Source of the DNA: Hydrogenophaga sp.
GTDB lineage: Bacteria > Pseudomonadota > Gammaproteobacteria > Burkholderiales > Burkholderiaceae_C
Length of the DNA stretch: 64,000 nucleotides
Assembly (NCBI GenBank): GCA_011391595.1
Contig: JAABQG010000013.1
Span: forward strand, 1-64,000
Direction: 5' to 3'
Made by a program: the position numbers and the translations under genes. Shown here piece after piece: positions 1 through 64,000 of the stretch. The notes under the pieces are model-generated. The model was not told the origin of the DNA, ran no database searches, and worked only from the letters and a program-made list of their open reading frames with translations. The number at the start of each line of letters is the position of its first letter. Within the stretch, counting starts at the first letter, position 1.

Positions 1-779
1 GACTGGTCTTCCTTGACCAGCAAGGTCTGGTTGTGTGCGTACGCCGTCAGATACGTATTGTTGTGCTTGAGGATCACCAGGTTACCGTAGCCGCGCAGCC
101 CGGCCCCGGCATAGACCACACGGCCGTCGGCGGCAGCCTGGACCGGGTCCCCGGCCTTGCCGCCCAGGTCCAGCCCCTTGTTCTTGGCCTCGTCAAACCC
201 CGCCAGCAAGACGCCGCTGCTCGGCCAGATGAAGGCGATCTCGTCTTCGCCTGCGACAGCGGCAGGCGCTGAAGCCGCAGGCGCCGCGCTCGCACTGGCG
301 GACGCGGCTGCGCTGGCCGCGGGTGCTGGGCCCGGAACCACCGTCCCGGGCGTGACCGGTGTCACCGACGACGATGTCACAGGACGTGTCACTGCCACGG
401 AGGGTGCATCAGAGGCTGCGGCTGAAGCCACAGACCCGACGGGGGGAACCACGCGGATCACCTGCCCCACTTCGATCAGGTTCGGATTTTCAATGCCATT
501 CCAGCGTGCAATATCGCGCCAGGCCTGACCGGTGTCCAGAGCAATGCGCATCAGGGAATCGCCTTTGCGTATGGTGTAGTAGCCGGGCTTTCCGGCGTTT
601 TCCGCGCCCGGCATCGGCTTGCCGTCTGTCGTCACCGGCACGACCGCAGGCTTGGTCGCGCTGATGCTGCGGTCCTCCACAGGCGCACGGTTGGCCGGCT
701 TCGACGAACAGGCCGCCAGCACGGCAACCATCACCACTGCCGAGCCGACAAGTCCCAACCGAGTCAATAAACCAGACAT
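1..779 (-). CDS. nlpD: NlpD-like lipoprotein, LysM plus M23 domain (3' end outside window)
   Basis: Outer-membrane lipoprotein of the NlpD/EnvC type, which in relatives activates cell-wall amidases at the division septum. The reading frame runs leftwards from ATG at 779 and leaves the window without a stop. It shows a signal peptide with lipobox VLAAC (Cys about residue 24), a LysM domain (YYTIRKGDSLMRIA onward, about residues 67-110), an Ala/Thr/Pro-rich linker, then an M23 fold with KGLDLGGKAGDPVQAAADG and GYGNLVILKHNNTYLTAYAH. The Zn-binding His expected just before GLDLGG is replaced (KNKGLD), as in E. coli NlpD, so it is probably an amidase activator and not a peptidase. It follows surE and pcm with an 11 bp gap, the E. 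coli order, so rpoS would be expected just outside the window. Confidence 0.9.
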   Translation of the reverse strand, partial: MSGLLTRLGLVGSAVVMVAVLAACSSKPANRAPVEDRSISATKPAVVPVTTDGKPMPGAENAGKPGYYTIRKGDSLMRIALDTGQAWRDIARWNGIENPNLIEVGQVIRVVPPVGSVASAAASDAPSVAVTRPVTSSSVTPVTPGTVVPGPAPAASAAASASASAAPAASAPAAVAGEDEIAFIWPSSGVLLAGFDEAKNKGLDLGGKAGDPVQAAADGRVVYAGAGLRGYGNLVILKHNNTYLTAYAHNQTLLVKEDQ

Positions 780-790
780 GTCCATTCCCC

Positions 791-1576
791 TTAAGCGATA
801 CCTGATTTTAGGGGGACAAAATGAACCGCCTCCAGCACGGTCTGTTTCAAGCCATCCGACGTCTTGTCGATCACCACGAGCGCCTGCTGGCCAGTGGCGG
901 TCACCATGGGCGCGACCAGGCGCCCCCCTTGCGCCAATTGATCCAGCCAGGCCGGCGGAACCGCCTCGCCGCCCGCCGCCGCAATGATGGCGGCATACGG
1001 CGCCCCCTTGGCGAACCCGGCCATGCCATCCCCGAACAGCAGGTGCAGATTGGCCAGCCGCAAAGGCCGAAGGTTCTCGCGCGCCTTGTCGTGCAGGCCG
1101 CGCAGGCGCTCGATGCTATAGACCTCTGTGGCCAGCTGGCACAGCACGGCCGCCTGGTAGCCGCAGCCGGTGCCGATCTCCAGTACCCGCCCCATCTTGC
1201 CGGGCACGCCGTGCCGCAGCAGTTCGATCATGCGGGCCACCACATTGGGTTTGGAGATCGTCTGACCCAGTCCGATCGGCAAACTGGTGTCTTCGTAGGC
1301 CTGGTTGACCAGCGCCGGCTCCACGAACCGGTGGCGCTCCACCGCATTCATGGCCCGCAGCACGGCAGGGTCGGCCACCCCTTGCGCCGCGAGTTTTTGC
1401 ACCATGCTGGCGCGCACGGCGGCGGAGTCCATGCCCAGCCCCTGCGGCCCGAGCGGGATACGCTCCAAAGCGCCGCGTCGCGGCACTTCTGTCGCCATGA
1501 CACCGGCCTTTCTGGCGGGCGCGGGTTGCCCCTGCGAAAAATCGATCCGTGCAGGAAAGGTCGGTCGACGCGTCAT
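791..1576 (-). CDS. pcm: Protein-L-isoaspartate O-methyltransferase
   Basis: Repairs age-damaged proteins by methylating L-isoaspartyl residues with S-adenosylmethionine in the cytoplasm. The 261-residue product has the SAM motif VLEIGTGCGYQAAVL and the family segment FVEPALVNQAYEDTSLPIGLGQTIS. The frame stays open much further upstream, but the start at 1576 is preferred because its ATG overlaps the surE stop as TGATG, a translational-coupling arrangement, and because the conserved domain begins soon after. The N-terminal 40 residues or so are a variable extension. Part of the surE-pcm-nlpD cluster. Confidence 0.93.
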   Translation of the reverse strand: MTRRPTFPARIDFSQGQPAPARKAGVMATEVPRRGALERIPLGPQGLGMDSAAVRASMVQKLAAQGVADPAVLRAMNAVERHRFVEPALVNQAYEDTSLPIGLGQTISKPNVVARMIELLRHGVPGKMGRVLEIGTGCGYQAAVLCQLATEVYSIERLRGLHDKARENLRPLRLANLHLLFGDGMAGFAKGAPYAAIIAAAGGEAVPPAWLDQLAQGGRLVAPMVTATGQQALVVIDKTSDGLKQTVLEAVHFVPLKSGIA

Positions 1577-2352
1577 CAAGCCACCTTGTCCGGCCCGGCG
1601 CCCAATTGCGCGGCCGTCTGCGCCCAGTAGCGCAGGTGATCGTGGTCCGTCAGATCCACCTTCAGGGGCGTCAGCACGACATGGCCGTGCGCGGTGGCGT
1701 GAAAGTCTGTGCCGTCGGCTTCGTCCTTCGCCGCCCCGGCCTCGCCGATCCAGTACATGGTTTCGCCGCGCGGGCTCAGCTGGGTGATGACGCTTTCCGC
1801 GGAATGGCGCCGCCCCAGCCGGCATACCTTGACCGGCTTGATCGCGTCGAAGGCAAGGTTCGGGATGTTGATGTTCAGCAGCCAGGGCGTGGCCCCGACG
1901 AGGCGCTGCTGCGCCATGTTCTGCACGATCTCGCGCGCCTTGGCCGCAGCCGCGTCGATATGCATCCAGCCTTTTTCGATCTGCGAGAACGCGATGGCCG
2001 GAATGCCGAAAAGGTAGCCCTCCATCGCAGCGCCCACGGTCCCGGAGTAGATGGTGTCGTCGCCCATGTTGGCGCCGTTGTTGATGCCCGAGACCACCAG
2101 GTCGGGGCGGTAGCCCAGCAGGCCGGTCAGCGCGATGTGCACGCAGTCCGCCGGCGTGCCGTTGACGTAACGAAAACCGTTGGCCGCCGTGTGCACGTAC
2201 AGCGGCGAATGCAGGGTCAGCGCGTTGGATTTGGCGCTGTTGTTCTGCTCGGGCGCCACCACCTCCACCTCGGCCACGGTTCTCAGCGCCTCGTACAGCG
2301 CCACGATGCCGGGCGCCTGGTAGCCGTCGTCATTGGAAATCAGGATTTTCAT
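1576..2352 (-). CDS. surE: 5'/3'-nucleotidase SurE
   Basis: Metal-dependent nucleoside monophosphate phosphatase of the stationary-phase survival family. The 258-residue protein begins [16 protein letters not shown], carrying the two metal-binding aspartates. The conserved segment [19 protein letters not shown] contains the active-site Asn region. Length matches the family. It heads the surE-pcm-nlpD run and overlaps pcm by one base. The upstream neighbour is divergent, so a promoter should lie in 2353-2559, where I saw no unusual structure. Confidence 0.96.
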
Positions 2353-2559
2353 GGATGTTTCGGGTTGAAACGGATTGTAGGTGGCGTCACCCGTCCGATG
2401 CCCGGTTGCAGGTATCGGGGCGTCTTTGGACAGCGTGCGACGCGCAGACCGCGTCGCCGCCGGGACAGCTTTCCTGCGCGAGGGGACGCATCCTGAAAAA
2501 CCTTTTTTCCCGCAACTCCGGATCCGGAATCAAACGCCAAACCGTTCGAGGAAAGCCAG

Positions 2560-3978
2560 ATGTCCACCGCTGCCCGAAGTACCCACAGTTCCCCAACGAA
2601 GCCGCAGCCGGAAATGAACCGCCCCCTGGGTCCAACCGAGGCCATCTACTACCTGCTGGATCAGCTGTACTGCCTCAATTTCGTCGTCTTCGCGGAAATC
2701 AGTGGCAGCCTGGACCCCGCACGGCTTGAGCGTGCGCTGCAAACCGTTCAAGCCGAACAGCCTCTGTTGCGCGCTCGCCTCGCGATGGTCAGAGGTCGAG
2801 CCTGTTTCAAGGCAGTGCCGCCGGAGCAAGCCGTATGGAAAGCGCAGGTCCGCCCCTTGCGGAACTGGCGGGCCGCCGTGGCGGCCGAGCTCGATGCGCC
2901 TTTTACGGGCGAGGCGCCACTCGCGCGCTTCCTGTGGTGTCAAGGCCGCGGCAAGTCGGTCGCGGCGATGGTCTTTCACCACACGATTGCCGATGGCAAG
3001 TCGGGCGCCAGCCTGCTGATCGAGGTGCTCCGGCGCGCGGGCGGTGAGGATCTTCCGCTGAAACTGCGCCCTCCTCACCGGTCCGCGCAGGACCTTGACC
3101 TGATCCAGTCCAAGGGCGTTATGGAAAGCTCCGTGCAAAAGCTCAAGTACTGGCTCGGTCAGGGACAGGCCGCGTTGAAATTCCCGCGGCAGCTGCCCGG
3201 CTACGACATGCGCCTGGGCGACAAGCGCAGCATCAAGGTGATCCCGGTGTCGATGCCCAAGGAAACCACGCAGGCCTTGCTGGCGTCGTGCCGCGCCCAC
3301 GGCACCACGGTGCATGGCGCCCTGGGCGCGGCCCAGGTTCTGGCCCTCAATGCCGAGTTCGGCTCGGACCAGGCGCGCCAGCTTGGCTTGACCTCGCTGG
3401 CCGACCTGCGCGGTGTGCTCAGGGGCAAGCTGAGCGCCAGCGACCTCGGCCTGTACGTCGCCACGATCACCACCGTGCACGGCTTGGCCGCCAAACCGGA
3501 CTTCTGGCAGCTGGCTGCAGACATCCGCGGCCAGTTGCAGCAGGTACTGACCAGCGGCGACGCCAATCTGGTTCATTCCGTTTACCGCGAGGATTCCCTG
3601 CTCCCGATGGGCCGAAGCCGGGCCCGACTCATACAGTCGTCGGTGGCATTGGCGCCGCCATCGTCCATGCTGACCAACATCGGCACGGTGGACACCCCGG
3701 ATCTGCGCAATGGCGCCCGCATTCAAAGTCTTGCGTTCCTGGTGTCGCCGCCACCGCAGCACCCGATCTGCGTCACGGCGGCCAGCCATGGCGGCAGCCT
3801 GCACCTCAACCTGCTCTACGACCGGGTCAAGATGGACGACGAGCAGGCGGAGCGCATCGCGATCGCCCTGACCGGATTTCTGGAAGCGGCCGCCAGCGGC
3901 AAGTTCGGCAGCGCGCGGCAGCCGAGGGTCGACGAGACTGAAACGGTCACGATCGGGTCGAGGGGCGGTCGCTGGTGA
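2560..3978 (+). CDS. Condensation-domain/PapA5-like acyltransferase (HHxxxDG), orphan
   Basis: 472-residue protein of the CoA-dependent acyltransferase superfamily (NRPS condensation domain, PapA5, wax-ester synthase relatives). The signature HHTIADG lies at residues 140-146. Two half-domains can be followed: residues about 20-200 with the catalytic His, and about 210-450 with LTSLADLRGVLRG and a SMLTNIGTVDTP segment resembling the second-lobe motif region. The start at 2560 is supported by GAGGAAAG seven bases upstream; an internal Met at residue 19 is the alternative. No carrier protein, ligase or polyketide gene lies nearby, so substrate and product cannot be inferred. It probably moves an acyl group to an alcohol or amine acceptor. 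It sits alone, divergent from surE. Confidence 0.75.
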   Translation: MSTAARSTHSSPTKPQPEMNRPLGPTEAIYYLLDQLYCLNFVVFAEISGSLDPARLERALQTVQAEQPLLRARLAMVRGRACFKAVPPEQAVWKAQVRPLRNWRAAVAAELDAPFTGEAPLARFLWCQGRGKSVAAMVFHHTIADGKSGASLLIEVLRRAGGEDLPLKLRPPHRSAQDLDLIQSKGVMESSVQKLKYWLGQGQAALKFPRQLPGYDMRLGDKRSIKVIPVSMPKETTQALLASCRAHGTTVHGALGAAQVLALNAEFGSDQARQLGLTSLADLRGVLRGKLSASDLGLYVATITTVHGLAAKPDFWQLAADIRGQLQQVLTSGDANLVHSVYREDSLLPMGRSRARLIQSSVALAPPSSMLTNIGTVDTPDLRNGARIQSLAFLVSPPPQHPICVTAASHGGSLHLNLLYDRVKMDDEQAERIAIALTGFLEAAASGKFGSARQPRVDETETVTIGSRGGRW

Positions 3979-4046
3979 GACATCGCCGGTTTGCGACCAA
4001 CACGGCGCGCCCTATGATCGCCCTCTTGTTCTGAAGGAGACCTCCC

Positions 4047-5024
4047 GTGCATGCCTGGCTTTGTGAAAACCCCGTGGGCGTCGATGCCCTGACCTGGAAA
4101 GAGCTTCCCACCCCCGCGCCCAAAGCCGGCGAGGTGCTGATCGAGATCAAGGCCGCGAGCCTGAATTTCCCGGATCTGCTGATCGTGCAGAACAAGTACC
4201 AGATGAAGCCGCCCCTGCCCTTCGTACCGGGCTCGGAATATGCCGGCGTGGTCCAGGCCGTGGGCGAAGGCGTCACGCACCTGAAGGTCGGCCAGAACGT
4301 CGCCTGCCTGTCCGGCACCGGCGGCTTCGGCACGCACACCATTGCCCCGGCTGCCCTGTGCATGCCGCTGCCGCCCGGCTTCTCGCATGTGGACGCTGCC
4401 GCCTTCATCATGATCTACGCCACCAGCCACCATGCGCTGGTGGACCGGGCGCAGCTCAAGGCCGGCGAGACCGTGCTGGTGCTGGGCGCTGCCGGCGGCG
4501 TGGGCACCGCCGCCATCCAGATCGCCAAGGTGATGGGCGCCAGGGTCATCGCTGCAGCCTCCACCGACGAGAAATGCGCGCTGTGCAAGACGCTGGGTGC
4601 CGACGCGACGATCAACTACACCACCGAAAACCTGCGCGACGCCCTCAAGGCGCTGACCGACGGCAAGGGCCCGGACGTCATCTACGACCCGGTCGGTGGC
4701 GACTTCGCCGAGCCCGCCTTCCGCGGCATCGCCTGGCGCGGCCGCTACCTGGTGGTGGGCTTCGCGGCGGGGCCCATCCCCTCGCTGCCGCTGAACCTGG
4801 CGCTGCTCAAGGGTGCGTCCATTGTCGGCGTGTTCTGGGGCGAGTTCGGGCGCCGCGAGCCCAAGGCCAACGCCGCCATGATGATGGAGCTGGCCCAGTG
4901 GTACGCCCAGGGCAAGATCAAGCCGGAGATCGACCGTGCCATGCCCATGAGCGAACTGAAAGCCGCCTTTGCCCACATGGGTTCGCGCGGCGTGATGGGC
5001 AAACTGGTGATGGTGAACTCCTGA
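4047..5024 (+). CDS. NADPH:quinone oxidoreductase family (zinc-independent MDR)
   Basis: 325-residue medium-chain dehydrogenase/reductase of the quinone oxidoreductase type. The N-terminal catalytic lobe includes LNFPDLLIVQNKYQMKPPLP and the FVPGSEYAGVV segment. The Rossmann lobe has VLGAAGGVGTAAIQIAK, which binds NADPH, followed by ARVIAAASTDEKC. The structural and catalytic zinc ligands of alcohol dehydrogenases are absent. The start is GTG at 4047, chosen for an ideal AAGGAGA six bases upstream. The likely role is NADPH-dependent reduction of quinones or enones; the true substrate is unknown. It follows the acyltransferase by 68 bp in the same direction. Confidence 0.87.
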   Translation: MHAWLCENPVGVDALTWKELPTPAPKAGEVLIEIKAASLNFPDLLIVQNKYQMKPPLPFVPGSEYAGVVQAVGEGVTHLKVGQNVACLSGTGGFGTHTIAPAALCMPLPPGFSHVDAAAFIMIYATSHHALVDRAQLKAGETVLVLGAAGGVGTAAIQIAKVMGARVIAAASTDEKCALCKTLGADATINYTTENLRDALKALTDGKGPDVIYDPVGGDFAEPAFRGIAWRGRYLVVGFAAGPIPSLPLNLALLKGASIVGVFWGEFGRREPKANAAMMMELAQWYAQGKIKPEIDRAMPMSELKAAFAHMGSRGVMGKLVMVNS

Positions 5025-5112
5025 ACCTCTAGGCGGGCCATTCGTTCAAGGGCCGCAACTGATGGGTGGACGGCAGCCGGGCACCGCACTTCTGTCGCGG
5101 CGAGGTTCCCCG

Positions 5113-5955
5113 TCAATGTCCGTGCGCCAGCCCGCTGACCAGTGTCACCAGTCCGATGCCCGCACCCAGCCAGGCAATCTGCGCCACGGTTTCGCGGGCG
5201 GACAGGCGTTTTTGCAGTTGAGGAATCAGATCGGCCAGCGCCACGTAGATGAAGCTGCTGCTGGCCACGGCCAGGAAGTACGGCAGGTAGTCGTGCAGGC
5301 GGTCCACCAGGAAATAGCCCACCGTGCCGCCCAGCGCGGTCACCGCGCCGGCCAGGGACACCTTGACCAACGCCATGCGCCGGTCGTTGTTGCCGCCGCG
5401 CAGCACCACCAGGTCGCCCATGTGGTGCGGCACCTCGTGGGCCAGCACGGCCAGTGAGGCGATCACGCCGAGGCGCAGGTCGGCCACGAACGCCGAGGCG
5501 ATCAGGATGCCGTCTCCGAAACAGTGCACGCTGTCACCGGTGAGCACCGCCCAGCTGCCGGGCTTGGGCACGTGGCTGTGCGCATGAACCTGGTCATGGC
5601 CATGGGACTGGGCATGAACGTGGCTCTGCGGGTGTTCATGGGCGTGGTGGTGCGGCGCGCCCGGCGCGGCCTCATGGTGATGCTCATGCCCGTGATGCCA
5701 GAGCTCGGCCTTGTCGAGCAGGAAGAAGAAGACCAGGCCGATCAGCAGCGTGAGGAACAGGTCGTACGCACCGGCCTGGCTCTCGAATGCCTCGGGCAGC
5801 AGGTGCAGGAAGGCGGTGGCCAGCAGCGCGCCGGCAGCCATGCTCAGCATGTGCTGCGTGTAGCGGGCCAGCATGCCGAAGCTCAAGGCTGCGGCAATCC
5901 ACACGCTGCCAATGCCGGCGGCCAGGGTTCCGATCCAGATTGATATCAATAACAT
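5113..5955 (-). CDS. ZIP-family divalent metal transporter
   Basis: 280-residue inner-membrane protein of the ZIP family, which imports zinc and related divalent metals. About eight hydrophobic segments are visible. The metal path is marked by HCFGDG (TM4) and HEVPHHMGD (TM5), the family's HNxxDG/HExPHExGD positions. Between TM3 and TM4 is a very His-rich cytoplasmic loop (about residues 85-130, many HxH pairs), a typical metal buffer or sensor. The closest well-known relatives are bacterial ZupT and GufA-like proteins; the cation is not determined. Single gene, separated from the upstream dehydrogenase operon by a terminator. Confidence 0.88.
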   Translation of the reverse strand: MLLISIWIGTLAAGIGSVWIAAALSFGMLARYTQHMLSMAAGALLATAFLHLLPEAFESQAGAYDLFLTLLIGLVFFFLLDKAELWHHGHEHHHEAAPGAPHHHAHEHPQSHVHAQSHGHDQVHAHSHVPKPGSWAVLTGDSVHCFGDGILIASAFVADLRLGVIASLAVLAHEVPHHMGDLVVLRGGNNDRRMALVKVSLAGAVTALGGTVGYFLVDRLHDYLPYFLAVASSSFIYVALADLIPQLQKRLSARETVAQIAWLGAGIGLVTLVSGLAHGH

Positions 5956-6009
5956 AGCAAACCATGACCATCCGACGCTGGAGAAAGGTCAATTTCCTTC
6001 ATAAATGAC

Positions 6010-6035
6010 AAAAAGGCCACCGCACCGGGGGGCCT
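6010..6035 (-). terminator. Rho-independent terminator after E2 gene
   Basis: On the minus strand AGGCC and GGCCT arms flank a GC-rich loop and are followed by a run of T (seen as aaaaa on the plus strand). It lies between the end of the 2-oxoacid dehydrogenase operon and the start of the ZIP transporter gene. Confidence 0.55.
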
Positions 6036-6134
6036 GGACGAGTTCCTGCCGCTGGATGCCTAGCAGAAACCTGGGCCCGAGCTCGAGGTCATCTTAGCAA
6101 GCGTGTCAAGCGCCGCGTCCCCCGGCGCGGCGCT

Positions 6135-7453
6135 CTATTCGACAAACAGCGTGGCGGGCGCTTCCATAAAACCGCGAATCGCCTGCACGAACTGCGCCGC
6201 GTGCATACCGTCCACCACGCGGTGGTCGAATGACGACGACAGGTTCATCATCTGGCGCACCACAATGGCGCCGCGCCGCACCACCGGGCGCTCGACGATG
6301 CGGTTCACGCCGACGATGGCCACCTCGGGGTGGTTGATGATCGGCGTGTTGGCGATGCCGCCCAGCGAGCCCAGGCTGGTCAGCGTGATCGTCGAGCCGC
6401 TGAGCTCCTCCCGCGTGGCCTTGCCTGCGCGGGCCGCCTCGGCCACGCGGACGATCTCGCCGGCGCAGGCCCAGAGGTCCAGCGCCTCGGCGTGGCGCAG
6501 CACCGGGACCATCAGGCCGTTGCCGGTCTGGGTGGCGATGCCCAGGTGGACCGCGCCGTGGCGCGTGATGACGCCGAGTTCGTCATCGAACCGGGCGTTG
6601 ATCTGCGGGAACTCGCGTAGCGCCAGCACCATGGCGCGCACCAGCAGCGGCAGCAGCGTCAGACGCGCGCGCCGGCCATCCCAGCGGGTATTGAGCTGCT
6701 GGCGCAGGGCCTCCAGCTCGGTGACGTCGATTTCTTCCACGTAGCTGAAATGCGGGATACGGCGCTTGGCGTCCTGCATTTTCATCGCGATCTTGCGGCG
6801 CAGGCCGATCACGGCAATGGTTTCCGTGCTGTTGAGCTCCGCAAAGGCGTTGACCCGCACCGGCACTGGCGCATGCCTGGTTGCCGGCTCAGGCCCCTGC
6901 CCAGGGCCCTGCAGCGGGCGCGGATGCGCGCGGGCATACGCGTCCAGGTCCGCCTGCACGATGCGCCCGGCCGGGCCGGTGGCGCGCACCTGCTCCAGCG
7001 GGATGCCCATCTCCCAGGCGCGGCGACGCACGGCCGGCGAGGCGATCGGGCGCTCCATCGTGCTGCCGGTCGGACTGTGGACCGCCACCGCGGCCTCAAT
7101 GGCCTGCTGCACGCTAGCACCGGCATTGAGTGGCGGCGGCACCGCAAAAGTCGGGAGCACCAGGGCGGCTGGCGGGTTGGCCGGCGGCGCGCCGGGTTTC
7201 AGGTTGCCCTCGCCCGCCACTTCGAGGCGGATGAGCTCGGAGCCCACCGCTACCGCCTGCCCGATGCTCCCCCCCAGGCTGAGCACCTTGCCCGCCACCG
7301 GCGAGGGGATCTCCACCGTGGCCTTGTCGGTCATGACGTCGGCCAGCAGCTGGTCGGCCACGACGTTGTCGCCCTCCCTCACATGCCAGGCCACCAGTTC
7401 GACCTCGGCAATGCCTTCGCCGATGTCCGGCGTCTTGATGATGTAAGTGCCCA

Positions 7454-7457
<4 letters not shown>
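6135..7457 (-). CDS. 2-oxoacid dehydrogenase E2, dihydrolipoamide acyltransferase
   Basis: 440-residue core of a branched-chain-type 2-oxoacid dehydrogenase complex. It transfers the acyl group from the lipoyl arm to CoA. Domains in order: lipoyl domain (residues 1-80, lipoyl-Lys in DVMTDKATVEIPSP), Pro/Ala linker, peripheral subunit-binding domain (IASPAVRRRAWEMGI to AGRIVQADLDAY, about 145-185), second linker, and catalytic domain with FDHRVVDG (HxxxDG) near the C terminus. The frame is open far upstream, but the start is placed at ATGATG (7457/7454) behind GGAGG, overlapping the E1 beta stop. Last gene of the operon; no E3 gene follows in the window. Confidence 0.92.
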
Positions 7458-10100
<2,643 letters not shown>

Positions 10101-10373
10101 ATGCCCTCCAAGACCTTCACCAGCGGCCGCATCAGGAAGGCCGACTACGACCCCGCATCACAACAGCTGGACCTGCATTGGGACAACAAGTCGGTGCTGG
10201 CCTACAAGTCGGTCCCGTACGAGGTCTTTCGCCGCCTTTGCAGCGCGCCCAACCCGGCCACCTACTGGGAGGACCGGATTGCCGAGGAATATCCAAAGGG
10301 CGTGCCGATGACACGCAGCGCGCATTCAGAGGGCGGAAAATCGCTGGCTGACCTGTTGGGGGATGGGGACTGA
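10101..10373 (+). CDS. KTSC-domain small protein
   Basis: 90-residue soluble protein. The body (residues about 7-70) matches the KTSC domain, a small beta-rich domain also found fused to the C terminus of some lysyl-tRNA synthetases: IRKADYDPASQQLDL, the central YKSVPYEVFRRL and the terminal PATYWEDRIAEEYP. Stand-alone copies are common but their function is not established. It is divergent from the E1 alpha operon and followed by a 27-codon mini-ORF. Confidence 0.75.
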   Translation: MPSKTFTSGRIRKADYDPASQQLDLHWDNKSVLAYKSVPYEVFRRLCSAPNPATYWEDRIAEEYPKGVPMTRSAHSEGGKSLADLLGDGD

Positions 10374-10440
10374 GCGGGATGAGGACCCGATGCCAGGAAA
10401 AGGTCGCTTCACAACGCTTCGGCCCCTTCAGGAGCCCGCC

Positions 10441-10524
10441 ATGACATCCGTTTCCCTGACTTCGCTCATCAACCTGCTCAAGCTGGCCCTCGGTATCTAC
10501 ATGGCCCGCGCCCGGATCCGGTAA
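10441..10524 (+). CDS. Possible 27-residue hydrophobic peptide
   Basis: A 28-codon frame (ATG 10441, TAA 10524) preceded by AGGAG at correct spacing. The peptide begins MTSVSLTSLINLLK and continues with Leu/Ala-rich sequence to a basic tail RARIR, so it could form one amphipathic or membrane helix. It lies in an otherwise gene-free 272 bp gap between the KTSC gene and the convergent enoyl-CoA hydratase gene. No family recognised; it may be chance. Confidence 0.3.
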   Translation: MTSVSLTSLINLLKLALGIYMARARIR

Positions 10525-10645
10525 GCCCTCGCCTGTCAGGCCGACCCGGCAAAGCGCAGCCCGGCGTTCGGCTTGGCGAATCCGCAGGCCCAGCCGTCAG
10601 GCATTTCATAGCGTTCGCCCCCCTCGCGCAACCGTTGGGGACCTT

Positions 10646-11440
10646 TCAGGCCAATTCGTCTGGGCCGTGGATCTGGACGTACCGGGCGGGGCGCTTTTCC
10701 AGAAAGGCCGCGATGCCTTCCTGGGCGTCGGGGAGCAGTGAGGCGCTGGCCATGCGTTCCACGGCAAACGCGTAGGCCTGATCCTGGGGAAGGTCGATCT
10801 GGCGATAGAAACCCTGTTTGCCCAGCGCCTTGGACATGGCGCTGCCCCGGGTGGCCCGCTGGATCAGATCCAGCGTGGTGGCTTCCAACTGGTCCGGCGG
10901 AACCGCCTTGTTGATCAGGCCCCAGTCGGCCGCCGTGGCGGCGTCGATGGCGTCGCCCGTCATGGCCATTTCCAGCGCGCGCTTGCGCCCGACGTTGCGG
11001 GCCACCGCGACCAGCGGCGTGTGGCAGAACAGGCCCGCCTTGCCGCCGGGAATCGCGAAGCTTGCGGTGCTGGCGGCCACCGCCAGGTCACAACTGGCCA
11101 CCAGCTGGCAGCCGCCGGCCGTTGCCAAGGCGTGAACCCGGGCCACGACCGGCTGGGGAAGGGCCTGGATCGTGGCCATCATCGTGGTGCAGACCTCAAA
11201 AAGTTCGCGCGCCTGCGCCAGCGTCGCCCCGGCCATGTCGGCAAAATCATGGCCTGCGCTGAACACCGGGCCATTCGCCGCCAGGATGATTCCCCGCACG
11301 CCGCCCGAGTCAAGCTCGCGCAGGGCCAAAGTCAGTTCACGCATCACGTCCAGAGCCAGGGCGTTGCGTCGGTCGACGCGGTTGAGCGTCACGGTGGTGA
11401 TGGGCCCGTCGGCGCTGACGAGCAAGTGTGAATAGGTCAT
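10646..11440 (-). CDS. Enoyl-CoA hydratase/isomerase family (ECHDC3-like)
   Basis: 264-residue crotonase-fold protein. The oxyanion-hole segments are GPVFSAGHDFADM and ATAGGCQLVASCDLAVA. The run FAIPGGKAGLFCHTP resembles the ECHDC3 subgroup rather than the fatty-acid-oxidation hydratases, and the catalytic Glu positions of classical hydratases are not obvious, so the reaction is uncertain. The frame stays open for hundreds of codons upstream through the antisense of the next gene; the start at 11440 is the Met in front of the conserved TYSHLLVSADGPITTVTLNR. It is divergent from the aminotransferase-like gene, with 96 bp between starts. Confidence 0.82.
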   Translation of the reverse strand: MTYSHLLVSADGPITTVTLNRVDRRNALALDVMRELTLALRELDSGGVRGIILAANGPVFSAGHDFADMAGATLAQARELFEVCTTMMATIQALPQPVVARVHALATAGGCQLVASCDLAVAASTASFAIPGGKAGLFCHTPLVAVARNVGRKRALEMAMTGDAIDAATAADWGLINKAVPPDQLEATTLDLIQRATRGSAMSKALGKQGFYRQIDLPQDQAYAFAVERMASASLLPDAQEGIAAFLEKRPARYVQIHGPDELA

Positions 11441-11536
11441 GCGCGCATTCTGCGCCAGGGTTTCGCCGTTTGTGAAGCTGTGGCGGGCGCGCGGCATTGC
11501 GCGGCCCGGTCCCGCTGGAACCCTAGAATCGACTGC

Positions 11537-13000
11537 ATGACCTCGTTCGATCAGTTCCTGCAGCAACACCCCGCCTACGCCACGACCCACTCGCTCGACG
11601 CGCTGCGCGCTGCGCAGTACGGGCGACTCGATGCGCAGGACCAGGTCTATCTGGACTACACCGGCGCCGGCCTGCACGCAGCAGGCCAAGTCCACGAGCA
11701 TGCGGAAATGCTGGCCGAGAACGTGCTGGGCAATCCGCATTCGGTCAGCCCCAGCTCGATGGAAATGACGCGCCGCGTGGAGCAGGCCCGGGCTGCGGTC
11801 CTGGATTACTTCAACGCCACCGGCGACTACACCGCCATCTTTACGCTGAATGCGTCGGGCGCGCTGAAGCTGGTGGGCGAGTCCTATCCGTTTGCACCAG
11901 GCGGGCGACTGCTGCTGACGGCCGACAACCACAACTCTGTCAACGGTATCCGCGAGTTCGCGCAGGCCCGGGGGGCCACGGTGGCTTATGCGCCGCTGAC
12001 GCGCCCCGATCTGCGCATCGATCAACCGGCCATGGACGCCCTGCTGGCGCAGGCCGACCCGGCGGCAGCCAATCTGCTGGCGTTTCCGGCGCAATCCAAC
12101 TTCTCCGGGGTCAAGCACCCGCTGGCGTTGATTGACAAGGCGCGGGCACAAGGCTGGCACGTGCTGCTGGACGCGGCCGCCTATGTGCCGACCAACCGGC
12201 TGGACCTGCGCGAGGTGACGCCGGACTTCGTCGTGATGTCGTTCTACAAGATGTTCGGCTACCCGACCGGCGTGGGTTGCCTGCTGGTGCGCAACGAGGC
12301 GCTGGCGGCGCTGCGCCGCCCCTGGTTTGGCGGCGGCACGGTCAACTTCGCCACGGTTCAGGGACGCATGCATGTGTTGTCGAAAGGCGAAGCCGGTTTT
12401 GAAGACGGCACGCTGAACTACCTGAGCATTCCGGCGGTGGAGATCGGCCTGCGCCACCTGCAGCGCGTGGGCCTGGAGAACATCCAGGCCCGGGTCAACG
12501 CATTGACGCAGTGGCTGATCACACAGCTGCTGGCCCTGCACCACACCAACGGCCGGCCGATGGTTCGCCTGTATGGCCCGGCGAACATGCACCTGCGCGG
12601 CGGCACCGTCACCCTGAACCTGTACGACCCAAACGGCCACCTGGTGGACTACCGCCGCGTCGAGGAACTGGCGGGCGAGGCGCGCATCTCGCTGCGCACG
12701 GGCTGCTTCTGCAACCCGGGTGCGGGAGAAAGCGCCGAAGACCTGAACGAAGACGACATGCGCGCCGGCATCCAGGCGGCGGGCGCCGAGATCAACCTGC
12801 AGCGTTTTGTTCAGGTGATGCAGGGCCGGGGCGGCAAGAGCGCAGGCGCGATCCGCGTGTCCACCGGACTGGCCAGCAATTTCAACGATGTCGAGCGGTT
12901 TCTGGCGTTTGTCGCAGGCTTCAGGGATCAGACCGCGCTGACGATCGGCACAGTCTCCTTCGACATCGACTCCTGCCGCGTGGTGCGCGACGGGGGTTGA
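11537..13000 (+). CDS. Class V aminotransferase-fold, PLP-dependent (MOSC-sulfurase/desulfurase-like)
   Basis: 487-residue PLP enzyme of the NifS/Csd/molybdenum-cofactor-sulfurase group. Visible: YLDYTGAGLHAAGQV at the N terminus, TLNASGALKLVGESYPF, FPAQSNFSGVKHPL, the PLP-lysine region VVMSFYKMFGYPTGVGCLLV, and RTGCFCNPGAGE with the conserved Cys that in MOCOS-like enzymes carries persulfide. No MOSC domain is fused. The function is probably Cys desulfuration or sulfur transfer, but the acceptor is unknown. Start at 11537 chosen because the conserved fold begins at once; no strong ribosome-binding site is visible. Confidence 0.8.
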   Translation: MTSFDQFLQQHPAYATTHSLDALRAAQYGRLDAQDQVYLDYTGAGLHAAGQVHEHAEMLAENVLGNPHSVSPSSMEMTRRVEQARAAVLDYFNATGDYTAIFTLNASGALKLVGESYPFAPGGRLLLTADNHNSVNGIREFAQARGATVAYAPLTRPDLRIDQPAMDALLAQADPAAANLLAFPAQSNFSGVKHPLALIDKARAQGWHVLLDAAAYVPTNRLDLREVTPDFVVMSFYKMFGYPTGVGCLLVRNEALAALRRPWFGGGTVNFATVQGRMHVLSKGEAGFEDGTLNYLSIPAVEIGLRHLQRVGLENIQARVNALTQWLITQLLALHHTNGRPMVRLYGPANMHLRGGTVTLNLYDPNGHLVDYRRVEELAGEARISLRTGCFCNPGAGESAEDLNEDDMRAGIQAAGAEINLQRFVQVMQGRGGKSAGAIRVSTGLASNFNDVERFLAFVAGFRDQTALTIGTVSFDIDSCRVVRDGG

Positions 13001-13017
13001 GCAGGCCATCGAGGCCC

Positions 13018-13044
13018 AAAAAAGCCGCCCTCGGGCGGGCGGTC
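13018..13044 (-). terminator. Rho-independent terminator of dienelactone hydrolase gene
   Basis: On the minus strand a CCGCCC/GGGCGG hairpin (arms at 13026-13031 and 13038-13043) is followed by at least six T (aaaaaaa at 13018-13024 on the plus strand). It sits between convergent genes. Confidence 0.65.
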
Positions 13045-13062
13045 CGGGACGGGCGAGCGGGG

Positions 13063-13962
13063 TCAGGCCACGCCGTTGGCCTTGAACCACTCCAGCGCCC
13101 GCTTCCACCCGTCGTCAGCGGCTTCCTTGCGGTAGCTGGGGCGGTAGTCGGCGTGGAACGCGTGCGGCGCGTCCGGGTAGACCACGAATTTCGAGGCCTT
13201 GGCCGCCGCATTGCCCGCCGCCAGCGCCGCCTTCATCTTTTCGACGGAGTCCAGCGGGATGCCTGTATCCGCGCCGCCGTAGAGGCCGAGCACCGGGCCG
13301 GCCAGGTTGGCGGCGATATCGATCGGGTTCTTCGGCGTGAGATCGTTCTGCGCGCCCACCAGGCGGCCGTACCAGGCCACACCGGCCTTCACGTTCTTGT
13401 TGTGGGCCGCGTAGAGCCAGGTCTGGCGACCGCCCCAGCAGAAGCCGGTGACGGCCAGCCGGCTGACGTCGCCCCCGTTGGCAGCGGCCCATTTGACCGT
13501 GGCATCCAGGTCGCCCATGACCTGGGCGTCCGGCACCTTGTCAACAACTTCCGCCAGCAACCGGGCCATTTCACCGTAGCTCTGGGCGTCGCCCTGGCGC
13601 TCAAACAGTTCGGGGGCGATGGCCAGATAGCCAGCCCGGGCGAAGCGGCGTGCCGTGTCGGCGATGTACTCATGCACACCGAAGATCTCGGACAGCACCA
13701 GCACCACGGGCAGCCCGGTCTTGCCGGCGGGCGCGGCGCGGTAAGCGGCCATCTTGAAGCCGTTGACGTCGATCGTCACCTCGCCAGCGGTCAGGCCCTC
13801 GCTGGAGGTCTTGATCGCCGTCTGCGCCATGATCGGCAATGTGGAAGCGGCATAGCCCACGCCCAGCGCCGCCTTGAGCGCGGTGCGCCGGGTGGCGCCA
13901 GCCTCGGTGGAGCGGCCGGGCAGCAGGGCATCGAATTCGGATTTCAGGTCATCGCGCAGCAT
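13063..13962 (-). CDS. Dienelactone hydrolase family, Tat-exported
   Basis: 299-residue alpha/beta hydrolase. The N terminus carries TRRTALKAALGVGYAAST, a twin-arginine-like signal, so the enzyme is likely exported folded. The catalytic set of dienelactone hydrolases is visible: SEIFGVHEYI (Glu), the nucleophile Cys in GFCWGG, an Asp in GGADTGIPLD and the His in DAPHAFHADYRPSYR. Start at 13962 is supported by AGGAG eight bases upstream; a longer form from 14004 is less likely. Natural substrate unknown; these enzymes open lactones or esters. Single gene with its own terminator. Confidence 0.85.
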   Translation of the reverse strand: MLRDDLKSEFDALLPGRSTEAGATRRTALKAALGVGYAASTLPIMAQTAIKTSSEGLTAGEVTIDVNGFKMAAYRAAPAGKTGLPVVLVLSEIFGVHEYIADTARRFARAGYLAIAPELFERQGDAQSYGEMARLLAEVVDKVPDAQVMGDLDATVKWAAANGGDVSRLAVTGFCWGGRQTWLYAAHNKNVKAGVAWYGRLVGAQNDLTPKNPIDIAANLAGPVLGLYGGADTGIPLDSVEKMKAALAAGNAAAKASKFVVYPDAPHAFHADYRPSYRKEAADDGWKRALEWFKANGVA

Positions 13963-14070
13963 CTGTAGAACTCCTGACAAGGGGTGCGGGAAACAAACCA
14001 ACACCGAGTCTAGGAAGAAAATTGAATGCCTGCAGCGCTCACGGTCTTTCGATACAGACCCGTTTGCGCG

Positions 14071-16899
14071 TCAGTGCGCCTGGTCCCAGTTCGGCCCGAC
14101 GCCCACCTCGGCCAGCAGCGGCACCTTGAGCTCGGCGACACCGGCCATGAGGCGCGGAATTTCGGTTTTCAGCCACCCCACTTCCGCCAAGGGCACCTCG
14201 AACACCAGTTCGTCATGCACCTGCATGATCATCTTGGTGCCGCGCTGCTCGGCGTCCAGCACCTGCTGCACCGCCACCATGCTCATCTTGATCAGGTCGG
14301 CCGCCGTGCCCTGCATCGGCGCATTGATGGCTGCGCGCTCGGCCCCGCTGCGGCGCGGGCCGTTGGGCGAGTTGATCTCGGGCAGGTACAGGCGCCGGCC
14401 GAACACGGTCTCGACATAACCCTGCGCCTTGGCAAGTTGTTTGGTCTCGTCCATGTAGCGCTTCACGCCGGGGTAGCGCTGAAAGTAGCGGTCGATGTAG
14501 GCGGCGGCCGCCTTGGTCTCGATAGCCAGGTTCTTCGCCAGGCCGAAGGCGCTCATGCCGTAGATCAGCCCGAAATTGATGACCTTGGCGTAGCGGCGCT
14601 GCTCGCTGCTGACCTGATCGGGCTCCACGCCAAACACCTCCCCCGCCGTGGCGCGGTGCACGTCCAGCCCAGCGGTAAAGGCGTGCAGCAGCGCCTCGTC
14701 GCCGCTGAGGTGGGCCATGATGCGCAGCTCGATCTGGCTGTAGTCGGCGCTGGCGATGACGCAGCCTGACGGCGCCACGAAGGCCTCGCGCACGCGCCGG
14801 CCCTCGGGCGTGCGGATCGGGATGTTCTGCAGGTTGGGGTCGTTGCTGGACAGCCGCCCGGTCACGGCCACGGCCTGTGCGTAGTGCGTGTGCACGCGCC
14901 CGGTGCGCGGGTTTGCGAGTTGGGCCAGCTTGTCGGTGTAGGTGCCCTTGAGCTTGGCCAGGCCGCGGTGCTCCAGGATTTTCGCCGGTAGCGGGTAGTC
15001 CTCGGCCAGCTTCTCCAGCACCTCCTCGTCGGTGCTGCGCGCGCCGGTGGCGGTCTTCTTGATGACCGGCAGGCCCAGTTTGTCGAAGAAGATCTCGCCG
15101 AGCTGCTTGGGGCTGCTCAGGTTGAAGGGCTGGCCGGCAATGGCGTAGGCCTCGTTTTCAAGGGCCACGATGCGCTGGCCCAGTTCATGGCTTTGCGCGG
15201 CCAAGGTGGGTGCATCGATCAGCACGCCGTTGCGCTCGATGCGGAAGAGCGCCTCGCTGCTGGCGATTTCCAGCTCGTAAATGGCGCGCAACTTCACGTC
15301 GTGCGCCAGCCGGGGCCACAGCACCTGGTGCACGGCCAGCGTCTGGTCGGAGTCTTCACATGAGTATTCAGACGCCCTGGCCACGTCCACCTGGGCGAAG
15401 GGGATCTGGTGCGCGCCCTTGCCGCAAAGATCTTCGTAATTGATGCCGCTGCGCCCCAGGTGGCGCTCGGCCAGGCTGGCCAAGCCGTGCGGCTTGTGCA
15501 CTTCGAGCACATAGCTCTGCAGCATGGTGTCGTGCACATAGCCCTGCACTTCGATGCCATGGTTGGCAAACACATGGCGGTCGTACTTGATGTGCTGCCC
15601 GAGTTTGTGCCGGGCCGGGTTTTCCAGCCAGGGTTTGAGGCGGGCCAGCACGGCGTCGAAAGGCAACTGCTCAGCTGCGTCGGGGCCGGCGTGGCGCAGC
15701 GGGATGTAGGCGGCCTCACCGGGCGTCACGCTGAAGCTGATGCCGACGATTTCGGCACGCATCTCGTCCAGCGAGGTGGTCTCGGTGTCCAGCGCCACCA
15801 GCTCGGCGGCCTCGACACGCGCCAGCCAGGTGTCGAAGGCCTCCCAGGTCAGTAGGGTGTCGTAGCCCGGAGTGACGCCACCGGGCCCGGCGTCAGAACC
15901 GGCTTCGGACGGGTCAGTGCCCGGATCGTCGAACAGACTTGGCGCCGCCTGCCGCTCGGGCTGGGTTGGCCGGGCGGCCTTGCTTGCGCTCGCGGGCTTC
16001 GCCAGAACGTCCGCCTCGCCGCCCAGGGCCCTGGCCAGCCCCTTGAAACCAAATTTCTCATAAAAAACGATCAAACCCAGCGTGTCAGGGTCATTGATTG
16101 CTATCGAATTCATATCTGGCAGCTCGGGCACCCAGCCGTTCAGGTCGCAATCGGTCTTGACCGTCAGCAGCGAGCGCGCGGTCGGAAGCCAGTCCAGCGC
16201 CTTGCGCAGGTTCTCGCCGGCCGCGCCCTTAATCTTGTCGGCGTTGGCCACCACGCCGTCGAGCGAGCCGTATTCCTGTAGCCACTTGGCGGCAGTCTTG
16301 GGACCGACCTTTTCCACGCCGGGCACGTTGTCAACCTGGTCGCCCACCAGTGTCTGGAAGTCCACCATCAGGCGCGCGGGCACGCCGAATTCGGCTTCCA
16401 CCCCAGCCAGGTCACGCCGGCGGCCGTTCATGGTGTCGATGATGGTGATGTGCTCGTCCACCAGTTGCGCCAGGTCCTTGTCGCCGCTGGAAACGATCAC
16501 TTCGATACCCTGTCGCGCGGCCGTGACCGCGAGCGTGCCGATGACGTCGTCGGCCTCCACGCCAGGCACGTCCAGCACTTTCCAGCCGAGCAGCCGCACC
16601 ACCTCATGAATTGGTGGGATCTGCGCCCGCAAGTCGTCCGGCATCGGGCTGCGCTGCGCCTTGTACTCGGGATAGATCGCGTCGCGGAACGTCGGGCCCT
16701 TGGCGTCGAACACGCAGGCGGCGTAGTCGGCCCGCACGTCCTTGCGCAGCCGCTCCATCATGTTGATCATGCCGCGAATGGCCCCGGTAGCCGGGCTGGT
16801 GGGGTCGCCCGGCACGGCACGCAAATCGGGCATGGCATGGAATGCGCGGTAGAGGTAGCTGGACCCGTCCACCAGCAGCAGCGTCTTCTTTTCGGTCAT
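14071..16899 (-). CDS. polA: DNA polymerase I
   Basis: About 942 residues. Domains: 5'-3' exonuclease (start TLLLVDGSSYLYRAFHAMP, with VPGVEADDVIGTLA and VDNVPGVEKVGPKTA), a linker of about 60 residues, an intact 3'-5' exonuclease (VALDTETTSLDEMRAEIVG retains Asp and Glu, so proofreading is expected), and the polymerase (ADYSQIELRIMAHLSGD, RRYAKVINFGLIYGMSAFG, MQVHDELVFEVP). Acts in Okazaki fragment processing and repair. Start taken at MTEKK; a Met five residues earlier is possible. The linker contains one copy of a dispersed palindrome (16100-16116). Divergent from thrB. Confidence 0.97.
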   Translation of the reverse strand: MTEKKTLLLVDGSSYLYRAFHAMPDLRAVPGDPTSPATGAIRGMINMMERLRKDVRADYAACVFDAKGPTFRDAIYPEYKAQRSPMPDDLRAQIPPIHEVVRLLGWKVLDVPGVEADDVIGTLAVTAARQGIEVIVSSGDKDLAQLVDEHITIIDTMNGRRRDLAGVEAEFGVPARLMVDFQTLVGDQVDNVPGVEKVGPKTAAKWLQEYGSLDGVVANADKIKGAAGENLRKALDWLPTARSLLTVKTDCDLNGWVPELPDMNSIAINDPDTLGLIVFYEKFGFKGLARALGGEADVLAKPASASKAARPTQPERQAAPSLFDDPGTDPSEAGSDAGPGGVTPGYDTLLTWEAFDTWLARVEAAELVALDTETTSLDEMRAEIVGISFSVTPGEAAYIPLRHAGPDAAEQLPFDAVLARLKPWLENPARHKLGQHIKYDRHVFANHGIEVQGYVHDTMLQSYVLEVHKPHGLASLAERHLGRSGINYEDLCGKGAHQIPFAQVDVARASEYSCEDSDQTLAVHQVLWPRLAHDVKLRAIYELEIASSEALFRIERNGVLIDAPTLAAQSHELGQRIVALENEAYAIAGQPFNLSSPKQLGEIFFDKLGLPVIKKTATGARSTDEEVLEKLAEDYPLPAKILEHRGLAKLKGTYTDKLAQLANPRTGRVHTHYAQAVAVTGRLSSNDPNLQNIPIRTPEGRRVREAFVAPSGCVIASADYSQIELRIMAHLSGDEALLHAFTAGLDVHRATAGEVFGVEPDQVSSEQRRYAKVINFGLIYGMSAFGLAKNLAIETKAAAAYIDRYFQRYPGVKRYMDETKQLAKAQGYVETVFGRRLYLPEINSPNGPRRSGAERAAINAPMQGTAADLIKMSMVAVQQVLDAEQRGTKMIMQVHDELVFEVPLAEVGWLKTEIPRLMAGVAELKVPLLAEVGVGPNWDQAH
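16100..16116. repeat. Degenerate GCTAY-N7-RTAGC palindrome inside polA
   Basis: GCTAT-CGAATTC-ATATC, one mismatch from the palindrome seen at 25602, 33546 and 47935. It codes part of the variable linker between the two exonuclease domains of PolA. Confidence 0.35.
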
Positions 16900-16978
16900 G
16901 GTCGCATTGTGCATGGGCCGGGGCCGCGCTGGCGGACTCTACAATCGCCCGATGCCGCCCCAAAGATTTCACTGACTG

Positions 16979-17929
16979 ATGGCTGTTTTTACCGAAGTAT
17001 CCCGCGATGAGGCCCAGCGCCTGATGGACGAACTGAACCTGGGCGAGCTCACCGAGCTGCGCGGGATCGAAGGCGGCATTGAAAACACCAATTATTTCGC
17101 CACCACCCGCGACGGCGCCTACGTGCTCACGCTGTTCGAGCGGCTGACATTCGAGCAGCTCCCCTTTTACCTTCACCTGATGAAGCACCTCGCGACGCAC
17201 GACATCCCCGTGCCTGACCCGGCCGCCAACCAGGATGGCGAGATCCTGCACACCGTCTGCGGCAAACCTGCTGCCGTGGTGAGCCGCCTTTGCGGCAGGA
17301 GCCAGCTCGCGCCCGATCGGGAACACTGCGCGTCCGTGGGGACGATGCTTGCGCGCATGCACATGGCCGGAAGGGACTTTGACCGTCAGCAGCCGAATCT
17401 TCGCGGTCTGCCCTGGTGGAACGAGACGGTGCCCTTGGTACTGCCCTTTCTGAGCCCGTCACAGGCTGCATTGATCCTGGGCGAACTGGCTTACCAGAAC
17501 CACGTTGCAGCCTCCAGCGCCTACGCCGCACTGCCCCGCGGCCCGGTGCACGCCGACCTGTTCCGCGACAACGTGATGTTCGACGGCGCAGAGCTGACCG
17601 GCTTCTTCGACTTCTATTTCGCAGGCGTCGATGCCTGGTTGTTCGACGTGGCGGTGTGCATGAACGACTGGTGCATCGACCTGACCACCGCCGCGCACGA
17701 CCCCACCCGCGCGCATGCCTTCCTGAGCGCCTACTGCGCAGTGCGCGAGCTGCAAGCCGCCGAAAGGCGTCTGCTGCCCGCCCTGCTACGCGCCGCTGCC
17801 CTGCGCTTCTGGATTTCGCGCCTATGGGATTTCCATCTGCCGCGGGAGGCCGCCATGCTCAAACCCCACGACCCCACCCACTTTGAACGGGTCTTGCGCG
17901 AACGCGTCGCGCACCCCGTAAACGCCTGA
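16979..17929 (+). CDS. thrB: Homoserine kinase (ThrB, choline-kinase-like fold)
   Basis: 316-residue kinase of the APH/ChoK superfamily that phosphorylates homoserine in threonine synthesis; this is the form used by many proteobacteria rather than the GHMP-type enzyme of E. coli. Seen: [15 protein letters not shown] (ATP loop), YVLTLFERL, the catalytic loop [15 protein letters not shown] and the metal-binding [19 protein letters not shown]. Length is normal. The next gene begins one base after the stop, suggesting cotranscription. Confidence 0.94.
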
Positions 17930-17930
17930 C

Positions 17931-18740
17931 ATGAAACTGAATATCGTTCCCGCCCGCACTGGACTGGTCTGGGTAAAACTCGGCATCCTCACGTTCTTCC
18001 GGCAACCGCTGGCCCTGGCAGGGTTGTTCTTCATGTTCATGGCCTTGATGTCCGTGGCCTCCATGGTGCCCTACGTGGGCAGTGCCATGGCATTGACGCT
18101 CCTGCCAGCGGCGACGCTGGGCTTGATGGCCGCAACGCAGGAGGCCAGCAAGGGAAAATTCCCCATGCCAACGATCCTGATCAGCGCGTTTCGTGCGGGT
18201 CGCCAGCAGATGCGGGCCATGTTGATTCTTGGCGTGCTGTACGCGGCAGGTTTCCTGGGAATCATGGGCATCTCCGCGCTTTTTGATGGAGGCAAGTTCG
18301 CGCAGCTTTACCTGGTCGGCGGAAAGATCACCCAGGAACTGGTGATGGCACCGGATTTCCAGGTGGCCATGTGGGTGGCCACCGCCCTGTACCTGCCGCT
18401 GTCGCTGCTGTTCTGGCATGCGCCCGCACTGGTGCACTGGCATGGCGTTTCGCCCCTGAAAAGCCTGTTTTTCAGCCTGGTGGCGTGCATCCGCAACATG
18501 GGCGCGTTTACCGTCTATGGCTTGGCCTGGCTCGGCGTGTTTTTTGCCGGTGGGCTGGTGGTGATCCTGTCCGCGAGCCTGATCAGCAGTCCCGAATTTG
18601 CCGCCGCTGCGATGGTCCCGGTGATGTTGATGATGGCGGCCATGTTCTTCACTTCGATCTTTTTCACCATCCGCGACTGCTTCCTTGCGGACGAAGCCCC
18701 CACCGAAGCTGCATCGCAGACCAGGTCAGACGCTCCCTGA
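17931..18740 (+). CDS. BPSS1780-type integral membrane protein
   Basis: 269-residue inner-membrane protein with about six hydrophobic helices and no catalytic motif. Begins MKLNIVPARTGLVWVKLGI; the N-terminal motif followed by FFRQPLALAGLFFMFMA is typical of the BPSS1780 family found across Burkholderiales, usually next to thrB or polA. Function unknown. One base separates it from thrB. Confidence 0.78.
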   Translation: MKLNIVPARTGLVWVKLGILTFFRQPLALAGLFFMFMALMSVASMVPYVGSAMALTLLPAATLGLMAATQEASKGKFPMPTILISAFRAGRQQMRAMLILGVLYAAGFLGIMGISALFDGGKFAQLYLVGGKITQELVMAPDFQVAMWVATALYLPLSLLFWHAPALVHWHGVSPLKSLFFSLVACIRNMGAFTVYGLAWLGVFFAGGLVVILSASLISSPEFAAAAMVPVMLMMAAMFFTSIFFTIRDCFLADEAPTEAASQTRSDAP

Positions 18741-18785
18741 AGGGCACCAAGGCCATCCCGGGCATCCCGCCTGCCTGCAGATCGC

Positions 18786-20216
18786 CTACAGCAGTGGACT
18801 CATCACCTGCATGGCGTTTTCGAGCGTGCGGCGCCACCAGGGCCGCGTCATCCAGTCTGCATGCACAACCGGATCCGATCTTGATTCATAGTGGCGCTGA
18901 AGCGCGCGCATCTCGGCAGAGAAATCCTGGTCGAAAGCGATGAGCGAAACCTCGAAATTGAGCTCGAAGCTGCGCAGATCGAGGTTGACCGTACCGAAAA
19001 TGGTGATCTCCTCGTCGACCACCATGCTCTTGGTGTGCAAAAGGCCTTCGCGAAAATGCAGGATGGTGATGCCAACGGAGAGCAAATCGTCGTTGTAAGC
19101 ACGACTGGCGTACCGGACCATCATTGAATCTATCTTCTCGGGCACGATCAGGATGACGCGCACGCCGCGCATCGCGGCCGAGCGCAGTGCCGTGAGCAGG
19201 GCCTCAGTGGGAATGAAATAGGGCGTGGTCAGGACAATCTCGTGCCTTGCCGCGTAAATGGCCGCGAGCAGAACCTGTTCGATCTGCCAGTTCGACGATT
19301 GGGGACCTGACGGAAAGATCTGGACCTGGCTGTTTCCCACCACAGGCAGTTCAGGCGGAGGCGGCGGGGCAAAGTCGGCGCCGGTCTGCAACGCGGTCAG
19401 GGACAGCGAAACCGCTTCGAGCACCCACGCTGACGGTCCTTCGATCCGGACCATGGCGTCCACCCACTCGCCCACCCCTGCGTCCTGCTTGAAGAAACGG
19501 GGGTCGGCGATATTCATGCTGCCAGTGTAGGCAATGCTGCGGTCGATCACCGCGATCTTGCGGTGGTCGCGCAGGTCGAATCGGACGAACAGCGCGCGCA
19601 CCGGATTGACCGGCAGGACTTCGACCACACGCACGCCGGCCTGCCGAAGCAAGCCGATCGCCGTGCTCTTGAAAAACGGCCGGCTGCCCAGCGAATCCAT
19701 CAGGGTGGAACACGCGACGCCGCGCTGCGCGGCGCGAACCAGCGCCGCCACCAGGTCGTCAACGAACCCGCCGGCGCTCCAGATGTAGAACTCCATGTGA
19801 ACGAAAGTCCGGGCCGCGTCAATATCGGCAATCAGGGCACGGATGCTGGTTTCGCTGTCAGGCAGTAGTTGCAGGCGGTGGCCCCCTAGCACGGGCATCC
19901 CGACCGACCCGGTCGCGAGCCGGCTGATACCCTGGGCACCAGGCTTCAAGGTGTCAGGCGCCACAACGATGCCGGCCGGAATGCCCTGGGCCCACTGGAG
20001 GACCTGTGGCTGCAGGGCAATCGCCCGCTGCATCCAGGTCCGCCCAAGACGCCGTTCGCCAATGAGCAGGTAAATCAGCACGCCAATGATCGGTACGAGT
20101 ACGACAAGCAGAAGCCAGGCCAGCGCACTTCCCTTGGTATTGCGCCGCGAAAATATGCGCAACGCCACCGCCAGCAACACGCAGACATGGAGGAAAGTCA
20201 GGAAGCTGAAATACAT
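18786..20216 (-). CDS. cls: Cardiolipin synthase
   Basis: 476-residue phospholipase-D superfamily membrane enzyme that condenses phosphatidylglycerol into cardiolipin. Two N-terminal transmembrane helices (residues about 5-60, including LVVLVPIIGVLIYLLIG) precede the catalytic part. The first HKD motif is HRKIAVIDRSIAYTGSMN and the second is HTKSMVVDEEITIFGTVN. The ending WMTRPWWRRTLENAMQVMSPLL is typical of bacterial Cls. Convergent with the BPSS1780 gene and divergent from a tiny CcoQ-like gene. Confidence 0.93.
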   Translation of the reverse strand: MYFSFLTFLHVCVLLAVALRIFSRRNTKGSALAWLLLVVLVPIIGVLIYLLIGERRLGRTWMQRAIALQPQVLQWAQGIPAGIVVAPDTLKPGAQGISRLATGSVGMPVLGGHRLQLLPDSETSIRALIADIDAARTFVHMEFYIWSAGGFVDDLVAALVRAAQRGVACSTLMDSLGSRPFFKSTAIGLLRQAGVRVVEVLPVNPVRALFVRFDLRDHRKIAVIDRSIAYTGSMNIADPRFFKQDAGVGEWVDAMVRIEGPSAWVLEAVSLSLTALQTGADFAPPPPPELPVVGNSQVQIFPSGPQSSNWQIEQVLLAAIYAARHEIVLTTPYFIPTEALLTALRSAAMRGVRVILIVPEKIDSMMVRYASRAYNDDLLSVGITILHFREGLLHTKSMVVDEEITIFGTVNLDLRSFELNFEVSLIAFDQDFSAEMRALQRHYESRSDPVVHADWMTRPWWRRTLENAMQVMSPLL

Positions 20217-20294
20217 GGGCTGAAGTGTAGGGGCATGGTGGCACGGAGTCGGGGGTAATAATCAGCCTGGGGGACCCCACTTTCAGGAGAAAGA

Positions 20295-20435
20295 ATGACA
20301 TTGACCGTTTACCTATTGCTGCTCATTGCCGCCTTCGCCGTCATCCTGATCTGGGCGTTCGGCCGAAAACGCAAGGCGCGTTTCGAGAAAGACGGCAAGA
20401 TTCCGTTCGAGTCCGGCAAGGATGAGGCGCCCTGA
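20295..20435 (+). CDS. CcoQ/FixQ-like small membrane protein
   Basis: 46-residue peptide with CAGGAGA five bases before ATG 20295. Residues 3-22 form one transmembrane helix (LTVYLLLLIAAFAVILIWAF), followed by a basic stretch RKRKARFE and the tail GKIPFESGKDEAP. The one-helix, basic patch, aromatic-Glu, LPF-like layout matches the CcoQ/FixQ assembly subunit of cbb3 oxidase. No ccoN, ccoO or ccoP is nearby, so it is an orphan. It could instead be an unrelated small membrane protein; similarity was judged by eye only. Confidence 0.6.
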   Translation: MTLTVYLLLLIAAFAVILIWAFGRKRKARFEKDGKIPFESGKDEAP

Positions 20436-20617
20436 GAATGCATCGGCAGACTGCCACCGTGCAATTGCCGAGCGATGACGGTGGCGTCAAGATCGATGGC
20501 GTCGAGTGAAAGAAACGCCCCCTGGGCGAACAAATGTATCGCCGCCTGATCCTCACCCCGTAGGCAGCACAGGATTGAGGCAGAATTCAACCGTATCACG
20601 CAACCAAAGTGCTTGTC

Positions 20618-21160
20618 ATGACCTACCGAACGCTGATGGCCCTCTTGCTTTCGCTTGTGCCCATCTTTGCTGCCGCCCAGACGTCCGTTTACGAGTCGAA
20701 GGGCAAATCCGGACCCGTATTTTCGGACCAGCCTTCGCCGGGCGCCACGCAACTCAATTTGCCACCCCCCAACGTGATCCAGGGGCCTGGCGCGCCCCCG
20801 TCCCAAGGTCCTGCGCCGACACCGGCGGTGGACCCGGCGCCCTATAGCAAGCTGGTGATTGTGTCCCCGGAAAGTGGGGGAACCCTGTGGAGCAACGATG
20901 GCGCGTTTGACATGCAGATCCAGGCCACCCCTCGTTTGCAGACCCAACGAGGCGACGTTGTCCGGGTAAAGATTGACGGCAACACGCTTTCGAGGGCCTT
21001 CTCAGGCACCACCCTCAACGTTTCGGCCACGGACTGGAACCGCGCGGCCGCTGAGAGCAATGTCGAGCACACGCTCCAGGTGATCATCGTTGACCAGAAC
21101 GGTGCCGTAGTGATCCAATCCGCCCCGGTCAGTGTCTACCTCCGTCGACACACGAAGTAA
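20618..21160 (+). CDS. Exported DUF4124-like protein (paralogue 1)
   Basis: 180-residue exported protein. Residues 1-21 are a signal peptide ending IFAAAQ. It continues TSVYESKGKSGPVFSDQPSPG, a short N-terminal region like the DUF4124 domain, then a Pro-rich linker (PPPNVIQGPGAPPSQGPAP) and a beta-rich C-terminal domain (about residues 80-180) ending VVIQSAPVSVYLRRHTK. The protein encoded at 28429-29118 shares the whole layout, so they are paralogues. Probably periplasmic; function unknown. An in-frame GTG at 20609 is the alternative start. Confidence 0.75.
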   Translation: MTYRTLMALLLSLVPIFAAAQTSVYESKGKSGPVFSDQPSPGATQLNLPPPNVIQGPGAPPSQGPAPTPAVDPAPYSKLVIVSPESGGTLWSNDGAFDMQIQATPRLQTQRGDVVRVKIDGNTLSRAFSGTTLNVSATDWNRAAAESNVEHTLQVIIVDQNGAVVIQSAPVSVYLRRHTK

Positions 21161-21186
21161 AACCCCGCGCTGACGGCCTTGGCGCC

Positions 21187-23595
21187 TCAGATGGGCGTGA
21201 GTTTGGCGACGGACAGCGCCAGCCACTTCACGCCGTGACGCGGGAAATCAACTTGGGCACGTGCGTCATCGCCCGTGCCTTCGATTGCCAGCACCTTGCC
21301 TTCACCGAACTTGTTGTGAAACACCTTCATGCCCGCCTTCAACCCGTGCGAGGGTTCTGCCTTCTGCACCGGCACCGGCGGACTCTTGAAACTGTCGGAA
21401 TTCGAACCGAAGCCCGCGTTGCCCCAGGCCGGACGCGCCGCCCCGCCGCCCCCTCCATAACCGCCGCCGAAGCCCGCCCCTGAGCCACTGCCAAAACCCT
21501 GCTGTTTGGGTGTGATCCACTTGAGCGCCGCTTCCGGCAGCTCGTCAAAGAAACGGCTCTTCAGGTTGTAGCGCGTCTGGCCATGCAGCATGCGGGTCTG
21601 CGAGTGGCTCAGGTACAGCCGTTTGCGCGCCCGGGTGATGGCCACGTACATGAGGCGGCGCTCCTCCTCCAGGCCCTCGTAGTCGCTCATCGCGTTTTCG
21701 TGGGGAAACAGGCCCTCCTCCATGCCGGTGATGAAGACGCAATCGAACTCCAGGCCCTTGGCGGAATGCACCGTCATGAGCTGGATCGCGTCCTGCCCGG
21801 CCTGCGCCTGGTTGTCGCCCGACTCCAGCGCCGCGTGGGTCAGGAAGGCGGCCAGCGGGCTCAGCGTTTCGCCGGTTTCGGCGTCGGGAACATTCAATTC
21901 CGCCGCTGCGGGAACCAAACCGTTCGGTTCCAGCCCCTGGCTCACTGGACTCTGCGTCAGCGGCGTGCCGAGTTCGTCCACTGGCAACGCCACGGCATCG
22001 CGACCAAAGCCTTCCTGCGTGACGAAGCTTTCCGCCGCGTTGACGAGTTCTTCCAGGTTTTCGATGCGGTCGGCGCCGTCACGGTCGGCTTTGTAGTGCT
22101 CGATAAGTGTGCTGTGTTCCAGCACCAGATCAATGATCTCGCGCAGTGTGAGGCCTGTCGTATGCTCGCGCAGCACGTCAATCTTTGCGACGAAGGCCCC
22201 GAGGTTGGCGCCTGCTTTGCCAGGTACGGCGCTCACGGCGTCGTGCAGCGAGCAGCCCGTGTCGCGCGCCACGTCCTGCAACTGCTCAATGGAGCGCGCG
22301 CCAATCCCGCGCGGCGGAAAGTTGACGACCCGTAAAAAGCTGGTGTCATCGTTCTTGTTCTCCAGCAGGCGCAGGTAGGCCAGCGCGTGTTTGATTTCGG
22401 CCCGCTCGAAGAAGCGCAGGCCGCCATACACGCGATACGGCATGCCGGCATTGAACAGCGCGGTCTCGATCACCCGGCTTTGTGCGTTGCTGCGATAGAG
22501 CACGGCGATCTCCTTGCGCTCCATGCCATCGCCTTTGACCAGTTGGCGCATCTCTTCAACCATCCATTGCGCCTCGGCAAAGTCGCTGGTCGCCTCATAC
22601 ACCCGAACCGGCTCGCCGGGGCCCTGGTCGGTGCGCAGGTTCTTGCCCAGGCGTTTCTTGTTATGGCTGATGAGTTCATTGGCCGAATCAAGGATATTGC
22701 TGAAACTGCGGTAGTTCTGCTCCAGCTTGATCTGGTGTTGCACATTGAATTCGCGCACGAAATCGGCCATGTTGCCCACGCGGGCGCCGCGAAAGGCGTA
22801 GATGCTCTGGTCGTCGTCACCCACGGCCAGAACTGCGCTCGGGCCGTGCAGCGTGGCTGCCTCGCCCTGGCCTGCAATCAGCTTGATCCAGGCGTACTGC
22901 AGCTTGTTGGTGTCCTGGAACTCGTCGATCAGGATGTGGCGAAAGCGCCGCTGGTAATGCGCGCGAATCGGATCGTTGTCGCGCAGCAGCTCGTAGGAGC
23001 GCAGCATGAGTTCCCCAAAATCGACCACGCCTTCGCGCTGGCACTGTTCCTCGTAGCGCTGGTATATCTCAATTTTCTTTCTTGATTCCTCGTCCCGAGC
23101 CTCGACCATTTGGGCCCGCAGACCGTCTTCCTTGCAGCCAGAGATGAAATACTGTGTCTGCTTGGCCGGGAAGCGCTCGTCGTCGATGTTGAACTGCTTC
23201 ATCAGTCGCTTGATCGCCGACAGCTGGTCCTGGGTATCCAGAATCTGGAAGGCCTGCGGCAGGTTCGCCAGCTTCCAGTGAGCCCGCAGGAAGCGGTTGC
23301 ATAGGCCGTGGAAGGTGCCAATCCACATGCCGCGCACGTTGACCGGCAGCATGGCGGTGAGCCGCGTCATCATCTCCTTCGCAGCCTTGTTCGTAAAGGT
23401 CACAGCCAGAATGCCGCCGGGGGAGGTCTGCCCGGTCTGCAGCAGCCAGGCGATACGGGTGGTGAGCACGCGGGTCTTGCCCGAGCCCGCCCCCGCCAGA
23501 ATCAGTGCGTGCTCAGGGGGCAAGGTGACGGCGCTGCGCTGCTCCGGATTGAGATTGTGCAAGAGTGGGGAATCCTGGGCGACTTCTGCGAACAT
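21187..23595 (-). CDS. uvrD: DNA helicase II (UvrD/PcrA, superfamily 1A)
   Basis: 802-residue 3'-5' helicase for nucleotide excision and mismatch repair. Motifs: LNPEQRSAVT (Q motif), ALILAGAGSGKTRVLTTR (Walker A), LIDEFQDTNKLQY (Walker B), AVGDDDQSIYAFRGA (III), LEQNYRS (IV), LMTVHSAKGLEFDCVF (V) and VAITRARKRLYLS (VI). The C terminus has a Gly-rich linker (about residues 690-725) then a Tudor-like tail (MKVFHNKFGEGKVLAIEG) that binds RNA polymerase in UvrD/PcrA. Convergent with the DUF4124-like gene. Confidence 0.96.
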   Translation of the reverse strand: MFAEVAQDSPLLHNLNPEQRSAVTLPPEHALILAGAGSGKTRVLTTRIAWLLQTGQTSPGGILAVTFTNKAAKEMMTRLTAMLPVNVRGMWIGTFHGLCNRFLRAHWKLANLPQAFQILDTQDQLSAIKRLMKQFNIDDERFPAKQTQYFISGCKEDGLRAQMVEARDEESRKKIEIYQRYEEQCQREGVVDFGELMLRSYELLRDNDPIRAHYQRRFRHILIDEFQDTNKLQYAWIKLIAGQGEAATLHGPSAVLAVGDDDQSIYAFRGARVGNMADFVREFNVQHQIKLEQNYRSFSNILDSANELISHNKKRLGKNLRTDQGPGEPVRVYEATSDFAEAQWMVEEMRQLVKGDGMERKEIAVLYRSNAQSRVIETALFNAGMPYRVYGGLRFFERAEIKHALAYLRLLENKNDDTSFLRVVNFPPRGIGARSIEQLQDVARDTGCSLHDAVSAVPGKAGANLGAFVAKIDVLREHTTGLTLREIIDLVLEHSTLIEHYKADRDGADRIENLEELVNAAESFVTQEGFGRDAVALPVDELGTPLTQSPVSQGLEPNGLVPAAAELNVPDAETGETLSPLAAFLTHAALESGDNQAQAGQDAIQLMTVHSAKGLEFDCVFITGMEEGLFPHENAMSDYEGLEEERRLMYVAITRARKRLYLSHSQTRMLHGQTRYNLKSRFFDELPEAALKWITPKQQGFGSGSGAGFGGGYGGGGGAARPAWGNAGFGSNSDSFKSPPVPVQKAEPSHGLKAGMKVFHNKFGEGKVLAIEGTGDDARAQVDFPRHGVKWLALSVAKLTPI

Positions 23596-23658
23596 TCCTT
23601 GATTGTAGGAACCCTGGGTTGCCCCAGCCCCATACTGCGCCTATTCAGAAAGCCTGTC

Positions 23659-24432
23659 GTGAGCCCCCTGACTGCCTTGTCACCGTTCGCCCTGCCTCGC
23701 CCGTGCCGCCCGCGAGTATCACAGGTGTTGGTCATTCTGTTCATGGCCCCGCTCGCCATCGCACTGCTCGTTCACCGGCCAGTCCACGCGCAGTCATCCT
23801 GCTCCAGCGACGGCCAGCGCGCGCCGATGGCGCTGATGGAGCGCTTCATAAACGCCGACTGCGCCCATTGCTGGTCTGCGGCCGAGACACCCCGCCCATC
23901 GCGCGGCACAGTGGCACTGGACTGGATCGTGCCGGGAACCCAGGGCGAAGACGCTCCGCTGTCGGCCGCAGCCACCCGGGAGGCCACAGAACGCCTGCAT
24001 GCCTTGGGGCGAGATGCCCCGCCTGCCGCCAGCACCCTGACCTCCCGCGTTGGGCCGGCCAGCGCGCTTCGATTGAGGGTCGCTCAGGGGCCGGCCGTGA
24101 ACGGCTACATCGGCGCATCGATTGAGCTGCGACAGACCGGCGCGCTCAAGGGACCAGTTTCGGTGTGGCTGGCGCTGGTGGAGAGGATTCCGGCGGGCGT
24201 CGAAGGATCGACGTTGGAGAGAAATCTGGTAAGAAATGTATTGAATCGAGCGTGGAATCGACCCGAAGAGCTATCAAATTCAAAGTTCAATAAGCTCACT
24301 GATTACCGCGCCATGAGCATCCCTGCGGGTGCCAGCACCGCGCGCCTTCGCGTGATCGGCTGGATAGAGGATACGCAAGGGCGTATCAGCGTCATAGCGC
24401 AGACACATTGCGCAGCGATCGACCAACGCTAG
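23659..24432 (+). CDS. Exported hypothetical protein with CxxC motif
   Basis: 257 residues from GTG 23659. A hydrophobic segment ([16 protein letters not shown]) followed by HRPVHAQ looks like a signal peptide. After it come SCSS and [12 protein letters not shown], a CxxC pair as in thioredoxin-like or DUF1223-type proteins, then [18 protein letters not shown]. The C-terminal half (about 130-257) is beta-rich and contains ATREATERL and [19 protein letters not shown]. Family not firmly recognised. ATG 23743 inside the hydrophobic segment is a possible later start but would shorten the signal. A strong terminator follows. Confidence 0.6.
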
Positions 24433-24443
24433 TAGAATCAAGC

Positions 24444-24475
24444 ACCGGGCCCAAGCTTCTTGCGCCCGGTTTTTT
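24444..24475 (+). terminator. Strong Rho-independent terminator
   Basis: ACCGGGC (24444-24450) pairs with GCCCGGT (24464-24470) around a 13 nt loop, followed by TTTTTT. It ends the exported CxxC gene and isolates guaC downstream. Confidence 0.85.
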
Positions 24476-24565
24476 GTGCCTGCAACCGAGCCAGTGCCAC
24501 AAGACACCGGTCCCAGGCCAAGCGCTCATCGGTTCAACAACAGCCTTCAGACGCCTGGAAATCAA

Positions 24566-25543
24566 ATGGAAATCTTTGACTACGACAACATCCTTCTGCT
24601 GCCACGCAAGTGCCTGGTGGAAAGCCGCTCCGAGTGCGACGCCGGCGTGGAACTCGGGGGGCGCAAATTCCGCATTCCCGTGGTCCCGGCCAACATGAAA
24701 ACCGTTGTGGATGAGAAGATTTGCGTCTGGCTGGCGAGGAACGGCTACTTTTACGTAATGCATCGCTTCGACCTGGACAACGTCCAGTTCGTGCGCGACA
24801 TGCGCGCTCAGGGCGTTTTCGCATCGATCTCGCTCGGCGTGAAGGCCCCTGACTATGCCGCCGTGGACCAGATGCTGGCTGAGGGCCTGGCGCCCGAGTA
24901 CATCACCATCGACATCGCGCACGGCCACGCAGACAGTGTGAAAAAGATGGTTCGCTACCTGAAGGCGAAGATGCCCGCGGCCTTCGTGATCGCCGGCAAC
25001 GTGGCCACGCCCGAGGCCGTGATCGATCTGGAAAACTGGGGTGCCGACGCCACCAAGGTCGGCATCGGTCCCGGCAAGGTCTGCATCACCAAGCTGAAGA
25101 CCGGCTTTGGGACCGGCGGCTGGCAGCTTAGCGCGGTCAAATGGTGCGCGCGAGTGGCCACCAAGCCCATCATTGCCGACGGCGGCATACGCGAACACGG
25201 CGACATCGCCAAGAGCATCCGCTTCGGCGCAACCATGGTGATGATCGGTTCGATGCTGGCCGGACATGAGGAAAGCCCCGGCCAGACCGTCGAGGTAGAC
25301 GGCAAGCTCTACAAAGAGTACTACGGCTCCGCCAGCGACTTCAACAAGGGCGAATACAAGCACGTCGAAGGCAAGCGCATCATCGAACCGATCAAGGGCC
25401 GGCTCGCCGGCACCATGATCGAGATGGAGCAGGACGTGCAAAGCTCGATCAGCTACTCCGGCGGCAAGAAGCTCATGGACATCCGCAAGACGAACTACGT
25501 GATCCTCGGCGGCGACAACGCCGGCGAACACCTGCTGATGTGA
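24566..25543 (+). CDS. guaC: GMP reductase
   Basis: 325-residue TIM-barrel enzyme that converts GMP to IMP with NADPH. Recognised by [45 protein letters not shown], the active-site loop [11 protein letters not shown] with catalytic Cys, [14 protein letters not shown] and [17 protein letters not shown]. The sequence and length are those of the shorter subgroup familiar from Firmicutes (about 325 residues) rather than the E. coli type (about 347). Start at 24566 is the Met before the conserved domain. Preceded by a strong terminator, so it has its own promoter. Confidence 0.94.
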
Positions 25544-25601
25544 GTCTTCACGATAATTTGGATGATTTCAGCCTTTCTCCAACGTCAAATGGACTTCTTA
25601 C

Positions 25602-25618
25602 GCTATCTATTTAATAGC
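25602..25618. repeat. GCTAY-N7-RTAGC palindrome at a gene end
   Basis: GCTAT-CTATTTA-ATAGC. It supplies the stop codon and the last codons of the alpha/beta hydrolase gene on the minus strand. The same architecture occurs at 33546 and 47935. Confidence 0.5.
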
Positions 25619-26469
25619 AACTTCAACGCCAGAGCATTCAGCCGATGACCGGGCTGGATCATTGTTTCCAGCACGCTGAAATGATTCAGCCCAGGTAGCG
25701 CCTCGCATACCGGAACGACCTTTGGGCCCCAGGCCTCCCGGATGAGCTGGTTCTGGCGCAAGAACTCGGCGCTCTCGGCGCCACCGACCACGGCGTAAAG
25801 CTCGCCGCGCCCATGCAGAAGCCTTGGGCGCGGCAGTAGCGCCGGACTGGCCTTTCTGACCTGAATGGGCGTGAGGCGAAGCGAGTCCATGAGGAACGGT
25901 GTCAGGCGCAACGGCGCTAGGTCGTAGACACCGCTGATGCCCAGCGCGTTCTTCAGCAAACTCAACGGCAGGTCCGACGCGTAGGCTTTCCAGACGCAGG
26001 CCAACAACATGGCCGCCAAGTGTCCGCCGGCGGAATGGCCGGCCACCGTGATGCGCTTGGGGTCCCCGCCGTGCCTTGCGATGTTGCGATACGTCCAGAC
26101 CAGCGCCTTCACAAGCTGCAAGGTGATCTGCGGAATGGTCACAGCCGGACACAGCGCGTAGTTCGGCACCACGACGCAAACCCCCTTCTCCGTGAACGTT
26201 GGCGCGAGAAATGAATGATCGGACTTGTCCAGGCTACGCCAGTACCCGCCGTGGATGAAGACCAGCACCGGCGCACTCCCTGCGGCTCCAGGAAAAACGT
26301 CGAGAGTCTCGCCCGAGCCGTCTCCGTAAGCGATGTCAAGACGGCTTTCGACGCGCCTGCGCGCGGCGGCTGACTCGCTGCTCCATCGTTCGAAATGGGC
26401 GGCATGCTCCGGCACCAGCGCACGGTTGTTGTACATGCGGTCAAGCCATTGGCTGTCGTAACGGTGCAT
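25603..26469 (-). CDS. Alpha/beta hydrolase with HGGYW motif (kynurenine formamidase-like)
   Basis: 288-residue alpha/beta hydrolase. VLVFIHGGYWRSLDKSDHSF carries the HGGxW oxyanion motif typical of the eukaryote-type kynurenine formamidase/esterase family, and VAGHSAGGHLAAM the nucleophile Ser. A Asp candidate lies near VVGGAESAEF and the His in LPGLNHFSVLE. Start at 26469 is backed by AGGAGA seven bases upstream; the frame stays open further. It may hydrolyse N-formylkynurenine, which would duplicate kynB at 56.7 kb, or be a general esterase. Its 3' end is formed by a short palindrome. Confidence 0.78.
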   Translation of the reverse strand: MHRYDSQWLDRMYNNRALVPEHAAHFERWSSESAAARRRVESRLDIAYGDGSGETLDVFPGAAGSAPVLVFIHGGYWRSLDKSDHSFLAPTFTEKGVCVVVPNYALCPAVTIPQITLQLVKALVWTYRNIARHGGDPKRITVAGHSAGGHLAAMLLACVWKAYASDLPLSLLKNALGISGVYDLAPLRLTPFLMDSLRLTPIQVRKASPALLPRPRLLHGRGELYAVVGGAESAEFLRQNQLIREAWGPKVVPVCEALPGLNHFSVLETMIQPGHRLNALALKLLLNR

Positions 26470-26587
26470 GAAGGTCTCCTGGGTTTGGTACGCCATCTTG
26501 GCACAGCCGGTATCGGATCGGCCAGGTAGCACAGAGCGAGTGCAGACCACTAAACACCGGCCAAACTTGATAGAATCGGAACTTCGT

Positions 26588-26663
26588 GGGGGGGTAGCTC
26601 AGCTGGGAGAGCGCTGCGTTCGCAATGCAGAGGTCGGGAGTTCGATCCTCCTCCTCTCCACCA
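26588..26663 (+). tRNA. tRNA-Ala (anticodon CGC)
   Basis: 76 nt cloverleaf with encoded CCA. The acceptor GGGGGGG pairs with CCTCTCC (two G-U pairs). D arm GCTC...GAGC, anticodon stem CTGCG/TGCAG with loop TTCGCAA, T loop TTCGATC. A TAGAAT box at 26571-26576 may be its -10 element. Confidence 0.93.
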
Positions 26664-26681
26664 TGGGTTCGTTGCAATAGT

Positions 26682-26757
26682 GGGTTCTTAGCTCAGTTGG
26701 TAGAGCAGCGGACTCTTAATCCGTAGGTCGACAGTTCGAATCTGTCAGGACCCACCA
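26682..26757 (+). tRNA. tRNA-Lys (anticodon CTT)
   Basis: 76 nt cloverleaf with encoded CCA. Acceptor GGGTTCT/AGGACCC, anticodon loop CTCTTAA, T loop TTCGAAT. It lies 18 bp after tRNA-Ala, so the two are probably one transcript. Confidence 0.95.
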
Positions 26758-26835
26758 CTTACAACTCTCGGCCCTCGAAAATCCAGTTGCAAAAATACCC
26801 CTCACGGCAAATAGAAACATGGCACCTGACGTGCT

Positions 26836-27339
26836 TCATGGCTTTCGGCCTTCCCTGCGGTCGTCCCACGCACCAGCCGGGTCAGTGTCGCTCCATAAAG
26901 CACGCCTCTCGGCCAATTCCGCAAAGGGTCGACGCTTTGGAACAGGAAAGCGCAGAAACCACGGCTTTGCTTCATGCCGGGAACGATCCCGATCGTGCTT
27001 CAGCAACAAAGCCACCCGGCTGGAGAATTCCGCCATTCTCAGCTTGCGCTTGCCAACACCCTTCAAGTTTTCGATGGCGATCAGGATAAGCTGATCCTCT
27101 TCGTCATGAGGATCCAGCAACAGCCGAAATGCGAGATGAAGCTCATCAATTTTTGTGGGGTCTTGAGCAACGACTGCATGCTGAACAAGCAATGCGTTGG
27201 CCATGATCGTTTCGCGCCACTTAGCGCGCTCTCGGTTGATGCTCTTCAACTGCGTCTTGCGCTCGTGACTTCGGAAGGAAACCAATCCGGCAACAAGCGC
27301 AGCCACCGCCGCCGAAGCAAGAAAATCGCCAAATTCCAT
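26836..27339 (-). CDS. Hypothetical membrane-anchored protein
   Basis: 167 residues, no family recognised. Residues 5-22 (DFLASAAVAALVAGLVSF) form a single N-terminal transmembrane helix. The rest is charged and likely cytoplasmic, beginning HERKTQLKSINRERAKWRETI, a layout common in single-span proteins of accessory regions. A central part LHLAFRLLLDPHDEEDQLI precedes a basic C terminus. It lies just after the tRNA pair, in the reverse direction, in sequence that looks less GC-rich than its neighbours. Its function is unknown. Confidence 0.6.
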   Translation of the reverse strand: MEFGDFLASAAVAALVAGLVSFRSHERKTQLKSINRERAKWRETIMANALLVQHAVVAQDPTKIDELHLAFRLLLDPHDEEDQLILIAIENLKGVGKRKLRMAEFSSRVALLLKHDRDRSRHEAKPWFLRFPVPKRRPFAELAERRALWSDTDPAGAWDDRREGRKP

Positions 27340-27492
27340 CAGCGAAGGCTAACGCAAAAATGTCGGGATGCGCGATCTTTTTTAATTCTCTAACGGGGAC
27401 TGCACTGGTCGAGCCAAGCGGCCATCACATCACGATAGGGCTCTTGAATCTCGCGGACCACGCCAGCACAAGCAGCCCCCTCTGCCTTTGCG

Positions 27493-28320
27493 CTATGGCG
27501 CCGAGCTAGAAGGCGAACGCCGCTTGCGTTCGGTTACGGGCTTGCTGGGGGCTACTCCGGGAGTCGGGGCACTTGAGAGTTTGGCAACATAGTGATCCAG
27601 CGCCCAACGGGTTTTGGTCTGCTGGCTCTTGTCGCGCTCGGCGCCTACCTCCGCCAGGTAGGCCATGAAACCGCCGACAGCGACTGCGGCTTGCGCCGCT
27701 GGCGCCTTGATCGAAACCTCCATTAGGCGGGCGCCATCCTCGCGCCGCCACAACTCGGCTGTGATTGGCCAGGGGCAGGCGGGATCTTCAAATCTCCACC
27801 GTTGGGCCATCAAAGGCCCAAGGACCGCGAGGCTGCTGAAATCGATACGTCTGCCAGCCATGGCCACGATGAAGTCCTCCTGCTCGCGGGTAAAGACTGC
27901 AGCGATGGGCTTTTTTCCCACGGCAACGCGCTTGATCAGCCCGGGGGGGACTTTCATCGAGAACGAAGCCGACTTGACCAGACTTGTCTCGCTTGCGTCC
28001 GCCTCGATTTTGAAGTCCCTGAACTTCCGCCATTCCTCCCCCACTTCGGCTGGATTGACAGGTCGAAACTTCACTGTACTGTCGTGATCGTCTCCGACAA
28101 TCCGGCGAGCACGCGCGATAATTCCAGCCCCCAGGAGTTCGAGCCCGGGTGTATCGAAGAAGTAGATGTAGCGCTCTTCGTCATTGCGGGCTGTGAGACC
28201 GAAATGCGCCAGCGCACCGTCGATCTGATGATCCGGAATCGTTGCCTTGATTTCGATTGCCGCAGCACCCTCGATCGATCGGGCGACCTTGCCCCTTGTT
28301 GCAGCGCCTCTTTCCATCAT
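27493..28320 (-). CDS. CYTH-like (triphosphate tunnel) domain protein
   Basis: 275 residues. The N-terminal half resembles a CYTH/triphosphate-tunnel fold: AAIEIKATIPDHQID, RYIYFFDTPGLELLGAGII, then ARARRI and STVKFRP, the repeating charged beta-strand pattern that lines the tunnel. The usual ExExK start is weakened here to AxExK, so activity is uncertain. The C-terminal half (about residues 140-275) is unrelated to anything I recognise and ends in a basic Pro/Ser tail. Start at 28320 (ATGATG) has AAGGGGG upstream; the frame is open a further 27 codons. It is isolated, between two hypothetical genes. Confidence 0.6.
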   Translation of the reverse strand: MMERGAATRGKVARSIEGAAAIEIKATIPDHQIDGALAHFGLTARNDEERYIYFFDTPGLELLGAGIIARARRIVGDDHDSTVKFRPVNPAEVGEEWRKFRDFKIEADASETSLVKSASFSMKVPPGLIKRVAVGKKPIAAVFTREQEDFIVAMAGRRIDFSSLAVLGPLMAQRWRFEDPACPWPITAELWRREDGARLMEVSIKAPAAQAAVAVGGFMAYLAEVGAERDKSQQTKTRWALDHYVAKLSSAPTPGVAPSKPVTERKRRSPSSSAP

Positions 28321-28428
28321 CTGACCCCCTTCAACTGAAATGACAAATTTCCCAAAGCGAAACCTTGGGTAAAGGCAGAACGCGCACCTTGAAACTCCCA
28401 AGTCAAGTATGGCAGGAAAGCGCCGATG

Positions 28429-29118
28429 TCATTGCCGTCGCAGGGCTTCGCTTGCTGGACGCGGATACGGCAGAGGCTCGCCTGGCTTTGTCTGAGGCAA
28501 AGGTCTGGGCAGTGGAAGTGGCAATGGCTTTTGGGATAGCGGATGAGGTCGCTGCAGGACGTTCACAAAGCGCGTCTGAAAACTCACCGGTGTCGCTGCG
28601 ACGATCATTCTGCCCTCCCCGTCAACGACGAAGGCTTGCAGAACATGCTGCTGCACACCCGCAGGCGCGACATCTCCAAAAAATTCTGGAGGAAACATGA
28701 TTTCGGTCGCCGTATACCGTCCGGGTACGTTGCGACCATCCATCCGAAACACCAACGCATGGCCCATGTCAATGCGCAATGGTGGCTCGATGCTGACACG
28801 GACCTCGAAAGTCGCATAGTTTGCTGCCACGCTTCCTGACGCCTCAGGAAAAACCACCGACAACTTGCGGTAGGTCGGTGCTGGAGTCGCCGCCTTGACA
28901 GCTTCCTGGGCGTCCGACCGAGGCCGAACTGCGGTCTGGGCCGGCGGTGCTGCAATCACGTTAAGCGGCTGCAGATCAACCGGCTTGCCGCCGGGCAGAG
29001 GGCGGTCGGAATAAACCTTTCCCTGCCCGCCCGTCGACTCATAAACCGTCTGAGCCGCGACGCCCCAAGCGAGAACCAGTCCAAAGGCAATAGACATGCA
29101 CTTCAGCCCTATTCGCAC
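28429..29118 (-). CDS. Exported DUF4124-like protein (paralogue 2)
   Basis: 229 residues with a signal peptide (MSIAFGLVLAWGVAAQ). It continues TVYESTGGQGKVYSDRPLPGG, then DLQPLNVIAAPPAQ, matching the protein at 20618-21160 position by position through the signal, DUF4124-like start, Pro-rich linker and beta domain (YRKLSVVFPEASGSV; HVLQAFVVDGEGRMIVAATPVSF). It differs in having a long Pro-rich C-terminal tail (about residues 190-229: HPLSQKPLPLPLPRPLPQ). Probably periplasmic; function unknown. Confidence 0.72.
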   Translation of the reverse strand: MRIGLKCMSIAFGLVLAWGVAAQTVYESTGGQGKVYSDRPLPGGKPVDLQPLNVIAAPPAQTAVRPRSDAQEAVKAATPAPTYRKLSVVFPEASGSVAANYATFEVRVSIEPPLRIDMGHALVFRMDGRNVPGRYTATEIMFPPEFFGDVAPAGVQQHVLQAFVVDGEGRMIVAATPVSFQTRFVNVLQRPHPLSQKPLPLPLPRPLPQTKPGEPLPYPRPASEALRRQ

Positions 29119-29224
29119 GGCATTCTCCGGTAAACGAAATGTTCAGTTTAGCGCGTCGCGGCCAAGGCAGGACTCCAAGAATTGTCATTGGAGGCTTGGT
29201 CGGCCCAGAGATTGGCTTGCATTC

Positions 29225-29268
29225 CAAAAGAAAAAGAAAAGCCCGCAGACCGGACAGTCTGTGGGCTT
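29225..29268 (-). terminator. Rho-independent terminator of DEAD-box helicase gene
   Basis: On the minus strand AAGCCCACAGAC and GTCTGCGGGCTT (arms at 29257-29268 and 29239-29250) form a 12 bp stem with one G-U pair and a 6 nt loop, followed by a T-rich run (TTCTTTTTCTTTT). Confidence 0.85.
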
Positions 29269-29289
29269 GAGCAAGGATGCTGGTGCCGG

Positions 29290-31305
29290 CTATCCGCGCG
29301 TGATCTTGAGCACCTTGGTGCCTCCGCTGCGCTTGGGCGCATCGCCATGCGGTGTAAAGGGCTTGCCGCTGCGAACCGGTTTTGCAAAACCAGGCTTGGA
29401 GAAGGCAGGCTTGCGGGCAGCGAAATCGCCGCTACGTGGTGCAAACCCTTCATTTCGAGGAGCGAAGCCGTCCTTGCGCGGCGCGAAACCTTCGTTGCGT
29501 GGTGCAAAGCTCTCATTACGGGGCGCAAAGCTCTCGTTACGGGGTGCATAACTTCCATTGCGTGGCGCAAAGCCTTCATTGCGATTGCCGCCACCGAAGC
29601 CTTCATTGAAGCCGCTGCGACGATCGTAGCTGCGCTCGTCACGCTGGCCGAAACCGCCATCATTGGCACCGAACTGACGCGGACCGCCGCGCACATGCCG
29701 GTCGGCATTTCCACCACCGAAGCCGCCGCGGGCACCACCGCCGCCAAAATTCCGGTCGCGCGACGGGGTGTCACGAGGTCCGCGGTCGCCAAACCCGGAC
29801 TTGCCGAACTTGACGGGTGCAGAGGCCGGGAAACGCTGTGTCGGCTCAAGACCTGGAATGGTCTCAGCTTTGAAATGTTGATGGCTGTAGGACTCGATAT
29901 CGAAAATCTTGCGACGATCACGGAACTCGGCGAAGGTCACCGCAATACCGTCACGGCCGGCGCGACCGGTGCGTCCAATGCGGTGGGTGTAATCCTCGGC
30001 CTTCATCGGCAAGCCGAAGTTGAAGACATGGGTGACCGTCGGCACATCGAGGCCTCGCGCAGCGACGTCGGTGGCCACCAGGATCTGAACCTGGCCTTGG
30101 CGCAGCGCCATAAGGCGGCGATTGCGCAAGCCCTGGCTGAGCGCACCGTGCAACGCCACGGCGCTGAAGCCGTCCTGCTGCAGGTCATTGGCCAGGCCAT
30201 CGCATTCGATCTGGGTGCTGGCAAACACGATGGCCTGATCGATCGTCGTGTCGCGCAGCCAGTGATCAAGCAACTTGCGCTTGTGGGCCGCGTTATCAGA
30301 CCAAAACAGCACCTGCTTGATGTTCGCGTGCTTTTCCTGGGGAGAGTCAATCTGGATCTTTTGCACGGACGCGCCGTTGTCATGCATCACGCGCATGGCC
30401 AGTTGCTGGATGCGCGGCGCAAAGGTGGCGCTGAACATCATGGTCTGCTGGCGCTGGCTGGTGAGTTGGTTGATTTCCGCCAGGTCGTCGGAGAAACCCA
30501 GGTCAAGCATTCGGTCAGCTTCGTCGACGACCAGGAACTTGACCTGGTCGAGCTTGATCTGCATCGAGCGCTGCAGGTCCAACAAACGGCCAGGCGTCGC
30601 CACAACCAGATCAGCGTTCTGCAGCTTGGCGATCTGGAGCTGGTACGGCATGCCGCCCACGACGTTCGCGACCCGCAGGCCGCGGCAATGCTTGACCAGT
30701 TCAATCGCGTCGTGCGCTACCTGTTGCGCAAGCTCGCGGGTGGGGCACACCACAAGAGCACCGGGCGATGGCGCCTTGAAGTTGCGGGCATTGGTCGGGT
30801 CTTTGCGCTTAGGACGCTTGGGGGCCGACTCACCCTTCGCGGCAGCCTCGGTCACGGCACGCTCGAAGTCAGCGCGCTCCTTGGCATCGGCATCTGCCTG
30901 GGTCTTGAGCAAGGTGTGCAGCACAGGCAGCAAGAAGGCAGCGGTCTTGCCGCTGCCGGTCTGGCTCGAAACCATCAGGTCAATGAAGCGCTGACCTTCG
31001 GCGGCGCCCGCCTGGCCAGGCAAGGCCTTCGGAATGGTCTGCAACTGGACCGTCGTGGGCTGGGTGTAGCCCAGATCGGCGACGGCCTGGATCAGTTCGG
31101 GTGCCAGGCCGAGCAGCACGAATCCGTTGGGCGTAACTTCTTCGGCCTCGGTCGGCTCGGCCTCGTCGGCCAAAAAGACTTCAGCGGGTTCGGAAAATTC
31201 CACCAACGGCTGATTGAACGCCGGGTTGGGGTTTACGGTAGAGGAATCAGCGGAAACGGATTCAACAGGCGAAAGGTCGCCCAGCACTTCAAAAGCGTCG
31301 GTCAT
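29290..31305 (-). CDS. DEAD-box ATP-dependent RNA helicase (RhlE/SrmB-like)
   Basis: 671 residues. An acidic N-terminal extension (about 60 residues) precedes the Q motif (GFVLLGLAPELIQAVADLGY). Motifs: SSQTGSGKTAAF (I), PTRELAQQV (Ia), TPGRLLD (Ib), VDEADRMLDLGF (II, DEAD), FSATF (III), HGALSQGLRNR, VATDVAARGLDVP (V) and HRIGRTGRAG (VI). A charged insert of about 40 residues (ADADAKERADFERA onward) separates motifs I and Ia. The C terminus is a low-complexity RNA-binding tail: Gly-rich, then tandem NEGFAPR-type heptads, then a basic end. Likely roles are ribosome assembly and cold-related RNA remodelling. Start at 31305 has GAG plus A-rich spacing; an upstream Met exists at 31353. Confidence 0.92.
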   Translation of the reverse strand: MTDAFEVLGDLSPVESVSADSSTVNPNPAFNQPLVEFSEPAEVFLADEAEPTEAEEVTPNGFVLLGLAPELIQAVADLGYTQPTTVQLQTIPKALPGQAGAAEGQRFIDLMVSSQTGSGKTAAFLLPVLHTLLKTQADADAKERADFERAVTEAAAKGESAPKRPKRKDPTNARNFKAPSPGALVVCPTRELAQQVAHDAIELVKHCRGLRVANVVGGMPYQLQIAKLQNADLVVATPGRLLDLQRSMQIKLDQVKFLVVDEADRMLDLGFSDDLAEINQLTSQRQQTMMFSATFAPRIQQLAMRVMHDNGASVQKIQIDSPQEKHANIKQVLFWSDNAAHKRKLLDHWLRDTTIDQAIVFASTQIECDGLANDLQQDGFSAVALHGALSQGLRNRRLMALRQGQVQILVATDVAARGLDVPTVTHVFNFGLPMKAEDYTHRIGRTGRAGRDGIAVTFAEFRDRRKIFDIESYSHQHFKAETIPGLEPTQRFPASAPVKFGKSGFGDRGPRDTPSRDRNFGGGGARGGFGGGNADRHVRGGPRQFGANDGGFGQRDERSYDRRSGFNEGFGGGNRNEGFAPRNGSYAPRNESFAPRNESFAPRNEGFAPRKDGFAPRNEGFAPRSGDFAARKPAFSKPGFAKPVRSGKPFTPHGDAPKRSGGTKVLKITRG
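29445..29600 (-). repeat. Tandem ~21 bp coding repeat in helicase tail
   Basis: About seven copies of a 21-24 bp unit encode variants of NE(G/S)FAPR (for example NESFAPRNESFAPR). Copies differ mainly at the second and third codons. It lies within the helicase C terminus and is in frame throughout. Boundaries are approximate. Confidence 0.75.
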
Positions 31306-31553
31306 TTTTTTCTCACACGAAGGCGCCGCAAAGGCTGCGACGCGCTTCGTCAATGGTTAAAAAACATCAACCATCAAACGAAGCCCAGTTTCAGTGAAGC
31401 GCGGAGGCTACGGCCTGGCAGCATGGTGACTGCTCACTGGATAGACTCTTATTGGCGAGTCCGGTGCATGAAGGGAGATGTACAAATATGTGTTGCTACT
31501 TGCAGCACAGCCAATGATTATGGCACAGAAATGAAAGTCATGCGGGTTTTTCC

Positions 31554-32138
31554 CTAGGCCGCAAGTTTCAGAAAGTGTTCGCGGTAGTGTTCCAGCTCGT
31601 CGATGGACTCATGCACATCCGCCAGCGCGGTATGTTTCTGCTGTTTCTTGAAGCCGTTGTACACCTCGGGCCGCCAGCGCTTGGCCAACTCCTTCAGGGT
31701 GCTGACGTCAAGATTGCGATAGTGGAAGAACGCTTCCAGTTTCGGCATGTAGTTCACCAGGAAACGGCGATCCTGGCTGATGGTGTTTCCGCACATTGGG
31801 GTGGTGCCCTTGGGGACGTAGCGGGCCAGAAACTCCAGAATCTGTGCCTCTGCCTGGCTTTCGGTCAGTGTTGATGCTTTGACTTTGTCGATCAGGCCGC
31901 TGCGGCCGTGTGTGCCCTTGTTCCAGGCGTCCATCTTATTCAACTGCTCGTCGCTCTGATGGATCACCAGCACCGGGCCTTCAACTCTCGGCACCAAGTG
32001 GGGTCCAGTCACAATCACGGCAATTTCGATCAGGCGCTCGGCCTGCGGGTCGAGCCCGGTCATTTCGCAGTCGATCCAGACCAGGTTCTGATCTGATTTG
32101 CCCAAAGCGGCTGGAGAGGTTTCAATAGCTTCTGTCAT
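31554..32138 (-). CDS. orn: Oligoribonuclease
   Basis: 194-residue DEDDh exonuclease that finishes RNA decay by hydrolysing di- to pentaribonucleotides and pGpG. Seen: [20 protein letters not shown] (Exo I with Asp and Glu), [16 protein letters not shown] (Exo II) and [18 protein letters not shown] (Exo III, His and Asp). It is divergent from the M48 protease. About 250 bp between its end and the helicase start contains no gene I can support. Confidence 0.95.
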
Positions 32139-32197
32139 GGCCGGGATTGTCGCCCATGCCCATGCAATGCCAAGGATTGCGCCTAAACTCCCGCCCT

Positions 32198-33478
32198 ATG
32201 CCCTCTTCCCTCTCTCCCTCCTTGGCACTCACATTGGTATTTGCCGGCACGCTGGTGGCGACATTGATGATCCGTTTCTGGCTCGCGTCTCGCCAGATTC
32301 GCTATGTCGCCCATCACCGCAACACCGTTCCTGCTGCATTCGCGGAAAAGATCAGCCTTGATGCCCACCAGAAGGCGGCCGACTACACGATCACCAAGAC
32401 GCGTTTCGGCCTGATTGAACTGGCGCTCGGCGCCGCCGTGTTGCTGGGCTGGACGCTGTTGGGCGGACTCGATGCCCTGAACCAGGCCCTGATGGCCTGG
32501 CTGGGCGGCGGACTGCTTCAGCAACTGGTCCTGATTGCTGGCTTCGCGCTGATCAGCGGATTGATCGACCTGCCGTTGACGCTGTACCAGACGTTCGTGA
32601 TCGAGGAGCGATTCGGCTTCAACAAAATCACACCGAAGCTCTGGCTGGCCGATCTGCTCAAGTCGACACTGATGGGGGCGTTGATCGGGCTGCCCATTGC
32701 GGCGCTGATCCTCTGGCTCATGGGGTCCACCGGGCAATTCTGGTGGCTCTGGGCTTGGTGCGCCTGGATGGGCTTCAACCTGCTGCTCCTGCTGATCTAT
32801 CCGACCTTCATCGCGCCCCTGTTCAACAAGTTCCAGCCACTGGAAGACGAATCGCTGAAAGCCCGCGTGACGGCCCTGATGCAACGCTGCGGCTTTTCTG
32901 CGAAGGGACTGTTTGTCATGGACGGCAGCAAGCGTAGCGCGCACGCCAATGCCTACTTCACCGGATTCGGGGCGGCCAAGCGCGTGGTTTTTTATGACAC
33001 GCTGCTGCGACAACTCGATCCGGGTGAGGTCGAGGCCGTACTGGCGCATGAGCTCGGGCATTTCAAGCACAAACACATCCTCAAACGCATCGGTAGCCTG
33101 TTTGCCCTGAGCCTGGCGGGCTTCGCTCTTCTGGGCTGGCTGTCGAGCCAGGCATGGTTCTATACCGGTCTTGGCGTGATCCCCAACCTGGGGGCGAAGC
33201 TGAATGCGCCGAACGATGCACTCGCGCTGCTGCTGTTCCTGCTTGCGGTGCCCGTGTTTACGTTTTTCATTGCGCCGCTTCTGGCCCAGCTGTCGCGCAA
33301 GCATGAGTTCGAGGCGGACGCCTACGCGGTCGCGCAAACCAGCGGCCCGAGCCTGGCTCATGCGCTGCTCAAGCTTTACCAGGACAACGCCTCCACCCTG
33401 ACGCCGGATCCACTGTATGTGAAGTTCTATTACTCCCATCCGCCAGCATCAGAGCGTCTGACTCGGATGATGGCCTGA
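32198..33478 (+). CDS. M48-family membrane metallopeptidase (Ste24-like)
   Basis: 426 residues, about six or seven transmembrane helices with a cytoplasmic-side active site. The Zn motif is AVLAHELGHFKHKHI (HExxH), with the third ligand in SRKHEFEADAYAVAQ. The N-terminal part has the Ste24-like segment LIDLPLTLYQTFVIEERFGF, placing it with CAAX-protease-type enzymes rather than HtpX. In bacteria such enzymes are thought to take part in membrane protein quality control. Start at 32198 was chosen at the Met opening the conserved N terminus; no ribosome-binding site is clear. Confidence 0.9.
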   Translation: MPSSLSPSLALTLVFAGTLVATLMIRFWLASRQIRYVAHHRNTVPAAFAEKISLDAHQKAADYTITKTRFGLIELALGAAVLLGWTLLGGLDALNQALMAWLGGGLLQQLVLIAGFALISGLIDLPLTLYQTFVIEERFGFNKITPKLWLADLLKSTLMGALIGLPIAALILWLMGSTGQFWWLWAWCAWMGFNLLLLLIYPTFIAPLFNKFQPLEDESLKARVTALMQRCGFSAKGLFVMDGSKRSAHANAYFTGFGAAKRVVFYDTLLRQLDPGEVEAVLAHELGHFKHKHILKRIGSLFALSLAGFALLGWLSSQAWFYTGLGVIPNLGAKLNAPNDALALLLFLLAVPVFTFFIAPLLAQLSRKHEFEADAYAVAQTSGPSLAHALLKLYQDNASTLTPDPLYVKFYYSHPPASERLTRMMA

Positions 33479-33491
33479 AGAACGGCTCGCC

Positions 33492-33836
33492 ATGGTCAGA
33501 TTGAAAGAAAATGAGCCTCATTCCAGCGTAAAAAGGCTGTTGTCTGCTACAGAAATAGTAGCGTTAATGGCCCGATTGGAGGGCTGGCGACTCAACGGAG
33601 ACGGAACTGCGGTGGCCATTGAAAAGACCTACCTTTTTACGGATTTCCACCAGACTATGGCCTTCGTGAATGCCGTCGCCTTTGTGGCGCACGCGCAAAA
33701 CCACCACCCGGATCTGCGTGTCGGCTACGACCAATGCACAGTGGCTTGGCGCACCCACGATATCGGCGGCATCTCCCGCGCGGATCTGGACTGTGCCGCG
33801 CGGATCGACGCATTACTTGTGGCATGTGCCGAATGA
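33492..33836 (+). CDS. phhB: Pterin-4a-carbinolamine dehydratase
   Basis: 114 residues. Recycles the 4a-hydroxy-tetrahydrobiopterin made by phenylalanine hydroxylase. Recognised by LEGWRLNGDG, YLFTDFHQTMAFVNAVAFVAHAQNHHPDL (the HxxHHP catalytic region spans AHAQNHHPD) and VAWRTHDIGGISRADLDCA. No phhA is in the window. The N terminus contains a GCTAC-N7-GTAGC palindrome (33546-33562), so the first 20 residues are atypical. It is 13 bp after the M48 gene and probably cotranscribed. Confidence 0.9.
   Translation: MVRLKENEPHSSVKRLLSATEIVALMARLEGWRLNGDGTAVAIEKTYLFTDFHQTMAFVNAVAFVAHAQNHHPDLRVGYDQCTVAWRTHDIGGISRADLDCAARIDALLVACAE
33546..33562. repeat. GCTAY-N7-RTAGC palindrome inside phhB start
   Basis: GCTAC-AGAAATA-GTAGC, coding part of the SATEIVA segment of the pterin dehydratase. 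Same architecture as 25602 and 47935. Confidence 0.45.
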
Positions 33837-33867
33837 AAGCGCCCGCTTGAATGCCCCGACGTCAACG

Positions 33868-34770
33868 ATGGAGCCTGGACTGGTGGTCGCGGGGCATGGC
33901 CGCCACTGCCTGGTAGAGACGCCAGATGGCCGGCGGGTGATCTGTCACCCACGGGGCAAGAAAAGCCAGTCGGTGGTGGGCGACCACGTCTTGTGGCAGC
34001 CCTCACAGGATGAGGGCACGATCGAGAAAGTGGAGGAGCGGCGGAACCTTTTCTACCGCCAGGATGAAATCCGGACCAAGTTGTTTGCCGCCAACCTCGA
34101 CCAGATCCTGATCCTGATCGCCGCCGAGCCCGAGTTCTCGGAGAGCCAGCTCTCGCGAGCCCTGATTGCTGCGGAGGCCGAACGCATCACACCCCTGATC
34201 ATGCTCAACAAGAGCGATTTATCCAGTCCATTCTCGTTGGCCTGGGACCGGCTGGCGCCGTATCGCGACATGGGATACGCCATGCTGCCAGTTTCACTGA
34301 AAACCGGGCAGACGTTACAGATGCAGCCGATTCTCGAATTGCTGGAAGGAAAGACAACCTTGGTGTTGGGGCCGTCCGGCGCGGGCAAGAGCACACTGAT
34401 CAACCGACTGGTGCCTGGTGCTGGGGTGGTGACCAATGAGATCTCCCAGGCACTCAATTCAGGCAAGCACACCACCACCAGCACGACATGGTATTGGGTG
34501 GACCGGGCGCATCGAACGGCCTTGATTGATTCGCCGGGGTTTCAGGAATTCGGCCTGCACCACGTCGACCCGATGCAGCTGGCCGCCTACATGCCAGACC
34601 TCAAACCGCATGTAGCCCGCTGCAAGTTCTATAACTGCACGCACTTGCATGAACCGGGCTGCGGCGTCCTTGCCGCGGTAAACGGCAACGGATCAGACGG
34701 AAGAATCAGCCCCAGACGCCACCGGATCTACGCGGACCTCTTCGCCGAGTTGTCGCAAACCCGGTACTGA
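33868..34770 (+). CDS. rsgA: Ribosome small-subunit-dependent GTPase A
   Basis: 300-residue circularly permuted GTPase that promotes late 30S maturation. The N-terminal OB fold runs to about residue 70. GTPase motifs occur in permuted order: LNKSD (G4), LGPSGAGKSTLIN (G1), then IDSPGFQEFG (G3). The C-terminal Zn motif is CKFYNCTHLHEPGCGV. Start is uncertain: ATG 33868 is used, and TTG 33847 or further upstream are possible because the frame overlaps the end of phhB. Confidence 0.94.
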   Translation: MEPGLVVAGHGRHCLVETPDGRRVICHPRGKKSQSVVGDHVLWQPSQDEGTIEKVEERRNLFYRQDEIRTKLFAANLDQILILIAAEPEFSESQLSRALIAAEAERITPLIMLNKSDLSSPFSLAWDRLAPYRDMGYAMLPVSLKTGQTLQMQPILELLEGKTTLVLGPSGAGKSTLINRLVPGAGVVTNEISQALNSGKHTTTSTTWYWVDRAHRTALIDSPGFQEFGLHHVDPMQLAAYMPDLKPHVARCKFYNCTHLHEPGCGVLAAVNGNGSDGRISPRRHRIYADLFAELSQTRY

Positions 34771-34829
34771 CACCAAAATTTTCGCGCGTCTAAGCCCAGG
34801 GGCTGGCTGGAAAAATCGTGCCGCGCCCT

Positions 34830-35822
34830 TCAACCGAGCAGGCGTGCGAGCGTCAGTAGAGCGAGCAAAACCACCCACATCACCACCGAGCGCCAGACCA
34901 GACCGACGACCTGCGCCAGGTGTGCGGGCTCGGGTTCTCGTCCGGATGCGGCGCCGGCGGGACCTGTAGTCCGCTGCCCGATGTCGCCTTCGGAATCGCC
35001 ATCTGGCGAAGTGACCACGGTCTTGAGCGCTTCTCCACCGAGCCGAACATTGATCGCGCCCGCAGTGGCCGCGACGATAAGGCCGTCGTTGCCATCCGGG
35101 AAGCGTTGCGCATAGTTGCGCCAGCTGTCGATGGCCTCCTCGAAACTGCCAACAACGGCGAATCCCAGCGCGGTGACACGGGCAGGCAACCAATCAATGA
35201 CATTCCAGGCATCTGACGCCGCAGTCTGCAGGGCTTCACTTGCCGGATGCCGGGATACGCTGGTCTGGTGACGCCAGTAGCGTGCGACAAATTCGCTGCT
35301 CCGATACAGTACGGCCCCGGCAGGCCCGAGTCCAAAGGCAGCCAGAACCGAAAACCAAGCCAACACACCGAACACGTGACGGTGTGCCGCCAACACAGAG
35401 TGCTCGATCACATGGCGCACGATCTCGCTACGTGGAAGTTCGCTGGCATCCACCTGCTGCCACCGCGCCAGCAGTTCCCGCGCACGGCTTTCCTCGCCCG
35501 CATCGAGCGCATCACGAAGGTCCGTGAAATGATGGCTGAACTGTCGAAATCCCAATGTCACATAGAGCAGAGCGGCATTCCACAGAACGGCAAAAGGCCA
35601 TCCGAGCAGGTTGCCCAGCGACCAGTGAATGGCAAGAGCCCCCAGCGTGGGGACACCAACCGCAAGACCCCAGGCAACCCATCCGTGATGAGATCTGCCG
35701 GCGTCAAAATTCTGGCTGACCCAACGCGCCCAGGCCCGCATGCCGGCATAAATCGGATTGCTCGGCGCCAGCGGGCGAACCTGCTCCACCAGCAAGGCAA
35801 ACAGAATTGCAAAAAAACTCAT
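34830..35822 (-). CDS. CobD/CbiB-family membrane protein
   Basis: 330 residues, about five hydrophobic segments. MSFFAILFALLVEQVRPL at the start and WNVIDWLPARVTALGFAVVGS in the second half resemble CobD/CbiB, the adenosylcobinamide-phosphate synthase of cobalamin synthesis. The C-terminal ATAGAINVRLGGEA block is also family-like. No other cobalamin gene is nearby, and stand-alone relatives in Burkholderiales may have another role. Start at 35822 is the Met opening the hydrophobic N terminus. It lies 50 bp after nudL in the same direction. Confidence 0.75.
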   Translation of the reverse strand: MSFFAILFALLVEQVRPLAPSNPIYAGMRAWARWVSQNFDAGRSHHGWVAWGLAVGVPTLGALAIHWSLGNLLGWPFAVLWNAALLYVTLGFRQFSHHFTDLRDALDAGEESRARELLARWQQVDASELPRSEIVRHVIEHSVLAAHRHVFGVLAWFSVLAAFGLGPAGAVLYRSSEFVARYWRHQTSVSRHPASEALQTAASDAWNVIDWLPARVTALGFAVVGSFEEAIDSWRNYAQRFPDGNDGLIVAATAGAINVRLGGEALKTVVTSPDGDSEGDIGQRTTGPAGAASGREPEPAHLAQVVGLVWRSVVMWVVLLALLTLARLLG

Positions 35823-35872
35823 GGGCGCATCATAACGAGCCGATAAGCCGTCGCAGCGCACGCCGATCAGCT

Positions 35873-36586
35873 TCAAGCCGACAAAAAACGGTAAAAATTG
35901 CGCAGCATGCCAGCGGTCGCACCCCAGATGTAGCGCTCGGTGGAGCTATCTGGCGCTGACTCGTTGTACGGCATGGAGAACCACTCCCGTCGCACGCCCT
36001 CCCATTCAAAGGCATGGCGGTGGTGGTTCGCCGGATTCATGAGGAAATCAAGCGGGACTTCGAATGCATCGGCCACCTCAAACGCGTTCGGACGCAATTC
36101 GAAGTCCGGCTGCACGAGAGCGACGACCGGCGTGACGATGAACGAAGTTCCTGTGGTGTATGTCGGCAAAGTACCCAAGACTTGCACAAATTTGGCGTCA
36201 AGCCCAACCTCCTCTTGGGCTTCGCGCAGTGCCGCCGCGGTGACGTCGATATCCGAATCATCGACACGTCCCCCCGGAAATGCGATCTGTCCTGAGTGCG
36301 TTGACAGGTGGGCCGTGCGCTCGGTCAGAAGGACGGTGGGCCGACTGGCGTCACGACCGCGCATCACGATAGGGATCAAGACGGCCGCGCGCGCCGGCAA
36401 GCGATCGGCGAATCTCTTCTCCAGCACCACTTCGGGCTCCCAGACCGGAGGCATCGCAAACCGACTCAGCAAAGCCGCAGGTGTCAACGCCGAGGATTCG
36501 ACACGCGGCAGATGCGCATCAACGCCCGTTACAGGTATCAATCGCGGATCAAATTGCGGCAGCTTGGACAGGGGATGGTGTGACAC
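35873..36586 (-). CDS. nudL: Nudix hydrolase, CoA pyrophosphatase type
   Basis: 237 residues. The Nudix box is GGRVDDSDIDVTAAALREAQ followed by EEVGLD. It is preceded by LLTERTAHLSTHSGQIAFPG, the UPF0035/NudL signature that selects CoA and its derivatives. The N-terminal 60 residues are variable. It hydrolyses CoA to 4'-phosphopantetheine and 3',5'-ADP in relatives. Encoded downstream of the rpsP operon, behind its terminator. Confidence 0.87.
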   Translation of the reverse strand: MSHHPLSKLPQFDPRLIPVTGVDAHLPRVESSALTPAALLSRFAMPPVWEPEVVLEKRFADRLPARAAVLIPIVMRGRDASRPTVLLTERTAHLSTHSGQIAFPGGRVDDSDIDVTAAALREAQEEVGLDAKFVQVLGTLPTYTTGTSFIVTPVVALVQPDFELRPNAFEVADAFEVPLDFLMNPANHHRHAFEWEGVRREWFSMPYNESAPDSSTERYIWGATAGMLRNFYRFLSA

Positions 36587-36600
36587 GACGGGTCGCCGGG

Positions 36601-36639
36601 AAAAAGAAAGCCGCCTGGCGCAAACGCTTCAGGCGGCTT
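36601..36639 (-). terminator. Terminator of rpsP-rimM-trmD-rplS operon
   Basis: On the minus strand AAGCCGCCTG and CAGGCGGCTT (36630-36639 and 36608-36617) form a 10 bp stem, followed by TCTTTTT. It lies just after rplS. Confidence 0.85.
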
Positions 36640-36657
36640 GAGGCGAGGAAGGGCTGT

Positions 36658-37062
36658 TTACGCTGCGGCAACCTTGGCTGCAGCCTTCGCAGCAGCAACT
36701 TTGGCACGGTTCGGCAGCTTTTCCTTGATACGGGCGGACTTTCCGCTGCGGTCACGCAGATAGTACAGCTTGGCGCGACGGACATCACCACGGCGCTTGA
36801 CTTCAATGCTTGCGATGAGCGGGCTGTAGGTCTGGAAAGTACGTTCCACACCTTCGCCACTGGAAATCTTGCGCACCGTGAAGCCGCTGTTGAGGCCACG
36901 ATTGCGTTTTGCGATGACAACGCCTTCGTAGGCCTGAAGCCGCTTGCGCGCACCTTCAACCACATTGACGCTCACGATCACCGTGTCGCCAGGGGAAAAT
37001 TCCGGAATTTTCTTGCCGAGACGGGCAATTTCTTCCTGTTCGAGAGTCTGGATCAGATTCAT
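36658..37062 (-). CDS. rplS: 50S ribosomal protein L19
   Basis: 134 residues. [20 protein letters not shown], the [20 protein letters not shown] block and [20 protein letters not shown] identify L19, which sits at the 30S-50S interface. An Ala/Lys-rich tail ([15 protein letters not shown]) extends beyond the usual length of about 115, as in other Comamonadaceae. Last gene of the operon; a TATAAT just upstream may allow separate expression. Confidence 0.97.
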
Positions 37063-37169
37063 GATTACCTCTTTGGATCGTGCCCACGCTACACAAAAGG
37101 CGGCAAGAACGCATTGATTGCGCTGATTTCTTGTATTCCGCGGCCGGGCAGAGGATCGAAAAGTTTACG

Positions 37170-37175
37170 ATTATA
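37170..37175 (-). promoter_or_regulatory. Possible internal -10 element for rplS
   Basis: A perfect TATAAT on the minus strand, directly after the trmD stop and about 110 bp before rplS. No good -35 was seen, so confidence is limited. Confidence 0.35.
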
Positions 37176-37949
37176 CTAATTTTTTCCATCCAGAGGCCGA
37201 CCCACAATCGGCGTCACAAGCGCGGCTTCATCGGCATGATCCAGGTGCCCTGCTGCCCGTGCCGCCTGGATCAGGTCAGGCCGATGCCGGGCAGTAATCT
37301 CAAGCCGGCGGTCCCTGCGCCAGCGCTCGATGTTGGCGTGATGGCCCGACATCAGCGCCGCGGGAACCGGCACGCCATGCCAGTCCTCCGGGCGGGTGAA
37401 ATGTGGGCAATCCAGCAACCCGTCCAGCGCCGGATTGAAACTGTCCATCTGGTGACTGCCTTCGTCATTGAGCACGCCGGGCTGAAGACGCGCGACTGCA
37501 TCTAGCAAGGCCAGTGCCGCGATTTCCCCGCCAGACAGGACAAAATCCCCCAGACTGATCTGAGCATCGACGTGCGCGTCGATAAAACGCTGATCGACGC
37601 CTTCGTAGCGACCACAGACCAGAATCGCGCCGCGGCTTGCAGACCATCTTGAAACCTCAGCATGGTCGAGTTTCTTGCCGATCGGCGAAAATAGAACCAC
37701 GGGCGCAGCCTCAACGCGGTTGGCACGAATGGCTTTGAGACATTGGAGCAAGGGTTCGGCCATCATGACCATTCCAGGCCCACCGCCAAAAGGTCGATCA
37801 TCGACTCGCCTGTATTTTCCCTCGGAAAAATCACGCAGGTTCCAGAGCCGTACGTCCACCAGACCCGCATCAAAGGCCCGACGTGTCACACCATGGGTCA
37901 AGAAAGGCGGAAATAGTTCAGAAAACAGGGTGATGACGTCAAAGCGCAT
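37176..37949 (-). CDS. trmD: tRNA (guanine-37-N1)-methyltransferase
   Basis: 257 residues, SPOUT-fold. Methylates G37 of tRNAs to prevent frameshifting. MRFDVITLFSELFPPFLTHG, DDRPFGGGPGMVMMAEPL, the knot region LVCGRYEGVDQRFID and ISLGDFVLSGGEIAALALLD are all present, followed by the DCPHFTRPEDWHGVPVP segment. Start at 37949 is the Met at the conserved N terminus; the frame is open a further 19 codons. It lies 38 bp after rimM. Confidence 0.97.
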   Translation of the reverse strand: MRFDVITLFSELFPPFLTHGVTRRAFDAGLVDVRLWNLRDFSEGKYRRVDDRPFGGGPGMVMMAEPLLQCLKAIRANRVEAAPVVLFSPIGKKLDHAEVSRWSASRGAILVCGRYEGVDQRFIDAHVDAQISLGDFVLSGGEIAALALLDAVARLQPGVLNDEGSHQMDSFNPALDGLLDCPHFTRPEDWHGVPVPAALMSGHHANIERWRRDRRLEITARHRPDLIQAARAAGHLDHADEAALVTPIVGRPLDGKN

Positions 37950-37987
37950 ATGCAATACCGGTTCGCCAACTCGCCTCTCCTGGCCAT

Positions 37988-38575
37988 TCAATAGTCGGTC
38001 TGCCAATCCGCTGTGATTCGACGCGCTTTCAAGTCAACATCGTCCACAAACGCAGCGACGAACGGAATCAAACGTTCGAGTGACTTGCTTACACCGGCTT
38101 CATCGGTCTCAGAATACTCCAGTAGCAGCACAGTCTGCGGGCCCGCAGAAAGCAGTTCCTTGACGACCCCAAGTGCCACGCCTTCGCGGTTAACGACACT
38201 CAGGCCAATCAAGTCAACCCAGTAGTACTCGTCTTTTCTGGCAGCGGGAAAGCTCGATCGTGCGACGAAGATCCGTGCGCCTCTCAGCGATTCGGCCGCG
38301 CCGCGATCGACGATCTCGTGCGCTGCTGCAACCACGGAATTCGAGTGCGCCTTGGATTCCTTGATCGAAAGCTGGACCGTGCCATTGAAGGTTTTCGCCC
38401 CCCGTTCGGAGGGCTGCAGATACCAACGCCTGGAAGTAAAAAGCGCCTCGGGCGAGGCGCTGTGCGGCAAGACTTTGAACCAGCCCTTCACACCCCAGGC
38501 ATCCGCGATGCGCCCGACTTCAACAGCATCTGCCGGAAGTTCTGCAGGCTCCAGGCCGGGCGGCATGGCGGACAA
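37988..38575 (-). CDS. rimM: 16S rRNA processing protein RimM
   Basis: 195 residues. Binds S19 and assists 30S head maturation. The N-terminal beta barrel starts VEVGRIADAWGVKGWFKVLP and the PRC-barrel follows with DEYYWVDLIGLSVVNREGV and VLLLEYSETDEAGVSKSLER to LIPFVAAFVDDVDLKARRI. Located between rpsP and trmD; five bases separate it from rpsP. Confidence 0.96.
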   Translation of the reverse strand: MSAMPPGLEPAELPADAVEVGRIADAWGVKGWFKVLPHSASPEALFTSRRWYLQPSERGAKTFNGTVQLSIKESKAHSNSVVAAAHEIVDRGAAESLRGARIFVARSSFPAARKDEYYWVDLIGLSVVNREGVALGVVKELLSAGPQTVLLLEYSETDEAGVSKSLERLIPFVAAFVDDVDLKARRITADWQTDY

Positions 38576-38580
38576 GCCGG

Positions 38581-38832
38581 TCAGACGGCTGTGGCGGCCG
38601 CCTGGTTGATCAACCGCTCCACGGTGGGGGACGCCTGCGCGCCAACGCCCTTCCAGTAGGTCAGTCGGTCCTGCGCGATGCGCAGACCCTCTTCGCCACC
38701 CTTGGCGATGGGGTTGTAGAAGCCGATGCGCTCGATGAAACGGCCATCACGGCGTTCGCGTTTGTCAGTTACGACGATATTGAAAAAAGGACGGCCTTTG
38801 GAGCCGCCGCGAGAGAGTCGAATCACAACCAT
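38581..38832 (-). CDS. rpsP: 30S ribosomal protein S16
   Basis: 83 residues: [20 protein letters not shown], then [21 protein letters not shown] and the [20 protein letters not shown] ending. Assembly protein of the 30S body. First gene of the rpsP-rimM-trmD-rplS operon, with a candidate -10 about 90 bp upstream. Confidence 0.98.
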
Positions 38833-38918
38833 GATTTATCCTGTGGGTGGTTAATGTGTTTTCAGCGTTGAGACACGCGACATGGCCACCCGGCCAGCGA
38901 CACACTGAAAAGCTTTCT

Positions 38919-38924
38919 ATTATA
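38919..38924 (-). promoter_or_regulatory. Candidate -10 of the rpsP operon
   Basis: TATAAT on the minus strand (attata on plus), about 87 bp before rpsP. It sits just 15 bp before the divergent acetyltransferase start. A matching -35 is not obvious. Confidence 0.45.
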
Positions 38925-38938
38925 TCCGCTTACCCAAT

Positions 38939-39460
38939 ATGTTGATTATCCGCCCAAGTCGAGACGAAGATATCGTCGCCATCACGGCCGTTTACACCCA
39001 TCACGTTCTTCATGGAACCGGGACCTTCGAGATCGATCCTCCTTCGATCGTCGACATGACCGCGCGTCGCGCCGAAGTCCTGGCGAGAGGCCTGCCGTGG
39101 CTCGTTGCAGAAGACGACGGGCAATTGACTGGCTTTGCCTACTGCAACTGGTTCAAACCGCGGCCCGCCTACCGTTTTTCGGCCGAAGACTCAATTTACC
39201 TTGCACCACACACCAGTGGCCAGGGGCTTGGCCGCGCACTTCTGGCGGAGCTGTCAGTACAGGCTGAGCGCGCAGGCGTGCGCAAACTCATCGCCGTCAT
39301 CGGAGATTCGGCCAATACAGGTTCCATTGGTGTGCATCGCTCGGTCGGCTTTGAGCCTGCTGGCCTCCTCGCCTCATGTGGCTGGAAATTCGACAAATGG
39401 TTGGACGTCGTCCTGATGGAGAAATCACTGGGACAAGGCGATATGAGTTCGCCGCAATAA
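38939..39460 (+). CDS. GNAT N-acetyltransferase (phosphinothricin acetyltransferase-like)
   Basis: 173 residues. HGTGTFEIDPPSIVDM is typical of the Pat/Bar group, followed by FAYCNWFKPRPAYRFSAEDSIY and the acetyl-CoA loop SGQGLGRALLAEL. Relatives acetylate the amino group of phosphinothricin, methionine sulfoximine or similar amino-acid analogues. No ribosome-binding site is visible before the ATG, and the divergent rpsP promoter overlaps the start, so translation may be leaderless or the start may be later. Confidence 0.87.
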   Translation: MLIIRPSRDEDIVAITAVYTHHVLHGTGTFEIDPPSIVDMTARRAEVLARGLPWLVAEDDGQLTGFAYCNWFKPRPAYRFSAEDSIYLAPHTSGQGLGRALLAELSVQAERAGVRKLIAVIGDSANTGSIGVHRSVGFEPAGLLASCGWKFDKWLDVVLMEKSLGQGDMSSPQ

Positions 39461-39468
39461 TGGCGCCC

Positions 39469-39915
39469 ATGAAAAACAAGACTCTTGCAGCCTGGTTGTC
39501 CTTCATCGGTGGCCCATTGGGCCTGCACCGCTTTTATCTGTATGGACTGTGGGACTGGGTGGGCTGGCTGCTTCCAATTCCCACTGCGTTGGGACTCTAT
39601 GGCATCCAGCGCGTGCAGGAGTTCGGCCAAGACGACCCGTTGAGCTGGTTGCTCGTGCCACTGCTCGGCTTCACCATTGCCGGGTGCGCCTTGCAAGCCA
39701 TTGTGTATGGCCTGACGCCTACTGAAAAGTGGAATGCAAAATTCAATCCACTAGCGGGTCTGAACGCAGCGCCGGGCCAAACTCGCTGGTTGACCATTGG
39801 CGCCATCGCGCTCTCGCTGCTGATCGGCACGACCATCCTCATGGCCAGCATTGTCTTCAGCTTCCAGAGGTACTTTGAGCACCAGATTGAAGAGGCCCGG
39901 AAAATTTCACAGTAA
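39469..39915 (+). CDS. TM2-domain membrane protein
   Basis: 148 residues, about four hydrophobic segments. The N terminus KTLAAWLSFIGGPLGLHRFY is the TM2 domain motif (helix, GxxGxHRFY, helix). A second pair of helices follows (LLVPLLGFTIAGCALQAIVY and TIGAIALSLLIGTTILMASI), with FNPLAGLNAAPGQTRW between. Function unknown. ATG 39460 is an alternative start overlapping the acetyltransferase stop, which suggests cotranscription. Confidence 0.75.
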   Translation: MKNKTLAAWLSFIGGPLGLHRFYLYGLWDWVGWLLPIPTALGLYGIQRVQEFGQDDPLSWLLVPLLGFTIAGCALQAIVYGLTPTEKWNAKFNPLAGLNAAPGQTRWLTIGAIALSLLIGTTILMASIVFSFQRYFEHQIEEARKISQ

Positions 39916-40831
39916 TCCGGATCGGCACTTTTTCGCATAGACCGGTATCCACGCGGCTGGTTGCCAGAAGGCGATGACGTTAGCAGATCGCGTCAGAAAT
40001 TCTGCAAACTGACCCAATAGGCAATTGCCGCGATGAAAGCGCTCGCAGGAATGGTCAAGACCCATGCCCAGACGATGTTGCCGGCCACCCCCCAGCGCAC
40101 CGCACTGGCACGACGGACCGACCCCACTCCGACGATGGCGCCTGTAATGGTATGGGTCGTCGACACTGGAACGCCAAGCCCCGTCGCAAGAAACAGCGTC
40201 AGTGCGCCACCGGTTTCGGCACAGAATCCTCCCACGGGCTTGAGTTTGGTGATCTTCTGGCCCATGGTCTTGACGATGCGCCAACCGCCGAACATGGTCC
40301 CTGCGCCAATGGCTGCGTAGCAGCTGACAATGACCCAGGTCGGTGGCGCCTTGTCTGCTGCCGCCGAGTAACCCGTTGCAATCAAAAGCATCCAGATGAT
40401 GCCAATAGTTTTCTGCGCATCGTTCCCGCCATGACCCAGGCTGTAAGCCCCCGCGGAGACCAACTGAAGACGTCGAAACCACTTGTCGACGCGAGACGGT
40501 CGGCTGCGACGGAATATCCAAGCCACGATCACCATCATCGTCGAGCCGAGCAGAAAACCGAGCAGGGGCGACACAAAGATGAATGCGACAGTCTTCAAAA
40601 TTCCGGCGGAGAGGAGCGCGCCGGCGCCGGCTTTTGCGATCACCGCCCCCACAATGCCGCCAATCAGCGCATGCGACGAACTGCTCGGAATCCCGTAGTA
40701 CCAGGTCAGGACATTCCAGGCAATGGCGCCCAGCAGCGCTCCGAAAACAACATGGGTATCCACCACGCCGGGTTGGACGATACCCTTGCCCACCGTGGCC
40801 GCGACGCTAAGATGAAAAACAAAGATCGCAA

Positions 40832-40858
40832 TGAATCGCCCCGGGAATTGAGGAGGCT
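40832..40858 (+). repeat. IS left inverted repeat
   Basis: Begins TGAATCGCCCCGGGAATTG and ends GGAGGCT. Pairs with the right repeat at 42123-42149. Confidence 0.9.
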
Positions 40859-40881
40859 CATTTCTCTGAGAGGATTGAGCA

Positions 40882-41205
40882 ATGACAAAGGCAAACAAGT
40901 TTTCACCCGAGGTACGCGCACGCGCTGTTCGCATGGTTCAGGAGCACCGAGGGGAGTACCCATCGTTGTGGGCGGCCATCGAATCCATCGCGCCCAAGAT
41001 TGGCTGCGTGCCGCAGACCCTCAACGTATGGGTCAAGCGTCACCAGATCGACACGGGTGCCCGGGAGGGCATCACCACATCCGAGCTGCAGCGCCTGAAG
41101 GAACTCGAACGCGAGAACAAGGAGCTGCGCAAGGCCAATGAGATCCTCAAGTTGGCCAGTGCTTTTTTTGCCCAGGCGGAGCTCGACCGCCGTCTGAAGT
41201 CCTGA
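40882..41205 (+). CDS. IS3-family transposase OrfA
   Basis: 107 residues. N-terminal helix-turn-helix ([40 protein letters not shown]) binds the element ends. A leucine-zipper-like coiled coil follows ([20 protein letters not shown]). The frame ends 41205, but at the T7 tract (about 41163-41169) a -1 slip would fuse it to OrfB to make the OrfAB transposase. Confidence 0.93.
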
Positions 41206-41258
41206 ACAACTTCGTCGATCAGCATCGACAGGCCCATGGGGTCGAGTCGATCTGCAAA

Positions 41259-42110
41259 GTGCTGCAGATCGCCCCGTCAGGCTACTGGCGCCACGCTGCC
41301 CATCAACGCAATCCCCAGCTGCGCTGCGCCCGTGCCCAACGTGACGAGACGCTGATTGCTGACATCGAGCGCATCTGGCAAGACAACAAGCGTGTCTACG
41401 GTGCAGACAAGGTCTGGAAGCAGATGAACCGGGAAGGGGTTGGCATTGCCCGTTGCACGGTGGAGCGTCTGATGAAACGCCTGGGGCTGCAGGGCGCGCG
41501 CCGCGGCAAGGTGGTGCGCACCACGATCCGCGACCTGAAGGCACCCTGTCCGCTGGACCGGGTCAATCGCCAGTTCAAGGCGGATCGGCCCAACCAGCTC
41601 TGGGTATCGGATTTCACCTATGTCTCGACCTGGCAAGGCTGGCTGTACGTGGCCTTTGTGATCGACGTGTATGCCCGGCGCATCGTGGGCTGGCGGGTGA
41701 GCAACTCCATGCACACGGACTTCGTTCTGGATGCCCTGGAGCAGGCGCTTTATGCCCGGCAACCCGAGCGCAATGGCGCACTGACCCACCATTCAGATCG
41801 CGGCTCGCAGTACGTGTCCATTCGCTACAGCGAGCGGCTGGCCGAAGCGGGCATCGAACCTTCAGTGGGCAGCAAGGGCGACAGTTATGACAATGCCTTG
41901 GCGGAGACGATCAACGGCCTGTACAAAGCGGAGGTGATTCACCGCCGGTCCTGGCCAACCCGTGAATCAGTGGAACTGGCAACCCTGGAATGGGTGTCCT
42001 GGTTTAACCATCACAGGCTGCTCGGACCCATCGGATATGTCCCGCCGGCAGAAGCTGAGGCAAACTACTACAGGCAACTCGCCGGTCAAGCCACCATGGT
42101 GGTGGCCTGA
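41259..42110 (+). CDS. IS3-family transposase OrfB (DDE catalytic part)
   Basis: Integrase-core domain with all three acidic residues: Asp in WVSDFTYVSTW, Asp in HHSDRGSQYVS and Glu in SYDNALAETINGLYKAE. It begins with the HTH_21-type region DIERIWQDNKRVYGADKVWK. The listed GTG start at 41259 is only the first start in this frame; functional protein is expected as an OrfA-OrfB fusion by -1 frameshifting, the open frame reaching back into OrfA. Confidence 0.93.
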   Translation: MLQIAPSGYWRHAAHQRNPQLRCARAQRDETLIADIERIWQDNKRVYGADKVWKQMNREGVGIARCTVERLMKRLGLQGARRGKVVRTTIRDLKAPCPLDRVNRQFKADRPNQLWVSDFTYVSTWQGWLYVAFVIDVYARRIVGWRVSNSMHTDFVLDALEQALYARQPERNGALTHHSDRGSQYVSIRYSERLAEAGIEPSVGSKGDSYDNALAETINGLYKAEVIHRRSWPTRESVELATLEWVSWFNHHRLLGPIGYVPPAEAEANYYRQLAGQATMVVA

Positions 42111-42122
42111 CCAATACCAAAC

Positions 42123-42149
42123 AGCCTCCATGAAACCCGGGGCGATTCA
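42123..42149 (-). repeat. IS right inverted repeat
   Basis: Reads TGAATCGCCCCGGGTTTCAT followed by GGAGGCT on the minus strand; it differs from the left repeat at five central positions. Confidence 0.9.
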
Positions 42150-42344
42150 CAACCACGATGAAGAACGCGGCAAACAAAACGACCTGCCCGGGCTTCAGGA
42201 CGCCGGTGGACACCACCCTCGCAATTGAGTTCGCCGCATCATGAAACCCATTCATGAAATCGAACAAAATGGCCAGCACTACCAGCAATACCACCACCCA
42301 GAGCGCCGTTTGAACGGTTTCCATCGTGCGAGCCCCGTCTCAGG

Positions 42345-43007
42345 TCAGGAGTTTTCGAGGATGATGCCCTCGATCACGTCAGCGACGTCCTCGCACTTGT
42401 CAGTAATCGTCTCAAGCAGTTCGTAAATCGCCTTGAGCTTGATGACCTCGCGGACATCAGGCTCCTCGCGAAAAAGTTTGCTCATGGCGCTGCGCATCAC
42501 ACGATCGGCGTCACTTTCCAGCCGGTCGATCTCTTCACAGGTCTTGAGTGCCGCCTTGGCGGTGCTCGGGTCAGCTATCTTGTCAAGCAGCATGACCGCA
42601 TCGCGCAAACGCTCACAACACTTGTTGCTGAGATCTGTGAGGCGGGTAATCTCCTCGGTCATGTGACGAACATCATAGAGAGCCATGGTCTCTGCTGAGT
42701 CCTGGATCAGGTCCGCCACATCGTCCATGGTGTTGATCAAGGTGTGGATCTGCTCCCGATCAATCGGCGTGATGAAGGTTCTGTGGATGGCCTTGTTGAC
42801 ATCGTGCGTCACGCGGTCGGCAGCGCGCTCGGCGTTGTCAACATCCTGGTTGTACTTTTCGCGGAGATGCGGATCGTTGTAGTTGGCCACCAGCATTGAA
42901 AACGCCCGCGCCGCCTCGACAATTCGCTCCGCATGTTGGTTGAACATTTCGAAATAATTGCCTTCGCGTGGCAACACGCTTGGCAAAAAACATGGCGGGC
43001 TCCTCAA
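42345..43007 (-). CDS. Pit accessory protein, DUF47/PhoU-like (start region frameshifted)
   Basis: All-helical DUF47 (TIGR00153) protein normally encoded with pit. Conserved sequence begins VLPREGNYFEMFNQHAERIV and continues with INTMDDVADLIQDSAETMAL and TCEEIDRLESDADRVMRSAM. The only ATG with a good ribosome-binding site (GAGGAG, ATG at 42991-42993) is in another frame: after it come six T, then MFFAKRVATRRQ. With five T the same ATG would read MFLPSVLPREGNYF, as expected for the family. In the sequence as given the product would have to start at TTG 43007, which has no ribosome-binding site, or at Met 42947. This is a frameshift, sequencing error or slippage site. Confidence 0.8.
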   Translation of the reverse strand: MRSPPCFLPSVLPREGNYFEMFNQHAERIVEAARAFSMLVANYNDPHLREKYNQDVDNAERAADRVTHDVNKAIHRTFITPIDREQIHTLINTMDDVADLIQDSAETMALYDVRHMTEEITRLTDLSNKCCERLRDAVMLLDKIADPSTAKAALKTCEEIDRLESDADRVMRSAMSKLFREEPDVREVIKLKAIYELLETITDKCEDVADVIEGIILENS

Positions 43008-43103
43008 AGGGGTGTAAAGTCAAAAATATGACCGTTTTGTGACAGCGGCGAGTGTAACCGCCCCCTCCTGCCCCCTATGGGAATCGCTGGTTGCGATCAC
43101 CCA

Positions 43104-43580
43104 CTATGGACAAGAATAAACTGAGACATCCTGCCCTGCGGTTGCTCTCAATTGCCCGGGATCCACGCGATCTGGTGCGATTTCGGCCAGGGGTTGCAGC
43201 ACGAACGCACGCCCTGCCATTCGAGGATGCGGCAAAGTCAGGTGTGGGCTGTCGATCCGGGCACTACCGTAAAGGAGAAGGTCCAGATCAAGCGTTCGCG
43301 GTGCATTGGGGTATGGGCGCTCACGGCCCGCAACCCGCTCGAGTTGCTGCAGCGTCGCCAAGAGATCGATCGCGCCAAGTCGGGTCGTGATCTGCACCAC
43401 CGCATTGATGAACTCGGGACCCGACGCCATGTGGGGTGCAGATCGGTAAAGGCGGGACCTTGCCGTGACGCGGGTGCCAGCCAGATGTTCAAGGGATTCC
43501 ATGGCCTCGCGCACGGAACGAGCAGCGTCGCCGAGGTTGGCGCCAATGCCGATATAGGCCGTAACAAAGTCTTCTCTCAA
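43104..43580 (-). CDS. folK: 2-amino-4-hydroxy-6-hydroxymethyldihydropteridine diphosphokinase
   Basis: 158 residues. Folate-pathway pyrophosphokinase. Motifs: TAYIGIGANLGDAARSVREA (ATP/pterin site), FINAVVQITT and RTLDLDLLLYG with the metal-binding Asp pair, then LPHPRMAGRAFVLQPLAEIA. It ends the pcnB-folK pair on the minus strand, 9 bp after pcnB, and is likely cotranscribed with it. Confidence 0.95.
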   Translation of the reverse strand: MREDFVTAYIGIGANLGDAARSVREAMESLEHLAGTRVTARSRLYRSAPHMASGPEFINAVVQITTRLGAIDLLATLQQLERVAGRERPYPNAPRTLDLDLLLYGSARIDSPHLTLPHPRMAGRAFVLQPLAEIAPDRVDPGQLRATAGQDVSVYSCP

Positions 43581-43589
43581 TGCCTTTGC

Positions 43590-45185
43590 CTACATGCCTG
43601 TTGCGGATGAACCGTTGCCCCCATCTGAGCCACCCGTCGGCTTGCGCCGCCGTCGGCGGCGTTTCCTGGGCGCGTCAGCGGTAGGGTCCCCAACAGTAGC
43701 ATCAACGCCTTCCGCATTACTGGAAGTCTTACCCCCCGGCAATGCACGGCCGGGCTCAGACCCTTTTGGGTCACCTTCAGGAGATTCACGGTGCACGCGC
43801 GCTGCACGCGCCGGCTTCTGCTGCTCAAGCTTGACTTGATAAACCAGATCTTCACGCGTGGCGTCGTCGGCCATGCTGAACTCCTGCCACCAGTCTGCCA
43901 ACACCACGTCCACCTCGCCAATATCAGCCCGTAACCTCATGAAATCAAAGGCTGCACGAAAGCGGGGTTGATCGACGAGACCGAAGGCCATGCTGCCCAC
44001 TCTCTTTTCAAAGCGCGGCTGCATCATCCAGATTTCGCGCATGTCCCCTGCCAGTTTGCCGCGTCCCGACACATCACCGATGCGCGAATTGAACACCTCG
44101 TCAATAGCCTCCTGCAGCGCCGGGTGCGAATGTTCTCGCCGCGCGAGACGTCGAGCCCAACCATCGCGTACATCGGCCCAAAGCACGCATGCAAGCAGGA
44201 AACTCGGCGCAACGGGCTTTTCCTCGGAAACACGGCGGTCAGTGTCCTGCAGCGCGGCGTTGACGAATGGCGTGTCGGCCCGTTCAACTACAACATCCAG
44301 TAGCGGATAAATGCCACGTGCCATCCCGAGCTTTCTGAGTTGCTCGATACTGGCCAGCGAGTGCCCTGTCTGAAGCAACTTGAGCATCTCGTCAAAAAGG
44401 CGGCTCTGCGGCACGTCAGCCAGCAGGGCCTGGGATTCAGCAAGGGGTTTGGCGGTTTTGGCATCGAGAGTGAACCCGAGTGGGCTCAACTTGGCTGCAA
44501 ACCGCACGGCACGAATGATCCGTACCGGATCCTCGCGGTACCGCGTCGCCGCGTCGCCGATCATGCGAAGGATTCGCTTTTTCGCATCCTGCAGCCCCTT
44601 GTGATAGTCAACGACGATCTGCGTTTCGGGGTCGTAGTACATCGCGTTGATGGTGAAGTCACGACGCACTGCGTCCTCGTCCTGCGGGCCCCAGACGTTG
44701 TCCCTGAGCACTCGTCCGGTGGAATCCACAGCGTGCTTCATGCCGGCCAGTTCACTACGACTGGTTTTTTCATTGCCCGCCACCTGTTCGGCCGCAGCAT
44801 TGTCCATGTAGGCACGGAAAGTCGACACTTCGATGACTTCGTGCTCGCGCCCACGCCCATAGACCACGTGCACGATGCGAAAACGCCGTCCGATGATGAA
44901 GGCACGACGAAAGAGCCCCTTGACCTGTTCGGGCGTTGCGTTGGTGGCAACGTCGAAGTCCTTGGGGCGCAGCCCGACCAGCAGATCGCGCACGGCGCCG
45001 CCGACGACGTAGGCCTCGTACCCGGCCTGCTTGAGGGTTCGCACCACATTGAGAGCACGGTCGTCCACCAGCGCAGGGTCAATCCCGTGGACGGCAACAC
45101 CCACTTCCTCGCGCTTGCCAAACCTGGGCTTGCTGCTGCGGGATGAAGTTTTACCCAGCAGTTTGTCAATGAATTTCTTGATCAT
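43590..45185 (-). CDS. pcnB: Poly(A) polymerase I
   Basis: 531 residues. Class II nucleotidyltransferase that adds 3' poly(A) tails to bacterial RNA. The catalytic region is AYVVGGAVRDLLVGLRPKDF with the DFDVATNATPEQVK that follows; the head/neck continues with RDFTINAMYYDPET and REDPVRIIRAVRFAAKLS. The C terminus is a basic, low-complexity tail (RKRRRRRRKP then Gly/Ser), consistent with RNA binding. Start at 45185 is the Met of MIKKFIDKLLG; a further 29 codons are open upstream. Confidence 0.93.
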   Translation of the reverse strand: MIKKFIDKLLGKTSSRSSKPRFGKREEVGVAVHGIDPALVDDRALNVVRTLKQAGYEAYVVGGAVRDLLVGLRPKDFDVATNATPEQVKGLFRRAFIIGRRFRIVHVVYGRGREHEVIEVSTFRAYMDNAAAEQVAGNEKTSRSELAGMKHAVDSTGRVLRDNVWGPQDEDAVRRDFTINAMYYDPETQIVVDYHKGLQDAKKRILRMIGDAATRYREDPVRIIRAVRFAAKLSPLGFTLDAKTAKPLAESQALLADVPQSRLFDEMLKLLQTGHSLASIEQLRKLGMARGIYPLLDVVVERADTPFVNAALQDTDRRVSEEKPVAPSFLLACVLWADVRDGWARRLARREHSHPALQEAIDEVFNSRIGDVSGRGKLAGDMREIWMMQPRFEKRVGSMAFGLVDQPRFRAAFDFMRLRADIGEVDVVLADWWQEFSMADDATREDLVYQVKLEQQKPARAARVHRESPEGDPKGSEPGRALPGGKTSSNAEGVDATVGDPTADAPRKRRRRRRKPTGGSDGGNGSSATGM

Positions 45186-45235
45186 TCGTGAAGATTGCTT
45201 GAGGGACAGAGGTTGCGCTGCAACTTGAACTGTCC

Positions 45236-45925
45236 TCAGGTAGTGGAAGGAAACAGGTCCAGTATGCGCCAATCACGCTGGCTGGCCAGGGCGCGAAGTC
45301 GCGGATCGGGGTTGGTGGCGACGGGGTGATTTGCTTTTTCGAGCAGCGGGAGATCGTTCGCGGAATCTGAGTAGAAAGTGATCTCGACGCTGTCCCAGTC
45401 CAGATTTCGCTCGTGCAGCCATTCGGATACCCGCGTGACCTTGCCCTCTCGAAACGATGGTACACCCCGGATCTCTCCGTTTATCCAGCCGTCGGGGCCG
45501 CGTGCGAGGCCGACGGCGATCAATTCAGTTACCCCAAAAGCCTGAGCGATTGGTTGGGTCACGAATTCGTTGGTGGCCGTGACGATGACAGCCGTGTCGC
45601 CAGCCGCCTGATGCCGGCGCACAAGTGCCATTGCGTCGGGTTTCAGATTGGGCTGAATCACTTCGCGCATGAAACGGGCATGCGCTGCCGCAGCGCGGGC
45701 AGCCCCCTGCTCCCTGACTGCTGCAGTCGCGAACCGCACATATTCGTGAATATCAAGCGTTCCAGCCTGGTAATGGGAGAAAAACTCGTCGTTCTTTTTG
45801 CGGAACGCGTGGGGATCGGTCCAGCCAATGTCTGCGGTGAAGACGCCCCACGCATAGTCGGAATCGATAGGCAGTAGCGTGTGGTCCAGATCGAACAACG
45901 CCAGTCTGAATTTTCCTGCCGTCAT
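45236..45925 (-). CDS. HAD-family (IB) phosphatase, SerB-like
   Basis: 229 residues. FDLDHTLLPIDSDYAW carries the DxDxT nucleophile motif, VTATNEF the second Thr, and YSDSANDLPLLEKANHPVA the final Asp motif; Lys is in FREGKVTRVSE. The helical cap follows motif I (about residues 20-80), as in phosphoserine and histidinol phosphatases of subclass IB. The substrate cannot be fixed from sequence. Overlaps hda by four bases. Confidence 0.87.
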   Translation of the reverse strand: MTAGKFRLALFDLDHTLLPIDSDYAWGVFTADIGWTDPHAFRKKNDEFFSHYQAGTLDIHEYVRFATAAVREQGAARAAAAHARFMREVIQPNLKPDAMALVRRHQAAGDTAVIVTATNEFVTQPIAQAFGVTELIAVGLARGPDGWINGEIRGVPSFREGKVTRVSEWLHERNLDWDSVEITFYSDSANDLPLLEKANHPVATNPDPRLRALASQRDWRILDLFPSTT

Positions 45926-46608
45926 TGGTCCTCCAGCATGGCTTTTATCAAAGGAATAGTGATGGCCCGCTGAGTTTGAAGTGCATAGCCATCGAGATGA
46001 TCGAGCAACTGAACCAGGCTTCCCAGGTCACGTGAAAATCTGGTCAGGATGAAGTCCACCACCTCATCGCGCAGGAAGATTCCCCGCGCGTCAGCATGCT
46101 GCCGCAGTACCCCACGCCGTTCGGGCTCGCTCAAGACCTGCAAACCGAAAAGATGCCCCCAACCCAGACGAGTGCGGAGGTCCTCGCGCAGTTCAAGTTC
46201 TGCGGGGGCTCGATCGCCCGCAGCAAGTACCCAGCGCGGTTGACCTGATCTGGACGCCAAGGCGTTGACAAACCAGTTGAACGCGGCTTGCTGCTGAACC
46301 GCTGTGTACAGATGCACATCATCCATCAGAACAGCGGCCCAGGCGTCATTGAAATCGGGGGGCGCCTGCACCGAGGCATCCATCCAGCCAGCGGTCGCGC
46401 CCTGCTCGCGCAGCGCCTCGCGCACGCTCTTGAGAAGATGCGTCTTGCCGCTGCCGCCACTGCCCCAAAGGTAAGTGGGAACTGGCGATCGCGTGGGGCT
46501 TGCGGCGCTCATCTGGAGATGACGCAATGCGGGCTCGTTCGGACCGGCAAAGAAACTTGTCAGAGTCGGCCCGGTAGCCAGTCCAAGATCCAAGGCTATC
46601 TGTTTCAT
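45922..46608 (-). CDS. hda: DnaA regulatory inactivator Hda
   Basis: 228-residue AAA+ protein that, with the sliding clamp, stimulates ATP hydrolysis by DnaA after initiation. The N terminus MKQIALDLGL contains a clamp-binding-like QxxLxL motif, Walker A is LWGSGGSGKTHLLKSV, Walker B is AVLMDDVHLY, and sensor regions follow (RTRLGWGHLFGLQVL). Length matches Hda. First gene of hda-HAD-pcnB-folK, all on the minus strand. Confidence 0.92.
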   Translation of the reverse strand: MKQIALDLGLATGPTLTSFFAGPNEPALRHLQMSAASPTRSPVPTYLWGSGGSGKTHLLKSVREALREQGATAGWMDASVQAPPDFNDAWAAVLMDDVHLYTAVQQQAAFNWFVNALASRSGQPRWVLAAGDRAPAELELREDLRTRLGWGHLFGLQVLSEPERRGVLRQHADARGIFLRDEVVDFILTRFSRDLGSLVQLLDHLDGYALQTQRAITIPLIKAMLEDQ

Positions 46609-46880
46609 TTGAAGTGGCAGTCCCCATCAATTCCCTGCCAGGACGTGCCTCTACCCGGAACAGACACCCGTGAAATATCCCCGACCCGAGATCGATTGGC
46701 CAGTTTGGCCATTGCCGGTGCGACATGGGAAGTAACATCGCGATTGGTGGAGGAAGCAGGCAGCATTCAAGAAGGAAGAAAGGGAAAGAGGGGTGAACCC
46801 TTAAAATCAGGCACAAATTTTAGTCCGCTTGCCCGAATGGGCCTTGCTTCCCCACAATTTCGCCCGAACTGGTCTGCCCG

Positions 46881-47924
46881 ATGACGCCAACGCCTCCCCC
46901 TCCTCCACTAAGCTACAAAGATGCCGGCGTGGACATTGACGCTGGCGATGCACTGGTCGAACGCATCAAGCCCCTGGCAAGAAAAACCATGCGCGAAGGC
47001 GTTTTGGCGGGCATTGGCGGTTTTGGCGCACTTTTCGAGGTTCCCAAGCGCTACCGCGAGCCAGTGCTCGTCAGTGGCACGGATGGCGTCGGCACCAAGC
47101 TCAAACTGGCGTTTGAATGGAACATGCATGACACGGTGGGCATTGACCTTGTGGCCATGAGCGTGAACGATGTCCTGGTTCAAGGTGCCGAACCGCTCTT
47201 CTTCCTTGATTACTTTGCCTGCGGCAAACTTGAAGTGGAAACCGCTGTGGCAGTTGTGAGTGGCATCGCCCGAGGCTGCGAGTTGTCCGGCTGTGCCCTG
47301 ATCGGTGGGGAAACGGCTGAAATGCCCGGCATGTACCCGGCGGGCGAATATGACCTGGCCGGGTTCGCCGTCGGCGCCGTTGAAAAATCGAAGATTCTCA
47401 ATGGCGCCAACGTGGCACGCGGCGACGTTGTGCTGGGACTGGCCTCCAGTGGGGTGCATTCCAACGGGTTCAGCCTGGTTCGCAAATGCATTGAGCGCGC
47501 CGGTCCCTCCGCGCCAGACACGCTTGACGGAAAACCTTTCCGGCAGGCACTTATGGAGCCGACCCGTCTTTATGTAAAGACCGTGCTGGCTGCCCTGGCC
47601 GAACATCCCATCAAGGCGCTAGCCCATATCACCGGCGGCGGCTTGCTGGAAAACATACCACGTGTTTTGCCCGATGGGCTGGCGGCCCACCTGCGCAAGG
47701 GAAGTTGGCCAAAGACTGAGCTCTTTGCATGGCTGCAGGAAACCGCCGGCATTGATGATTTCGAGATGAACCGCACTTTCAATAACGGCATCGGTATGGT
47801 GCTGGTGATCAATGCAGCCAGCGCCCTTGCCTGCGCGGCCACCCTTCGTTCGGCAGGAGAACAGGTGTTCGAGATTGGTGTGATTGCGGCGCGGGGCGAC
47901 AACGCCTCGGTGATTGTTGCCTGA
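46881..47924 (+). CDS. purM: Phosphoribosylformylglycinamidine cyclo-ligase
   Basis: 347 residues. Fifth step of purine synthesis (AIR synthetase). [78 protein letters not shown] and [18 protein letters not shown] are all diagnostic. Divergent from hda with a 272 bp gap in which I saw no further gene. Confidence 0.97.
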
Positions 47925-47932
47925 CCACCAAA

Positions 47933-47953
47933 TTGCTACGCTGTTTGTAGCAA
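47933..47953. repeat. Perfect TTGCTAC-N7-GTAGCAA palindrome
   Basis: TTGCTAC (47933-47939) and GTAGCAA (47947-47953) separated by GCTGTTT. It lies just after purM in a 132 bp gap before the convergent sirB1 gene. The inner arms match the 25602 and 33546 copies. It might act as a weak terminator, but no T-run follows. Confidence 0.55.
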
Positions 47954-48056
47954 ACAGTATTGATTATACTTGGGATAAAGACCATTCCCATCGAAAAATG
48001 ATGAATGGGAACGAACCAGATCGGTCAGGCGGCGCTCAAACCCGCGACACAGGCAT

Positions 48057-48911
48057 TTAACCGCGGCGATTGCCGCGCAGGCTTGACAGGCGAAGCTTAA
48101 TCGCTCGGTGATCAGGCTCCTCCGGGGCGCGCGCGAGGTAGGTGTCCAGATCATGCACTGCCTGCCTTAGGTTGCCAAGTTCGGCATGGACCAGGCCCCG
48201 GTCACGGTACTCCATCCAGTCCTCAGGTAACAGAATGACCAGCCGATTCTGGACTGCCAGCATCCTCGGCCAGTCTTCCTGGGTTCGATGGATTTCCTTC
48301 AGGTTGCGAAGCATTCGCGCGATGATGGCACGAGGCGCTGCCGGCTGGAGATAAAGGCCGAGCGGGGCTTCAAAATTGTCCATCAAAGTGCCGGGGGCGT
48401 GGTGCGGCGCCAAGCGCTCTGAGAGCTCTTCCGTAGTCAGCGATTGACCGGTAAGGGGGTCCAGCACGACCGTGCCTCTTGGCAGGTGGACTTTCAGCAT
48501 GAAATGGCCAGGAAACCCTATCCCTTGAACATTGAGATCCATGCCTTGCGCCAACGCCATCCAGAGAACGCCGAGCGAAATGGGAATGCCGCGGCGGGTC
48601 CGCAGCAGCGCATTCAAGTAGCTGTTGTCCGGGTCGTGGAAATGATTGAGGTTGGCGCCAAAACCCAGGTCACGAAAAAAGAACTGATTGAGCACACGCA
48701 ATCGTTGCAAAGGCTCGCCGTCGGTGGTCAGGCGCCGCCCCAGTCGCGCCATCAATCGGTCCACGTCACAGAGGACCTGCTGAACGTCAAGTTCAGGGTA
48801 TTCGTCCTGTGCGATGCTGGCAGCAGCCTCCAACAGGGGGAAATGATCGTCGCCCCCTACCAGGCTTTCAAAGTACGCCAGGGCTGTCGGTTTACTCAAG
48901 TTCAGACGCAT
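48057..48911 (-). CDS. SirB1-family protein (transglutaminase-like plus TPR)
   Basis: 284 residues. The N-terminal transglutaminase-like region holds LRVLNQFFFRDLGFGANLNH, LNALLRTRRGIPISLGVLWM and GIGFPGHFMLKVHLPRGTVV. The C-terminal 80 residues form TPR-like helices (MLAVQNRLVILLPEDWMEYR, DRGLVHAELGNLRQAVHDLD). Widely conserved but without an established activity; often near murJ or hemA/prmC in proteobacteria. Here it follows murJ, 76 bp apart. Confidence 0.85.
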   Translation of the reverse strand: MRLNLSKPTALAYFESLVGGDDHFPLLEAAASIAQDEYPELDVQQVLCDVDRLMARLGRRLTTDGEPLQRLRVLNQFFFRDLGFGANLNHFHDPDNSYLNALLRTRRGIPISLGVLWMALAQGMDLNVQGIGFPGHFMLKVHLPRGTVVLDPLTGQSLTTEELSERLAPHHAPGTLMDNFEAPLGLYLQPAAPRAIIARMLRNLKEIHRTQEDWPRMLAVQNRLVILLPEDWMEYRDRGLVHAELGNLRQAVHDLDTYLARAPEEPDHRAIKLRLSSLRGNRRG

Positions 48912-48987
48912 GGAGGTTCTAGTGTCACGGTGTTCCCGACGTCAGACGAATCGATCTTCACCCCAGTTTTCGATGTGCTCAACTGGG

Positions 48988-50553
48988 CTAGCGGCGGATC
49001 AAATGGCGCAACTTGAGGCCGGCCGCCCAAAGCGCGCCAAAGTAAATGGCTGCGGAGCCTGCAAGAAGAAGAACCAGAAGGCCAACGCGAGTCAGGCCCT
49101 GCGCCTGGAGCTGAGTCCAATGAAAGGCACTTGAGGCCCACATCAGGAATACCGCCAGCAAGGCGCTGGCAGCCAGCACCTGCAGCGAATACACACCCCA
49201 TCCCGGTGCTGGCGTGTAGCTGCCTTTGCGCCGCAGGCCAACCAACAACCACAGCGCGTTGATCAGCGCGCCTATGCCAATGGCCAACGCCAAGCCGGCA
49301 TGCTTCAAAACCGGAACCAGCGCCAGGTTGAGCAACTGGGTGATGATCAGCACGACGACCGCAATCTTCACTGGCGTGCGGATATCCTGGCTCGCATAAA
49401 AGCCCGGTGCGAGCACCTTGATGGCGATCAGGCCGATGAGGCCCGCACCGTACCCCATCAGCGCGGTAGTTGTCTGCTGGACATCATGATCAGTGAACGC
49501 GCCGTAGTGATAGAGCACGGCCACGAGCGGTCTGGAGAAAGTTAGCAGCGCCACGGCACAGGGCACCGCGAGCAAAACCACCAGGCGCAATCCCCAGTCC
49601 AGCATGGCCGAGTACCTATCATTGTCGTTGGCAGCCTTGGCTGCGGCGAGTTGCGGCGTCAGCACCACACCCAGCGCCACACCCAGCAATGCAGTGGGAA
49701 ACTCCATCAGCCGATCTGCATACGTGAGCCAGCTGACACTGCCAGGAACAAGATGGGAGGCTATCTGCGTATTGATCAGCAGTGAGATCTGCGCCACGCT
49801 GACGCCCAGCATCGCCGGCGCCATGAGACGGGCAATTTTCTGGGTCGCCGGATCAGCCCAGGCTGCAATGATGCTGGACCGGCCCAGGCCAATCTCGGGC
49901 AACAGCCCAAGCCTGAGGAGAGCCGGTATCTGCAAGCCCAGTTGCAGTACGCCGCCGATCATCACGCCTGCGGCGAGAGCATAGACCGGCTCAATACCAT
50001 GCCGCGCGAAAAATGGGGCTCCCCACCAGGCGGCTACGATCATGGATAGGTTCAACAGCACGGGCGTGGCCGCCGGAACGGCAAATCGCTTCCATGTATT
50101 GAGCACACCCGCAGACAGCGCCACGAAGGACATGAAGCCAATATAGGGAAACATCCATCGCGTCATGAACACGGCCGCCTCGAAACCTCGCGGATCCTGC
50201 TTCAGCCCGCTGGCCATAGCCCAGACCAGCACTGGCGCAGCGGCCACGCCCACGATGCAAGTCAGCAGGAGCACCCATACCAACAGTGTGGCGACATGGT
50301 CGATCGTCTGCCGGGTTGCCTCTTCACCGTGCTGCGCCCTGGTTGAAGCCAACACCGGGACGAAGGCCTGACTGAAGGCCCCTTCCGCAAACAGGCGCCG
50401 GAAAAGGTTCGGAATGCGGAATGCCACATTGAAGGCATCGGTCAGCGCACTGGCGCCAAATGTGGATGCGATCAGCAGTTCACGCACCAGTCCGGTGATG
50501 CGCGAAACCAGGGTCAGTGCCGACACGGTCGATGCGGATTTGAAGAGACTCAC
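48988..50553 (-). CDS. murJ: Lipid II flippase MurJ
   Basis: 521 residues, about 13-14 transmembrane helices. Moves lipid II across the inner membrane for cell-wall synthesis. ISRITGLVRELLIASTFGAS and FRIPNLFRRLFAEGAFSQAF are MurJ-specific and include the essential Arg residues; later TYADRLMEFPTALLGVALGV is also conserved. Start GTG 50553 precedes SLFKSASTVSALTLVSRITG, the normal N terminus; the frame is open upstream but without family sequence. Divergent from rpsT. Confidence 0.95.
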   Translation of the reverse strand: MSLFKSASTVSALTLVSRITGLVRELLIASTFGASALTDAFNVAFRIPNLFRRLFAEGAFSQAFVPVLASTRAQHGEEATRQTIDHVATLLVWVLLLTCIVGVAAAPVLVWAMASGLKQDPRGFEAAVFMTRWMFPYIGFMSFVALSAGVLNTWKRFAVPAATPVLLNLSMIVAAWWGAPFFARHGIEPVYALAAGVMIGGVLQLGLQIPALLRLGLLPEIGLGRSSIIAAWADPATQKIARLMAPAMLGVSVAQISLLINTQIASHLVPGSVSWLTYADRLMEFPTALLGVALGVVLTPQLAAAKAANDNDRYSAMLDWGLRLVVLLAVPCAVALLTFSRPLVAVLYHYGAFTDHDVQQTTTALMGYGAGLIGLIAIKVLAPGFYASQDIRTPVKIAVVVLIITQLLNLALVPVLKHAGLALAIGIGALINALWLLVGLRRKGSYTPAPGWGVYSLQVLAASALLAVFLMWASSAFHWTQLQAQGLTRVGLLVLLLAGSAAIYFGALWAAGLKLRHLIRR

Positions 50554-50618
50554 CCGCCCAAGTGTAGTGCCCCGAGCCCGGCATACCAACCTGCTGCGGC
50601 ACCAGGCATGCAGACTGA

Positions 50619-50624
50619 TATAAT
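50619..50624 (+). promoter_or_regulatory. Candidate -10 element of rpsT
   Basis: Perfect TATAAT, 45 bp before the rpsT start. No consensus -35 is obvious at the right distance. Confidence 0.5.
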
Positions 50625-50669
50625 TAGAAGCTTTGCTGGCAACATCCTCAGACACCAAGGAATATCTAA

Positions 50670-50984
50670 ATGGCTTCTACCAAACCCAAGAAAAAGAACC
50701 CGCGCCTGGCGTCGGGCCGTAAGCGCGCTCGCCAGGACGTCAAGCTCAATGCTGCCAACACGTCCCTGCGCTCAAAATACCGCACCGCGGTGAAGAACGT
50801 TGAAAAAGCGGTTGCCGCAGGCGACAAAGTCAAGGCCGCCGAGGCTTTCGGCAAGATGCAGGCCGTGGTGGATACCGTGGCGGACAAGGGCATCTTCCAC
50901 AAGAACAAGGCCGCTCGCGACAAGAGCCGCCTGTCGGCCAAGGTGAAAACCCTGGCCCTCGCTGCCGCAAGCAGCGCCGCCTGA
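50670..50984 (+). CDS. rpsT: 30S ribosomal protein S20
   Basis: 104 residues, highly basic, three-helix S20: [36 protein letters not shown], and [25 protein letters not shown] precedes the ATG. Slightly longer than E. coli S20 (87). Own promoter and terminator. Confidence 0.98.
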
Positions 50985-51060
50985 TCCCGATCAGGCAACC
51001 AGCCCGGACCGCCGCAAGCGGTCTGCCGTTCTAAACGGGTGCGCTGTCAGCAAAGCAGAA

Positions 51061-51084
51061 AAACCGCCTCAGGGCGGTTTTTTT
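51061..51084 (+). terminator. Terminator of rpsT (works on both strands)
   Basis: AAACCGCC (51061-51068) and GGCGGTTT (51073-51080) with a TCAG loop and a run of seven T. The A-run on the left arm makes it plausible for the opposite strand too, where it would end the DUF3579 gene. Confidence 0.85.
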
Positions 51085-51167
51085 GTGGTCGCTTGGGTTC
51101 GAGAAGTTCAATCGAATCCGGCACCAGCCGACGCCGGGGCCGGCCGGAAAACGCCCTGCCCCGCGAC

Positions 51168-51485
51168 TCAGGTGTCGGCGTCTTCGGGCTTCATCCACGC
51201 CTCAAACACCTGGAGTTCATTGTCTTTTGCAAAATTCATGCAGAACTCCCAAGCCAGCGGCTCTGCGTCGCGCAGGTCAGGGTGAACTACCACGCATTTG
51301 ATGCCCCCCACGGCGCTTGGAATGCACCAGGGTGAGTAGATGAGGTGACTTCCCGGGCGAGCGCCGCCCGGACGAAACTGACTCATCACACCGGCAAGCC
51401 GCTCCGCCCAATCGCTGGGACGAAAAGTCTTGCCCGCACGGGTGACGCCCTGAATGAAGACTTCTTTGGCGGTGTTCTGGACCAT
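51168..51485 (-). CDS. DUF3579 protein
   Basis: 105 residues from MVQNTAKEVFIQGVTRAGKT. Conserved segments: FRPSDWAERLAGVMSQFRPG, the YSPWCIPSAVGGIKCVVVHP block, and AWEFCMNFAKDNELQVFEAW, the typical DUF3579 ending. Found in nearly all Burkholderiales, function unknown. The frame is open to 51593, but the upstream part has no family sequence. It is divergent from argD. Confidence 0.85.
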   Translation of the reverse strand: MVQNTAKEVFIQGVTRAGKTFRPSDWAERLAGVMSQFRPGGARPGSHLIYSPWCIPSAVGGIKCVVVHPDLRDAEPLAWEFCMNFAKDNELQVFEAWMKPEDADT

Positions 51486-51697
51486 CGGATGGAGGCATTT
51501 TTTTGACGCGCCTGTCAGCTCAAGGATCGCCCCATGCTGCGCTGCACAAATATTGTATCTTATATAAGACTTGACGATCTTCGCGGAGTGCATTGCAGCG
51601 ATGCGTATTCATCAGCGGTGATCTGCAGACTCTGCGCCTAAAATCAAGCTCCAACGGCCCTGCTCCCAACGGGCCGCTTTGTTTTCAGGAGTTTTCA

Positions 51698-52894
51698 ATG
51701 CCCGCGTTCATCGAAGCCGCTTCGCCCCACACCATGAATACCTATGGGCGCCTACCCATCGCGCTCAGCCATGGCCAGGGTTGCCGCGTCTGGGACGTCA
51801 ATGGCAAGCCCTACCTGGACGCACTGGGCGGCATCGCCGTCAACACCCTGGGTCACAACCACCCCAAGCTGGTGCCCGCGCTGCAGGACCAGATCAGCAA
51901 GATCATTCACAGCTGCAACTACTACCATGTGCCGAATCAGGAAAAGTTGGCTGCCAAGCTGGTTGAACTGTCGGGAATGACCAATGTGTTCTTCTGCAGT
52001 ACCGGGCTCGAAGCCAATGAAGCAGCGTTGAAGCTGGCGCGCAAGTTCGGCCATGACAAAGGCATCGAGAAGCCTGAAATCGTGGTTTACGAGAAGGCAT
52101 TTCATGGCCGCAGCATAGCCACCTTGAGCGCGACGGGTAACGAGAAAGTGCAAAAAGGCTTCGGCCCCCTCGTCGAGGGCTTCATCCGGGTGCCCCTCAA
52201 CGACGTCGAAGGCCTCAGAAAAGCGACCGAGGGCAACCCCAACGTGGTTGCCGTTTTCATGGAGACCATTCAGGGCGAAGGCGGCGTCAACCCGATGCGT
52301 ATCGAGTACCTGCAGCAGGTGCGCGAGCTGTGCGATGAGCGCGACTGGCTGCTGATGATCGACGAAGTGCAGTGCGGCATGGGCCGCACCGGCAAGTGGT
52401 TCGCCCACCAGTGGGCCGGCATCAAGCCGGACGTGATGCCGCTGGCCAAGGGCCTGGGCTCCGGCGTGCCGATCGGCGCCGTGGTGGCCGGCCCCAAGGC
52501 CGCCAACATATTCCAGCCTGGCAATCATGGCACCACCTTCGGCGGCAACCCCCTGGCCATGCGCGCCGGGGTGGAAACCATCCGTATCATGGAAGAAGAT
52601 GACCTGATGGAAAACGCCGCCAGGGTTGGCGCACATCTCAAAGGGGCCCTGGAGCAGGCGCTTGCCGGAACTTCCGGCCTCAAGGAGATTCGCGGCCAAG
52701 GCCTGATGATTGGCGTGGAGCTCACCAAAGCCTGCGGTGCACTCACACAACGCGCGGCGGACAAGGGCTTGCTCATCAGCGTGACCGCCGACACAGTGAT
52801 TCGCCTGGTGCCACCGCTGATCATGACCACCGTCGAGGCCGACGAAGTGGTATCGATTCTGGTGCCGCTGATCCAGCAATTCCTCGCGGAGTGA
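51698..52894 (+). CDS. argD: Acetylornithine aminotransferase
   Basis: 398 residues, class III PLP transaminase. Converts N-acetylglutamate semialdehyde to N-acetylornithine. NTYGRLPIALSHGQG near the start, FFCSTGLEANEAALKLARKF, ETIQGEGGVNPM, LLMIDEVQCGMGRTGKWFAH and the PLP lysine in DVMPLAKGLGSGVPIGA are all present. Start at 51698 is backed by AGGAG eight bases upstream. Six bases separate it from argF. Confidence 0.94.
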   Translation: MPAFIEAASPHTMNTYGRLPIALSHGQGCRVWDVNGKPYLDALGGIAVNTLGHNHPKLVPALQDQISKIIHSCNYYHVPNQEKLAAKLVELSGMTNVFFCSTGLEANEAALKLARKFGHDKGIEKPEIVVYEKAFHGRSIATLSATGNEKVQKGFGPLVEGFIRVPLNDVEGLRKATEGNPNVVAVFMETIQGEGGVNPMRIEYLQQVRELCDERDWLLMIDEVQCGMGRTGKWFAHQWAGIKPDVMPLAKGLGSGVPIGAVVAGPKAANIFQPGNHGTTFGGNPLAMRAGVETIRIMEEDDLMENAARVGAHLKGALEQALAGTSGLKEIRGQGLMIGVELTKACGALTQRAADKGLLISVTADTVIRLVPPLIMTTVEADEVVSILVPLIQQFLAE

Positions 52895-52900
52895 AGTGAC

Positions 52901-53815
52901 ATGGAGCTGAAACACTATTTGCAGTTCGCCGACCTCGACGCTGGGGAATATGCCTACCTTTTCGAGCGCGCAGCGCTGATCAAGCGCAAGTTCAAGGCCT
53001 ACGAGAAGCACCACACGCTGGCCGACCGCACACTGGCCATGATCTTCGAAAAGGCTTCCACCCGCACCCGCGTTAGTTTCGAAGCCGGCATGTACCAGCT
53101 GGGCGGCTCCGTGGTCCACCTGACCACGGGCGACAGCCAACTTGGACGCGCCGAACCGATCGACGACAGCGCCAAGGTCATCAGCCGCATGGTGGACCTG
53201 GTGATGATCCGCACCTACGGGCAGGACAAGATCGAACAGTTTGCCCGGCATTCGCGCGTTCCGGTGATCAACGGACTGACCAATGAGTTTCACCCCTGCC
53301 AGATCCTGGCGGACATCTTTACCTTCATCGAGCACCGCGGCAGCATCGCCGGAAAAACCGTGGCATGGGTCGGTGACGGCAACAACATGGCGAACACCTG
53401 GCTGCAGGCCGCCGAGTTGCTCGACTTCAAGGTGCATGTCAGCACACCCGGCGGCTACGAAGTTGACCAAGCAGTCGCGGGCATCCGCAGCAGCAGCAGC
53501 TACAAGGTCTTCAAGAACCCGATGGACGCCTGCCGCAACGCCGACCTGGTCACCACCGACGTCTGGACCAGCATGGGCTACGAGGCGGAAAACGAGGCGC
53601 GCAAGAAGGCCTTCGCCGACTGGCGCGTCGATAGCGACATGATGCGCGCGGCCAAAACCGATGCACTCTTCATGCACTGCCTGCCCGCCCATCGTGGCGA
53701 AGAGGTCGAAGCCGAGGTGATCGACGGCCCTCAGTCCGTTGTCTGGGATGAGGCCGAGAACCGCATGCACGCGCAGAAAGCGTTGATGGAGTACCTGCTG
53801 CTCGGCAAGCTCTGA
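52901..53815 (+). CDS. argF: Ornithine carbamoyltransferase
   Basis: 304 residues. Makes citrulline from ornithine and carbamoyl phosphate. FEKASTRTRVSFEAGMYQLG (carbamoyl-phosphate motif STRTR), NEFHPCQILADIFTFIEHRG (HPCQ) and ALFMHCLPAHRGEEV (HCLP, ornithine site) are all intact. Cotranscribed with argD; its stop overlaps the next start as TGATG. Confidence 0.97.
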   Translation: MELKHYLQFADLDAGEYAYLFERAALIKRKFKAYEKHHTLADRTLAMIFEKASTRTRVSFEAGMYQLGGSVVHLTTGDSQLGRAEPIDDSAKVISRMVDLVMIRTYGQDKIEQFARHSRVPVINGLTNEFHPCQILADIFTFIEHRGSIAGKTVAWVGDGNNMANTWLQAAELLDFKVHVSTPGGYEVDQAVAGIRSSSSYKVFKNPMDACRNADLVTTDVWTSMGYEAENEARKKAFADWRVDSDMMRAAKTDALFMHCLPAHRGEEVEAEVIDGPQSVVWDEAENRMHAQKALMEYLLLGKL

Positions 53816-54132
53816 TGTCGGCCTGCACGACCTGCGGCGCCTGCTGCGCGAGTTTTCGCGTGGACTTCGCGGTGCAGGAGCTCGACGACCGGGGTGGCAG
53901 TGTCCCCGTAGGCCTGTCCGAAGAAGTCAACCCTGCGCTCTGGCGCATGCGCGGCACCGACCACCTGCCCAGTCGCTGCGCGGCGCTGACAGGCAAGATA
54001 GGTGGCTCCGTGGCCTGCGGCATCTATGAATGGCGACCCGCCCCCTGCCGGGAGTTTTCCGAGGGCGATGCCGCGTGCAACATGGCTCGCGCACGACACG
54101 GCCTGCCGCCATGGAACGCTCAGTCCGGATGA
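53815..54132 (+). CDS. YkgJ-family cysteine cluster protein
   Basis: 105 residues with a Zn- or Fe-S-binding Cys pattern: CTTCGACCASF at the N terminus, then SRCAALTGKIGGSVACGIYE and RPAPCREFSEGDAACNMARA. The YkgJ/FliB-like family has no firmly assigned activity. Translationally coupled to argF by a one-base overlap. Its 3' end overlaps the convergent Cys-rich membrane peptide gene by 13 bp. Confidence 0.85.
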   Translation: MSACTTCGACCASFRVDFAVQELDDRGGSVPVGLSEEVNPALWRMRGTDHLPSRCAALTGKIGGSVACGIYEWRPAPCREFSEGDAACNMARARHGLPPWNAQSG

Positions 54133-54371
54133 TCGCGCCTGGTTGATCCGGGCAGCCAGCGAACCGGTTGAACCCCGCCGGGCTTGGCCGCGGGCGGGTC
54201 ATCACAGCCGCCACAGGTGTTGCACGCGCCGCAGCTGCGTTTTTCACCCAGCGCCGGATGAACCCGCCCCAGGCGACGCCGCAGGTCCGCCGGCAGCCAG
54301 TACCATAGGGCGTAGAGAGCTGCGGCCAGCACGATCAAACCCACGGTCCACTGCTGTGCCATTTCAGCCAC
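54120..54371 (-). CDS. Cys-rich single-span protein downstream of feoB
   Basis: 83 residues. Residues about 9-27 (VGLIVLAAALYALWYWLP) form one transmembrane helix; after a basic segment comes EKRSCGACNTCGGCDD, four Cys in CxxCxxCGGC spacing, then a polar tail. Such peptides often follow feoB (FeoB-associated Cys-rich membrane proteins) and may bind iron or an Fe-S cluster, taking the place of FeoC. It overlaps the feoB end by 8 bp. Confidence 0.75.
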   Translation of the reverse strand: MAEMAQQWTVGLIVLAAALYALWYWLPADLRRRLGRVHPALGEKRSCGACNTCGGCDDPPAAKPGGVQPVRWLPGSTRRDHPD

Positions 54372-55665
54372 CTCCCCACATCAGAGCCAGACGGTAGGTG
54401 ATGAAGCTGGCGCCATACGCCAGCGCAAACAGGTAGCCGGCCATGATCAGTGGATATTTCCAGCCATTGGTTTCGCGCCGCACGGCCACCAGCGTCGAGA
54501 CGCACTGCGGTGCAAACACATACCAGGCCAGCAGCGAAAGCGCCGTCGCGAGCGACCAGCTCTGCCCGATCAGCACGCCCAGCTGCGAGGCCACGTCGGT
54601 GCCCGTCGCCGACAGCGCATAGACCGTGCCTAGCGCGCCCACCGCCACCTCGCGCGCCGCCATGCCCGGCACCAGCGCAATGGCGATCTGCCAGTTGAAG
54701 CCGATCGGCGCAAAGACGACCTCCAGGCCGCGCCCGATCTGACCCGCCAGGCTGTACTGGATCGCCGGCCCGGTCGCACCAACCGGCGGCCCCGGAAATG
54801 TCGAAAGAAACCACAGCAGCACCATCAACGCCAGAATGATGCCGCCAACCCGCTTGAGGAAAATGACCGCGCGCTCATACAGCCCCAGCGCCAGATTGCG
54901 CGGGCTCGGCCAGCGGTACGAAGGCAGTTCCATCAACAGCGGCGTGACCCGGGTATCGCTGCGCAGGCGCATGAAGGCGGCAGCCACCGCCATCGCACCC
55001 AGAATCCCGCCCAGGTAAAGACCGAACAGCACCAGCCCCTGCAGATTGAACAGCCCCCCGACCGTGCGCACAGGGATGAAAGCGCCGATCAGCAAGGCGT
55101 ACACCGGAAGCCGGGCCGAGCAGGTCATCAGTGGTGCGATCATGATCGTGACCAGGCGGTCACGCCAGTGGCTGATGGTCCGGGTGGCCATCACCCCGGG
55201 AATGGCGCAGGCAAAACTGGACAGCAATGGAATGAACGAACGCCCCGACAGCCCGACCGTGCCCATGACCCGGTCCAGCAGGAAGGCGGCGCGCGGCAGA
55301 TAGCCCGAGTCCTCCAGCGCAATGATGAATAAGAAAAGAATCAGGATCTGGGGCAGGAACACCAGCACACCGCCGGTGCCGGCCAATATGCCGTCCACCA
55401 GCAGGCTTTGCAGCATGCCTGGAGGCAGGCTGGACCGGACGATATTGCCCAGGGCGTCCACGCCCGCCTTGATCCACTCCATGGGCACTGTGGCCAGACT
55501 GAATACCGCCTGAAACATCAGGAATAGCGTCACGGCCAGCAACAGAATGCCCCACAGCGGGTGCAGCACCACACGGTCGACCGCGTCGTCCGTGTGCAGA
55601 CTGTCGTCGGGCTCATTGACTGCCAGTGCCAGAATGCGCCGCACCTCCTGTTGGGTCGCGATCAC
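54364..55665 (-). pseudogene. feoB: FeoB membrane domain fragment, after in-frame amber codon
   Basis: 433 codons encoding the permease half of FeoB: SSFACAIPGVMATRTI and MTCSARLPVYALLIGAFIPV (the two Cys-containing gate helices), LYLGGILGAMAVAAAFM, and AREVAVGALGTVYALSA. It is in the same frame as the GTPase part, separated only by TAG at 55666-55668. Separate translation would need GTG 55665, which lacks a clear ribosome-binding site. The fragment begins IATQQEVRRILALAV, normally the end of the GTPase-side helical region, so this is probably a single nonsense mutation in a normal gene of about 634 codons. Confidence 0.85.
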
Positions 55666-56268
55666 CTACGCCACATCCGACGCATGCCAGGGTGCCGGCG
55701 ACACCACTGCGCCGCGAGGGGTCGCAGCCGCTGCAGTGTCCACCTGATTAAGGTAGGCCAGCAATTCGTGCGCGCCATCATGTCGAACGCCCACCGTCTC
55801 CAGCACCGGCAGGCCGAGTTCCGCCGAAAGCAGGCCCCGGTTGATCACGATGCCTTCCCGCATCGCCATGTCGCTCATATTGAGCGTCAACACCATCGGC
55901 AGGCCCAGCGCGCGCGCCTCCAGCACCAGGCGCAAGTTCAGTTTGAGATTGGTCGCATCAACCACGCAAACCAGCAGGTCAGGCAGCGGCTCATGGGCGC
56001 GCCTGCCGGTCACGACGTCACGGGTCACCGCTTCGTCCGCACTCAGTGCATTGAGACTGTATGCGCCGGGCAGGTCCAATACTTGAACGCGACGCCCAGA
56101 AGCCGTATCCAAGTGCCCCTCTTTGCGCTCCACCGTCACCCCCGCGTAGTTGGCGACCTTCTGGCGGCTGCCCGTAAGCAGGTTAAACAGCGCTGTCTTG
56201 CCACAGTTTGGATTGCCCAACAATGCAATTCGCAGGGGCGGTACAAGCGGCGCTGGCGCGTGACCCAT
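55666..56268 (-). pseudogene. feoB: FeoB GTPase domain fragment, truncated by amber codon
   Basis: 200 residues from ATG 56268, which overlaps the feoA stop. G1 ALLGNPNCGKTALFN, switch region NYAGVTVERKEG, G3 VLDLPGAYSLNALS and G4 TLNMSDMAM are intact, so this half could still bind GTP. It ends WHASDVA and then TAG. CAG (Gln) is one transition away and would give DVAQVIATQQEV. Ferrous-iron transport would be lost unless the stop is suppressed, the halves assemble, or the base is a sequencing error. Confidence 0.85.
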
Positions 56269-56579
56269 CACGCCGCCTTCGCATCGGGTTCGATTGGCGT
56301 GACCCGCACCAATGCCGCCTCATGACCGCGCAGGGCAAAGGTTGTGTGCCCGACTCGCACCGCAATCGGGTCATGCCCGGGGAAGCCTCTGGCGATCACA
56401 CGAACCTGCTCGCCTGGAAGAAAGCCGATTTCAAGCAATCGCAGCACCAGTTCCCGTTCATCCAGACACGCCGAATTCATCAGGCGGACTACCCGGGCAT
56501 CAATGTGGTGCGGCAATTCGTCGAGCCCGATATCGCTCTGACGGTGAAGATCCGCGAAACTGTCGGAATCGGACATCAT
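56268..56579 (-). CDS. feoA: Ferrous iron transport protein A
   Basis: 103 residues. SH3-like FeoA fold: ELVLRLLEIGFLPGEQVRVI, FPGHDPIAVRVGHTTFALRG and HEAALVRVTPIE. It helps FeoB, probably by contacting its cytoplasmic domain. The N-terminal 40 residues are longer than usual. A Fur box lies about 10-30 bp upstream. Stop overlaps the feoB start by one base. Confidence 0.9.
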   Translation of the reverse strand: MMSDSDSFADLHRQSDIGLDELPHHIDARVVRLMNSACLDERELVLRLLEIGFLPGEQVRVIARGFPGHDPIAVRVGHTTFALRGHEAALVRVTPIEPDAKAA

Positions 56580-56588
56580 GCTTGCATC

Positions 56589-56609
56589 AAATGATAATCG
56601 TTCTCATTT
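56589..56609 (-). promoter_or_regulatory. Fur box upstream of feoA
   Basis: AAATGATAATCGTTCTCATT, a near match to the 19 bp GATAATGATAATCATTATC consensus. It lies directly before feoA and between feoA and the divergent kyn operon. Iron-replete Fur would be expected to repress feoAB. Confidence 0.85.
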
Positions 56610-56692
56610 TACCATCCTTCGATTTCAGACTATTTTTTGCTTGTTGGAAATAACCGACACCGGAGATTCACAGGGCCGCTAAGTTCCATTGC

Positions 56693-57322
56693 ATGAAAAA
56701 GCTCTGGGACATTTCCCCGCCCGTTCAACCCGGCTCCCCGGTGTTCCCCGGCGACACCCCCTATCAGCAGCAGTGGGCGGCCACGCTAGGGCCGGGGTGC
56801 CCGGTCAACGTCAGCACACTGACGCTGTCACCCCATGTCGGCGCGCACGCCGACGCCCCGCTCCACTACGACCCGCAAGGGGCCAGCGCGGGCGAACTGG
56901 ACCTCCTCCCCTACATCGGCCCCTGCAGGGTGATCCATGCCATCGACGTCGGGCCGCTTGTTCTGTGGTCGCACCTGGCGCACGCCGTCGAAAAGATCCC
57001 GCCGCGCGTGCTTGTACGCACCTACCGACGGATGCCGGTGGACGCTTGGGATCCCGGCCTGGCGGCTTTTGCCTCGGAAACCGTCGAGCGCCTGGCAGCG
57101 CTCGGTGTGTTGCTGGTCGGCATCGACACCGCCAGCATCGACCCCGCTGATAGCAAGACGCTCGACAGCCACCAGGCGTTACGTCGGCTGCGCTTGCGCG
57201 TGCTGGAAAACCTGGTGCTAGACGAAATCGCCGAAGGGGACTACGAGTTGATCGCCCTGCCCTTGAAGCTCATGACCGCCGATGCCAGCCCCGTGCGCGC
57301 CGTGTTGCGCGAGCTTCCCTGA
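56693..57322 (+). CDS. kynB: Kynurenine formamidase (cyclase family)
   Basis: 209 residues. Hydrolyses N-formylkynurenine to kynurenine and formate. MKKLWDISPPVQPGSPVFPG and the metal motif SPHVGAHADAPLHYDPQG (HxGxHxDxPxH) identify the bacterial metal-dependent type. IDTASIDPADSKTLDSHQ is the later conserved block. First gene of kynB-kynU-kynA; no KynR regulator lies beside it. Confidence 0.95.
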   Translation: MKKLWDISPPVQPGSPVFPGDTPYQQQWAATLGPGCPVNVSTLTLSPHVGAHADAPLHYDPQGASAGELDLLPYIGPCRVIHAIDVGPLVLWSHLAHAVEKIPPRVLVRTYRRMPVDAWDPGLAAFASETVERLAALGVLLVGIDTASIDPADSKTLDSHQALRRLRLRVLENLVLDEIAEGDYELIALPLKLMTADASPVRAVLRELP

Positions 57323-57369
57323 CCTCGCCGTGCCACGCCAACACTGACCACCCCACCCATGACCATGCC

Positions 57370-58650
57370 ATGACCCGGAAAACCCTCGAACACTGCCGCC
57401 AGCTTGACGCGCAAGACCCCTTGCGCGAGCTGCGCCATCAATTTGACCTGCCGCCGGGCGTGACTTATCTCGACGGCAACTCGCTGGGTGTCCTGCCCAG
57501 GGCCACGGCTGCGCGCGTGGCCGAAGTGGTCACTCAGGAATGGGGGCAGGGCCTGATCCGCAGCTGGAACAGCGCGGGCTGGTTCGACGCGCCCCGGCGC
57601 GCCGGCGACAAGATCGCCCGCCTCGTGGGCGCCGGCCCGAATCAGGTGGTCGCCACGGACAGCACCTCCATCAACCTGTTCAAGGTGCTGAGCGCCGCGC
57701 TGAACATGGCCCGCGAAGACACCCCGCAGCGCAAGACGCTCGTCAGCGAGCGCAGCAACTTCCCGACCGACCTGTACATTGCCGAGGCCCTGTGCCGCGA
57801 GCGCGGCTGCACCTTGAAGCTGGTGGAGCCCGAACAAATCGCAGAATCGCTGACGCCCGACGTCGCCGTGCTGATGCTGACCCATGTGAACTACCGCACC
57901 GGCGCCATGCACGACATGGCCGCCGTTTCGGCCGCCGCCCACGCCGCCGGCATCCTCACGGTCTGGGATCTCGCGCACAGCGCGGGCGCCGTGCCGGTGG
58001 ACCTGAGCGGCGCGCAGGCTGATTTCGCCGTGGGCTGCGGCTACAAATACCTCAATGGCGGCCCCGGCGCGCCAGCCTTTGTCTGGGTGGCGCCCCGGCA
58101 TGCCGACCGCTTCTGGCAACCGCTGGCCGGCTGGTGGGGCCATATAGCGCCGTTCGATTTCAGCCCTGACTACCAGCCCGCCCCCGGCATCACGCGCTAC
58201 CTGTGCGGCACCCAGCCCATGCTCAGCATGGCGGCGTTGGAGTGCGGGCTCGACACCCTGCTGGCCGCCGAGCTATTCGGCGGCATGGCGGCCCTTCGCG
58301 CCAAGTCGCTGGCCTTGACCGACCTGTTCATCGAACTCGTGGAGCAGCGCTGCGCCGACCAGGGCCTGACACTCGCGACACCGCGTGAGCACGCGCAGCG
58401 AGGTTCCCAAGTCTGCCTGGCGCGGGCTGCCGGCGCCTACGCCATCGTGCAGGCATTGATCGCCCGTGATGTGATCGGTGATTTCCGGGCCGGCGACGGC
58501 GTCGCGCACCCGGACATCCTGCGCTTTGGCTTCACGCCCCTGTACATCGGCTTCGAAGACGTATGGAACGCGGTCGAGCAACTCCGGCAGGTGCTCGCCA
58601 GCGGCGAATGGCAACAGCCCGAATTCAACCAGAAACATGCGGTGACCTGA
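57370..58650 (+). CDS. kynU: Kynureninase
   Basis: 426 residues. PLP enzyme that cleaves kynurenine to anthranilate and alanine. [76 protein letters not shown], the PLP lysine in [17 protein letters not shown], and [20 protein letters not shown] are all present. It is 47 bp after kynB. Confidence 0.96.
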
Positions 58651-58652
58651 TC

Positions 58653-59522
58653 ATGTGCCCTCACTCCACCCCCCCGGCGTCCCCTGCGTCCCCCGAGCAC
58701 ATCGTTCACGACGAAAAAGCCCAGCTCGACTTCAGCCAGAGCATGAGTTATGGCGACTACCTGCAGCTCGACGCCATCCTGAACGCACAGCACCCGCGTT
58801 CGCCCGATCACAACGAAATGCTGTTCATCGTGCAGCACCAGACCAGCGAGCTCTGGATGAAGCTCATGCTGCATGAGTTGCGCGCAGCCGTCGCCCGTGT
58901 GGCGGCAGACGACTTGTCCACCGCGTTCAAGATGCTGGCGCGTGTGAGCAAGATCATGGAGCAACTGGTGCACGCCTGGGACGTGCTGGCCACCATGACG
59001 CCGCCCGAGTACAGTGCCATCCGGCCCCACCTGGCAAGCTCCAGCGGCTTCCAGAGCTACCAGTACCGCTGCATCGAGTTCGCGCTGGGCAACAAGAACG
59101 CCGCGATGCTTAAACCGCATGAACATCGACCGGATCTGTTGGCCTTGGTGCAATCGGCCTACGAATCGCCGTCGCTGTACGACGAGGCCTTGAAGCTGCT
59201 GGCGCGACGCGGTGTGAACGTGCCGCACAGCCACACGCGGCGCGACTGGACCCAGCCCTACATTGCCAGCCCCGGCGTTGAACAGGCTTGGCTGACCGTG
59301 TACCGCAACCCCAGGCAGCATTGGGATCTGTATCAGCTCGGCGAGGAACTCACAGACCTGGAAGACGCCTTCCGGCTATGGCGCTTCCGCCACGTCACCA
59401 CTGTGGAGCGTGTTATCGGATTCAAGCGCGGTACTGGCGGCACCGGAGGCGTGAGTTACCTGCGCAAGATGCTGGACGTGGTGCTGTTCCCTGAAATCTG
59501 GAGCCTCCGAACCAGCTTATGA
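58653..59522 (+). CDS. kynA: Tryptophan 2,3-dioxygenase
   Basis: 289 residues. Haem enzyme that opens the indole ring of tryptophan, the first pathway step. [39 protein letters not shown] and [20 protein letters not shown] form the substrate site; the haem-ligand His is in [23 protein letters not shown] at 58653 follows the kynU stop by two bases, so expression is coupled. Confidence 0.96.
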
Positions 59523-59590
59523 AAAAAATCGATCTTATCCAGCGTCGAAAGAACATTCTTTGCTATTTTTTGTTAGCTATCAAACCATGA

Positions 59591-60766
59591 TCAGGGACCA
59601 GCATACAGCCAGGGAACATCCAGCACCCGCTCACCAAGCACCTTGAGCACGGTATCGCGCCCCCAGCGGACCAGCCCCCCGGAATGAAAGATCTCGCCAT
59701 TGCGGATCGAGCGCGCCTGCACCCGCGCGCAGCGTTGCCAGCGGTTCTGCGCATACTGCTGCAGCCGCGCACTCACAGCCAAGTTGTCCATGGCCAGAGA
59801 ACGACCTAGTTCGTCGGCATCCTCGATTGCCATGCCCGCCCCTTGGGCCAGGTAGGGGCGCATCGGGTGAGCCGCGTCGCCGAGCAGCGCGACGCGTCCC
59901 CGCGCCTGTTGCCAGGCACCCTTCATGGGCGGACGGTCGCACAGCGTCCATAGGCGCCAGTCGGGGATGGCAGCAATCAAGTCCTGCAATTGCGCGCAGG
60001 TATGCCCCATTGAAGCCCGCAATTCAGCGGCATTGGCCCCGTGGTCCCAGTTCTGCAGGTCACTTTCCACCCTGCCCTGCACGATGACGACCACATTGAG
60101 CCACTCGCCCCTTCGCACCGGATACTGAACGACGTGAAGCTTCGGGCCCAGCCAGGCAGTGACCTGCTGGCTGCGCAGACTCTCTGGCAGCCCGCCTTGC
60201 GGCACCATAGCCCGGAAGGCCAAATGCCCAGGCACGCGCGGCGCGCCATCGTTGAGCATCAACTCACGGACCCGGCTCCAGAGGCCATCGGCACCAACAA
60301 GCGCATCGCCTTCGACTTCCAGCCCCTCTGTGGTCGTCAATGCGACCCCATGGGGTGTTTCACGGTAACTCGCCAACCAATTCCCAAGTCCCAGCCGAAC
60401 ATCGTCGTGCTGCTGCAAAGCCTCAAGGAGAATTCGGTGCAGATCCGCTCGGTGAATGGTGGCATAGGGTGCGCCGTACAACCGCAGCGCCCGCGCACCC
60501 AGCGGCAGTATGCCAAGCTCGCCGCCGGTAATTGCACTACGCACCTGAAGGCGCTCGGGAAATGCCGCCACCTGGCCTAAGGCGGCCTTCAATCCGAACC
60601 CGTGAAGCACCCTGACCACATTGGGTCCGATCTGAATCCCAGCGCCGATCTCGGCAAACTCGGCAGCCCGTTCGAAGAGCCGGACGCCCCACCCCGCGCG
60701 TGAGCACGCCAGCGCCCCCGCAAGTCCGCCGATACCCGCGCCTGCGATCAATACCTGTTTGCTCAT
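59591..60766 (-). CDS. FAD-dependent aromatic monooxygenase (3-hydroxybenzoate/salicylate hydroxylase-like)
   Basis: 391 residues, class A flavoprotein monooxygenase. The FAD fold starts VLIAGAGIGGLAGALACSRA, the second site is DALVGADGLWSRVRELMLN, and the third VALLGDAAHPMRPYLAQGAG. The closest named families are 3-hydroxybenzoate 6-hydroxylase, salicylate hydroxylase and UbiH-like enzymes; anthranilate or kynurenine oxidation is possible from its position after kynA but unproved. Start at 60766 is the Met before the FAD motif; the frame is open 65 codons further. Confidence 0.85.
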   Translation of the reverse strand: MSKQVLIAGAGIGGLAGALACSRAGWGVRLFERAAEFAEIGAGIQIGPNVVRVLHGFGLKAALGQVAAFPERLQVRSAITGGELGILPLGARALRLYGAPYATIHRADLHRILLEALQQHDDVRLGLGNWLASYRETPHGVALTTTEGLEVEGDALVGADGLWSRVRELMLNDGAPRVPGHLAFRAMVPQGGLPESLRSQQVTAWLGPKLHVVQYPVRRGEWLNVVVIVQGRVESDLQNWDHGANAAELRASMGHTCAQLQDLIAAIPDWRLWTLCDRPPMKGAWQQARGRVALLGDAAHPMRPYLAQGAGMAIEDADELGRSLAMDNLAVSARLQQYAQNRWQRCARVQARSIRNGEIFHSGGLVRWGRDTVLKVLGERVLDVPWLYAGP

Positions 60767-60889
60767 GTGAAAGGATTTTGCGGCGTCTCCCAAACGCCTC
60801 GCTGACACGGGCGCGGCCCCTTCGTGGCAATAGGGCGGGTGAAGCGGTCCTCGTTGCCGTGCCCGCGTCACTCGCCAATTGACAACGGA

Positions 60890-60917
60890 AACAAAGACGC
60901 CAGCACGAAGGCTGGCG
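60890..60917 (-). terminator. Terminator after tRNA-His
   Basis: On the minus strand CGCCAGC and GCTGGCG (arms at 60911-60917 and 60899-60905) form a 7 bp stem, followed by T-rich TCTTTGTTT. It ends the tRNA-His transcript. Confidence 0.6.
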
Positions 60918-60928
60918 CTTGTTCTAGC

Positions 60929-61004
60929 TGGGGTGACTGATGGGGCTCGAACCCACGACAACCAGAATCACAATCTGGGACTCTACCAACTGAGCTACAG
61001 CCAC
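60929..61004 (-). tRNA. tRNA-His (anticodon GTG)
   Basis: 76 nt with encoded CCA. Acceptor GTGGCTG/CAGTCAC with C73; a G just before position 1 (61005) can serve as the His-specific G-1. Anticodon loop contains GTG and the T loop is TTCGAGC. Confidence 0.95.
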
Positions 61005-61033
61005 CGTAAGCTCGCAATTATAGCTGCATCCAC

Positions 61034-62971
61034 CTATTGGCCCGCCGCGCGAAGTGCGGCCTTTTCACCTTCTTGCGGCTTGGCAGCGAGTATCTTCGCC
61101 TTGAAACGCTCCTTCAGATCGTCGTAATAAGCTTGGCTCTCGGCAGCCGTCCAGAGCTGGATGTACTGGTTCAAATTCCGCCTTCTTGCTGCCTCCGTTG
61201 CAGGTTCGAAAGCGATGATCTTGTTGACCCGCACGATTGCAAACCCTTGGGCCCCGAGATCTACGCCCACAAATGCTGGCAATGAAGCGGGATCCGTGCG
61301 AAGCACTGCGTCAATCAGCTTTGGGGGCAACTGCTGCGTCTGCTCCCGGGAAACAACCACAGCTGCCGGCAACTCTGCCGAAGTGGGACTCGCCCGCCAC
61401 GCGGCCAATTTGATCGCACCCTCTTTGCGGGCCAGTTCCGCGCCACGCTCGGCAAGCAGGCGTGCCCGGACCGCATCCTTGACCTCGGCAAAAGGCCTGG
61501 TTCGCGCGGGTGAGTACTGAACTATTCGGGCCGAAACCAGTTGATTGGGCGCAGTTTCGACGGCTTCCGTGTTCCGCTTCTTCTCGACCGCGTCGGGCGA
61601 AAAAATAGCACTCAGCAACTTGGGGTGGACCAGAACGCCGGTGGTCCCCGGTGCGGGCGTTCGCATCAAATTGGAAGCGGTCCGGATATCGAGCTGCAGC
61701 CGCTCTGCCACGGGCTTCAGGCTGTCAGACTGCTCGTAGACACCGTTGGTAAACGCATCAGCCACCTCCGCAAATTTGCGCTGCGCCTGTTGCTTCTTCA
61801 GTTCGTTTTCAATCTGCCCGCGCATTTCCTCGAAACTACTCACCTTTGCGGCCTTGATGTCTGTCAACCGAATGATGTGGAAGCCAAACTCCGACTCGAC
61901 GACGTCACTGATCTCACCCTTCTTCAACGAAAAGGCAGAATCCTCGAAGGCCTTGACCATCGCGCCGCGGGCAAAAAAATCTAGGTCTCCGCCATTCGGG
62001 GCAGACCCCGGGTCCTGCGAGTTCTTGCGTGCAAGGTCGCCAAAACTTTCAGGAGCCTTGCGCGCAGCCGCCAGCAATTCATCCGCTTTCGAGCGCGCCT
62101 TTTTCCGGTCCTCCGCGCTAGCGGTCTTTGGTGAAGAAATCAGAATGTGGCTGGCACGACGCTCTTCCTTTCCACCAAGGCGAGCCGCATTCTGTTCATA
62201 GTAAGTCTTCAAGTCCGCTTCGTTGACCTTCAATGATTTCTTGATGGTTTCCAGGTCCAGCACGATGTACTCGACCGTGGCCAGCTCGGGCGCCTGGAAC
62301 AGTGCCTCATTGCGCTTGTAGAACGCCTCGAGATCATCATCTGTCAATACCACCCGTCCCGTGAAATCAGCTGCGGTGAAACGGGCCACCTGCACTTCCC
62401 GTTTCTCAAAAAACGCTGTCAAAGACACATTGGCCTCGGCCGCTGAACTGAAACCAGTGCCTGAAATTCCCGCCAGAACCTGACGGGCGGACAAATCAGC
62501 GCGAACCTGAGCCTCGAACATGTCGGGCGTCATTCCCTGGCTTCCCACAAGCTGGCGATAACGCTCCATGTCCAAGCTACCGTCAGGTCGCTTGAGTCCG
62601 GCAATGGTCGGATTTTGTTGCAGGTCGCGCGCAAGCCGCACGTCACTGGTCACCAATTTCAGCTTACCCGATGCAGCGACCAGAACACGGTCACGTACCA
62701 GCCGCTCCAAGGTTGCATACCGGGCTTCAGGACTGTCCAGAAGCTTGACGTCGATCGTTGGCATCGACTCGCGCACCCTGTCAATTTCGTTCTTGTGGGC
62801 AAAATCCCACTCGGCCTGCGTAATGTCCTGCCCGGCGACCCGGGCCACCGCAACATTCTGGTTCTGTGAACGATTGTACCCCTCCAGACCAAACAGCACA
62901 AACGACGGAATGATGAGCAGGAACATCAGCCCCATCATGATCTTGGTGTGCTTCCGAACGAAATCAAACAT
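61034..62971 (-). CDS. ppiD: Peptidyl-prolyl cis-trans isomerase, PpiD/SurA type
   Basis: 645 residues. Inner-membrane-anchored periplasmic chaperone. One N-terminal transmembrane helix (IMMGLMFLLIIPSFVLFGLE) precedes a SurA-N-like domain (ITQAEWDFAHKNEIDRVRES) and a parvulin domain (about residues 270-360: ERRASHILISSPKTASAEDR, then GGDLDFFARGAMVKAFEDSA and SEFGFHIIRLTDI). Helps folding of exported proteins leaving the Sec translocon. It is downstream of hupB and tRNA-Val, as in E. coli, where hupB also precedes ppiD. Confidence 0.94.
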   Translation of the reverse strand: MFDFVRKHTKIMMGLMFLLIIPSFVLFGLEGYNRSQNQNVAVARVAGQDITQAEWDFAHKNEIDRVRESMPTIDVKLLDSPEARYATLERLVRDRVLVAASGKLKLVTSDVRLARDLQQNPTIAGLKRPDGSLDMERYRQLVGSQGMTPDMFEAQVRADLSARQVLAGISGTGFSSAAEANVSLTAFFEKREVQVARFTAADFTGRVVLTDDDLEAFYKRNEALFQAPELATVEYIVLDLETIKKSLKVNEADLKTYYEQNAARLGGKEERRASHILISSPKTASAEDRKKARSKADELLAAARKAPESFGDLARKNSQDPGSAPNGGDLDFFARGAMVKAFEDSAFSLKKGEISDVVESEFGFHIIRLTDIKAAKVSSFEEMRGQIENELKKQQAQRKFAEVADAFTNGVYEQSDSLKPVAERLQLDIRTASNLMRTPAPGTTGVLVHPKLLSAIFSPDAVEKKRNTEAVETAPNQLVSARIVQYSPARTRPFAEVKDAVRARLLAERGAELARKEGAIKLAAWRASPTSAELPAAVVVSREQTQQLPPKLIDAVLRTDPASLPAFVGVDLGAQGFAIVRVNKIIAFEPATEAARRRNLNQYIQLWTAAESQAYYDDLKERFKAKILAAKPQEGEKAALRAAGQ

Positions 62972-62992
62972 GCGCAGACTCTCAATATCAAA

Positions 62993-63023
62993 AACAGAAA
63001 AGGCGAACGTTGTGTTCGCCTTT
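62993..63023 (-). terminator. Terminator after tRNA-Val
   Basis: AAAGGCGAAC and GTTCGCCTTT (62998-63007 and 63014-63023) make a 10 bp stem with a 6 nt loop; on the minus strand TCTGTTTTT follows. It lies between tRNA-Val and ppiD. Confidence 0.8.
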
Positions 63024-63030
63024 GCAGTGG

Positions 63031-63106
63031 TGGTGGGTGCTGACGGGTTCGAACCGCCGACCTACGCCTTGTAAGGGCGCCGCTCTACCGACTGAGCTAA
63101 GCACCC
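63031..63106 (-). tRNA. tRNA-Val (anticodon TAC)
   Basis: 76 nt with encoded CCA. Acceptor GGGTGCT/AGCACCC, anticodon loop with TAC, T loop TTCGAAC. It is 15 bp after hupB and probably processed from its transcript. Confidence 0.95.
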
Positions 63107-63121
63107 CACCTCAAACGTGTT

Positions 63122-63394
63122 TCAGTTCAAAGCATCTTTCAAGGCTTTGCCCGGGCGGAACTTTGGAACCTTGGCAGCCTTGATTTTAATCGTTGCGCCA
63201 GTACGGGGATTGCGCCCACTGCGAGCGGCTCGCTTGCCAACCGCGAATGTACCAAATCCGACCAGCGAAACCGAGCCGCCTTTCTTCAGGGTCGTCTTCA
63301 CCGCGCCCACCATGGAGTCCAGAGCTCGCGTTGCAGCCGCCTTGGAAATGTCAGCATGCTTTGCAATGTGCTCAATCAGTTCAGTCTTATTCAC
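63122..63394 (-). CDS. hupB: DNA-binding protein HU-beta
   Basis: 90 residues from GTG 63394: [40 protein letters not shown] and the DNA-binding arm [20 protein letters not shown]. Length is exactly that of HU. GAGGGG lies upstream at acceptable spacing. Architectural nucleoid protein; followed by tRNA-Val and ppiD. Confidence 0.97.
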
Positions 63395-63695
63395 AAGGAG
63401 CCCCTCGTACAAAAAAGTGTTAATCGTGTTGTCTCAAAAGTCTGGATGAGTCCGCCGTGCCTTCCGCCGCAAAGACCTGCCAGATTCAGCCCAAGAGGCA
63501 GCGAACGCTGCTGCTACGATTAAAGCCACCAGTACTGGCGGTGTCAATACATACAACCTCTCGGTGCAGATCCGAACAGGAATTCTAGACGTTTTCAGGG
63601 GAATTTCGGCAACGGATTCCAGACATTTCCACCGCCCCACCCGTCCAAGGCAGAAATAGCGTCCGACTCCAAGAAGATGGAATCCCCGAGCCCGG
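63395..63695. other. Intergenic region between hupB and EamA gene
   Basis: About 300 bp. A short minus-strand frame (68 codons, 63434-63640) is present but has no ribosome-binding site or recognisable family, so I do not call it. The hupB promoter should lie here. Nothing else seen. Confidence 0.6.
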
Positions 63696-64000
63696 TCAAG
63701 CCCTGGCAGGACGTACGACCAAGCTCACGCCCAATGCTGTCAACAGCGTCCCCCCAATGGTGGCGACGGTGATAGGCTCATCAAACAAAAGCCAAGCGAC
63801 CGCTGCCGTCGTTGGCGGTACCAAATACATCAGACTGGTGACAGATGTTGCGGCGCCACGCTGGATCAGCAGGTAAAGCAATGAACTTCCGCCCAACGTC
63901 AACCCCAGAACAGACCATGTCATTGCACCGATCAGTTCACCAGTCCATCGGATGGGCTCCAGTTCGATGAAAGCCAAAGGCAAGGTCACGATGGCAGCGG
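63696..64000 (-). CDS. EamA/DMT-superfamily transporter, C-terminal part (start outside window)
   Basis: About 100 C-terminal residues of a 10-helix drug/metabolite transporter. The segment TWSVLGLTLGGSSLLYLLIQ with SVTSLMYLVPPTTAAVAWLL and DEPITVATIGGTLLTALGVS matches the last three helices of the second EamA repeat. The gene continues to the right of the window. Substrate unknown. Confidence 0.85.
   Translation of the reverse strand, partial: AAIVTLPLAFIELEPIRWTGELIGAMTWSVLGLTLGGSSLLYLLIQRGAATSVTSLMYLVPPTTAAVAWLLFDEPITVATIGGTLLTALGVSLVVRPARA

Follow-up and report, generated by a model that had tools for sequence, protein, structure and literature searches.

The feoB gene of this Hydrogenophaga sp. 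is interrupted by an in-frame amber codon between the part that encodes the GTPase (G) domain and the part that encodes the membrane domain. The codon (TAG, minus strand, positions 55666–55668) is codon 202 of feoB and was located from the list of open reading frames (ORFs), the strand sequence and a read-through translation of the window, by which we mean the whole 64,000-nucleotide stretch of DNA that was analyzed. We regard the finding as an ordinary one, most likely a nonsense mutation in an iron importer that the cell can do without. To the fuller reading, that the mutation is recent, that the feo operon in which it lies is dispensable and that Feo is inactive or nearly so, we assign a probability of roughly 0.6. 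The nonsense mutation would have arisen recently in the linker, a weakly conserved stretch that joins the GTPase domain to the membrane domain, and translation would normally end once the G domain has been made. As a result, the transporter that couples GTP to Fe2+ import would be absent, or scarce through leak or reinitiation, and the Feo system would be inactive or nearly so in a genus where it is probably dispensable.

Structure of the interrupted feoB gene

Both feoB ORFs lie on the minus strand. The 5' ORF (55666–56271, 201 aa) starts at GTG 56271 or ATG 56268 and encodes the G domain (PF02421, E = 6.5e-51). The 3' ORF (54364–55665, 433 aa) encodes a short linker/helical stretch followed by the membrane domain (PF07670, 1.6e-38; PF07664, 3.9e-12; TIGR00437, 3e-87). 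It is opened by a GTG (55665–55663) that directly abuts the stop, the minus-strand letters at this point being GCG TAG GTG ATC GCG ACC CAA CAG. The ORFs share one frame and, when joined, yield a FeoB of 635 residues with its sole stop at residue 202; translation across all 635 residues revealed neither a second stop nor a frameshift. The FeoB_N match falls in the first half, and Gate (PF07670, in two stretches) and FeoB_C (PF07664) fall in the second. A reading made earlier from the sequence alone had proposed that an amber codon parts the GTPase from the membrane half and that normal FeoB sequence resumes after it, and both proposals are borne out by the shared frame and by the domain matches downstream of the stop. 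Because a 635-codon homologous frame is broken only once, the break is not chance ORF noise. The interrupted feoB is a genuine feature of the sequence as given.

The likeness to FeoB (TIGR00437; PF02421 with PF07670 and PF07664) extends to the presence of both halves, their order, their frame and their place in a feoA-feoB-Cys-rich cluster. The gene differs in that a stop, placed after the G domain and ahead of the membrane domain, breaks the single continuous frame that joins them in FeoB. Taken alone, the halves score 167.5 and 293.7 bits against TIGR00437, each below the cut-off of 315.65. The alignment with solved structures of the N-terminal part of FeoB covers residues 13–194 at most, and the stop falls just past this stretch, ahead of the membrane part. 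By our estimate, the zone in which a split would do least harm spans about residues 180–207 of 635, some 4% of the length. The sequence-only reading also held that both parts keep all key motifs. This is correct at the level of the protein families, but the protein carries substitutions at three near-invariant positions (D144N, W259L and L317I).

Comparison with relatives and signs of constraint

Sixty relatives were searched first for FeoB, and the comparison was carried to 142 loci, each represented by its best tblastn match; some genes were fetched twice, and 80 are named GTDB records. Among these loci the stop is private: an internal stop occurs in one of the 142 loci, our own (which is included in the count), and the orthologues at the other 141 lack it, as they would for a nonsense pseudogene. 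Eight GTPase matches (L001–L008, the first being our own G domain) were kept outside the counts. One short match (L034, 4–430) and identical proteins were dropped beforehand, which left 130 distinct sequences, our own included. Identity thresholds for relatives were 62% for conservation, 65% for unique residues, 70% for codon columns and Shine-Dalgarno (SD) comparisons, and 74% for pN/pS.

Wider searches gave the same picture: among the matches listed for the 60 relatives, the family and the order, our genome alone has an internal stop or a membrane half in a separate frame. In the family, 164 of 299 genomes match FeoB at E ≤ 1e-60, and the stops among the matches listed are our own TAG and two TGAs at C-terminal ends. 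A search of the order with the membrane half matched 94 of 399 genomes at E ≤ 1e-100. Among the matches listed, the 433-aa membrane frame is unique to our genome, and the two other frames shorter than 500 aa (G1003 and G767) are each no more than 51 bases away from the end of a contig. In-frame stops in four relatives (G254 and G128 in the family search, G570 and G111 in the order search) were set aside, each being one TGA that is the natural C-terminal stop. A separately translated gene pair in relatives was the case that the sequence-only reading had named as contrary to its own; no two-gene feoB was seen among the matches listed for the 299 family and 399 order genomes. A plasmid search returned 50 records, all 60–80% identical. 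Across the phylum, 193 of 396 genomes match FeoB_C, and the shortest frame among the matches listed has 512 aa (G332).

In that genome, this feoB locus (L193, 911–3180) consists of two overlapping ORFs of 315 and 469 aa in different frames, and another feoB frame, 715 aa long, lies elsewhere. We rejected the locus as a precedent for a conserved split of FeoB on account of the frameshift-like break between the frames and the presence of the second, 715-aa feoB. The locus is another broken or miscalled feoB.

The stop occupies a variable position in the linker. In the 78 relatives whose identity is 70% or higher, the column holds Asp in 34, Gln in 20, Glu in 11, Arg in 9, Ala in 2, and Gly and Thr in one each. 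The sequence-only reading pointed to a single transition from CAG to TAG; with so mixed a column, the ancestral codon need not have been CAG. The next column is far more uniform, with Val in 77 of the 78 and Ile in one, and its codon is GTG in 60.

Both halves of feoB look constrained by pN/pS (own membrane part against L183: 0.117 and 0.432), and our pN and pS values against the nearest relatives resemble those among the relatives themselves. The three near-invariant changes placed our sequence at 110 of 122 in a first ranking, and before control 92% and 95% of relatives had no more unique residues than our own sequence; both results looked suggestive. With near neighbors removed, violations were at least as many as ours in 31 of 121 controls and unique residues in 24 of 121; in a stricter control, both figures were 17 of 68. 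The changes were therefore rejected as evidence of long decay, being ordinary once nearest-neighbor distance is controlled. Divergence like that of relatives, together with unexceptional changes at conserved sites, suggests that the break is recent, as does the survival of the rest of the gene, of feoA, of the Cys-rich ORF and of the Fur-like site. Taken alone, the sequence fits both a recent break and halves that continue to be used.

The feo cluster and its absence from a congener

On the minus strand the order is feoA (56579–56268), feoB (56271–54364) and a small Cys-rich ORF (54371–54120). The feoA gene is uninterrupted (PF04023, E = 5.1e-13). The Cys-rich ORF, which has an alternative ATG at 54362, lies 3' of feoB in a FeoC-like position; a similar sequence is present in 35 of 87 loci, and neither Pfam nor NCBIfam gave a match at E = 0.001. 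It contains one hydrophobic stretch and a Cys cluster, CGACNTCGGC. A survey of Feo evolution (PMC8749426) discusses fusions, the loss of genes and, in betaproteobacteria, a Cys-rich element resembling FeoC, which fits this ORF. Ahead of feoA is a palindrome resembling a Fur box (56587–56611), which agrees with a Fur-box consensus at 14 of 19 positions, once per strand, and has the top score within the 64-kb window.

The cluster is flanked on one side by argD, argF and a small gene resembling ykgJ and on the other by kynB, kynU and kynA. Here argF and kynB were identified by NCBIfam matches; the other four are presumed from resemblance. Elsewhere in the window, a 329-aa ORF (40152–41141) with no NCBIfam match at E = 1e-20 precedes, in the same frame, an ORF for an IS3 family transposase (41259–42110, plus strand; NF033516).

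One other genome of the genus was compared (G001, 78% complete); its best FeoB match has E = 2.2e-4, and none reaches E ≤ 1e-60. In this congener argD, argF, ykgJ, kynB, kynU and kynA are contiguous, and the gap between ykgJ and kynB is about 90 bases, compared with about 2.5 kb, feo included, in the window. There is no feo at this syntenic junction (L192, ~5426–5514, against window positions 54133–56692), where the best Fur-box-like score is 9 of 19. In 10 of 87 loci, from nine distinct genomes, feo sits between argF and kynB (L066, L069/L185, L071, L086, L091, L098, L106, L184 and L186). Since nine distinct genomes carry feo there, the site looks ancestral, and the congener most likely lost the operon, as judged from gene order. 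The remaining 77 loci, G001 included, do not show feo flanked by argF on one side and kynB on the other, some because the contig or flank ends and others because the order differs (e.g., L089), and this counts against the main reading. Because the congener genome is incomplete, feo could also lie elsewhere in it.

The absence of the operon from the same site in the only congener compared suggests that Feo is dispensable in the genus. We infer that feo was deleted there rather than hidden in the missing sequence, that the amber base of our genome is real and that its Feo function is lost. Neither genome has a match to an Nramp or FTR1 importer, which suggests that losing FeoB might be costly and counts against the nonsense reading. 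Plug-domain receptors, the one further iron-related feature looked for, gave two matches in our genome and three in G001.

Alternative explanations and known systems

The sequence-only reading had left three outcomes side by side: inactivation of feoB, suppression of the stop and assembly of two polypeptides. Inactivation emerges as the best supported: the stop is private among the loci compared, the operon is missing from this site in the congener, and TAG serves as a normal stop in the window. The main rival, which we nevertheless hold to be unlikely, is one that leaves feoB intact and ascribes the TAG to an error of sequencing or consensus or to a mixture of strains. The assembly is a draft (126 contigs, 93.76% complete), and a lone stop in a gene and operon that are otherwise uninterrupted, with divergence that looks constrained, is what such an error would leave; a random error, however, would be unlikely to place a stop in one given gene. 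Five neighboring same-frame ORF pairs in the window gave no demonstrated case of a single broken gene, a check that is weak, as both members could be named in only two of the five and 5 of the 10 ORFs had no match at E = 1e-20. Suppression or read-through of the amber codon to give full-length FeoB would suit two intact halves in one frame, but it lost ground when the tRNA genes were searched for an amber suppressor, and we consider it very improbable. None of the 36 tRNA genes found in the genome has the anticodon CTA; the set is incomplete, with none typed as Trp or Ile, so the assembly may lack a suppressor that the organism has. TAG also ends 16 of 58 window ORFs of at least 100 aa (chosen greedily, some of them spurious), among them pcnB and folK, so efficient suppression would lengthen many proteins. 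Recoding of TAG was judged unlikely on the same two grounds, its regular use as a stop in the window and the lack of CTA among the 36 tRNAs.

A further explanation, improbable in our view, is that feoB now consists of two cistrons, with ribosomes that end at the TAG reinitiating at the GTG next to it and the G domain acting together with a separately made membrane domain. The GTG is preceded by an SD-like stretch (55669–55685, minus strand) with a predicted duplex of −7.4 kcal/mol with the anti-SD sequence. This ranks it within the top 4.5% when 382 internal in-frame ATG/GTG codons are compared and second of 61 at the homologous site (our own included; only relatives that have GTG or ATG in this column are counted). 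The strength of the duplex and the position of the GTG make some reinitiation believable. The break also lies in the variable linker, and both halves look constrained. No sign of relaxed selection outlasted the control, which counts against the nonsense reading, as do the abutting GTG with its SD-like sequence, stronger than most, and the position of the stop where a split would do least harm. Set against the two-cistron explanation is the fact that the GTG is simply the Val codon of most closer relatives. Moreover, neither the family search nor the order search showed a two-gene form among the matches listed, and the sole other two-ORF feoB that we met, that of G332, has its ORFs in different frames alongside a second feoB frame. 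We found no natural precedent in the literature, as covered by titles and the opening parts of abstracts, and the phrase "split FeoB" was absent from the papers searched. A freshly split FeoB, in which one base change in the linker would have produced a two-polypeptide system that works by termination-reinitiation and still imports Fe2+, is distinctly doubtful on the sequence available. If the halves do still work, the GTPase and channel of FeoB would need no covalent link, and the locus could serve to test the coupling between GTP hydrolysis and transport.

Nonsense pseudogenes are an ordinary kind of feature in bacteria. The interrupted feoB resembles them in its single stop without a counterpart in the orthologues seen, its otherwise intact frame and the absence of the operon from the corresponding site in the congener, and nothing about it is clearly different; here the stop happens to sit in a linker and to abut a GTG. 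If it is a nonsense allele, it would represent one more case in which an iron importer is lost, the other species of the genus that was compared having no operon at the site, and it would matter for annotation and for predictions of iron physiology.

Helicobacter pylori offers another rearranged Feo system, in which feoA and feoB are about 116 kb apart (PMC10353542); unlike the case here, the passages on H. pylori in that article describe no FeoB in two pieces. The word "split" does not occur in the main text of the Feo survey (PMC8749426). Interrupted feoB genes, as distinct from a naturally split FeoB, may be reported for Francisella, Bacillus cereus and Arcobacter.
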